Position numbers and translations under genes: made by a program. From a virus: a stretch of 28,435 nucleotides of DNA. The first letter of the stretch is position 1. The number at the start of each line of letters is the position of its first letter. Positions 1 to 28,435 of the stretch are shown here, piece by piece. The DNA is taken from IMG/VR virus record IMGVR_UViG_3300042471_000360, positions 1 to 28,435 of that record; one strand, 5' to 3'. The notes beneath the pieces were generated by a model. That model had not been told where the DNA came from and did no database searches. It was given only the letters and a program-made list of their open reading frames with translations.

Positions 1-1
1 C

Positions 2-601
2 GTTGCATTTACATCAGATATTGAAACTGCTATAGATGGATTTGGTAATGCAGTAACATCTACTACAGGAATTAGTGTTTCATATGCATCAACAAGCAAT
101 ATCCTTACAATTGGAAATACTGGTGTAACAAGTATTGCTGGAACTGCTGATCAAGTTTCAGCAAATACATCTACTGGATCAGTAACACTGTCACTTCCAC
201 AAAGTATTGCGTCAACATCTAGCCCAACTTTTGCTGGCTTATCAGTTGGCAGTGGATCGTTAACAGCAGGTTCAATTATATTAACAGATGCTTTAATAGG
301 AACTGCTACCACAAGCTTATCAGGTACAAGCGCTACTGTGGTAGATTCTTGGTCAGCAACAAACTATAAGAGTGCAAAATATATTGTGCAAATGCGGGAT
401 GGTAATGATATTGAAGTTCTAGAAGTTCTAGTGACTATTGATGGAAATAACAATGTATATTTAACTGAATATGCAGATATTCAAAGTAATGCACAAATTG
501 GTACAACAGATGCTGATTATGATAGCGGAAATGTTCGTTTGAAAGTAACAGCAACTGGAACAACAACAGTAAAGGTACACAAAACGCTAATAGAGGCGTA
601 A
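2..601 (+). CDS. Fibre-like virion structural protein (5'-truncated)
   Basis: The reading frame is open from base 2 to the TAA at 599-601, giving about 199 residues with no start in the window, so the N-terminus is missing. An internal GTG at 338 has no Shine-Dalgarno and simply lies within the frame. The first ~110 residues are Thr/Ser/Gly/Ala-rich, with a GTADQV...TLSLPQ...SPTFAGL pattern seen in phage tail-fibre and appendage proteins. The last ~85 residues (from about DSWSATNYKSAKYIV to VKVHKTLIEA) look like a beta-rich C-terminal domain also found on virion proteins of aquatic phages. A tandem 9-bp repeat, GAAGTTCTA twice at 413-430, encodes EVLEVL. The neighbour at 631 has similar composition, so both probably form external fibres or appendages. 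The family is recalled, not searched; whether it belongs to tail or capsid is unknown. Confidence 0.65.
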   Translation, partial: VAFTSDIETAIDGFGNAVTSTTGISVSYASTSNILTIGNTGVTSIAGTADQVSANTSTGSVTLSLPQSIASTSSPTFAGLSVGSGSLTAGSIILTDALIGTATTSLSGTSATVVDSWSATNYKSAKYIVQMRDGNDIEVLEVLVTIDGNNNVYLTEYADIQSNAQIGTTDADYDSGNVRLKVTATGTTTVKVHKTLIEA

Positions 602-630
602 AGTGAACCACGAGGGGATAGTGAACTTCA

Positions 631-1218
631 GTGGCAACTACTAATAGAGACTTTCGTATAAAAAACGGATTAGTCGTTGAGGGATCAACCGCAACCGTAA
701 ATAATCAAAATGTTGTCACTGAAAGTGCTACACAAACACTAACTAATAAAACATTATCTTCTCCTACCGTCACAACTCCAACACTTACGCTATCATCAAC
801 TTCATCAACAACATCAGGAAGAATAGCCTTTGATGCTACTAATGATAAAATCATTGTTGGCGACGGAACAAATGCGGTAGAATTTTCATCATCTAATTTA
901 ATAATTTCTACACCCTCATTTACTACAAATGCTTATACGGCAGTACTGACAGATAAAGATAAATGGCTTGAGTTAAGCAATGGCGCAACTGCTGGAACAT
1001 TTCAAATACCAACGGATGCAACTACAAATTTTCCAATAGGCACTCAATTAAATATTCTTCAAACAGGCTCTGGACAGATAACAATTGCAGCAGTAACTCC
1101 AGGAACAACAACTGTAAATGGAACACCTGGCCTTAAACTAAGATCTCAATGGTCTGCTGTTACCATCATAAAAAGAGCTGCTAATACGTGGGTAGCAGTA
1201 GGGGATCTTTCCGAATAG
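631..1218 (+). CDS. Fibre-like virion structural protein
   Basis: This 195-residue protein starts at GTG 631. The frame has a TGA at 622, so no earlier start is possible, and GAGGGG at 613-618 is a somewhat distant ribosome site. The N-terminus MATTNRDFRIKNGLVVEG and the TQTLTNKTLSSPT motif at about residues 33-46 are typical of repeat modules in phage fibre and appendage proteins. The centre is Thr/Ser-rich, and the C-terminal half (ITIAAVTPG...NTWVAVGDLSE) resembles beta-sandwich ends that pack as trimers. No enzyme motif, signal peptide or membrane segment is visible. It follows the truncated fibre-like gene by 29 nt and is probably transcribed with it. The role as a fibre or appendage component comes from composition and context; the exact virion location is unknown. 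Confidence 0.65.
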   Translation: MATTNRDFRIKNGLVVEGSTATVNNQNVVTESATQTLTNKTLSSPTVTTPTLTLSSTSSTTSGRIAFDATNDKIIVGDGTNAVEFSSSNLIISTPSFTTNAYTAVLTDKDKWLELSNGATAGTFQIPTDATTNFPIGTQLNILQTGSGQITIAAVTPGTTTVNGTPGLKLRSQWSAVTIIKRAANTWVAVGDLSE

Positions 1219-1243
1219 TACTTATTTTTATTAATAGTACTTA
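1214..1243 (+). repeat. 11-bp direct repeat in the nrdJ upstream gap
   Basis: AATAGTACTTA occurs at 1214-1224, where it includes the stop codon of the preceding gene, and again exactly at 1233-1243, a 19-bp period. A third partial copy, AGTACTT, lies at 1322-1328 just after the -10 element. It could be an operator for nrdJ or chance in AT-rich DNA. The rest of the 161-nt gap (1219-1379) shows no hidden ORF, no B12-riboswitch-like structure and no strong terminator. Confidence 0.4.
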
Positions 1244-1309
1244 ACCTAAACTTAATGTTTAAACTTTATATAAACGTTATAAAACAAGTTTCTAATTAGT
1301 AAAATTTTC

Positions 1310-1318
1310 TGATATACT
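1310..1318 (+). promoter_or_regulatory. Extended -10 promoter (TGATATACT) for nrdJ
   Basis: TG-A-TATACT matches the extended -10 consensus TGnTATAAT at 8 of 9 positions, with the n free. No good -35 is present at the usual distance (TTCTAA at 1290-1295 is weak). The predicted start near 1325 would give a leader of about 55 nt before nrdJ. Seven similar elements in other gaps of the window raise confidence. Confidence 0.6.
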
Positions 1319-1379
1319 TAGAGTACTTTGCATTTTGTAAAGTTCTATTAATATTTTTAGTGAGAGGTTTTAATTTTAA

Positions 1380-3410
1380 ATGTCAGATGTATTTTCTTTT
1401 AGATTGTTGGATGAATTTGTAAATAAATATAAAGATATTGAGGCTCCTTTTGGTTTTACCGACGCTGGCGGCAACTCTTTAGGAGAGATTACTTTTATCC
1501 GCACATACTCACGAGTCAAAGAAGACGGTACAAAAGAACGCTGGCATGAGGTTTGTAAGCGTGTAATTGAAGGTATGTATTCAGTACAAAAAAACCATGC
1601 AAAAGAAAATCGTTTGCCATGGAATGACAACAAAGCTCAAAAGTCTGCTCAAGAAGCCTATGACCGTATGTTTAACTTGAAGTGGACTCCTCCAGGACGT
1701 GGGCTATGGGCTTTTGGTACCCCTATGACGATGGAGAGACGCAATTCAGCAGCCTTGCAGAACTGTGCCATGGTATCTACTAGGGACATTGATAGAAACG
1801 ATCCTGGCGCCCTTTTTGGCTGGGTTATGGATGCCTTGATGCTTGGGGTAGGGGTAGGATTTGACACCCTTGGACAAGAAAAGGGTATGGAAATATATGC
1901 CAATACCAAAGAAGAAATAACATATGTAATTCCTGATACAAGAGAAGGATGGGTAGAGTCTGTAAGATTACTACTCAATTCATATTTAAAACAAGGTCAG
2001 GCTAAAATCAATTTTGACTATTCTTTGATTAGACCATTGGGTGCTCCTATTAAAGGTTTCGGCGGTACCGCCTCTGGACCAGCCCCATTAATTAAGCTAC
2101 ACGATACTTTACGTATTGTTATTGGCGACAGACCAGGAGAAACTCTTGACTCTCGTGCAATTGTAGATATTGTTAATCTTATCGGAACATGTGTAGTTGC
2201 TGGAAATGTTCGTCGTTCTGCCACGCTAGCACTTGGTTCTCCAGAAGATAAAGACTTTATTAATTTAAAAAATGCAGAAGTATTTCCTGATAGAAATTCA
2301 TTTGACCCAGAAAATCCTGGATGGGCATGGATGAGCAATAATTCTATTGCTGCTGCTGTAGGAACTAAATATGAAGATTATGTAGATTTAATTGCAGATA
2401 ATGGAGAGCCAGGATTTATTTGGCTTGATGTTGCTCGTAACTTTGGTCGTCTTGCAGATCCTGCAGATGGAAAAGATTATCGTGTAATGGGCTTTAATCC
2501 TTGTGCAGAGCAACCCTTAGAATCTTATGAACTTTGCACACTTGTTGAAGTACACCTAAATCGTCATGAATCTAAAGAAGATTTCTTGCGTACTTTAAAG
2601 TTTGCATATTTGTATGGTAAAACAGTCACTCTTGTTCCAACACATTGGCAGATTACAAATGGTATTATGCAGCGCAACCGTCGTATTGGAACATCTCTTA
2701 CTGGTATTGCATCTTTTGCAGACCAAAAAGGTTTGCCAGCAGTTCGTGAATGGATGGATGAAGGATACAAGACAATACGTAAATATGATCATTCGTATTC
2801 TGAGTGGTTATGCGTTCGTGAGTCAATTCGTGTAACAACAGTTAAGCCTTCTGGTTCAGTATCATTGCTATCTGGTGCAACTCCAGGAGTTCATTGGGGT
2901 CCAGGAGGAAACTTCTTTCTTCGTGCAATTCGCTTTGGCAATCAAGATCCAATGATTAGCTTGTTTAAAGCAGCAGGGTATAAAATGGAATCAGATCTAG
3001 TATCTGCCAATACAACAGTTGTATATTTCCCAGTACACTCGGGACATCCACGTTCTGAAAAAGATGTAACATTATTTGAGAAAATTGCACTTGCTGCAAC
3101 AACTCAAAAATATTGGTCAGATAATGGAGTTTCAGTTACCCTTTCATTTGATAAGGAAACAGAAACAAAACATGTTGCTCCAGCACTTCATATGTATGAA
3201 GGTCAGTTAAAAGCGGTATCCTTCTTGCCAATGGGTAATAAGACATATCCACAACAGCCATATACTCAGATTACAAAGGATGAATATAACGAATATATTG
3301 GACAGATTAAGAAGATTAATTGGTCTGCTATTTATGACGGGGTAGATAATCTAGAAGCTGAAGGCGAAGCATACTGTACTACAGATACATGCATGATTAA
3401 AATATCTTAA
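1380..3410 (+). CDS. nrdJ: Adenosylcobalamin-dependent ribonucleoside-triphosphate reductase (class II, monomeric)
   Basis: This enzyme reduces ribonucleoside triphosphates to deoxy forms for DNA synthesis in the infected cell, using coenzyme B12 to generate a thiyl radical. The 676-residue protein keeps the key residues of the Lactobacillus leichmannii-type enzyme: a redox pair C129 (ALQNCAMVST) and C386 (ELCTLVE), the active-site NPCAE at 373-377 with thiyl C375 and E377, and a C-terminal CTTDTC pair (C666, C671) that shuttles electrons. C375 and C386 are 11 residues apart, matching C408/C419 of the L. leichmannii protein. It is somewhat shorter than that 739-residue enzyme but looks intact. 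An extended -10 lies upstream and GAGAGG at 1361-1366 is a possible weak ribosome site. Its position between fibre-like genes and the jelly-roll protein, away from any nucleotide-metabolism genes, is unusual. Confidence in function is high. Confidence 0.96.
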   Translation: MSDVFSFRLLDEFVNKYKDIEAPFGFTDAGGNSLGEITFIRTYSRVKEDGTKERWHEVCKRVIEGMYSVQKNHAKENRLPWNDNKAQKSAQEAYDRMFNLKWTPPGRGLWAFGTPMTMERRNSAALQNCAMVSTRDIDRNDPGALFGWVMDALMLGVGVGFDTLGQEKGMEIYANTKEEITYVIPDTREGWVESVRLLLNSYLKQGQAKINFDYSLIRPLGAPIKGFGGTASGPAPLIKLHDTLRIVIGDRPGETLDSRAIVDIVNLIGTCVVAGNVRRSATLALGSPEDKDFINLKNAEVFPDRNSFDPENPGWAWMSNNSIAAAVGTKYEDYVDLIADNGEPGFIWLDVARNFGRLADPADGKDYRVMGFNPCAEQPLESYELCTLVEVHLNRHESKEDFLRTLKFAYLYGKTVTLVPTHWQITNGIMQRNRRIGTSLTGIASFADQKGLPAVREWMDEGYKTIRKYDHSYSEWLCVRESIRVTTVKPSGSVSLLSGATPGVHWGPGGNFFLRAIRFGNQDPMISLFKAAGYKMESDLVSANTTVVYFPVHSGHPRSEKDVTLFEKIALAATTQKYWSDNGVSVTLSFDKETETKHVAPALHMYEGQLKAVSFLPMGNKTYPQQPYTQITKDEYNEYIGQIKKINWSAIYDGVDNLEAEGEAYCTTDTCMIKIS

Positions 3411-3411
3411 C

Positions 3412-3420
3412 TGCTATAAT
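3412..3420 (+). promoter_or_regulatory. Extended -10 promoter (TGCTATAAT) for the jelly-roll protein gene
   Basis: A perfect TGnTATAAT lies one base after the nrdJ stop codon. The expected transcript start near 3427 would coincide with the Shine-Dalgarno AGGAG at 3427-3431, leaving a leader of only about 11 nt before ATG 3438. No -35 is recognisable; the upstream bases are nrdJ coding sequence. Confidence 0.65.
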
Positions 3421-3437
3421 TGGGGTAGGAGAAATTA

Positions 3438-6400
3438 ATGACTACCCCATCTAATTTGTATGCAGAAAAAATATACTCGGAACATCCGATTATATTATGG
3501 GCTTTAGATGATAATGCAAACTATGTATCATTAATAACAGAAGGTCAAAGAGATATATCTGATGGATGGACAGTTACCAATGGAACTGCTACTGCATCAA
3601 CATCTTCAATTGGACAGCCATTTTTAGATAGTGAGTTAAGTCTTTTAGAAGGAACAGTAGCAGGAAGTACATCAGAAATACTAACATGTGTTAGTCCAGA
3701 TTTAGCAAACTTTTCAACACTAAACTATGATCTTGAAAATATTTCAATAGGCACATACTTTTATTCTAATAGCGTATTTTTAGAATCTGTATCAATTGGA
3801 TACGAGTATACAGATACAAGTACTTCTCAAATTGTTCAAGAGCTAGAAACTATGTCCATAGATAATTTTCAACAATGGACCTTCATATCTGGAACTTTTA
3901 GTATTCCTCAAGAAAATACAGATTTCAGAGTAGTTTTAAAATTTAATGTTAACAATTCTACAACATCTAGCGTTAATTATGATTTTTATGTAAATGGAAT
4001 AACCGCTGGTCAGTGGTCAGAAGAATTTAATGCGACATCTTTAGGTGTATCACCAATAACATTTCCAGTATCAATAACTCCATTGGCAACAAATTGTATA
4101 GAAGCAGATCCATATGGTCTAGCAGGTGATGTAGGATATTATTTAGTAAAAGATAATTCTTTATTAGCAAAGAATAGTAGTGTTCCGATGGTATACGGAT
4201 CAAATGCAGTAACTAAACTTTTCCCAAATCCAGACGAAGATCCATCAATGATAGTTCCTGGATATGGATTTTTAAATAAGATAGGTCAATATAAAGATTA
4301 TACTGTTGAATTTTGGATGCGTGTGAACTCTAATGCATATACCCCTAAAAGAATTTTTGGTCCAGTAGCATCTACAGATGGTTTATATGTAGAATCTGGA
4401 TTTTTAACTTTAGTTATTGGAAATAAATTTGCATCATATTTTGTTGGTGAATGGTTTAGACCAATGCTTATTCATATTAAGCTAATTCGTAATAATGCTA
4501 GTGTCTTAATAAATGGAGAAGAAGTAATATCTTTTTCAGTAGACTTTGCATCCTTGTCATTACCCGATGAATATGATATAAATGATAAAAACCAAGACTG
4601 GCTTGGCTTTTATTGCTATGAAGATGTTAGCCCTATTGAAATTGATTGTATTGCAATTTATTCATATGCCGTTTCGGTTAATGTTGCAAAAAGAAGATAT
4701 GTTTATGGACAGGGAGTTGTATCTCCAGAGGCAATAAATTCAGCATATGGTGGTACTCAAGCTTTTATAGATTACACTTTTGCTGACTATACTGCAAACT
4801 ATAACTATCCAGACTTTGCTAGATGGGAGCAAGGAAGTTTTGACAATTTAACTACAACTAGTTTTTCTTTAGAAACACCGCAGTATTCTTTACCAGATAT
4901 ATTTTTACAAGATAAAACAATACAAGAATTATACGATGATAACCAAGACATTCAGTCTTCGGGAGACAAGTTTATAACATTTAGACCTAATAATGGATGG
5001 GACACTACCCAGTGTTATTTTAACTTTCCAAAACTCAATGTTATTAATTCATCCATAGGTGCAATTTATGGAGTATTCAGTTCTGACGATCTAACAACAG
5101 AAGAAATATTGTTTAAAATTTATAATCCAAATACTTTAAATTATTTTGCTATTAAAAAAGATCTTGATGAAATTGTATACTTATTGAATTTTAATGGAAC
5201 AGAGCAAATTCTTCACACAACTGGAATAATCGTTGAAGATGAAAAATATGCTGTAGGTATACAAATAGAAGAGTTAATAAATTATTTTGGAAGTAACGTA
5301 ATTTCATTTTTTGGAAATCAAAGTAATTTGCAAATGTATGTTGCTGGAGACGATACAAATCTTTATCAATTTACTGGAAAAATATATTCTATAGGAATAT
5401 CAACACAGTATAATGCAGATGAAATTATTAATAACTTTGAAGAAAATGGTACGGCAATACTTGATAGTTATTTAGCTACTGGGTCAGAAGAATCTGAAAA
5501 TGCAAATGAATTATTAGCACACACGGCCAGTTATACAATTCTTCCATCTGAAGCATACGAGACATATTACCTAGATATAGGCGTATCTGGATTTTGGGAA
5601 GACTATCTACCACTATCATATTTTGCACAGTTTGTAACCAATGATGTCGGCAATAAATATTATGATTTAGACTTTTTACAATTTAATATAGCAAGTCCAT
5701 CACCTACAAAATTGGCAGAATATGAAACAGTAGGATCATGGACATATGATCAATTAAAAGAATCATATGCTCATCCCTCTCAAAAAACATATTATCAATT
5801 AGATAATTTTCTATTTACTGGCTGGAATAATTATGAAGATATGAATCAAAAGACTGAGAAATATTATGAATATGATACATCAGATTCGGTAATTAGAACA
5901 TATGTGACATTTCAATATGTAAAAGATGGATCAAATAAACCACAGAGTTATTTTACAAATACCGAGCCAGCTAGAGAAGGATCTATTATTTCTCTAGATG
6001 ATTATCCAAATTGGCTTACCACAAAATTTGAAACAATAGATAATACACTAATATATCCAACAAAAACTGTAAACTTTAATAAATTAGCTATTGTTAATAG
6101 AGTAGAGTTTAATAGTCGGGGTATACTAACAAAACCCATAAAACTTAAAAAACTAGAAGTAGCATCACAAGCATTCAACGATAATTCATTTAATCCAGTA
6201 GGAACTAGATTTGGAATTAATGTTTTTCCATTTACTAAGGCTGGACTATATTTTGATTATAAAACAGCAAACCCATATAGTATATATAAAGGAAGCACTC
6301 CATATTTATATTTAAATAGAAAATCTGGAATAGAACTTCGTGGAGATTTTGATAGTCAGGTTAGCCGTGGTATAGCAATTCCAGTTAATTCAACAATTGC

Positions 6401-7043
6401 AAGTGAATATAGAGTAAGTGCTTCACAAATATGGATGAGATATGATCTAGAAAGATTTTCTGGAGTACCAGTAGAAATTTTTGAAATAGTGCACAAAGAT
6501 GATACTTTTAAATTTTACAGTGTTGCTACAAACGAGTCTGGAACTAGAGCAAAAATATTTGCTAAAAGTGTATCAACTGGGCAAGAAATAACAAATATTT
6601 CATACTATCAAAATGGATATTATGTAGACTCTCCAGTATTGACTGTTGGAGAGTGGAGCGTTATTGGTCTTAAGTTTGCTTCTAACTTAATATTTGATGC
6701 GTTTCTTGGAGCAATTAATTTAACTGGGCCATTAGTATTTAATAATATTGCTTTTTATCAAGCAAATAATTTACAGCAGGTTCAGAGTAATATTTTAAGA
6801 CCATGGGCACGTGTTAATTCAGAAGGCGATTGGTCTTATTGGAAGGAAAGCTATACTTGGCAAGAAGTATTGGTTGTGTCGTCTGCAGACTTATATGGAG
6901 TGGACCCCTCTAAGGTATATGATACATATATAGGAACTAATAAAATTATATTTGATGATGAAGAGGGTATGATATTTGATGCTGAAAACCTTAAGATATA
7001 TAATGACACAATATGGACCATTAGAGTCGGAACACCAGTATAA
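3438..7043 (+). CDS. Large virion protein with LamG-like (concanavalin-type) jelly-roll domains
   Basis: This 1201-residue protein starts at ATG 3438 behind AGGAG at 3427-3431. The N-terminus (EKIYSEHPIILWALDDNA) is a motif I associate with LamG-containing phage structural proteins. A clear LamG-like region spans about residues 283-430, with YTVEFWMRV, a central LTLVIGNKF strand, HIKLIRNNASVLINGEEV, and DCIAIYSYAVS leading out. A second, weaker jelly-roll-like region lies around 515-680, and a third near 985-1135 (QIWMRYDLERF, GEWSVIGLKF, FNNIAFYQ). Such folds often bind glycans, so receptor or cell-surface binding is the likely role. No enzymatic motif or signal peptide is visible. The codons are strongly A/T-rich with AGA arginine. 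It sits upstream of the portal gene, not downstream of the tail-tip gene. Domain calls are by eye; attachment to tail or capsid cannot be decided. Confidence 0.75.
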   Translation: MTTPSNLYAEKIYSEHPIILWALDDNANYVSLITEGQRDISDGWTVTNGTATASTSSIGQPFLDSELSLLEGTVAGSTSEILTCVSPDLANFSTLNYDLENISIGTYFYSNSVFLESVSIGYEYTDTSTSQIVQELETMSIDNFQQWTFISGTFSIPQENTDFRVVLKFNVNNSTTSSVNYDFYVNGITAGQWSEEFNATSLGVSPITFPVSITPLATNCIEADPYGLAGDVGYYLVKDNSLLAKNSSVPMVYGSNAVTKLFPNPDEDPSMIVPGYGFLNKIGQYKDYTVEFWMRVNSNAYTPKRIFGPVASTDGLYVESGFLTLVIGNKFASYFVGEWFRPMLIHIKLIRNNASVLINGEEVISFSVDFASLSLPDEYDINDKNQDWLGFYCYEDVSPIEIDCIAIYSYAVSVNVAKRRYVYGQGVVSPEAINSAYGGTQAFIDYTFADYTANYNYPDFARWEQGSFDNLTTTSFSLETPQYSLPDIFLQDKTIQELYDDNQDIQSSGDKFITFRPNNGWDTTQCYFNFPKLNVINSSIGAIYGVFSSDDLTTEEILFKIYNPNTLNYFAIKKDLDEIVYLLNFNGTEQILHTTGIIVEDEKYAVGIQIEELINYFGSNVISFFGNQSNLQMYVAGDDTNLYQFTGKIYSIGISTQYNADEIINNFEENGTAILDSYLATGSEESENANELLAHTASYTILPSEAYETYYLDIGVSGFWEDYLPLSYFAQFVTNDVGNKYYDLDFLQFNIASPSPTKLAEYETVGSWTYDQLKESYAHPSQKTYYQLDNFLFTGWNNYEDMNQKTEKYYEYDTSDSVIRTYVTFQYVKDGSNKPQSYFTNTEPAREGSIISLDDYPNWLTTKFETIDNTLIYPTKTVNFNKLAIVNRVEFNSRGILTKPIKLKKLEVASQAFNDNSFNPVGTRFGINVFPFTKAGLYFDYKTANPYSIYKGSTPYLYLNRKSGIELRGDFDSQVSRGIAIPVNSTIASEYRVSASQIWMRYDLERFSGVPVEIFEIVHKDDTFKFYSVATNESGTRAKIFAKSVSTGQEITNISYYQNGYYVDSPVLTVGEWSVIGLKFASNLIFDAFLGAINLTGPLVFNNIAFYQANNLQQVQSNILRPWARVNSEGDWSYWKESYTWQEVLVVSSADLYGVDPSKVYDTYIGTNKIIFDDEEGMIFDAENLKIYNDTIWTIRVGTPV

Positions 7044-7045
7044 TC

Positions 7046-7054
7046 TGGTATACT
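7046..7054 (+). promoter_or_regulatory. Extended -10 promoter (TGGTATACT), leaderless configuration
   Basis: TG-G-TATACT begins 2 nt after the stop of the jelly-roll gene. The hexamer ends 7 nt before ATG 7062, so transcription should start at or next to the A of the start codon. No Shine-Dalgarno lies between, which fits leaderless translation. Confidence 0.65.
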
Positions 7055-7061
7055 TTAGTAT

Positions 7062-7460
7062 ATGAATCCTTTGATTAGTCAAAAAACTGGTAAACCAATT
7101 GTTCAAAATGTACGTAGAAAGGTCATAGATAAGTCATATGACTGGGGACTATATGTTTATAAAAAATCTAATGGAAAATGGTTTACAGATAATGATGGCA
7201 ATGTATTGAATATTCCCTCTATGAAGGGTGATATTTCTCAAATAACAAAGCTTAAGCAGGCTGCCATGCATTATGGTGATCCAGGTGATGGCAAGGCAGT
7301 ATTTGTTCCTGGACTTACAAGAATTAGCGATGATGAATATACTGAGCAGGTTGATAGAATGAAAAATGGTTTAATCCCATCAATGAACGATCTTGGCGCA
7401 TGGAAGGCAGCACAGGATACATTAAATACTCACGGAAGAGATGCTTACGAAAATGAATAA
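7062..7460 (+). CDS. Conserved-looking small protein upstream of portal, function unknown
   Basis: The 132-residue protein is predicted to start leaderlessly at ATG 7062. It is mixed and soluble-looking: a basic N-terminus (residues 1-25), an aromatic segment WGLYVYKKSNGKWFTD near 28-43, a central KGDISQITKLKQAAMHYGDPG at about 54-74, and an acidic C-terminus containing SMNDLGAWKAAQDTLNTHG. No cysteine cluster, signal peptide, membrane segment or nuclease motif is visible. Its end overlaps the portal gene by 8 or 20 nt depending on the portal start, so the two are probably translationally coupled. In many phages this position holds the large terminase, but this protein is far too short and lacks Walker motifs. 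I recall similar unnamed proteins beside portals in actinobacterial phages, without an assigned function. A minor head role is a guess. Confidence 0.7.
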   Translation: MNPLISQKTGKPIVQNVRRKVIDKSYDWGLYVYKKSNGKWFTDNDGNVLNIPSMKGDISQITKLKQAAMHYGDPGDGKAVFVPGLTRISDDEYTEQVDRMKNGLIPSMNDLGAWKAAQDTLNTHGRDAYENE

Positions 7461-9105
7461 AGATTTTGATCATATACAAGCAAGTCTACATACTCAAACA
7501 GATGAAGAAAGTCCATTTTTAAATAGTGATCCATTTTCAAAGTCATGGGATGAATTAAAAGATTTAGCTGGAATTGATATTAATTTTAAACGCAGAACAA
7601 CAAGAAGCGTTTCTAAATATGTTAGTCCAAGTTCTAGTACAAATGGATATGATCCAAGATATCCAGCAGTAAATCCTACTCCAGCATATCTTGCAGCAGC
7701 AAATTCTGTGCCTGCAGGAAAAGACGGAACATACTCTAAACAGATCAATCCTGGAACGGTATATAGAAATGGATACGGATTATTTGATGTAATTACACCA
7801 CCATACAACATGTATGAACTAGCAAGCTATTATGATAATTCTTTTGCTAATCATGCTGCTATTGATGCAAAGGTAGAAAATGTTGTTGGCTTGGGATATG
7901 ATTTTGAAATTACAGACCGTACAATGCTTCGTTTTGAAATGAATGATGACGATGGTCAGGTTGAAAGAGCACGTCGTCGTATTGAAAGATTAAAGTTAGA
8001 AGTACGTGACTGGTTAGAATCTTTAAATGATGATGATAGTTTTGAACAAACTATGGTCAAATTTTATACAGATGTCCAAGCAACTGGAAATGGATTCCTT
8101 GAAGTAGGAAGAACAGTAAGTGGAGATATTGGATATATTGGTCATATTCCAGCAACTACCGTTCGTGTTCGTCGTCTTCGTGATGGTTTTGTTCAGATTA
8201 TTGGTCAAAAGCTAGTTTATTTCCGTAATTTTGGAGCAAAAAATCAAAACCCAATTACATCTGATCCAAGGCCAAATGAAATTATTCATTATAAATCTTA
8301 TTCTCCATTAAATACGTTTTATGGAGTTCCAGATATTCTTTCCGCAATTCAGGCGGTAGTTGGAGATTCACTTGCATCTCAATACAATATTGACTACTTT
8401 CAAAACAAAGCAGTTCCAAGATATATTATTACGGTTAAAGGTGCAAAGCTTTCTGCAGATGCTGAAGATAAAATGTTTAGATTTATGCAGACTGGACTTA
8501 AAGGACAAAACCACAGAACACTCTATATCCCACTTCCTGGAGATACAGATAATAACAAGGTTGAGTTTAGTATGCAGCCAATTGAAAGCGGTGTTCAAGA
8601 AGGTTCATTTGAAAAGTATCGTAAGCAAAATCGTGATGAAATATTAATTGCTCATCAAGTACCTATCTCTAAGTTGGGCGGATCTGACTCTGCTGCTATT
8701 GCTGCTGCTATGTCCCAAGACCGTACCTTTAAAGAGCAGGTAGCTAGACCAGAACAAAGAAATATTGAAAAGGTAATAAATAAAATTATTCGTGAGAAAA
8801 CTGATATTTTACAGTTAAAGTTTAATGAACTTACACTAACAGATGAAATAGCACAATCTCAGATTATTGAGCGATATGTTAAAACTCAAGTTATTACTCC
8901 TAATGAGGCTCGTGAAATGCTAAATATGTCACAAAGACCTGACGGAGATGATCCGTTTATTATGTCTCCAAGACAGGCTACAGATGCTAGGGCAGACTTG
9001 GCGGGTAACAGAGAAAGAGATGCAGAAAGAACAAATAATAACTCAGATTCCCCAACTACAATATCTGGAAGAAATCCACAAGGAGAGGGAAGATCATCTC
9101 AATAG
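7453..9105 (+). CDS. Phage portal protein (HK97/PBSX type)
   Basis: The portal forms the dodecameric ring at one capsid vertex through which DNA enters and leaves. The protein shows family landmarks: YELASYYDNSFANHAAIDAKV with an adjacent VGLGYDFEI strand, a GNGFLEVGR clip-region segment, HYKSYSPLNTFYGVPD with the usual Y-G-P-D pattern before a long helix, and ISKLGGSDSAAIAAAMSQDR, followed by a helical crown ending in a low-complexity Asn/Ser/Gly tail. From ATG 7453 it has 550 residues; an in-frame ATG at 7441 would add four. I prefer 7453 because GGAAGAG at 7434-7440 abuts 7441 directly but lies 12 nt before 7453. The overlap with the previous gene suggests coupling. Protease, scaffold and capsid genes follow in the normal order. 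No terminase gene precedes it in the window. Confidence 0.93.
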   Translation: MNKDFDHIQASLHTQTDEESPFLNSDPFSKSWDELKDLAGIDINFKRRTTRSVSKYVSPSSSTNGYDPRYPAVNPTPAYLAAANSVPAGKDGTYSKQINPGTVYRNGYGLFDVITPPYNMYELASYYDNSFANHAAIDAKVENVVGLGYDFEITDRTMLRFEMNDDDGQVERARRRIERLKLEVRDWLESLNDDDSFEQTMVKFYTDVQATGNGFLEVGRTVSGDIGYIGHIPATTVRVRRLRDGFVQIIGQKLVYFRNFGAKNQNPITSDPRPNEIIHYKSYSPLNTFYGVPDILSAIQAVVGDSLASQYNIDYFQNKAVPRYIITVKGAKLSADAEDKMFRFMQTGLKGQNHRTLYIPLPGDTDNNKVEFSMQPIESGVQEGSFEKYRKQNRDEILIAHQVPISKLGGSDSAAIAAAMSQDRTFKEQVARPEQRNIEKVINKIIREKTDILQLKFNELTLTDEIAQSQIIERYVKTQVITPNEAREMLNMSQRPDGDDPFIMSPRQATDARADLAGNRERDAERTNNNSDSPTTISGRNPQGEGRSSQ

Positions 9106-9127
9106 TTGAGAAACTATTATAAAGTAA

Positions 9128-9136
9128 TGATATAAT
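9128..9136 (+). promoter_or_regulatory. Extended -10 promoter (TGATATAAT) for protease/scaffold/capsid operon
   Basis: A perfect TGnTATAAT lies in the 40-nt gap after the portal gene and ends 9 nt before ATG 9146. A -35-like TTGAGA at 9106-9111 is 19 nt upstream, slightly too far. The short distance to the start codon implies a leaderless or nearly leaderless message. Confidence 0.7.
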
Positions 9137-9145
9137 TAACCTGCC

Positions 9146-10450
9146 ATGATTATAAATAAAGCACAATGGACTACAGATGGCGACAATGTTCGCTTCTCTA
9201 TGCCTATTGGCAAAGTAGACCAAGAGCGTCGTATCGTTTCTGGCTTTGCTACATTGGACAATGTAGACAAGCAGGGCGATATTGTCACAACTGAAGCAAG
9301 TATAGACGCAGTTAAGAAATTCCGTGGCAACCTTCGTGAAATGCATCAGCCTAGTGCTGTAGGAAAGGTTGTTTCATTTAAAGAAGATCGTTATTTTGAT
9401 CCTAGAGAAAAAAAGTTTTATAGTGGAGTATATGTTTCCGCATATGTTTCAAAAGGAGCCCAAGATACTTGGGAGAAAGTTCTTGACGGTACTTTAACTG
9501 GATTTTCAATTGGTGGAAATATTACAAAGTCTGATGACATGTATGATGAAAAAATTGATAAATCAGTGCGTATAATTAAAGAATATGATCTGCATGAATT
9601 GTCTCTAGTAGATAATCCAGCAAACCAGTTTGCCAATGTAATTTCTATTGAAAAAGGACAGCTTGGTGGTTTTCTTGCAAAAGCTGTTGTAGATACAGTT
9701 TACTGGTGCGGTTCAGATGACATAGTTAGACTATCAAAAGAGTCTGACGAAAATTGTCCATCTTGCAATGACACAATGAAAAATATTGGATTTGTTGAAG
9801 ATCAAAATGATACAGAAACACTAAAGTTCTTAGTTGATAGTGCAAAAGGCATTAAGACAATTAAGATAACAAAGGAGGAAAATCCTATGACAGAAGAAAC
9901 AAAAGAGACAGCTCCAGCATTGCTTGCTGAGGGTGAGTCAGTTGTTCCAAATGTTGAGGTTGCTCCAGAGGCTCCAGCAGAAGAAGCACCAGCAGAAGTT
10001 TCTGCAGATGTTCCAGCAGCAGAGCCAGTGGCAGAGGAAGCAGTAGCTGCAGTGGATGCTCCTGCTATTGATGATATAGCAGAAAAAGCAGTTGATGCAG
10101 TTGTTGATACAGCTGCTGAAATTGCAAAGTCTGTTTCAGAAATTAATACCTCTGTAACTAATGCCTTGAGCAATCTTGCAGAAACAGTAAAAGCTATGCA
10201 AGCAAATGTTGATGCAATAACAAAGTCCCTTGAAACAGTTACAGGCGAAGTAAAGTCTGTAGCAAGTGAGGTAAGCCAAGTAAAGGGAACTTTTAATGAG
10301 TTTGGAAAGCGAGTAGATCTTGTTGAAAAAGATACGGCTTTCCGCAAGTCTGGCGATCTAGGCGAGATCGTACAGGAGCCTGTTGTAAAACAGGTTCAAA
10401 AATCCCTATGGGGCGGTCGTTTCCTCACAAATGCCGACCTATTTAACTAA
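9146..10450 (+). CDS. Prohead protease (S78-type) fused in frame to capsid scaffold domain
   Basis: Residues ~20-170 form an HK97/XkdF-like prohead serine protease: RRIVSGFATLDNVDKQGDIV, catalytic His67 in REMHQPSAVGKV, nucleophile Ser121 in LTGFSIGG, and an LHELSLVDNPAN segment with Glu151 as possible third member. A small cysteine region follows (C188, then CPSC at 204-207), perhaps a degenerate zinc ribbon. After about residue 248 comes an Ala/Pro/Glu-rich stretch, then a long helical coiled-coil region (about 275-400), and a C-terminal tail KSLWGGRFLTNADLFN that may bind capsid protein. Full length is 434 residues. The enzyme matures the prohead by cleaving scaffold and capsid arms; the fusion would deliver it into the shell. 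An internal start at 9887 probably yields free scaffold. A promoter lies directly upstream and the capsid gene follows 27 nt later. Protease assignment is strong; scaffold assignment is from composition and position. Confidence 0.88.
   Translation: MIINKAQWTTDGDNVRFSMPIGKVDQERRIVSGFATLDNVDKQGDIVTTEASIDAVKKFRGNLREMHQPSAVGKVVSFKEDRYFDPREKKFYSGVYVSAYVSKGAQDTWEKVLDGTLTGFSIGGNITKSDDMYDEKIDKSVRIIKEYDLHELSLVDNPANQFANVISIEKGQLGGFLAKAVVDTVYWCGSDDIVRLSKESDENCPSCNDTMKNIGFVEDQNDTETLKFLVDSAKGIKTIKITKEENPMTEETKETAPALLAEGESVVPNVEVAPEAPAEEAPAEVSADVPAAEPVAEEAVAAVDAPAIDDIAEKAVDAVVDTAAEIAKSVSEINTSVTNALSNLAETVKAMQANVDAITKSLETVTGEVKSVASEVSQVKGTFNEFGKRVDLVEKDTAFRKSGDLGEIVQEPVVKQVQKSLWGGRFLTNADLFN
9871..9878 (+). 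promoter_or_regulatory. Strong internal Shine-Dalgarno (AAAGGAGG) for nested scaffold start
   Basis: AAAGGAGG is nearly complementary to the 16S rRNA 3' end and stands 8 nt before an in-frame ATG at 9887. It encodes only TKEE in the protease frame. It is stronger than the ribosome sites of most neighbouring genes, including the protease itself, which has none. Confidence 0.7.
9887..10450 (+). CDS. Nested scaffolding protein translated from within the protease ORF
   Basis: ATG 9887 is codon 248 of the protease ORF and is in frame with it. It begins MTEETKETAPALLAEGE and would give a 187-residue acidic, Ala/Glu-rich then coiled-coil protein ending in the same LWGGRFLTNADLFN tail. The upstream AAAGGAGG at 9871-9878 with 8-nt spacing is what supports separate translation. 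Scaffolding proteins are typically small, acidic and helical, are needed in far greater amounts than protease, and leave the prohead during maturation. The layout matches the known lambda arrangement in which Nu3 scaffold is made from an internal start in the C protease gene. That this start is used is an inference from the ribosome site; only protein data would prove it. Confidence 0.68.
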   Translation: MTEETKETAPALLAEGESVVPNVEVAPEAPAEEAPAEVSADVPAAEPVAEEAVAAVDAPAIDDIAEKAVDAVVDTAAEIAKSVSEINTSVTNALSNLAETVKAMQANVDAITKSLETVTGEVKSVASEVSQVKGTFNEFGKRVDLVEKDTAFRKSGDLGEIVQEPVVKQVQKSLWGGRFLTNADLFN

Positions 10451-10477
10451 AGGTAAATTCACTAGGAGGTGAACAAT

Positions 10478-11623
10478 ATGTCGGAACAAGAAATCGTAAA
10501 GAATTATCCAGGTGCTCCAACCATATCCCATCAACATGGTGGTGATGGTGCTTTTGCATCAGGTGATATTGGAGGTGCAACGGCTACAAGCCCAAGCACA
10601 TCTGATATTGGTGCTAACCTAGGTAATATCGCTACACCTGAATGGGGTGCTACGACTGGAGCAAACGCAGTAAATCCTACTGGTACTCCAGGTGGTATTC
10701 TCCTTCCAGAGCAGGCTCGCCGCTTCATTGACTATGTGTGGGATGCAACAGTTCTCGCCAAAGATGGTCGTAGAGTTACAATGCGAGCAAACACCATGGA
10801 ACTTGAAAAAGTTAACGTTGGTGAGCGTGTTATTCGTGCTGCTGCACAAGCAAGCAACGATTATACAAACGCTGGTGCTACATTCACAAAGGTAGAGCTA
10901 ACAACCAAAAAGATTCGTCTTGATTGGGAAGTATCTACTGAAGCGCTTGAAGACAATATTGAAGGAGGTGCGTTGGAAGATCATCTAGTTCGCTTGATGA
11001 CCAATGCATTTGCTAATGATATTGAAGATCTAGCAATTAACGGTACTGGAAATGGTGGAGATGGAGCATTCCTCTCTATTATGGAAGGTTTCGTTCCAAA
11101 AGTTGTAGATGGTTCAGATGCTCATGAAGCAGTTGTTACTGTTTCTGACGATGCCTGGACTACAGAGGTAATGCAGGATATTATTCTTGCAATGCCACGT
11201 AAGTATCGTGCACTTAAGACTAATCTTAAGTTCTATGCTGGTACTGACGCATTCCAGGGTATCGTAAAGAACAACGGTACACTTGCTGACGCTATTGCTG
11301 AAGCTTTTGCTCCACGCACTGGTGGTACAGAGCGCAACCGTCAAGCATATCTTGATGGTGCTGCACAAACATTCGGTGGAGCACGTACAACCCGTGTTCT
11401 CGGAATTGACGTTCAAGAAGTTCCTTATTACCCAGGCGGATATGTTGACCTAACATTCCCTGCCAACCGTGTATGGGGCTTCCAGCGTGATATCACGGTA
11501 AATCGTGAATACAAGCCAAAGAAGGATACAATTGAATACACAGTATTCGTCCGCTTTGGTTTGCAATGGGAAGAGCTTGATGCAGTCGCTTATGCGGATG
11601 CAGCAGTTGACCCAACCGCATAG
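10478..11623 (+). CDS. Major capsid protein (HK97 fold)
   Basis: This protein builds the icosahedral shell. The start is ATG 10478: AGGAGGT at 10464-10470 lies 7 nt upstream, whereas a GTG at 10469 overlaps that ribosome site and cannot use it. The 381-residue product has an N-terminal arm (residues 1-70) rich in Gly, Ala and Ser with YPGAPTISHQHGGDGA, then GGILLPEQARRFIDYVWDATVL, an E-loop-like region with strands (ELEKVNVGERVI), the spine-helix region LEDHLVRLMTNAFANDIEDLAINGTG, a P-domain segment around DDAWTTEVMQDIILAMPRKYR, and an A-domain ending with RFGLQWEELDAVAYADA. Arginine codons are mostly CGT/CGC, unlike the AGA-rich flanking genes, consistent with high expression. It is followed by a stable hairpin and then by a short gene copying its N-terminal arm. 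Confidence 0.92.
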   Translation: MSEQEIVKNYPGAPTISHQHGGDGAFASGDIGGATATSPSTSDIGANLGNIATPEWGATTGANAVNPTGTPGGILLPEQARRFIDYVWDATVLAKDGRRVTMRANTMELEKVNVGERVIRAAAQASNDYTNAGATFTKVELTTKKIRLDWEVSTEALEDNIEGGALEDHLVRLMTNAFANDIEDLAINGTGNGGDGAFLSIMEGFVPKVVDGSDAHEAVVTVSDDAWTTEVMQDIILAMPRKYRALKTNLKFYAGTDAFQGIVKNNGTLADAIAEAFAPRTGGTERNRQAYLDGAAQTFGGARTTRVLGIDVQEVPYYPGGYVDLTFPANRVWGFQRDITVNREYKPKKDTIEYTVFVRFGLQWEELDAVAYADAAVDPTA

Positions 11624-11641
11624 TTTGTAAAAACTAAAAGT

Positions 11642-11673
11642 TTAGGGAGGGCAGCGTAAGTTGCCCTCCTTAA
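11642..11673 (+). terminator. Stable hairpin after the major capsid gene
   Basis: TTAGGGAGGGCA (11642-11653) pairs with TGCCCTCCTTAA (11662-11673) in 12 base pairs with one G-T and an 8-nt loop, 18 nt after the capsid stop codon. No good T-tract follows, so it may be an attenuator or a 3'-end mRNA stabiliser rather than a full terminator. The next gene has its own ribosome site but no visible promoter. Confidence 0.7.
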
Positions 11674-11688
11674 TCATTAGGAGAACAA

Positions 11689-11901
11689 ATGTCATATCCA
11701 GGAAATCCAACTATAAATCATCAACACAGTGGTGATGGAGCAATAGCTGCTGGTGGCATAGGAACAGTTATTAGTGGACCCAATGGAATTATTACAGAAA
11801 GATTTGCAATGGGGTGTATCCCTACAGCAAACTTTGGAGAAAATATAATAATGAGTGGAACTCCTGCTGGTATAAGAAAACCACAAACATTTAGAAGATA
11901 G
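11689..11901 (+). CDS. 70-residue protein resembling the N-terminal arm of the major capsid protein
   Basis: ATG 11689 is preceded by AGGAGA at 11679-11684. Residues 3-25 match capsid residues 10-32 through the shared pattern YPGxPTIxHQHxGDGAxAxGxIG, and the last 14 residues (GTPAGIRKPQTFRR) match capsid residues 69-83 (GTPGGILLPEQARRF). The part between differs. The gene therefore looks like a shortened paralog of the capsid N-terminal arm, ending where the shell fold begins. It contains no domain able to form a shell. It sits between the capsid hairpin and the next promoter, so it probably depends on capsid read-through. Possible roles are a cement or decoration peptide, a competitor for scaffold or protease, or a component that reuses an arm-docking site. 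Function is unknown; the similarity is directly visible. Confidence 0.75.
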   Translation: MSYPGNPTINHQHSGDGAIAAGGIGTVISGPNGIITERFAMGCIPTANFGENIIMSGTPAGIRKPQTFRR

Positions 11902-11907
11902 TAACTC

Positions 11908-11916
11908 TGATATAAT
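11908..11916 (+). promoter_or_regulatory. Extended -10 promoter (TGATATAAT) for the neck operon
   Basis: A perfect TGnTATAAT lies 6 nt after the preceding stop codon. The predicted start near 11923 coincides with the Shine-Dalgarno GGAGG (11923-11927), giving a leader of about 9 nt to ATG 11932. No convincing -35 is seen. Downstream genes through the tail terminator gene are packed with little or no gap and likely share this message. Confidence 0.7.
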
Positions 11917-11931
11917 AGCAGTGGAGGATTT

Positions 11932-12288
11932 ATGTCAACAACAAAAGAAGTAGTAGATAAATTTAGTAAAATGACAATGCCACAATTAAAGTCATATGCA
12001 AAAAAAAATAAAATAGATTTAGTTGGTGCAAATACAAAGATAGAAATATTAGAGGCCATATTGCCTTTTGTTCCTAGAGAAGATGAAAAAAAAGAATCTA
12101 AGAAAGTAGAAAATCCAAAAGAAAAAGTTGCTGTTTATTCAAATCGCAATATTCATTGGAATGGGGTGGGGGCTCTTGAAAAGGGCTATAATATAATTAC
12201 AAAGGAGGCATCCGTTAAATGGCTAACTCACAAGAGTGTTCGTCAAGCAACACCAGAAGAAGTGGCCAAGTATTACGGTAAAATCTAA
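11932..12288 (+). CDS. Small head-region protein with HeH/SAP-like N-terminal motif
   Basis: The 118-residue protein has a helix-extended-helix-like motif near residues 13-45 (MTMPQLKSYAKKNKIDLVGANTKIEILEAIL, given here as MPQLKSYAKKN...KIEILEAIL), similar to SAP, HeH or Rho-N folds that often bind nucleic acid. A charged Lys/Glu linker follows (about 50-66), then a compact C-terminal region (VAVYSNRNIHWNG to EEVAKYYGKI). Phage genes of this type often lie between capsid and connector genes and have been linked to head completion or packaging. It starts 16 nt after the -10 element with GGAGG at 11923-11927, and its stop overlaps the next start (TAATG). The SAP/HeH reading is by eye and the exact role is uncertain. 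Confidence 0.65.
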   Translation: MSTTKEVVDKFSKMTMPQLKSYAKKNKIDLVGANTKIEILEAILPFVPREDEKKESKKVENPKEKVAVYSNRNIHWNGVGALEKGYNIITKEASVKWLTHKSVRQATPEEVAKYYGKI

Positions 12289-13256
12289 TGCAACTACTAC
12301 GCTTACCACCATATCCGCTCTCTATATCATATGATGTTCCACTAGCGGAAACAGATTATATTTTAGTTATTCAAGACAGCTCAAGAAATGTGGTAGAGGT
12401 AGAAGAAACAATAGCATCAACTGCAGATTCTAAACTAGAGTATACGCTTCCATCTCTTTTTAGCACTTATGATGAATCATACTATTTAGCAATTTATGAA
12501 TCTGATGAAGGCGAACAAGCAGAAATTATTGTAGAAGATAATCTTGAGGTTATGAGACCATATGTGGATCCAAAAACTCTTGGAACTACCGCTACAGAAA
12601 TAGCAGAGTACACTGCACACGAAGGTCTTGCTAGAGCAATTATAGATTCAATTGTACCTGGCGGATTTTATTATGAAAGATCATGGTATGAAACGTCTGG
12701 AAATGGAACTGATTTTATGCCAGTTTGGGATCGCACTTATAAAATATTAAAGGCATATGAAAATAATGAACTTGCCTGGGACTATAATGATAGTCCGCAA
12801 GCACAGGGGCAATGGAATTATTTACTTACAAAAGATAAAACAGCAATTATAAAAGATTGGGTGCAGCAAGAAGACTCATACATTCGTCAAGTAGGAACTC
12901 CTAAAGGTGTACCTCTTTCAGAATCAGATTCTTATTATTTGTATGATACAGAAGATAGCACTGTTACATTTGCAGTTGCTCCAGGAGTAACTTTTCCAAC
13001 AGGATGGAATTATTTATTCTCTCTGGAAACTGGGTATAAAGTAGTTCCATATGATATTAAAGATGCAGCATTAATGTTAATTAATGATATTAAATGTGGC
13101 AAAATGGAATATCACAAAAGATATATAACATCATATAATACAGATCAGTACAAGATTCAAATTGATAAGTCTGCTTTAGATGGAACAGGAAACATCTTGG
13201 TAGATAAGATACTACAGAAATATATTACAAATTTTGGCACACCAGGAGTTTTATAA
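12288..13256 (+). CDS. Head-tail adaptor protein (probable), with extra N-terminal beta domain
   Basis: Position after the capsid gene and before a stopper-like gene marks this as the connector adaptor that binds under the portal ring. The 322-residue length exceeds that of many adaptors. Residues ~1-90 look beta-rich (ISYDVPLAETDYILVIQDSS, YYLAIYESDEGE), the middle has a helical start EYTAHEGLARAIIDSIVPGGFYYE, and the end carries VPYDIKDAALMLINDIKCG and a final helix NILVDKILQKYI, typical of the helical adaptor core. No separate promoter is visible; it starts by a TAATG overlap with the upstream stop and has no strong ribosome site, suggesting reinitiation. The adaptor call is from gene order and the C-terminal helices; the extra N-terminal domain may decorate the neck. 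Confidence 0.6.
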   Translation: MQLLRLPPYPLSISYDVPLAETDYILVIQDSSRNVVEVEETIASTADSKLEYTLPSLFSTYDESYYLAIYESDEGEQAEIIVEDNLEVMRPYVDPKTLGTTATEIAEYTAHEGLARAIIDSIVPGGFYYERSWYETSGNGTDFMPVWDRTYKILKAYENNELAWDYNDSPQAQGQWNYLLTKDKTAIIKDWVQQEDSYIRQVGTPKGVPLSESDSYYLYDTEDSTVTFAVAPGVTFPTGWNYLFSLETGYKVVPYDIKDAALMLINDIKCGKMEYHKRYITSYNTDQYKIQIDKSALDGTGNILVDKILQKYITNFGTPGVL

Positions 13257-13702
13257 TGAACTCTTGTGATGTTGATTTTATTTTTCCCATGAAAGCTGAT
13301 ATATATTATCCAATAATCACACAAAATCAATATGGACAACCCAATAAGAATTGGGTATTTGATAGAACAGTTTCTATTAATGCAACCCCAGCTGGAGGAG
13401 CTGGCACAGAGGATATTAAGCCTGCAGAGTTTTTACAATATGAAAATAAATTAATATCAAGATCTAAATCTGATATTAGAATTTCTTCTAATAATGAAAA
13501 TAATGCATTAACAAACATTTTAATAACGAATATAAGATCTACAGATAATATTTTAATATATAAAGAAACAGCAGGGCCAAGAAATAACAAAGGTACGATA
13601 TATGAAGTTGCTACCGTTGAACCATTTATTGGTCCGTTTGGGTCTATTGAATATTTTAAAATTCTTTTGAGAAGAACTGAAAATCAAGCAGTAGGCGACT
13701 AA
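13256..13702 (+). CDS. Head closure (stopper) protein, probable
   Basis: The 148-residue protein begins with a TAATG overlap, with AGGAG at about 13242-13246 upstream. The pattern MKADIYYPIITQNQYGQPNKNW near residues 12-33, quoted here only in part, followed by a TVSINATPAG strand, a polar loop and the IYEVATVEPFIGPFGSIEYFKILL end, fits small beta-barrel stoppers of the SPP1 gp16 type, in which a barrel with a mobile loop plugs the DNA channel after packaging. No catalytic motif is seen. The assignment rests on size, beta-rich character and gene order (adaptor, stopper, neck, terminator). The following gene also starts by a TAATG overlap. Confidence 0.6.
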   Translation: MNSCDVDFIFPMKADIYYPIITQNQYGQPNKNWVFDRTVSINATPAGGAGTEDIKPAEFLQYENKLISRSKSDIRISSNNENNALTNILITNIRSTDNILIYKETAGPRNNKGTIYEVATVEPFIGPFGSIEYFKILLRRTENQAVGD

Positions 13703-14379
13703 TGCGTGTATCACTTACTACAAATAGTTTAGAAAAAACATTAATAAATGTTGTTAACTATTCATTTGGTTTTTTAGATGGAGTTCAGCGTGGGAAAAAG
13801 ATTTTTTTAGATAATCTTGGCAATGGTTTAATATATGTTTTAGGTCAATACATAGATGTTGAAGCAAAGTCAAACTCATTAGCACTACACCATGTATATG
13901 AATGGTATAGAACTGGAAGTCCAGAATCAAGATTATTTGATTTACAGTATACCGTTAGCAATATTGGTTTATCAGTAAATGCAACCTTTAAACAATCTAC
14001 TACTGTTAAAGCAGACTCATCAAAACCATTTTACGATAAAGCAAGAATTATGGAAAAGGGTATACCAGTTGTAATAAAGCCAAAAGGAAATAGGCCATTA
14101 AGATTTTATGAAGGTGGAAATACAGTGTTTGTAAAAAAACCAATTACTGTTAGAAATCCTGGAGGAGAACAAGTGCAAGGTGGTTTTGAAAGAATATTTG
14201 ATGAGTTTATGCAAAAATATTTTACTCAAGCATTTTTAAAGTCAAGCGGAATTTTTGATTATATAAATAAACCAGTTGCATATAAGAAAAATATTTCTGC
14301 TGGTGCAAAACAGGGTAGATCAAAAGGTCTATCTACTGGTTTTAAATGGATAGCAAACGCTAAGATTGAGGTAGAATAG
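13702..14379 (+). CDS. Neck / tail-completion protein (HK97 gp10-like), probable
   Basis: This 225-residue protein starts by a TAATG overlap with the stopper gene. The N-terminal half is helical (LEKTLINVVNYSFGFLDGVQRG), and the middle contains KARIMEKGIPVVIKPKG followed by FYEGGNTVFVKKPITVRNPGG, which recalls the E-x-G...P segment of HK97 gp10-like neck proteins. The C-terminus is Lys- and Gly-rich (SAGAKQGRSKGLSTGFKW). No cysteine, membrane segment or enzyme signature is visible. Position between stopper and tail terminator is where such a neck protein is expected; its role would be joining head and tail or capping the tube. The family match is weak, so the call leans on order. Confidence 0.55.
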   Translation: MRVSLTTNSLEKTLINVVNYSFGFLDGVQRGKKIFLDNLGNGLIYVLGQYIDVEAKSNSLALHHVYEWYRTGSPESRLFDLQYTVSNIGLSVNATFKQSTTVKADSSKPFYDKARIMEKGIPVVIKPKGNRPLRFYEGGNTVFVKKPITVRNPGGEQVQGGFERIFDEFMQKYFTQAFLKSSGIFDYINKPVAYKKNISAGAKQGRSKGLSTGFKWIANAKIEVE

Positions 14380-14383
14380 GCAT

Positions 14384-14941
14384 ATGAGTTCATATACCCC
14401 AAATGTTCGTGATACAGCATTTCCACCATTTTTTGTTAATCAATATGTAGTTGGTCAACTTCAGTTATTTGGTATTTTAGCTGGGACAGAACAAATGACT
14501 CCAGTATTTCCTACATCGCCCACTAACATAGAAGAAGTTTTTAAAAACTATATAGGTGCTCCTGGAATTGATGATCCATTATTAATACAATATGAAAGAT
14601 TAATTAGATTTCGTCCCACACCATTCTATCGTCGTAAAAGAGAACAAATTGTCTATTATTTATATTGTACAGATCTTTCAAAAATAATGGATGCTCATAG
14701 AATTATTACAGATGCTCTTGACCGTGAAGACTCAGCGGCCCAAGATATGAATGCATTTTGTGCAGATGCTTCTACCTCAGAATTGCCATTTAATGTATAT
14801 TTTCATAATATAAGAGTATATCAAGCTGATGAAACTAGGGATATTCTTGAGCTAGCCTCTGCCCGAACGGTATTTGCAAATAAACTAATTATAGAGTATG
14901 ACTACCATACCAAAGATCCTATAAACTATCCATATACCTAA
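14384..14941 (+). CDS. Tail terminator protein, probable
   Basis: The 185-residue protein sits directly before the tail tube gene, the usual place of the tail terminator that stops tube growth and forms the head-facing ring. It shows an alpha/beta pattern: a helical N-terminus (PPFFVNQYVVGQLQLFG), a beta segment RPTPFYRRKREQIVYYLYC, a helix KIMDAHRIITDALDRED, and strands FNVYFHNIRVYQ and FANKLIIEYDYHT. This resembles lambda gpU-like terminators in outline. It starts 4 nt after the previous stop; GAGGTAG near 14369-14375 is a modest ribosome site. The stop is followed by the tube promoter. Alternative: another minor neck component. Confidence 0.6.
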   Translation: MSSYTPNVRDTAFPPFFVNQYVVGQLQLFGILAGTEQMTPVFPTSPTNIEEVFKNYIGAPGIDDPLLIQYERLIRFRPTPFYRRKREQIVYYLYCTDLSKIMDAHRIITDALDREDSAAQDMNAFCADASTSELPFNVYFHNIRVYQADETRDILELASARTVFANKLIIEYDYHTKDPINYPYT

Positions 14942-14948
14942 AAAATAC

Positions 14949-14957
14949 TGTTATAAT
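14949..14957 (+). promoter_or_regulatory. Extended -10 promoter (TGTTATAAT) for the tail tube gene
   Basis: A perfect TGnTATAAT begins 7 nt after the tail terminator gene. The expected leader of about 53 nt runs to ATG 15017 and contains GGGGAGG at 14961-14967 and the true ribosome site AGAGGTG at 15006-15012. With the terminator at 15676-15706 it defines a one-gene transcription unit. Confidence 0.7.
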
Positions 14958-15016
14958 TATGGGGAGGAAACCCGCCAAAACTTCATATATATTCTATTGA
15001 AAGTAGAGGTGAAAAA

Positions 15017-15652
15017 ATGGCATATACTCGTGGTACGTCAACCAACATTATTGTTGGTGCTGCAGCGCTTTTTGTAGCAGATACTACTCTGACTTCAACA
15101 TCGCTACCCGCATTTACTTCAAGCGAGTCTTATAAAGAGACTCTTGCTGACGAATTAGATTTTACAAATGTGGGCTATACCATGAACGGTCTTGAATTAC
15201 AGTTCCAACCAGACTTCGGTGAAGTACAGGTTGATCAAATTCTTGACGTTGCTAAGTTGTACAAGCAAGGCATGCAAGTAAATCTTGCTACTGCTTTTGC
15301 TGAGGCTACCCTTGAGAACCTTCTTTTGGCTCTTGCTTATAGCTCTGATGAACTATCAGGAACAAAGTCCACTTCAACAGGACAAACTCTTAACCTTTCA
15401 GCTGGTGACATTGGAGAATGTCCAGTTGAGCGTGGAATTGTTGCTGTTGGACCTGGAACTGGAGATTGCGAAGATTCAGCATATGTAGAGCGTGTTTACG
15501 CTGCTTACCGTGCGCTCTCAATTGAGAACGTAACTGTGTCTGCAAAGCGTGACGAACCTTCTATGTTTGAGGTTTCTTTCCGTCTTCTTCCTGAAGATAC
15601 ATCGGCTTCCTATGGTAAGATCATAGATCGTACTTGGACCCCAGCAACCTAA
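15017..15652 (+). CDS. Major tail (tube) protein
   Basis: The 211-residue protein is taken as the tube subunit that polymerises around the tape measure. Evidence is its place between the tail terminator and the assembly chaperones, its size, a beta-rich pattern (TNIIVGAAALFVAD; VGYTMNGLELQFQPDFGEVQVDQ; ENVTVSAKRDEPSMFEVSFRLLP, quoted in parts), and a helix near residues 90-112 (ATAFAEATLENLLLALAYSS). It has its own promoter, a good ribosome site (AGAGGTG), codons richer in CGT and CTT than neighbouring genes, and a strong terminator, all fitting a product needed in hundreds of copies. It has two cysteines close together (GECPVERG and GDCED) whose pairing is unknown. No enzymatic motif is present. 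Confidence 0.82.
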   Translation: MAYTRGTSTNIIVGAAALFVADTTLTSTSLPAFTSSESYKETLADELDFTNVGYTMNGLELQFQPDFGEVQVDQILDVAKLYKQGMQVNLATAFAEATLENLLLALAYSSDELSGTKSTSTGQTLNLSAGDIGECPVERGIVAVGPGTGDCEDSAYVERVYAAYRALSIENVTVSAKRDEPSMFEVSFRLLPEDTSASYGKIIDRTWTPAT

Positions 15653-15670
15653 TAATCTAATTTTAGATTA
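15653..15670 (+). repeat. 18-nt inverted repeat after the tail tube stop codon
   Basis: TAATCTAA (15653-15660) and TTAGATTA (15663-15670) are exact inverted copies separated by TT, starting directly after the stop codon. It lies 5 nt before the terminator stem. The loop is too short for an ideal RNA hairpin, so it could be a DNA-binding palindrome or part of a larger 3' structure. Confidence 0.5.
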
Positions 15671-15675
15671 ACGAC

Positions 15676-15706
15676 AGGCCCATCCATAGTGATGGGCTTT
15701 GTTGTT
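15676..15706 (+). terminator. Rho-independent terminator after the tail tube gene
   Basis: AGGCCCATC (15676-15684) pairs with GATGGGCTT (15691-15699) in nine base pairs, one of them G-T, around a 6-nt loop, followed by a T-rich run TTTGTTGTT up to 15706. It should stop the abundant tube message before the long chaperone gene. Its T-run abuts the next promoter. Confidence 0.88.
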
Positions 15707-15707
15707 A

Positions 15708-15716
15708 TGATAGAAT
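15708..15716 (+). promoter_or_regulatory. Extended -10 promoter (TGATAGAAT), leaderless, for the long tail chaperone
   Basis: TG-A-TAGAAT differs from the window's consensus at the third hexamer base. The hexamer ends 7 nt before ATG 15724, so the message should start at or next to the start codon; no ribosome site is available. It lies immediately after the terminator T-run. Confidence 0.6.
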
Positions 15717-15723
15717 ATATAAA

Positions 15724-16443
15724 ATGGCTACAGAAATTTATAAAAAAGATAAAATATTTTTAATAGATGGCATAGAGATAGAAATTGTGCCATTAAAAAT
15801 AAAATATTTAAGAGAATTTATGCACAGTTTTGAAAAAATTTCAAAAGCAAAAGACGATGATGAAGCAATTCAAATTTTACTAGAATGTTCATTTATATGT
15901 ATGAAACAGTATTATCCATCTTTATCAAAAAATATAGATGAGTTTGAAAATAGTATAGATTTGCCAACAATATATAAAGTAATAGATATTGCTGCTGGAA
16001 TTAAAATTGATAAAAAGTCAGAAGATACGGTAAAAGATCAGGCGACAACTAGTGGATTAAGTTGGAATGAATTAGACTTAGTTAAGTTAGAGTCTGAAGC
16101 TTTTTTGTTAGGTATATGGAAAGACTATGAAGATTTAGAGATATCATTATCTATGCCAGAATTAACTGCTACTTTATCAAGTAAAAGACATATAGATTAT
16201 GAAGAAAAAAAATTTTTAGCAGCAATACAGGGAGTTAATTTAGATAATGAATCTAGCGATGGAAAACGTAGGGGTCAACAAGAATGGGAAGATTTAAAGG
16301 CTAGGGTTTTTAGTAAGGGTAAAACAGCAGATGGAAATGATGTTTTAGCTTTACAAGGACCAACTGCTAAAAAAGCTGGATTTGGTATTGGAATGGGTCT
16401 AGATTATGATGATATGAGAGACCCATCTTTAATGAAATCTTAA
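15724..16443 (+). CDS. Tail assembly chaperone, long form (G-T equivalent)
   Basis: The 239-residue protein is colinear over its first ~95 residues with the short protein encoded at 16500: LIDGxEI near 13, PLKI near 23, a MKQYxPxL segment near 60, and DLPTxYK near 79. After residue ~105 it adds a T-like domain: WNELDLVKLESEAFLLGIWKD, quoted in part, then LSMPELTATLSSKRHIDYEEKKFLAAIQGV and a Gly-rich, charged tail. In lambda and most siphophages the long form arises by programmed frameshifting; here it is one continuous ORF. Such proteins coat the tape measure and recruit tube subunits but are absent from the finished tail. Expression signals look weak: an imperfect -10, no ribosome site (leaderless), AT-rich codons with many ATA and AGA. 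The terminator upstream insulates it from the tube message. Role is by family and position. Confidence 0.82.
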   Translation: MATEIYKKDKIFLIDGIEIEIVPLKIKYLREFMHSFEKISKAKDDDEAIQILLECSFICMKQYYPSLSKNIDEFENSIDLPTIYKVIDIAAGIKIDKKSEDTVKDQATTSGLSWNELDLVKLESEAFLLGIWKDYEDLEISLSMPELTATLSSKRHIDYEEKKFLAAIQGVNLDNESSDGKRRGQQEWEDLKARVFSKGKTADGNDVLALQGPTAKKAGFGIGMGLDYDDMRDPSLMKS

Positions 16444-16464
16444 TTTAAAAAAAATAGCGCTTTA

Positions 16465-16473
16465 TGCTATAAT
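16465..16473 (+). promoter_or_regulatory. Extended -10 promoter (TGCTATAAT) for short chaperone and tape measure
   Basis: A perfect TGnTATAAT lies in the 56-nt gap between the two chaperone genes. A second, weaker TGATATAAC follows at 16475-16483. The leader of about 20 nt includes a strong ribosome site AGGAGG at 16489-16494, 5 nt before ATG 16500. Confidence 0.7.
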
Positions 16474-16499
16474 TGATATAACCTATATAGGAGGAAATA

Positions 16500-16817
16500 A
16501 TGGCTACAACTAAGTATGAGACAGAACAACTCACGCTTATTGACGGAACAGAGATTTCTGTTCGTCCTCTCAAAATATCACTTCTTCGTCCTTTTATGAA
16601 GAAGTTTGAGGGAGTTGCGGCAGTGGCGGATGATAATGAAAAGTCAATGACTCTTCTTGTTGAATGTGTTCAAATTGCTATGAAGCAATATAAGCCTGAA
16701 TTGGCTGAGAACATTGAGAAACTTGAAGAAGTTTTAGATTTGCCAACTGTCTATAAGATTGTAGAGGCTGCTTCAGGTGCAAAACTTGCTGCTTCCGATA
16801 ATCTTAATCAAATGTAA
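16500..16817 (+). CDS. Tail assembly chaperone, short form (G equivalent)
   Basis: The 105-residue protein is a paralog of the N-terminal half of the long chaperone, aligning end to end with one single-residue gap; shared blocks include LIDGxEI, RPLKI/VPLKI, an LLxEC region, MKQYxPxL and DLPTxYK. It ends just after the G-like domain (ASGAKLAASDNLNQM). Unlike usual G genes, no T extension can be reached by slippage: only 25 nt separate its stop from the tape measure start, and I see no slippery heptamer near its end. It has a consensus -10, AGGAGG with 5-nt spacing and more CGT/CTT codons, suggesting higher expression than the long form, as expected for G over GT. It sits directly before the tape measure gene and likely shares its message. 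Confidence 0.82.
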   Translation: MATTKYETEQLTLIDGTEISVRPLKISLLRPFMKKFEGVAAVADDNEKSMTLLVECVQIAMKQYKPELAENIEKLEEVLDLPTVYKIVEAASGAKLAASDNLNQM

Positions 16818-16842
16818 AACAACTTAAAAAGAGGTGAATTAA

Positions 16843-19800
16843 GTGGCTGACGTTAATGCTAATATTGGCGTAAATATAGATACGTCAAATGCATTATCAC
16901 AATTAAAAGCTTTACAGCGTCAGATATCACAATTTCACACTTCAATATCAAAAAGCAGCGAAGCTGCTGCACTTGCACAACGTGATCTGCAGAGAAATTT
17001 TATCAATAGTGTTAATTCTATTGGAAATTTTTCTGCAGAATTGCGAACAGTAAGAACTACTGCTGAATCTTTTACAGACTCACTTGAAAAAAACAAATTC
17101 TCAATGCGAGAATATTTTCGTTTTGCTGGTGGAGCAACAAAAACTTTTGGTCGTTTATTTAAATCTGAATTTGATACAGTAAATAAGGTAGCCGAAGAAA
17201 GTGTTAAAAGGTTACAAACACAATATATTAAAATGGGCAGAGATGCCTCTGGAGCAATGCGGTCTATTGCTATTATTCCAAATCAGCTTGACATGTCTAA
17301 TATATCAACTCAGCTTCAGATGGCAGCACAAAGACAGGCAATTTTTAATCAACTTATAAAACAAGGGTCAACTAATTTATTAAATTTTGGTAAAAATACA
17401 CAATGGGCTGGCCGTCAGCTTATGGTTGGTTTTACACTTCCATTAATAGCTTTAGGATCTGCTGCTTCAAAAACATTCATGGATATGGAAAGTGCTGCCC
17501 TTAAGTTTAGAAAAGTATATGGAGATTTATTTACTCCAACAGAAGAAAGAGATCAGGCTCTTGCAGATGTTCAGGCACTTGGACAATCATTTACACAATA
17601 TGGAATTTCAGTTGCTAGCACAGTTGGTTTAGCTGCAGATGCTGCTGCCGCTGGTTTTCAGGGTATAGACTTACAAAGACAGGTAACTGAAGCAACAAGA
17701 CTACAAGTTCTTGGTCAAATTGATCAGCAAAAAGCACTAGAGACAACTATATCTCTGCAAAATGCTTTTAAATTATCAAATGAAGATTTATCAGACTCTA
17801 TTAACTTTTTAAATGCTGTTGAAAACCAAACAGTTGTTTCTCTTGATGATATTACTACTGCAATTCCTAAAGTAGCACCAGTTATCATGCAACTGGGTGG
17901 AGATGTAAAAGATTTAGCATTTTTTATGACTGCTATGAAACAGGGTGGTGTAAATGCATCAGAAGGTGCTAACGCATTAAAGTCTGGTCTTGCAGCATTA
18001 ATCAATCCAACTGAAAAAGCATCTGCAATGCTTGCTAATATGGGAATTAATATAAAGCAAATAGTTGAGGGTAATCAGGGAAATTTAAGAGCTACAGTTG
18101 TTGAGTTTGCAAAGGCATTAGATACATTAGATCCATTAACACGTGCTCGGGCTATTGAGCAATTATTTGGAAAATTTCAATTTGCTCGTTTATCAACACT
18201 TTTTGAAAATGTAACTTCTAGCGGAACACAGGCTGCACGTGTTCTTGAACTTGCTGGATATTCTGCTGAGGATTTAGCAGCAACTGCTGAGTCAGAATTA
18301 GGAATGACTGCCGAATCGTCTATGAATAAATTTCGTAAGGCAGTAGAAGACTTAAGATTAACATTAGTTCCAATTGGACAAGTATTTTTAGAATCAGTAA
18401 CACCAATTCTTGATTTTGTAGGAAGTATCGCTGAAAAATTTAATAACTTATCATCTGGTGTTAAAAAAGCAATAACAGTAATTACAGTAACGCTTGGAGG
18501 GATTGCTCCAGTAGCACTTATGACATTTGGTTTGATTGCTAATTTTATTGCAAATGGTATAAAATCATTAGCTCTTCTTCGTAATGGATATTTAAGATTA
18601 ACTGGACAGTCACAAGTGCTTGGAGAACAAACACAATATTTAACAGTTGAGCAACAAAATGCTTTAGCTGTTGCACACTCTCTTGATCAGTCACATGCTA
18701 GATTAATACAAACATTCAATGTGGAATCTGGCGCAGTACAAAAACTTGCACAGTCATATGAAAGAGCAATAGTTGCTGGAGCAAACTTTTCAAAAATAAA
18801 TCCTGGAATGATGCGTCAACCATTCTTACCAGGATTTAATACTGGAATTATATCCGTTCCTGGAAGTGGTAATCAGGATACAGTTCCAGCAATGCTTACT
18901 CCAGGAGAAGCAGTTATTCCAGCAGACATGGCAAAGAAATATGCACCACTAATACAGGGAATGATTGCAGGAAATATTCCAGGATATAGAATAGGAAGAA
19001 CTGGATCAGCATCGGGAACATTTACTAAAACAGCTTCAGATATAAAGAGCATGGATAAAGTAGCATTATATAAAGCACCATCTGCAATTAAAGGACAAAC
19101 TAGTAAAATTAACTGGTCAACACTTGATGCAGAATTACAGGCAATTGATGAATCCGTTCGTTCATATCTTGAACAACTTGGTTTTGGTGCTGAAGAAATA
19201 AATAGAAAGATAGGTGCTTTACAAAGAAAACAAGCATCTCATATTTCTGAACAGGTTCAACAAATAGAGGTTGCTGGTGAGATAGTTGATGCCAAACTAT
19301 GGAATGCTGATAATCTTATTGCAGATCTTGGCGGAATAAATAATTATTTAAATAGCATTCATAAAGTAACTGATTCATTATCACAAACAGACATTGCGGA
19401 AATGGCACAAAAATTAAATATGTCTATTGATCAATTTGAGGCCGAATTAAAACAATTACAAGAAGGAATTCATCCAACAACTAGAGCTGGTGCATCTGTA
19501 CTCGGTCAAGTTGCAAAGCGTGGAGCAGAATCAAAAGATGTATCTTTAGCATATCAAAGCAGAGCAGCTGCTGCTGTAACGGATGTAAGATTGCAGGGAG
19601 ATTTTTACGAAACTAAAGAGCAAAGAGCATATAATCCTGAAAAAGATCTTAGAGCACTTGAGCAAGTTGAAAGAAAAGTATTAAACTTTAGAGAAGAAAT
19701 TACAAAAGCATTTAATATTGGTGATGAAATAGCACAAATATCAGGACTAAATGTTCAATCTTTACAAAATATGTGGAATCAGCTAAGTGTTGAAGCAAAA

Positions 19801-22800
19801 GCAAGACTACTAGAACTCAAAGACGATGCTGGAGCTTTTACACAAGCCTTATTTCAAGAAGCACAAGAAGCAGGAATTGCTGGTGTTCAGCTCGGAGATG
19901 CAGCAATAAGAGGAATAGCACAAGGCACACAGTCTCAATCTAATTCAAGAAGAGCAATAAAAGAAGGTGACAATGTAGTTGGCGGTCTTGAACAAGGCAT
20001 GTTTGAAGGAATGGATGACGTAACACTAGCTGGTCAAAATCTAGGAGACGCTGCAATTGATGGCGTTAATCAAGGAACTGGCGGTGGAGGTGGAGCAAGA
20101 AATGCTGGAAGAGGTTTAGGAGGCGCTGCTGGAGGAGATGGTGGTGCTGGTGGATTTGGTGGATCAACCAAAAATCTAGCTAAATTTAATAGTGCACTTA
20201 TGGGTGTTTCTTTTGCTCTTACAAGTGTTAGCGGTGTCGCATCAGCATTCGGCGGTAGATTCCAAGGACTATCCGAAGCGGTATTTAAAATATCAGGACT
20301 AATGTTTGGTTTAATGTCAGTAGTACAACTACTTACACAAGAAATGTTTGCAAATGTAGTTGCTGCAAGAGCAAATAAAATTGCTACCGCTATGGGTGCA
20401 ACAAGCTTTAAAGGATTATTTGCAAATACTGCTGGATTTGGGTCTAAACTATTAACTGCAGGAAAATTTTTACTAAGATTTGCTGGAGTAGTAGGTGCTC
20501 TTGTTGGAGTAGTTAGTCTATCTATTGCAGCGTTTAAATTTATTAATAACCAAAGAGAAAAAGAACGTCGTGCAATAATGGGGCTTGCGGATGCTGCAAA
20601 TATAACATCTCAAAAATTAAAAACTCTTGGTGATTTTTTTGGAATAAAGCCCACACAAAATCCTATGACTCAAGGTGTTCCACAGATCAGAATGACTGCT
20701 GAAAGACGAGGAAGGGTTGATGAATTAAAAGCAACAGAGTCTTTCCAAAAAGATTTTGCAGATGATATAGCAGAACTAAGAAAGGCAACTGCTAAAGAAG
20801 CAGAAATTACATTTAGAACTATAGCCTTATCTCTTGCTGGACAAGGCTTTGGCAAAGAAATGATTTCTGATGTAATTGATGCTTTGCGTGAAGAAGCAGG
20901 AAAAACCGATGTAAAAATTGATCTTAAGTCTTTAGATCTTAAAACAGAAGAGGGCCAGTCTGGATTTGCTAAACTTGCCTCTGATATAACAAATGAATTG
21001 GCTGTAGCAGCAAAAACTGGATATAAAGAAGTTGAAGTATTAAAACAAGGAATTTATGAAAACGGCGCTATGTACAGCTATTATACAAAAGAGCTTAAGC
21101 CTACAATAGCACTACAAAGAGCATCAGCTGCAGCTGGTCAAAATCTATTTAATATGATGACTGGACTTGCTGGCGGTTTAAAATCTGGTGCTATAGGGGC
21201 TAAAGAATTTAATCAAGGATTTAATCAACTAGAGGCACAAATGAAAGCCCTAGAAGCCGCAAATCCTGGATCTTCTATGTTAGCTCTTAATGCAGCAATT
21301 AAACTATTAGAACCAGAAACACAAAAACTATTTGTAGGAATTACAAATAACGCAGATGCAATGTTAATGCTAAGAGCACAAGCTTTAGGTCTTACAGCTA
21401 TACTTCCTGGACTTGCCTCAGCAATTAAACAAGTAAATGCTGGATATACTGGAGATGCAACAGCGCTTGTTCAGGCACAACTAAATCTTGAACGATATAA
21501 AAAAATGATTCTTGATGCTGCTAAGGTAACAGAAGAAGAAATTAAAAAATTACTTGGAACTAAAACTGGCGGCAAAGATGGAGAAAAATCTGCATTTCAG
21601 AAAGCAATTGAACAACTTAAACAGCAGCAGTTAGAGTTAGCATATACAAATAAAGCATATAATCGGTTGAAAAGAGCTGGAATTGAAACAGGTAAGGCAT
21701 TTGAGATTGCATCTGATCCAATTCTTGCTGCTGCACTGGCTACTACAAAAGTTGGAACAAAAAAATGGGAAGAGCTTATTTATTTAATAAAAAATGTAAA
21801 CATAGAACTTGCAAAGGGAGAACTAAAGAAATTCTTTGAAACAAGAAATGCTGAAGTTGAATTTCAACAAAAATTTGCAAATATTATTCCTATACTACAA
21901 AAACTTGGACTTGAGGGAGAAGATATAAGAGAAATATTATCTAATCCAATATTAGCAGAAAAATTTATTGAAGATCTTAAAGATGGCCAGGTAGATTCTC
22001 AAAAATTAAAAAAATATATTGAACAAATTCCAGAATTAAAACAAATTGATATTTTATTAAATACTAAATCTGTACAGGATCAATTTGATGAAGCATTTAG
22101 TAAAGCCATGGAAGTTTTTGATATTCAATCTAAAATGGCAGAAGCAGAATATAAACCTAAAATTATTGATGCAGAAAAAGAAGTAAAGGCTGCACAAGAT
22201 GCTGTAAATGATGTACAAAAACAAATATCAGATCTACAAAGAAAGATACAGGCAGATCAAAGAGATGTAGAAATGAACTTTACAAGACCAATTGAGGTTT
22301 TGCAAAAAGATATACAAAGACTACAAAGACAAATTGAAACTCAGATTGATAGGCCAATAGAAGAGTTAAATAAACAGATATCTAAGCTACAACGTAATAT
22401 TGAAATACAGTTTGATAGACCAATTGCTGCTCTTCAAGAACAATCTTCAGATCTTGCAAATGATCTAACATTAATTGATAAAGCTGCTGAAGGAATAAAT
22501 GCAAAATATGATGCACAAGAAAAAGCATTACAACAAATTGCAGATGTTAATCAAGAAATTATTAATCAAGATAAACAAAGGCTTTCTGTTGCGGATGCTT
22601 TAACACGTGGAGATATTTCTGCTGCTGCTCAAGCAATACAAGAATCAAGAGCGCAGGCAGCAGCAGCAGCAGCACAACGTGCTACAGGAACTCTTCAGGC
22701 AGCACGAGAGACTGAAATTGGTGGTCTTCGTGGACCAGTTAGTGGATTAACTCGTGCTCAAATTGAACAGCAGCAGTTCCAAATTGGACAACAGATATTT

Positions 22801-23802
22801 GCTCTTGAAGAAAAACGTGATCTTGTTCAAGCAGAAATTCTTGCAAAACAAGACCAAATTTATAATATTGAATTAGCAAGACCTGTTTTACTAGAGCAAA
22901 TAAGATCTAAAGAAGACGAAATATATGTTCTTGAAAGAGGTAGAGAAACAGCAGTAGCAAATATTCGTATAAATGAAGATGCCTTATATAAATTACAAAA
23001 TGACTTACTTCCCCTTCGTGAAAAAGAGTTATCAGATAAACAGGCTGCACTTGATAAAGTTAAAGATGAACTAAAAAGTAGACTAGATGCTATTGATCTT
23101 GAAAAAGCTAAATGGGAACTTTCTGCTCTTGCATTGAAAGCTGCTGAAATAGAAGCTGATAAATATAACAAAGTTCTTGATGCTGGAAAAAATTTAGTTG
23201 GAGACATTGCAAAAGGATGGGATGCCGTTGCAGAAGCAGCAAGAAAAGCAGCAGCAAATATTGCAGCAGCAAATTCATCTCAATCGTCTGGGCTTGTATC
23301 AAAAGGAACAGTGACATCAACTAAGACAGTTGATGGAAGAACAGCAATAACGGGCATTCAGGCAAAAATGTATGGTGGAAAAATTAAGCCAATGGCATTT
23401 GGTGGTAGGGTAGGCTCTGATTCTGTTCCAGCTCTTTTAACTCCAGGAGAGTTTGTAATGAATAAATCAGCCGCAAAATCTTTTGGTCCTTTATTAAATG
23501 CTATTAATGAATCTAAGTATCCATCAATGATTGCAAGAAAACTTAAATCTAGCTCAAATCTTGGAAATGTTATTACCCAGTCTTATCAACAACCTACATA
23601 TGCTGTTTCTAGACCAACCGCTTTTTCAATGCCTGTTCAAAATGCAATAAGTTCTGTAAGTGATAATTCCAATACAGTGTATAATTATAGTGTTGATATT
23701 AATGTAGGTAGTACAAATGCAAGTGCAGATAGTATTGCCAAAGCTGTTATAGATGAAATTAGATATATTGATTTACAAAGAATTAGAGGTCAAAGAGCAT
23801 AA
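16843..23802 (+). CDS. Tail tape measure protein
   Basis: At 2319 residues this is by far the longest ORF and spans the inside of the tail, fixing tail length. GTG 16843 follows AGAGGTGA with correct spacing. Residues ~190-540 carry the TP901-type core (GRQLMVGFTLPLIALGSAAS, EGANALKSGLAALINP, ARAIEQLFGKFQFARLS). Hydrophobic stretches lie near 541-573, 1116-1169 and 1209-1233. A Gly-rich linker (about 1078-1108) separates two halves. A QDTVPAMLTPGEAVIP motif occurs near 681 and a related SVPALLTPGEFVMN near 2192. The region 1740-2140 is strongly coiled-coil, with a 22-residue repeat at 22312-22443. By the usual ~0.15 nm per residue the tail would be roughly 350 nm, ignoring any processing. No lysozyme or peptidase signature was recognised. 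Its end overlaps the next start (TAATG). Confidence 0.95.
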   Translation: MADVNANIGVNIDTSNALSQLKALQRQISQFHTSISKSSEAAALAQRDLQRNFINSVNSIGNFSAELRTVRTTAESFTDSLEKNKFSMREYFRFAGGATKTFGRLFKSEFDTVNKVAEESVKRLQTQYIKMGRDASGAMRSIAIIPNQLDMSNISTQLQMAAQRQAIFNQLIKQGSTNLLNFGKNTQWAGRQLMVGFTLPLIALGSAASKTFMDMESAALKFRKVYGDLFTPTEERDQALADVQALGQSFTQYGISVASTVGLAADAAAAGFQGIDLQRQVTEATRLQVLGQIDQQKALETTISLQNAFKLSNEDLSDSINFLNAVENQTVVSLDDITTAIPKVAPVIMQLGGDVKDLAFFMTAMKQGGVNASEGANALKSGLAALINPTEKASAMLANMGINIKQIVEGNQGNLRATVVEFAKALDTLDPLTRARAIEQLFGKFQFARLSTLFENVTSSGTQAARVLELAGYSAEDLAATAESELGMTAESSMNKFRKAVEDLRLTLVPIGQVFLESVTPILDFVGSIAEKFNNLSSGVKKAITVITVTLGGIAPVALMTFGLIANFIANGIKSLALLRNGYLRLTGQSQVLGEQTQYLTVEQQNALAVAHSLDQSHARLIQTFNVESGAVQKLAQSYERAIVAGANFSKINPGMMRQPFLPGFNTGIISVPGSGNQDTVPAMLTPGEAVIPADMAKKYAPLIQGMIAGNIPGYRIGRTGSASGTFTKTASDIKSMDKVALYKAPSAIKGQTSKINWSTLDAELQAIDESVRSYLEQLGFGAEEINRKIGALQRKQASHISEQVQQIEVAGEIVDAKLWNADNLIADLGGINNYLNSIHKVTDSLSQTDIAEMAQKLNMSIDQFEAELKQLQEGIHPTTRAGASVLGQVAKRGAESKDVSLAYQSRAAAAVTDVRLQGDFYETKEQRAYNPEKDLRALEQVERKVLNFREEITKAFNIGDEIAQISGLNVQSLQNMWNQLSVEAKARLLELKDDAGAFTQALFQEAQEAGIAGVQLGDAAIRGIAQGTQSQSNSRRAIKEGDNVVGGLEQGMFEGMDDVTLAGQNLGDAAIDGVNQGTGGGGGARNAGRGLGGAAGGDGGAGGFGGSTKNLAKFNSALMGVSFALTSVSGVASAFGGRFQGLSEAVFKISGLMFGLMSVVQLLTQEMFANVVAARANKIATAMGATSFKGLFANTAGFGSKLLTAGKFLLRFAGVVGALVGVVSLSIAAFKFINNQREKERRAIMGLADAANITSQKLKTLGDFFGIKPTQNPMTQGVPQIRMTAERRGRVDELKATESFQKDFADDIAELRKATAKEAEITFRTIALSLAGQGFGKEMISDVIDALREEAGKTDVKIDLKSLDLKTEEGQSGFAKLASDITNELAVAAKTGYKEVEVLKQGIYENGAMYSYYTKELKPTIALQRASAAAGQNLFNMMTGLAGGLKSGAIGAKEFNQGFNQLEAQMKALEAANPGSSMLALNAAIKLLEPETQKLFVGITNNADAMLMLRAQALGLTAILPGLASAIKQVNAGYTGDATALVQAQLNLERYKKMILDAAKVTEEEIKKLLGTKTGGKDGEKSAFQKAIEQLKQQQLELAYTNKAYNRLKRAGIETGKAFEIASDPILAAALATTKVGTKKWEELIYLIKNVNIELAKGELKKFFETRNAEVEFQQKFANIIPILQKLGLEGEDIREILSNPILAEKFIEDLKDGQVDSQKLKKYIEQIPELKQIDILLNTKSVQDQFDEAFSKAMEVFDIQSKMAEAEYKPKIIDAEKEVKAAQDAVNDVQKQISDLQRKIQADQRDVEMNFTRPIEVLQKDIQRLQRQIETQIDRPIEELNKQISKLQRNIEIQFDRPIAALQEQSSDLANDLTLIDKAAEGINAKYDAQEKALQQIADVNQEIINQDKQRLSVADALTRGDISAAAQAIQESRAQAAAAAAQRATGTLQAARETEIGGLRGPVSGLTRAQIEQQQFQIGQQIFALEEKRDLVQAEILAKQDQIYNIELARPVLLEQIRSKEDEIYVLERGRETAVANIRINEDALYKLQNDLLPLREKELSDKQAALDKVKDELKSRLDAIDLEKAKWELSALALKAAEIEADKYNKVLDAGKNLVGDIAKGWDAVAEAARKAAANIAAANSSQSSGLVSKGTVTSTKTVDGRTAITGIQAKMYGGKIKPMAFGGRVGSDSVPALLTPGEFVMNKSAAKSFGPLLNAINESKYPSMIARKLKSSSNLGNVITQSYQQPTYAVSRPTAFSMPVQNAISSVSDNSNTVYNYSVDINVGSTNASADSIAKAVIDEIRYIDLQRIRGQRA
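22225..22443 (+). repeat. Three tandem coiled-coil repeats inside the tape measure gene
   Basis: Two adjacent 66-nt units (22312-22377, 22378-22443) each encode a 22-residue module of the form IxxLQRxIExQxDRPIxxLxxQ. A longer, more diverged first unit (22225-22311, 29 residues) has ISDLQRKI and TRPIEVLQK. The DNA copies have diverged, so this is an old protein-level duplication in the rod-like region. Confidence 0.7.
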
Positions 23803-24440
23803 TGGCTACCGCAGGATATTTAACAGGAAGAAGAAAATACCAAAGACCACAAGCAGTTTTATGGTCTAACAATCCTGGAACTCTTACTGGAGGAATTTAT
23901 TTACCAGATGGATACGAAGTTGGATCTGATGTTCCAGGCGGTACTGACCCAGATTTAATAGATCAATTCATTATCTTATCTGATCATAATAGAAATGAAA
24001 TTAGTTTTGGTGTACAAAGAATTGAGCAAAGACAAAGAACTATAAATGGAAGAATGAGATCTTATCATATAGCAGATAAAATGCAAATAGGTTTATCCTG
24101 GAATTTATTACCTTCAAGAGGATTTTTTCAAAATGCCGAATTCAATATTAATACTGGTATTTCACCATATCAAAATAATGATCAAGAATATACTGCTGAT
24201 GGAGGCGCTGGAGGAGTAGAAATACTAGACTGGTACAACTCACATCCTGGACCATTTTGGATGTTTTTAGCATATGACAACTATTCTAATTTTGGTGATG
24301 ATAATGAAGCGTTCACACATTTGAATCAGTATAATGAAGTAATACAGGTATATTTTTCAGACTTTAAATATTCGGTAGTAAAACGTGGTGGAAATAATTT
24401 TGACATGTGGAATATATCGGTAACACTGGAAGAAGTTTAA
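23802..24440 (+). CDS. Distal tail protein (Dit-like), probable
   Basis: The 212-residue protein follows the tape measure by a TAATG overlap, where siphophages encode the distal tail protein that forms the ring joining tube to tip. The first ~60 residues are basic and Gly/Pro-rich (GYLTGRRKYQRPQAVLW). The middle holds IQRIEQRQRTINGRMRSYHIADKMQ, cited in part, and an aromatic strand pattern (GLSWNLLPSRGFF; GPFWMFLAYDNY). The end QVYFSDFKYSVVKRG...MWNISVTLEEV resembles the strand pair closing Dit-like tube folds. No cysteine or catalytic motif is present. The upstream AGAGGTC near 23785 is a weak ribosome site, so translation may be coupled to the tape measure. The fold is inferred from position and strand pattern. 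Confidence 0.65.
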   Translation: MATAGYLTGRRKYQRPQAVLWSNNPGTLTGGIYLPDGYEVGSDVPGGTDPDLIDQFIILSDHNRNEISFGVQRIEQRQRTINGRMRSYHIADKMQIGLSWNLLPSRGFFQNAEFNINTGISPYQNNDQEYTADGGAGGVEILDWYNSHPGPFWMFLAYDNYSNFGDDNEAFTHLNQYNEVIQVYFSDFKYSVVKRGGNNFDMWNISVTLEEV

Positions 24441-27400
24441 ATGTTTGTAAATGATGAATTACAACAGTATTTGGAAACTTCTCCTACAATAAGTTTAAAC
24501 TCCTTAGTTCTGGCTGAATGGAATATGAATATGCCAGATAATATTTTTTTAGTTGGAAATTATAGATACAGACCAGATGATTCTTCTTCAATTTATCATA
24601 CTGTTCCAAATAGCTTTGACAATTTAGACTCAGGGAATTATTATACTGGAGCTACAGATGCAGATGTTGTTGTTGATAACGGGTTTACAGATAATGATGT
24701 ACCACAGCAATTTACATATAAAAAAGACAAAATGAAAATGATTTATTCCCTAGAAGATTGTTTAAAACCATTTAGGCCACGTTCTGGAATTAATAAACTA
24801 CTATATTTAAATAATCGCTATTTGGCTAATTCAGGTTCTGCTATGGCTGAAAGGCCAAGATACTATATGGCATCAAGATATGATCAATTCAAATATTGGA
24901 CATCATATAGAACTGAGAATAATATTGAATATGGAATAGCTAATAATATATTAAATGGACTAAATTATATTGATGACGCTGTACCGTTTGTAGTTTATAA
25001 AAATCCAGTGCCATCCAATAGAATTATTATAAAAATGCAAACAAACGTTGGAACAGTAAACCTTGGTCCATACATAACACAAACTGGACAAATTGATGAT
25101 CCATTATTTGGAGAACAAAATAAATCAACTCCATCTAGATGGAAAATTCAATATTTGGTTAATAATAATTGGATAGATGCAATAGCATTTAATGAAAATA
25201 GTACAAGAGAATATGGATCGCCAATTATAAAATCTGATGGATATGTTGAAATACAGTATGGTCTAGTAGTTCCAAATGATTATAAATCTATTTTTTCTTT
25301 TAAAGAAACTTTATCTTCTTCAACATTATTACCATTAAACGCCAACATAGGAGATTCTTATTTAGTTATTGAAGATGAAAACTCAATTGGTACATTTTAT
25401 ATTTATACTCAATCGGGGTATCAAACATTTATACCAACATATGGATGGAGCCTTGGATCAGAAGAGATTTCTAATAAAAGTAATTTTGTTACAGATTTTA
25501 GTTATTTAAATACATATATTAATCCATTAACTGGAGATACAGAATATAGAGAGATGCAATTTATACAGGGTATCAGAGTTATTGTTGAAATAATGAATAA
25601 ATTTGATAGCACTTTTGATTTAATTGAAATGTCTCCAAGACTTGTTTCTGATATATCTGATAGAGTAATAGAGTATAGAGTTAATAAAATATTGTCTGAT
25701 ATAGGTATAACATCATTACCTGTAGGACAACTTTTAGCCTCAACTGGATCCATAAGCATTTTTGATGAACAACAATATTTTAATTATAATAATCCGCTTA
25801 GTATAGTTGCTCCATATTTACAAAAAAATATTAAATTTTCTTTTTATGAAAAAATATTAAATGTTAATGATGCAGATTATTTTATACCTATTAAAACACT
25901 ATATTCAGAGGGGATGCCGCAGGCTGATATTACTGCAGGCACTATATCAATAAATCTTAGAGATTTTTATTTCTTTTTAGAATCAATGCCAGCTCCACAA
26001 CTTTTGCTAACACAGACATCACTAAGTGTTGCAGTATCAACATTGTTAGACTTTATTGGATTTACAAACTATACCTTTAAAAGAATATCTGGAGAAAGTG
26101 ATCCTATAATTCCATTTTTCTTTATAGCGCCAGATCAAAATGTTGCTGAGGTGTTAAATCAGTTAGCAATATCTACACAGTCTGCGATGTTTTTTGATGA
26201 ATATAATAATTTTATTGTTATGAGTAAAAATTATATAATGCCAGAAGAGGGCGATAGAGAACTAGATTTTACTCTTTCTGGATCTAATAATCAAACGGAT
26301 TCTGGAATTATACAAAATGCTACATCTGGAAACTTGCCAAATATTATTTCAATATCGTCTCAAGATAAACGGGTATATAACGATGGACAAATTTCATATA
26401 CTAGCAGATATATAAAAAGATCTTATGGATCAATTAGAGAACAAAATCTGGTAGATCGTGAAAAGGTTTGGGTTTATGAACCATCATTGCTATGGGAGGT
26501 TTCTGGAGATGAACAGAATAAGACCATTAATGAAATACCATCAAAACAAGGATCTTATGTTCTTGGGGCTATGCCATTAAATTCTGATTTATCAAATCAA
26601 CTACCAACTGTATCAAACGGTATTGTAATAAATAATACAATTGATCTTGGAGAAAGCGTATATTTTTCAACTAGATATCAAGGGTATTTATATTCTAATG
26701 GTGAAATTATTAAGTATGATGCTGTTCAATTTAATGTTGGTCTTGGAGTTTGGTATCCAATTTTAGACAATGGTTTAATTGATACATCCTATCCTCAAAT
26801 AATTTTGCCAGGGAAATCTATACCAACAGAAGTAGAGAATCAATTTGATATAGAAATAAGTAATAAGATAAAATCTGGTCAAATAACATCTAGCCAAGCT
26901 GTTATTGAAAAAGAATCATTAACTTTGAATTGGCTAAGTACGCACAGGGATGGAGGAAGCAATGTTTGGATTTCTAATAATCAAGAATATCAAAAATATT
27001 TTAGCATGCTTCCATTCAATGGAAAAATATATCCAACGGGATTAGTAAGAATATACTCTCAGCCATATTACGAAACTGTTGAAGGGATTACTAGATTGCA
27101 GCAGGGGCCAGTATATGAGCATGGGCGTGGTAGTTTTGGTACCCCAGTAGTTTCACACACCGCTGGAATTAATGCATACTGGTATAACAATTCCCATGTT
27201 CGTGGTTGTAATATGGAAACCCAGTACCTGTTTACTACAACACTTGATGAAGATGTCTCTGTTCCAGCAACAACATCTGGGCCAGCAGGAGTTAATAATT
27301 CATTAGCAGAACAATCAAGTAGAAACGGTATAATTAAAAACTTTATGGCTACTAGCTATTTAAGTGAAACATCCATTAGTAAAATTAAATCAACACAATC

Positions 27401-28435
27401 TGGAACGGTGCAGTCTTCTGCTTTAGTTATGACTGGACCATCATTTAAAACTACAGAAACCCCACTAAATTTTATATCGTATGTATATAAAAACTTAGAC
27501 GGTGCTTACAAACATTTTGGAACAAGAATGAGGATTGTTGGAAAAATTGAAAATAATGAAACCAGAGTTCAAACACCTATTGGATCAACATCATATTTTC
27601 AAGTAAATGGTGTAAAACCTGATCAAAATGTAAATATCGGCGGAGGTTCTGGCGGTATTGGTGTATTAATTAATCCAGAAACAAATAATGGATACTACTT
27701 TGAAATTGTTGCTCTTACAGAAACAAATATAGATTCATATTTAAAACTTGATAATGATGGAGAGGCAGCAGTAAATATAAATAATATTGTTTTTTATAAA
27801 ATAAAAAAAGACGCATCTAATAATAATGCCATTCCTATTAAGCTTTGGGGAGGAATTACTAGCATAATTGTTGATGATGGAAAGTTTGTTGGACAGTATA
27901 GGATGGCTGGAGAAGAAAATCCAACGGTATATGATTTATCTGTTGAATATCAGGATATAGGAAAAACTAGAAGATTTTATTTATATATTAATAATAAATT
28001 AATAAAAGTTGTAGATGACAATGATCCATTACCAATTTATAATAATATGGCGGTATTTGTTCGTGGATCTTCAAAATGCATGTTTGAAAATGTATATGCT
28101 TTGTCAGAAAATTATTCACAAAATAGCGTATTTGCAGTTTCTGAAACTTTATCTTCTGCCTTTGGAGACAAACAAATTGATGCAAATGAATCATTTAGAA
28201 AATATGCAATGAGCGGTATAGTACAAAACACATACTTGTCTGGTATAGGATCAATTCAACCACCACAGTATAAAATGTATTTTGATGAATTTGGAACAAT
28301 AATGCGTGAATGTGCATATTTTGATATTAGATATGATCGTGCATACCCTGCTCTATATGCACAAATTTCTCCTACATTTAATAGAATGAAAGGCTATACA
28401 ATATCTGGTTTTCAAGCAGATTCATATGGTGCAGA
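24441..28435 (+). CDS. Tail-tip hub / minor tail protein with jelly-roll domain (3'-truncated)
   Basis: The frame opened by ATG 24441, directly after the previous stop, has no stop codon to the window's end, giving at least 1331 residues. GGAAGAAG near 24428-24435 is the ribosome site. Around residues 525-600 (SLSVAVSTLLDFIGFTNYTF, then IAPDQNVAEVLNQLAISTQSAMFFDE) it looks like the gp27-type baseplate hub of Tal proteins. Residues ~1013-1225 form a LamG-like jelly roll: FGTRMRIVGKI, GGIGVLINPETNNGYYFEIV, RRFYLYINNKLIKVV, FVRGSSKCMFENVYAL. Such proteins close the tail tip and contact the receptor; the jelly roll suggests glycan binding. No peptidase or lysozyme motif is visible in the part present. 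It shares the jelly-roll type with the 1201-residue protein at 3438. The C-terminus is unknown because the window ends inside the gene. Confidence 0.82.
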   Translation, partial: MFVNDELQQYLETSPTISLNSLVLAEWNMNMPDNIFLVGNYRYRPDDSSSIYHTVPNSFDNLDSGNYYTGATDADVVVDNGFTDNDVPQQFTYKKDKMKMIYSLEDCLKPFRPRSGINKLLYLNNRYLANSGSAMAERPRYYMASRYDQFKYWTSYRTENNIEYGIANNILNGLNYIDDAVPFVVYKNPVPSNRIIIKMQTNVGTVNLGPYITQTGQIDDPLFGEQNKSTPSRWKIQYLVNNNWIDAIAFNENSTREYGSPIIKSDGYVEIQYGLVVPNDYKSIFSFKETLSSSTLLPLNANIGDSYLVIEDENSIGTFYIYTQSGYQTFIPTYGWSLGSEEISNKSNFVTDFSYLNTYINPLTGDTEYREMQFIQGIRVIVEIMNKFDSTFDLIEMSPRLVSDISDRVIEYRVNKILSDIGITSLPVGQLLASTGSISIFDEQQYFNYNNPLSIVAPYLQKNIKFSFYEKILNVNDADYFIPIKTLYSEGMPQADITAGTISINLRDFYFFLESMPAPQLLLTQTSLSVAVSTLLDFIGFTNYTFKRISGESDPIIPFFFIAPDQNVAEVLNQLAISTQSAMFFDEYNNFIVMSKNYIMPEEGDRELDFTLSGSNNQTDSGIIQNATSGNLPNIISISSQDKRVYNDGQISYTSRYIKRSYGSIREQNLVDREKVWVYEPSLLWEVSGDEQNKTINEIPSKQGSYVLGAMPLNSDLSNQLPTVSNGIVINNTIDLGESVYFSTRYQGYLYSNGEIIKYDAVQFNVGLGVWYPILDNGLIDTSYPQIILPGKSIPTEVENQFDIEISNKIKSGQITSSQAVIEKESLTLNWLSTHRDGGSNVWISNNQEYQKYFSMLPFNGKIYPTGLVRIYSQPYYETVEGITRLQQGPVYEHGRGSFGTPVVSHTAGINAYWYNNSHVRGCNMETQYLFTTTLDEDVSVPATTSGPAGVNNSLAEQSSRNGIIKNFMATSYLSETSISKIKSTQSGTVQSSALVMTGPSFKTTETPLNFISYVYKNLDGAYKHFGTRMRIVGKIENNETRVQTPIGSTSYFQVNGVKPDQNVNIGGGSGGIGVLINPETNNGYYFEIVALTETNIDSYLKLDNDGEAAVNINNIVFYKIKKDASNNNAIPIKLWGGITSIIVDDGKFVGQYRMAGEENPTVYDLSVEYQDIGKTRRFYLYINNKLIKVVDDNDPLPIYNNMAVFVRGSSKCMFENVYALSENYSQNSVFAVSETLSSAFGDKQIDANESFRKYAMSGIVQNTYLSGIGSIQPPQYKMYFDEFGTIMRECAYFDIRYDRAYPALYAQISPTFNRMKGYTISGFQADSYGA

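Follow-up and report, generated by a model that had tools for sequence, protein, structure and literature searches.

The protease locus of the viral DNA studied here most probably encodes two proteins in one frame, a protease-scaffold fusion, whose start is probably leaderless or nearly so, and a free scaffold read from an internal Shine-Dalgarno sequence (SD). The window, by which we mean the whole stretch of DNA that was analyzed, is an environmental virus record of 28,435 bases. Its closest annotated homologues belong to phages of Streptomyces and Rhodococcus, and a relative that is 83% identical in the protease domain (L182) lies in an Actinomycetota MAG; the host of the phage is therefore probably an actinobacterium. 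Table 1 lists the features of the locus.

Table 1. Features of the protease-scaffold locus and the adjoining capsid gene, in window positions.
Feature	Position	Strand	Details and basis
Extended −10 promoter element (putative) TGATATAAT	9128..9136	+	TATAAT at 9131-9136; predicted transcription start ~9143 (−3) or 9146
Protease-scaffold fusion ORF, 434 aa	9146..10450	+	Pfam S78, S78_2; PHROG 9427; conserved N-terminus
Protease domain, residues 4-160, invariant H67 and S121	9155..9625	+	AlphaFold2 pLDDT ~70-85; alignments
Zinc-ribbon-like segment, residues 183-217 (C188, C204, C207)	9692..9796	+	Alignments; cysteines not in all relatives
Codons 227-251, one of the stretches of the ORF with least synonymous variation	9824..9898	+	46 sequences; 35 closer relatives
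Predicted RNA hairpin; its end lies 4 nt upstream of the SD	9828..9866	+	−13.3 kcal/mol, z −5.1
Internal SD AAAGGAGG	9871..9878	+	Duplex energy; homologue comparison
Predicted nested scaffold gene; free product of 187 aa (19.5 kDa, pI 4.21)	9887..10450	+	
Scaffold long helix or coiled coil (residues 315-402)	10088..10351	+	AlphaFold2 secondary structure
Scaffold C-terminal motif KSLWGGRFL	10400..10426	+	Near-invariant in alignment A2
Major capsid protein (381 aa) without an HK97-type delta domain; SD AGGAGGT	10478..11623	+	Pfam Phage_capsid; SD −14.5

The ORF product exceeds the curated Pfam cut-offs for Peptidase S78 (PF04586, 30.7 bits vs 21) and S78_2 (PF14550, 27.6 vs 24), and it matches the head maturation protease family PHROG 9427 over its full length (residues 2-431, 2.5e-118). 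Its N-terminus is conserved in the alignment of homologues. AlphaFold2 models the whole product (mean pLDDT 60.7) as a barrel spanning residues 4-160, followed by a small beta segment (183-217), a disordered stretch (235-314) and one long helix (315-402). Among solved structures, the protease domain is best matched by T4 gp21 (Z 12.2, rmsd 3.1, 132 residues aligned), and more weakly by the herpesvirus protease (Z 5.5, rmsd 3.5, 108 residues aligned). The two invariant residues, H67 and S121, are the predicted catalytic His and Ser, and the fold is that of a prohead protease. Pfam matches of the ORF are to S78 and S78_2 only, with no S49 (ClpP-like) domain of the kind found in the lambda gpC family; we assign the ORF to S78 and not to that family. 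The sequence-only reading had placed a cysteine region at the junction of the protease with the scaffold-like part, and while these cysteines are present in the window, they have been lost in many relatives.

The internal SD precedes ATG 9887-9889 by 8 nt. This ATG lies in the reading frame opened by ATG 9146, as codon 248 of the ORF, and both SD and ATG are exactly where the sequence-only reading had put them. By duplex energy with the 16S tail, the internal start (−11.8 kcal/mol) ranks second among the gene starts of the window, behind that of the capsid gene (−14.5). Taken alone, this is not significant, and chance is within reach: synonymous codon shuffles of the ORF yielded some equally strong internal in-frame start in 57 of 400 cases, and one at codon 248 specifically in 47 of 400, because K-E-E codons readily spell an SD. 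RNA folding also finds a weak AGGA...UCCU pairing that could cover the SD, which counts against use of the internal start. Since a single sequence is weak evidence, the site had to be compared with its counterparts in relatives.

In the annotated Streptomyces and Rhodococcus phage homologues, representatives of which are 36-54% identical to the window in the protease region, the strongest internal SD lies at the protease/scaffold junction in 22 out of 22. Its energy ranges from −9.0 to −16.0 kcal/mol and is in each case clearly better than that of the next best internal site in the same ORF. The start is ATG or GTG and opens unrelated residues (MADERK, VAEENK, VTKKND, MADTTL, MDKSTE), and the SD is kept despite other residues at the site itself (EKGGA, NEGGVI, MEGGQ, EVSK). 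About 150 environmental relatives agree with the junction site, and in close relatives (63 distinct CDS) neither the SD core nor the start varies. Diverse relatives were scanned with the protease domain only (alignment A1), so that the internal site was not selected for. In this set, the junction site is the strongest internal SD of all intact family members, environmental or from MAGs, with energies of −11.1 to −13.6 kcal/mol. This includes the relatives whose longer linker places the site at codon 329 (L170) or codon 298 (L183). The exceptions are L114, in which a stop at codon 146 interrupts the ORF, and L184, which is a distant Herbaspirillum protease (38% identical, protease domain only) with no junction site. 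As a control, 453 in-frame internal starts were taken from neighboring and other genes of five of the annotated phages; two of them reach −10 kcal/mol or better, both before TTG.

Synonymous variation was also low around the site. Over the 25 codons from 227 to 251, observed/expected synonymous change was 0.29-0.32 in 46 diverse sequences, where the median is 1.10, and near zero in 35 closer relatives. On these comparisons, we regard the internal site as being under selection. The nucleotide-level conservation that had been proposed as a check of the nested gene is thus borne out, in that relatives keep both the SD and the start, and these turn up again at this junction in phages with unrelated sequence around it. 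The comparisons give good support to a gene nested in frame behind a strong ribosome site of its own, and we have little doubt of it. No relative with a split gene, i.e., with a stop between protease and scaffold, was found among those compared; the lone interrupted cases (L004 with a stop at codon 254, and L058/L114, which are one contig) are perhaps sequence errors. Synonymous variation is also low in two more stretches near the end of the scaffold (codons 402-408 and 417-432), and the predicted fold with the highest stability in the ORF starts near 10346-10352.

Within the conserved codons, the RNA is predicted to form a hairpin whose stability was reached by 2 of 1000 synonymous shuffles. 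It folds in all 31 distinct family sequences, in four of which two adjacent pairs are open and form a small internal loop, and at four pairs we see one-sided changes that preserve pairing. Two-sided covariation is absent from the pairs among family sequences, and shuffles reach the same score; covariation was dropped as proof, and the case for the hairpin is built on its folding energy and on the constraint at synonymous sites. The hairpin is likely to be real but is not proven. Samistivirus, Coruscant, Trina and Weasels2 do not share it, Loccivirinae and L183 have different hairpins ahead of the SD, other relatives are without any, and an Rfam search gave no match. The hairpin may serve to keep the site open, or in RNA processing or regulation.

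The predicted nested product consists of a disordered linker and one long helix, and across 154 relatives it measures 159-205 aa with a pI of 4.05-4.54. The motif near its C-terminus, which is possibly a coat-binding element, has a counterpart in Streptomyces phages (SKWGGRFL or SKWGGHFL). Database searches gave no match between the scaffold part and known scaffold families, and a PDB sequence search returned unspecific coiled coils only.

The capsid protein bears on the function of this product. In HK97, the capsid protein carries a scaffolding domain of 103 residues at its N-terminus (PMC10275583). The capsid proteins of the Streptomyces and Rhodococcus homologues have only ~20 residues ahead of the HK97 fold, and in the window's family the N-terminus appears from its sequence to be ~70 Gly/Ser/Asn-rich residues. 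Sequence comparison finds no helical N-terminal domain of ~100 residues in either, and we rejected scaffolding by a delta domain of the capsid protein itself. Because such a domain is missing, a separate scaffold is expected. No separate scaffold gene adjoins the capsid gene in the Stanwilliamsviridae and Rhodococcus phage records or in the environmental relatives examined. The C-terminal part of the protease ORF lies directly before the capsid gene and is therefore the natural candidate. It is very likely that the free product functions as a scaffold, and the earlier assignment of this role gains support from the acidic, helical product and from the capsid protein without a delta domain.

The start of the protease itself is of a different kind. 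The duplex energy at ATG 9146 is +0.6 kcal/mol, i.e., there is no SD, in agreement with the earlier claim that this start lacks a ribosome site. A TATAAT box occupies −15 to −10 inside the intergenic gap and ends 9 nt before the ATG. In 39 of 39 non-redundant relatives, TATAAT starts at −16 to −14 (0.56 expected), and the 35 sequences with the box at −15 all have a purine at −3 (G in 26, A in 9). With the usual 6-7 nt between a −10 box and the transcription start, transcription is predicted to begin at −3 or later, which would leave no room for an SD. The missing SD probably reflects a leaderless mRNA, or one with a leader of ~3 nt, rather than a defect, and we consider a leaderless start of the fusion fairly likely. 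Streptomyces phages carry TANNNT from −12 to −7, frequently with TTGCAT or TTGGCT 17 nt ahead of it. The protease start of Weasels2 is preceded by TTGACA-17-TATACT. In the window's family, the −35 region is not consensus, which counts against a promoter at this place. In several Streptomyces phages, e.g., Coruscant, Daubenski and Braelyn, the protease ATG overlaps the stop of the preceding gene, so that coupled translation may contribute.

The exact element TGnTATAAT occurs five times in the window (3412, 9128, 11908, 14949 and 16465), always on the plus strand before genes, and is absent from the minus strand; these five look like the promoters of the phage's structural genes. Two genes with little or no SD, starting at 7062 and 15724, are preceded by TGnTANNNT ending ~7 nt before the ATG (7046-7064 and 15708-15726) and may also be leaderless.

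We propose that the promoter with its −10 box would give an mRNA starting at ATG 9146 or ~3 nt before it. On this leaderless or near-leaderless message, the full-length protease-scaffold fusion would be initiated without an SD, while on the same mRNA the internal SD would direct synthesis of the acidic helical scaffold in the same frame. The free scaffold, made in many copies, would co-assemble with the capsid protein encoded by the next gene. A few fusion molecules would be carried into the prohead by their scaffold tail, which is identical to the free form, and the protease would then digest the scaffold. It is tempting to speculate that the locus works as a stoichiometry switch, in which a fusion with no leader or a 3-nt leader is paired with an SD-driven scaffold, the hairpin keeps the site open or regulates it, and the arrangement is conserved in phages that infect freshwater Actinomycetota, Streptomyces and Rhodococcus; we hold this broader proposal tentatively, at somewhat less than even confidence.

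Free scaffold could also arise if only the full-length protein were made and the protease cut itself at the linker. Prohead proteases process themselves, phage P2 gpO releases its free scaffold by self-cleavage, and the disordered linker (residues 235-314) would be easily cut. Self-cleavage gives no account of an SD and start that recur at the junction in unrelated sequence, nor of the constrained synonymous sites, and it would supply protease and scaffold in a wasteful 1:1 ratio; it seems improbable to us. Even less credence attaches to the SD-like sequence being a by-product of K-E-E residues and codon use. The shuffles that match it speak for such an origin, but the SD is kept over other residues in homologues and control sites of comparable strength are very rare, which makes the probability close to negligible.

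A separate short mRNA, made from an internal promoter or by RNA cutting at the hairpin, might instead supply most of the free scaffold. We think this unlikely, given that the −10-like hexamer of the promoter-like TTGATA-16-GACAAT at 9834-9861, which speaks for it together with the hairpin end so close to the SD, is lost in L168, L169, L171 and L178, where the overall shape of the hairpin is kept. For the same reason, we rejected this promoter as the cause of the synonymous conservation, which the hairpin explains better. The protein product would in any event be identical. It is also conceivable that the internal start is used and the short protein is a decoration, internal or regulatory protein rather than an assembly scaffold, in keeping with the lack of a sequence match between the C-terminal part and any scaffold family. 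The position between protease and capsid gene, the acidic coiled-coil make-up, the conserved C-terminal motif and the capsid protein without a delta domain all argue against this, and we judge it very improbable. Our preferred reading remains that of a fusion and a free scaffold translated from one message.

The locus has a conserved in-frame internal ribosome site and start at a domain junction, and in this it resembles known nested protease/scaffold loci. In phage lambda, the C-terminal part of the protease ORF, gene C, is also made alone as the scaffold Nu3, with translation starting internally in the same frame. The ORF studied here would likewise encode a scaffold by its C-terminal part alone. 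Lambda C is the protease and Nu3 the scaffold (PMC3224144), and C belongs to the S49 (ClpP-like) proteases (PMC10695390). The protease here is S78 with a T4 gp21-like fold, unlike the S49 protease of lambda, and we see no sequence relation between the two. The comparison with lambda made in the sequence-only reading is thus sound, but as an analogy only. Herpesvirus UL26 and UL26.5 offer another parallel, in which a nested scaffold shares the C-terminus of the maturation protease and the protease fold is related to the one here; the short form there has its own transcript, whereas here an internal SD probably acts on one mRNA. T4 gp21 shares the protease fold most closely, but the scaffold core of T4 comes from a separate gene, gp22. 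HK97 gp4 is an S78 family prohead protease and, as in the window, lies upstream of an HK97-fold capsid protein. The scaffold is fused to the capsid protein in HK97 (PMC10275583) and to the protease here. PHROG 9427 and the capsid maturation protease of Stanwilliamsviridae are of the same family as the ORF product over its whole length, and the gene order there, portal-(small gene)-protease-capsid, is that of the window, but the window is without the small gene.

The nested gene is annotated in none of the records of Stanwilliamsviridae and Rhodococcus phages that we examined, our literature search found no description of a nested start in this protease family, and the paper on Coruscant makes no mention of scaffold or protease. 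While the principle of nesting is known from lambda and the herpesviruses, the pairing of a putatively leaderless start with an SD looks like a new form of it. The nested gene would locate the missing scaffold gene of the examined Stanwilliamsviridae, Rhodococcus phages and environmental relatives, would correct many genome annotations, and would add an S78 protease of gp21-like fold to the known cases of the nested protease/scaffold layout. Should the promoter upstream of the protease be real, the locus would be a clear natural case of leaderless and SD initiation jointly setting the proportions of two proteins with a common C-terminus, which could be tested in cultured Streptomyces phages such as Coruscant.

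Some minor observations were made on the relatives and on other genes of the window. L170 (3001-4590), one of the two relatives with a longer linker, has an extra cysteine cluster (CKECGMSC...CQKC) inside the nested scaffold. L183, the other, is 51% identical in the protease and lies on a 110-kb contig of a MAG binned as an uncultured cyanobacterium, which may be due to a binning error or to a wider host range. A class II (B12-dependent) ribonucleotide reductase is encoded by the phage at 1380-3410. The N-terminus of the capsid protein (YPGAPTISHQHGGDGAFASGDIGG, 10478-10560) resembles that of the next small ORF of 70 aa (YPGNPTINHQHSGDGAIAAGGIGT, 11689-11770), perhaps through a partial duplication.

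Follow-up and report, generated by a model that had tools for sequence, protein, structure and literature searches.

The stretch of viral DNA analysed here (the window; positions 1–28,435, the full length used, of IMG/VR record IMGVR_UViG_3300042471_000360) encodes, next to its major capsid protein (MCP), a 70-residue protein that resembles the N-terminal arm of that MCP. The locus raises the question of where a free-standing copy of a capsid arm came from and what it might do. The first-pass annotation had proposed a partial tandem duplication in which only the two ends of the arm were kept, the product now serving as a cement peptide, a competitor for arm-binding sites, or a protease or scaffold partner. 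The features of the locus are collected in Table 1.

Table 1. Features of the capsid locus, in window coordinates
Feature	Position	Strand	Evidence
Prohead protease with C-terminal coiled-coil (probable scaffold) region	9146–10450	+	Peptidase_S78 4e-7; phrog_9427 head maturation protease 2.5e-118
Major capsid protein, 381 aa, HK97 fold from about residue 77	10478–11623	+	Pfam Phage_capsid 1.5e-6; phrog_1623 5e-70; model
Stretch of the MCP arm with homology to the small protein (MCP residues 9–82)	10502–10723	+	Genome search E 7.8e-10; disordered in monomer model
GC-rich hairpin 3′ of the MCP stop	11644–11671	+	11-pair helix; covariation
Ribosome-binding site of the small gene, TTAGGAG	11677–11683	+	Sequence; AGGAG/AAGGA conserved in gap-sequence alignment
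Small protein, 70 aa, free-standing paralog of the MCP's N-terminal arm	11689–11901	+	ORF; alignment; profile; dN/dS
Extended −10 promoter-like site for the next gene, TCTGATATAAT	11906–11916	+	Directly 3′ of the small gene's stop
Next gene, 118 aa, N-terminal Rho_N/SAP/LEM-like domain	11932–12288	+	Weak Rho_N (Pfam); phrog_3281 1e-6; synteny

The small gene occupies the position first assigned to it, from ATG 11689 to the stop at 11901 (translation MSYPGNPTINHQHSGDGAIAAGGIGTVISGPNGIITERFAMGCIPTANFGENIIMSGTPAGIRKPQTFRR), and the YPGxPTIxHQHxGDGA and GTPxGI patterns are indeed common to its product and the MCP. The suggested comparison with shuffled sequence gave a local BLOSUM62 score of 121 between the small protein and the MCP, with maxima of 59 when the small protein was shuffled (n = 2000) and 58 when the arm was shuffled (n = 2000). 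A search of the window's own record recovered two places, the ORF itself and the MCP arm, the latter with E 7.8e-10 at 45% identity over residues 2–70, and nothing further. The C-terminal 30 residues of the small protein alone are borderline, with their score reached in 2 of 2000 shuffles; their homology is settled by profile evidence that covers them, as hhalign of 21 small proteins against 19 arms aligned 70 columns end to end with an E of 2.5e-18. The first-pass annotation regarded the middle of the two proteins as different, which holds for the window's own pair, where the small protein has diverged from the arm, but not more widely: the middle is included in the 70-column alignment and is clearly homologous in the clade of locus L028 (MCP ..TVTGPDGNLTPAASLGNIATANFG.. 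versus small protein ..TVISGPNGIITEINAMGCIPTANFG..). The idea of a tandem duplication of the arm thus stands, with the amendment that the whole arm was duplicated.

In the most divergent lineage (L183, L204 and L265), the small protein retains GPNxxNPSG and GIRLPxQ and aligns with the MCP at scores of 158–170, against shuffled maxima of 60–65; its C-terminal end is ...GPNSANPSGTPGGIRLPEQ, and the matching MCP segment ...GPNAVNPSGTPGGILLPEQ. Ten positions are invariant in arm and small protein across a 38-row alignment (Y3, P4, G5, H11, H13, G17, G50, G57, P59 and G61), and the invariance of the HxH pair would allow metal binding, as had been suggested. HxHxGDG was also considered as a tail-fibre-like motif, but nothing in the window matched beyond the two places already known.

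The MCP itself has an HK97 fold according to both Pfam and its structure model. When model residues 77–381 were compared with HK97-fold capsids, the best match was a P4 procapsid chain (Z 19.7, 260 residues, rmsd 3.5 Å). Its start is placed at ATG 10478, because GTG 10469 falls within the ribosome-binding site (AGGAGGTG) and all relatives start with MSEQ or MSE; the MCP residue numbers given earlier, counted from GTG 10469, are consequently off by three. The arm is disordered in the monomer model, with pLDDT of about 29–37 over residues 1–70. The small gene does end where the HK97 fold begins, and its product, which matches only the arm upstream of that fold, is an MCP derivative and not itself an MCP. 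The AlphaFold model of the small protein (pLDDT 48.6) contains three short strands at residues 18–38 with low confidence, and neither supports nor excludes a fold that forms upon binding or in an oligomer.

Sequence searches of Pfam, PHROGs and the PDB with the window proteins and all members of the arm and small-protein alignment returned only chance-level matches for the small protein and the arm; in particular, no beta-tulip, Ig-like or Soc sequence family was matched by the small protein in these databases, and the confidence of its model is low. No isolate with the small gene was found in the phage collection, the sole match to its product being a chance one (E 9), and none of 42 pattern matches in cellular genomes was confirmed as a relative. 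No stand-alone MCP-arm paralog is described in the part of the literature that was searched, in agreement with the earlier statement that the design belongs to no described family.

Two IMG/VR searches of 80 loci each, with much overlap, returned small proteins at 59–100% identity among the matches listed. In the first 80 loci, the small gene is immediately 3′ of the MCP gene wherever the preceding sequence is present, and the Rho_N-like gene comes next. All loci carrying the small gene have it directly behind the MCP gene, after a gap of 63–71 nt. Its product is 69–75 residues long in most loci and up to about 82 in one divergent lineage. Median pairwise dN/dS is about 0.29 for the small protein, 0.18 for the MCP arm and 0.12 for the MCP core. 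The small protein is under purifying selection, and across about 50 distinct small proteins the start, length and stop are preserved and the frames intact; neither the relaxed selection nor the broken frames of a pseudogene were found.

A DNA pattern built on the MCP arm, which took no account of the small gene, identified at least 118 loci, 84 of which were evaluable (a complete MCP and at least 300 bases 3′ of it). Among the matches listed, the small gene is present in 64 of these 84 arm-bearing loci and cleanly absent from 20. Two further loci, L090 with a broken MCP frame and L193 with an MCP/small-gene chimera, were rejected as true gene-lacking loci and excluded from this count. In L193 the MCP frame breaks off after NREYKP, from position 694, and enters the middle of the small gene, a junction that is either a deletion or an assembly chimera. 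The small gene is absent after the MCP gene in the 57.5-kb record of L194, and no second match was found anywhere in that record. In L205, a different, acidic, Lys/Glu-rich ORF of ~135 residues replaces it after the MCP gene (minus strand, below 6195).

On the MCP-core tree, the presence label changes nine times; starred branches force at least six of these changes, and the gene is present in the basal lineage. This distribution is best read as one ancient duplication followed by repeated loss; recombination moving the MCP and small genes separately would also produce it. Absence of the ORF from close relatives had been named as grounds for rejecting the homology. Such absences do occur, but they leave the homology standing because the tree reads them as repeated losses of an old gene. 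The repeated losses in turn indicate that the gene is dispensable, and in being a small, separate head-operon gene missing from 20 of 84 loci among the matches listed, with nine changes on the tree, it resembles a decoration-protein gene. Moreover, the MCP arm is nearly the same with and without the small gene, as in L056 (with) and L217 (without), whose MCPs are nearly identical. Being conserved and yet lost in several lineages, the small gene probably encodes an optional extra part of the head.

The hairpin downstream of the MCP gene has 99% of cells paired in 27 sequences and six pairs altered on both sides, and it outperforms slid and shuffled controls, lying above every slid version. The T-run 3′ of it is short, and a consensus terminator scan did not list it; it is likely a leaky terminator or an RNA 3′-end element or stabiliser. 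In the interval from the hairpin to the small gene, a promoter scan listed nothing. The extended −10-like site lies 3′ of the small gene in most loci, and where the gene is absent it immediately follows the hairpin: most of the 20 gene-lacking loci have the same hairpin type and a TCTGRTATAAT site, now adjacent, and then the next gene. The element TCTGRTATAMT recurs in the window at 1308–1318, 7044–7054 and 11906–11916, ahead of genes and with no obvious −35, and is perhaps a late promoter of this phage group.

These observations bear on whether the ORF is a non-functional remnant, or a mere RNA element between the MCP gene and the next promoter, which we regard as most improbable. Its absence from 20 of 84 arm-bearing loci (among the matches listed) and the structured RNA element just upstream are what such a reading would lead one to expect. 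However, the hairpin and promoter do not need the ORF, since both persist where it is absent, and a remnant is largely refuted by selection (dN/dS of about 0.29 over many pairs) and by the preservation of start, length and stop in about 50 distinct proteins.

The nearest isolate MCPs are those of Streptomyces phages Comrade and LukeCage and Rhodococcus phages NiceHouse and Grayson. In most cases their alignment begins at about residue 75; the N-terminus is short and lacks the arm insert of ~50 residues, and the MCP gene is followed directly by a gene in the position of the Rho_N-like one. Where phages lack the small gene, the Rho_N-like gene comes immediately after the MCP gene. More broadly, the Stanwilliamsviridae and Rhodococcus phages share a related MCP core (about 37–45% identity by tblastn) and the same order of genes, with the protease and MCP followed by the next small gene, which is Rho_N/LEM-like in several, but differ in having an N-terminus of 20–30 residues and neither arm insert nor small gene. 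Nor was the small gene found in about 70 readable loci, out of 80 listed, of armless-type IMG/VR relatives where downstream sequence is present. Since sister phages and armless relatives have neither, the arm and the small gene are thus innovations of one phage group, whose members are uncultured and probably of freshwater origin. The Rho_N/SAP/LEM-like N-terminal domain occurs on the post-capsid gene of most relatives, over a wide range of phages, and this gene is annotated as endonuclease VII or HeH/LEM in some of them.

The small proteins of the basal L265 and L183 contain GGIRLPEQ and NGIRLPSQ, where the MCP core has GGILLPEQ, and armless MCPs of other phages carry the equivalent core motif (GGLLNAEQ, GGLLKPEQ). 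The copy appears to have been made from the 5′ end of the MCP gene, because the basal small proteins include the ancestral-core GGIxLPEQ; the same observation disfavours the reverse direction, in which a stand-alone gene was fused into the MCP. Two armless-type MCPs, in L166 (3001–3165) and L169 (3001–3165), have a longer N-terminus with HTTTGDGAFSSLAANADL..., resembling HQHxGDGAFASGDIG; this may mark an intermediate in the growth of the arm or be a coincidence.

Arm and small protein show some co-variation. Distances in the two remain correlated once MCP-core distance is taken into account (partial Mantel r 0.36, 0 of 999 permutations). The residue after YPGxPT is V/I in both members of a pair or E/Q in both, for 59 of 59 pairs, although this amounts to just two changes on the tree and is suggestive only. 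Gene conversion is unsupported as a source of the similarity, as the same-codon fraction is 0.47 within a genome and 0.44 with other genomes; co-variation at the middle residue of HxH was likewise unsupported by independent pairs. Co-variation of this kind without gene conversion is consistent with a shared binding environment. The two differ in charge, the median pI being about 8.9 (basic) for the small protein and 4.4 (acidic) for the arm, and the last 12 residues of the small protein contain a median of five K/R and no D/E.

The most plausible interpretation, held tentatively, is that the small protein serves as an auxiliary, dispensable component of the capsid and relies on the contacts of the arm. 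The 5′ end of the MCP gene would have been duplicated once, before the phage group radiated, as a piece comprising the arm and the first core residues and ending at about GTPGGILLPEQ, and the copy would have been inserted between the MCP hairpin and the promoter of the next gene. Read-through of the MCP transcript past the hairpin would then transcribe it, probably at a lower dose. Retaining the HxH and glycine positions of the arm and having gained a basic C-terminal tail, the product would take sites that receive an MCP arm, or join the acidic arms, and so cement or fill positions in the shell. We infer its presence in the virion, binding mode, cementing role, location inside or outside the shell and expression level. 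That the gene was lost repeatedly while the MCP arm stayed nearly unchanged is in keeping with an accessory head protein. A more specific version, possible though doubtful, is an arm-only capsid subunit, the free duplicated arm plugging into empty or shared arm-binding sites to give a mixed arm lattice; it would offer an optional way to build or strengthen the head without a new fold.

Sequence does not discriminate between the roles first proposed (cement, competitor, and protease or scaffold partner). The delta domain of HK97 sits immediately before the capsid core, and the arm directly precedes the HK97 core in the same position. It is conceivable, if rather unlikely, that the arm is internal to the prohead, in the manner of a short delta domain, and that the small protein is an assembly-phase factor, which mixes with or competes for arm sites or, as a protease substrate or partner, tunes assembly and is absent from the mature virion. 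The locus does encode a prohead protease, contacts of the basic tail with DNA or with the protease-scaffold protein are conceivable, and a dose below that of the MCP is plausible behind the hairpin. Against this, an essential assembly role is less likely because the gene is absent in lineages whose MCP arm is unchanged, a scaffold-like coiled-coil region is already fused to the protease, and armless relatives assemble without the small protein. If the protease cuts off the MCP arm, the small protein could act during assembly only.

Some defences sense the MCP directly, namely CapRel (PMC9712102) and a TIR system that senses capsids (PMC11312562), and patchy presence is typical of counter-defence genes. 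A free arm copy might thus be a decoy that absorbs a host sensor recognising the MCP arm. We consider this quite improbable: the gene shares its head-operon position with the MCP, hence no early expression is expected, no defence is known against this arm, and capsid binding explains conservation of the whole arm equally well. The role of the protein is directly testable in natural pairs such as L056 and L217.

Returning to the favoured interpretation as an auxiliary capsid protein, accessory head proteins are already known, and an arm-only derivative seems undescribed. T4 gp24 is a vertex protein related to gp23 that keeps the whole HK97 fold. It is likewise a second structural gene derived by duplication of an MCP gene; here, however, the arm alone was copied and the shell fold is absent. 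In T7, one gene gives two products by frameshift, gp10A and gp10B, with the full MCP fold. There, too, a minor product is related to the N-terminal part of the MCP, whereas the small protein comes from a separate, diverged gene without the fold. The decoration and cement proteins (lambda gpD, L Dec, P74-26 gp87 and T4 Soc/Hoc) are similar in being products of small, dispensable accessory head genes, and the small protein is proposed to bind the shell as they do. The decoration proteins covered by one review have their own folds (beta-tulip, Ig-like), in contrast to a copy of the MCP's own arm, and neither duplicates nor paralogs turned up when the text of this review was searched (PMC7602432). 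The locus would thus represent another route to an accessory head gene, in which the flexible arm of the capsid protein is copied instead of a foreign fold being acquired. A precedent for an arm that is ordered only on the capsid is P74-26 gp87, whose capsid-binding arm lacks order in the free protein and gains it on the shell (PMC7602432).

Follow-up and report, generated by a model that had tools for sequence, protein, structure and literature searches.

A tandem pair of tail assembly chaperone genes that probably replaced a frameshifted locus in a clade of environmental phages

Two adjacent paralogous genes in a clade of environmental phages very probably encode the long (GT) and short (G) forms of the tail assembly chaperone, in an arrangement that would have replaced an ancestral −1 ribosomal frameshift and in which the ratio of the two products would be set at initiation and elongation. 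The pair was studied in a stretch of 28,435 nucleotides (the window; positions 1 to 28,435 of IMG/VR virus record IMGVR_UViG_3300042471_000360), a tailed-phage contig in which the head and tail genes follow one another in order. The two genes are homologous and both are under purifying selection, their relatives fall into two separate layouts, and the pair differs in start signals and in codon usage throughout the clade.

Siphophage tail assembly chaperones are absent from mature virions. Production of G and GT by frameshifting is a textbook case of recoding. The frameshift has been kept in most long-tailed phages because the ratio of its products is needed (PMC5009743; PMC4493119). In lambda, tail assembly depends crucially on a G:GT ratio of about 30:1; the tape measure is bound by the G part, and the major tail protein by T (PMC5009743). 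The ratio also matters in TP901-1, in which a forced permanent GT fusion results in non-infectious particles (PMC4493119).

The chaperone locus and its products

The pair is flanked by the genes for the major tail protein and the tape measure, and its two open reading frames were confirmed where a preliminary description of the window had placed them. The features of the locus are as follows.

15017..15652, + strand: major tail protein gene, the upstream neighbour (PHROG 'protein with Ig domain', E 6.8e-34; 'major tail protein', E 7e-4)
15676..15699, + strand: intrinsic terminator separating the major tail protein gene from the long chaperone gene (9-pair stem, T-rich tail)
15708..15716, + strand: extended −10 TGATAGAAT, a predicted leaderless-type promoter that ends 7 nt before the long ATG
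15724..16443, + strand: long tail assembly chaperone gene (239 amino acids; putative GT form in one frame)
16465..16473, + strand: extended −10 of the short gene, TGCTATAAT, 26 nt upstream of its ATG
16489..16494, + strand: Shine–Dalgarno sequence AGGAGG of the short gene, seen in the window sequence
16500..16817, + strand: short tail assembly chaperone gene (105 amino acids; putative G form only)
16843..23802, + strand: tape measure protein gene, the downstream neighbour (PHROG tape measure, E 1.7e-99; PF10145, E 5e-25), with a GTG start at 16843, 25 nt past the short stop

The long protein comprises a G domain (approximately residues 1–96) and a T domain (approximately residues 113–239). Residues 1–96 of the long and short proteins align at 47% identity (E 1e-31, for a single comparison), which bears out the earlier claim that the two are colinear over a G-like domain. 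The N-terminal parts of both proteins match the PHROG profile phrog_10504; the match to phrog_10474 is confined to the C terminus of the long protein, and the T-like extension is thus present only in the first reading frame, as had been described. The assignment of the G and T parts to separate PHROGs suggests that in other phages each domain usually appears as a gene of its own.

Among named phages, the closest relatives are Streptomyces phages in the family Stanwilliamsviridae, in which this region is annotated as tail assembly chaperone and the gene at the position equivalent to 15017..15652 as major tail protein. Annotated chaperones of Streptomyces phages match the short protein at E ~1e-15 and the long protein at E ~1e-29. 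The long product of Streptomyces phage Yaboi is annotated as a joined, frameshifted gene, and Rhodococcus phage Francesca, which matches the T domain, also has a chaperone gene annotated as joined (frameshifted). An AlphaFold (AF2) model of the short protein (pLDDT 80) has as its best match among viral models a protein named 'Tail assembly chaperone' (E 1.5e-6, TM 0.80); among solved structures, the HK97 chaperone 2ob9 takes ranks 1 and 2, weakly (E 0.58, TM 0.46). A Foldseek search with the model of the long protein (pLDDT 67) gave no solved-structure match. In a sequence search of solved structures the long profile returned chance-level matches only and the short profile none, and neither protein had a credible family match in Pfam or NCBIfam. 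Homology, gene order and domain structure together identify the long gene as the candidate GT form and the short gene as the candidate G form; as proteins, the two are ordinary chaperones.

Elsewhere in the window, a 70-amino-acid open reading frame (11689–11901) lies just 3′ of the capsid gene, and its product is similar to the N-terminal region of the capsid protein (39% identity across 74 columns; E 5e-13); with the capsid gene, it forms a second instance in the window of a short paralogue beside a full-length gene. A gene for a 676-amino-acid B12-dependent ribonucleotide reductase is found among the structural genes (1380–3410).

Two separate layouts among relatives

Relatives were gathered by four scans of viral contigs, together with four Streptomyces phage regions, and loci were sorted by profile HMMs applied to each forward-strand open reading frame. 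The 298 loci among the matches listed comprise 231 in which a G-only gene follows a fused GT gene (split), 55 with one G gene overlapping a T frame (frameshift) and 12 that are incomplete, nearly all of which are visibly cut at a contig end; these counts reflect the queries and the matches listed and are not population frequencies. No complete locus of mixed type was seen among the 231 and the 55. Once identical sequences were removed, this survey of related phages, which the preliminary description had proposed as a check, held 160 distinct split loci and 23 distinct frameshift loci. Searches over the full length of 20 long records gave exactly one G gene in 11/11 frameshift phages and exactly two in 9/9 split phages.

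The split loci belong to a large clade of environmental phages, and the frameshift set spans Streptomyces phages and uncultured relatives. To judge from the named relatives, the hosts of the split clade are probably actinobacteria. A host search in bacterial genomes with the short protein and the ribonucleotide reductase found no relative, and no tRNA was found in the window.

T lies in the −1 frame in all 55 of the G+T loci, and an in-frame X XXY YYZ heptamer falls within the G/T overlap in 20 of the 23 distinct ones (GGGAAAC in 18, CCCAAAC in 1 and CCCAAAT in 1). The three loci lacking a heptamer are those of Samistivirus and Karimacvirus (L294, L295 and L297); they have CCGGAA in the overlap, and their shift site would not be of the X XXY YYZ kind. 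No RNA structure was seen past the slip site of one uncultured relative, L131 (z −0.1).

The split locus has neither of the two features by which a lambda-type frameshift locus is recognized, a single G copy and a slippery overlap at the end of G. The preliminary description had held that the short gene has no reachable extension and no visible slippery heptamer, and both statements stand: in all 160 distinct split loci both shifted frames close within 53 nt of the short stop, and no slippery heptamer is seen in the short gene of the window. A residual slippery site was also considered for the split loci and rejected; XXXYYYZ heptamers are scattered through the 160 loci and lead nowhere. The proposal that duplication replaced frameshifting is strengthened by the comparison, as relatives of the same family keep one G gene with a −1 shift and a heptamer, whereas split phages carry G twice and can make no use of a shift.

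The long protein is colinear end to end, T domain included, with the predicted −1 GT products of relatives. One relative, for example, reads GIKFDDEGN and then RTSDGDSWSDLDLVKIESE, with its shift at the heptamer, where the window reads GIKIDKKSEDTVKDQATTSGLSWNELDLVKLESE. Because the colinearity extends throughout, the long gene appears to encode a permanent fusion equivalent to the predicted slippage product of its relatives.

Both copies are under purifying selection, with dN/dS values of ~0.10 for the long G domain and ~0.04 for the short gene, and the long G domains evolve faster in the G-domain tree. Six positions that are nearly fixed in the short and the uncultured frameshift G proteins (R22, S27, L28, K34, K35 and N45) are changed in the long protein, and some specialization of the long copy is therefore likely. 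The same six differences, at residues fixed in the short and in most frameshift G proteins, and the faster evolution of the long G domains would also fit a long gene with a separate job (for example, in tail initiation only), the pair being a specialized heteromer and not a simple dosage pair. Set against this reading are the colinearity of the long protein with predicted frameshift GT over its whole length and the constant company of the two copies in complete loci. We consider the heteromer somewhat unlikely; it is compatible with, and does not exclude, a GT and G pair that replaced the frameshift.

Start signals and codon usage

The long gene is preceded by a terminator, as the preliminary description had stated: the hairpin at 15676–15699 folds well beyond shuffled sequences (z = −5.2), and a terminator hairpin is found before the long gene in 154/160 split loci and before the short gene in 1/159. 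The same description had given the long gene an imperfect −10 and no ribosome site. The second point holds, as there is no Shine–Dalgarno motif at any of the 160 long starts. The −10 is TGATAGAAT, but this is not a weakened version of a normal start; it is part of a conserved arrangement that predicts a leaderless mRNA, which the first reading had missed. A relaxed extended −10 motif ends 5–10 nt before the long ATG in 153 of the 160 loci, with a spacer of 6, 9, 7 or 8 nt in 115 of 123 distinct upstream sequences. Of the 160 long starts, 113 have the strict motif in that position; none of the 159 short starts or the 23 frameshift starts does, and of 25,541 further ATGs in these loci, 19 do.

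A −10 that ends this near to an ATG causes transcription to start on the ATG or within a few bases of it. Given this well-established promoter geometry, the start of the long gene is predicted to be of the leaderless type, with transcription probably beginning at the ATG itself. In six loci (L053, L063, L066, L071, L072 and L075), the −10 is separated from the long ATG by a longer stretch that includes a G-rich segment. Two other genes in the window also look leaderless. In the 434-amino-acid gene at 9146, between the portal and capsid genes, TGATATAAT ends 9 nt before the ATG (window 9128–9146); in a 132-amino-acid gene at 7062, TGGTATACT lies ~7 nt before the ATG (window 7044–7062), making this the third leaderless-type start in the phage. 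Neither has a Shine–Dalgarno motif.

The start of the short gene is of a different kind. The −10 and AGGAGG first noted there are both present, the former as the extended −10 TGCTATAAT. Across the split loci, the extended −10 of the short gene lies mostly 23–28 nt before the ATG, giving a leader of ~25 nt, and some Shine–Dalgarno motif is present in 159/160 loci, with AGGAGG itself in 130/160. The frameshift G genes have an extended −10 mostly 22–36 nt before the ATG and usually a GAAAGG-type Shine–Dalgarno sequence; because these starts resemble those of the short genes, the short gene seems to have kept the ancestral kind of start, with the long gene as the odd one out. This contrast between long and short start signals is conserved across the clade.

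The contrast in codons between an AT-rich long gene and the short gene, also claimed beforehand, is real. In the window, ATA accounts for 10/18 isoleucine codons in the long G domain versus 1/6 in the short gene, and the GC content is 22.9% versus 38.7%. GC content is lower in the long G domain than in the short gene in 159/159 pairs. Across the long G domains, the short genes and the frameshift G genes, respectively, ATA makes up 51%, 8% and 8% of isoleucine codons, TTA 47%, 8% and 15% of leucine codons, and AGA/AGG 71%, 27% and 32% of arginine codons. Of the two copies, the long one alone is marked by such rare-type codons, to which the T domains lean in both layouts.

The conserved start signals and codon usage, found in nearly all 160 loci, point to a G:GT ratio set by expression strength, probably with G in excess over GT. 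How much of this the leaderless-type start would contribute is a separate matter. One alternative is that promoter strength, mRNA decay and codons alone determine the ratio of the chaperone pair; the proximity of the −10 to the long ATG would then be incidental, and the long mRNA would have either a short unstructured leader or a non-Shine–Dalgarno route such as S1. The spacer varies from 6 to 9 nt, so the transcription start may lie 0–3 nt upstream of the ATG, the six loci listed above have a longer leader, and the codon contrast alone could lower GT. Yet the distance from −10 to ATG is held at 5–10 nt in 153/160 loci while the preceding hairpins vary, the strict motif is absent from the same place in short and frameshift genes, and the lack of a Shine–Dalgarno motif extends to all 160 long genes. 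An incidental placement is in our view unlikely.

A leaderless start need not be a weak one. In Mycobacterium tuberculosis, an actinobacterium, leaderless transcripts are common and show no overall difference in mRNA:protein ratio (PMC3898074). The leaderless-type start of the long gene may thus act through promoter output or regulation and not through poor translation, and a low level of GT could come from the promoter or from codons alone.

Origin of the gene pair and comparison with known systems

In a tree of G domains, the long copies form one clade (support 98/93) and the short copies another (97/97), the latter nesting with the non-Streptomyces frameshift G genes. The tape measure tree places the split phages in a single clade (support 91) within the uncultured phages and leaves the frameshift phages of Streptomyces well outside it; resolution in the trees of T and of the major tail protein is too low to date the duplication. 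The simplest reading of the trees is that frameshifting is ancestral and that the split form arose once. Because the free G tree places the long copies outside a group of frameshift and short copies, the duplication may have come just before the split or earlier, with loss in the frameshift lineages.

That placement would also be expected had the long gene been acquired from another phage lineage and not duplicated in its own, and K27 and D45 are common to the long copies and most Streptomyces G proteins. Against acquisition, holding long and short copies together as one clade gives a likelihood 8.2 units higher, an arrangement that the AU test does not reject (p-AU 0.63), and none of the complete loci surveyed has a free-standing GT without a second G. 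We regard acquisition as distinctly improbable. As the window and its relatives are metagenome contigs, the split might be suspected of being a product of assembly or annotation, or a frameshift gene that has broken down, but this is refuted by 160 distinct split loci from many metagenomes, dN/dS values of 0.04–0.10 and conserved separate start signals, and we give it almost no credence.

We propose the following account of duplication in place of frameshifting. In an ancestor shared with the Streptomyces phages and the other relatives, one gene would have encoded G, with GT made by a −1 ribosomal frameshift of the kind that most uncultured relatives are predicted to undergo at GGGAAAC. In the split clade, the upstream of two copies of G would have been joined to T in one frame, and the downstream one would have lost T and the slippery site; promoter, initiation class and codons would then set G:GT in place of slippage. 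GT would be translated from a leaderless-type mRNA that is insulated by the terminator and rich in rare-type codons. G would have an mRNA of its own, transcribed from an extended −10 promoter and equipped with a strong Shine–Dalgarno site and favoured codons; it is probably translated from the long transcript as well. By homology to lambda, the G domain of GT would bind the tape measure while T recruits the major tail protein, and the more abundant G would coat the rest. The narrower proposition, that a near-universal frameshift was exchanged clade-wide for a paralogue pair whose ratio is fixed by a leaderless GT versus a Shine–Dalgarno G, is in our judgement evenly balanced; if it is true, tail assembly would respond to how the host balances leaderless and Shine–Dalgarno translation.

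A two-gene clade beside frameshifting relatives separates the ratio from the mechanism that produces it. Whether tail assembly depends on the ratio or on the frameshift becomes a testable question, with split and frameshift relatives serving as matched pairs for swap experiments. Two chaperone reading frames without an evident frameshift have been reported before (PMC7302621; PMC10885494), without paralogy as the explanation, and one survey counted 342 genomes in which two chaperone genes are present but a frameshift is not annotated (PMC10885494). Our results suggest that part of these 342 may not be annotation errors. In a literature search confined for the most part to openly available papers, we found no report of a paralogous G and GT pair.

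Like lambda gpG/gpGT and the siphophage frameshift locus in general, the pair in the window lies between the major tail and tape measure genes, and as in lambda there are two products with a common G domain, one of them extended by T. Lambda makes both from one gene by −1 slippage (PMC5009743), whereas the window has two paralogous genes and no apparent frameshift. The Stanwilliamsviridae phages Samisti12, Bmoc, BillNye and Yaboi have homologous G and T domains (~34–41% identity) in the same gene order as the window. They differ from it in that their single G gene overlaps T, which lies in the −1 frame; the two are annotated as joined in Yaboi, and no second G was present in the three whole genomes searched. 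The uncultured frameshift-type relatives (L128–L132, L139–L158, L225–L234 and L289) belong to the same family at ≤65% identity to the long protein of the window, but have a single G, with GGGAAAC or CCCAAAC as the heptamer.

Some Microbacterium cluster EA phages are set apart by their description, which is not of a duplicated G with a fused GT. The predicted start of the long gene resembles the leaderless mRNAs of actinobacteria, on which transcription starts at the start codon with no Shine–Dalgarno sequence (PMC3898074). Unlike those mRNAs, this putative leaderless start belongs to one member of a gene pair, the partner of which carries a strong Shine–Dalgarno site.
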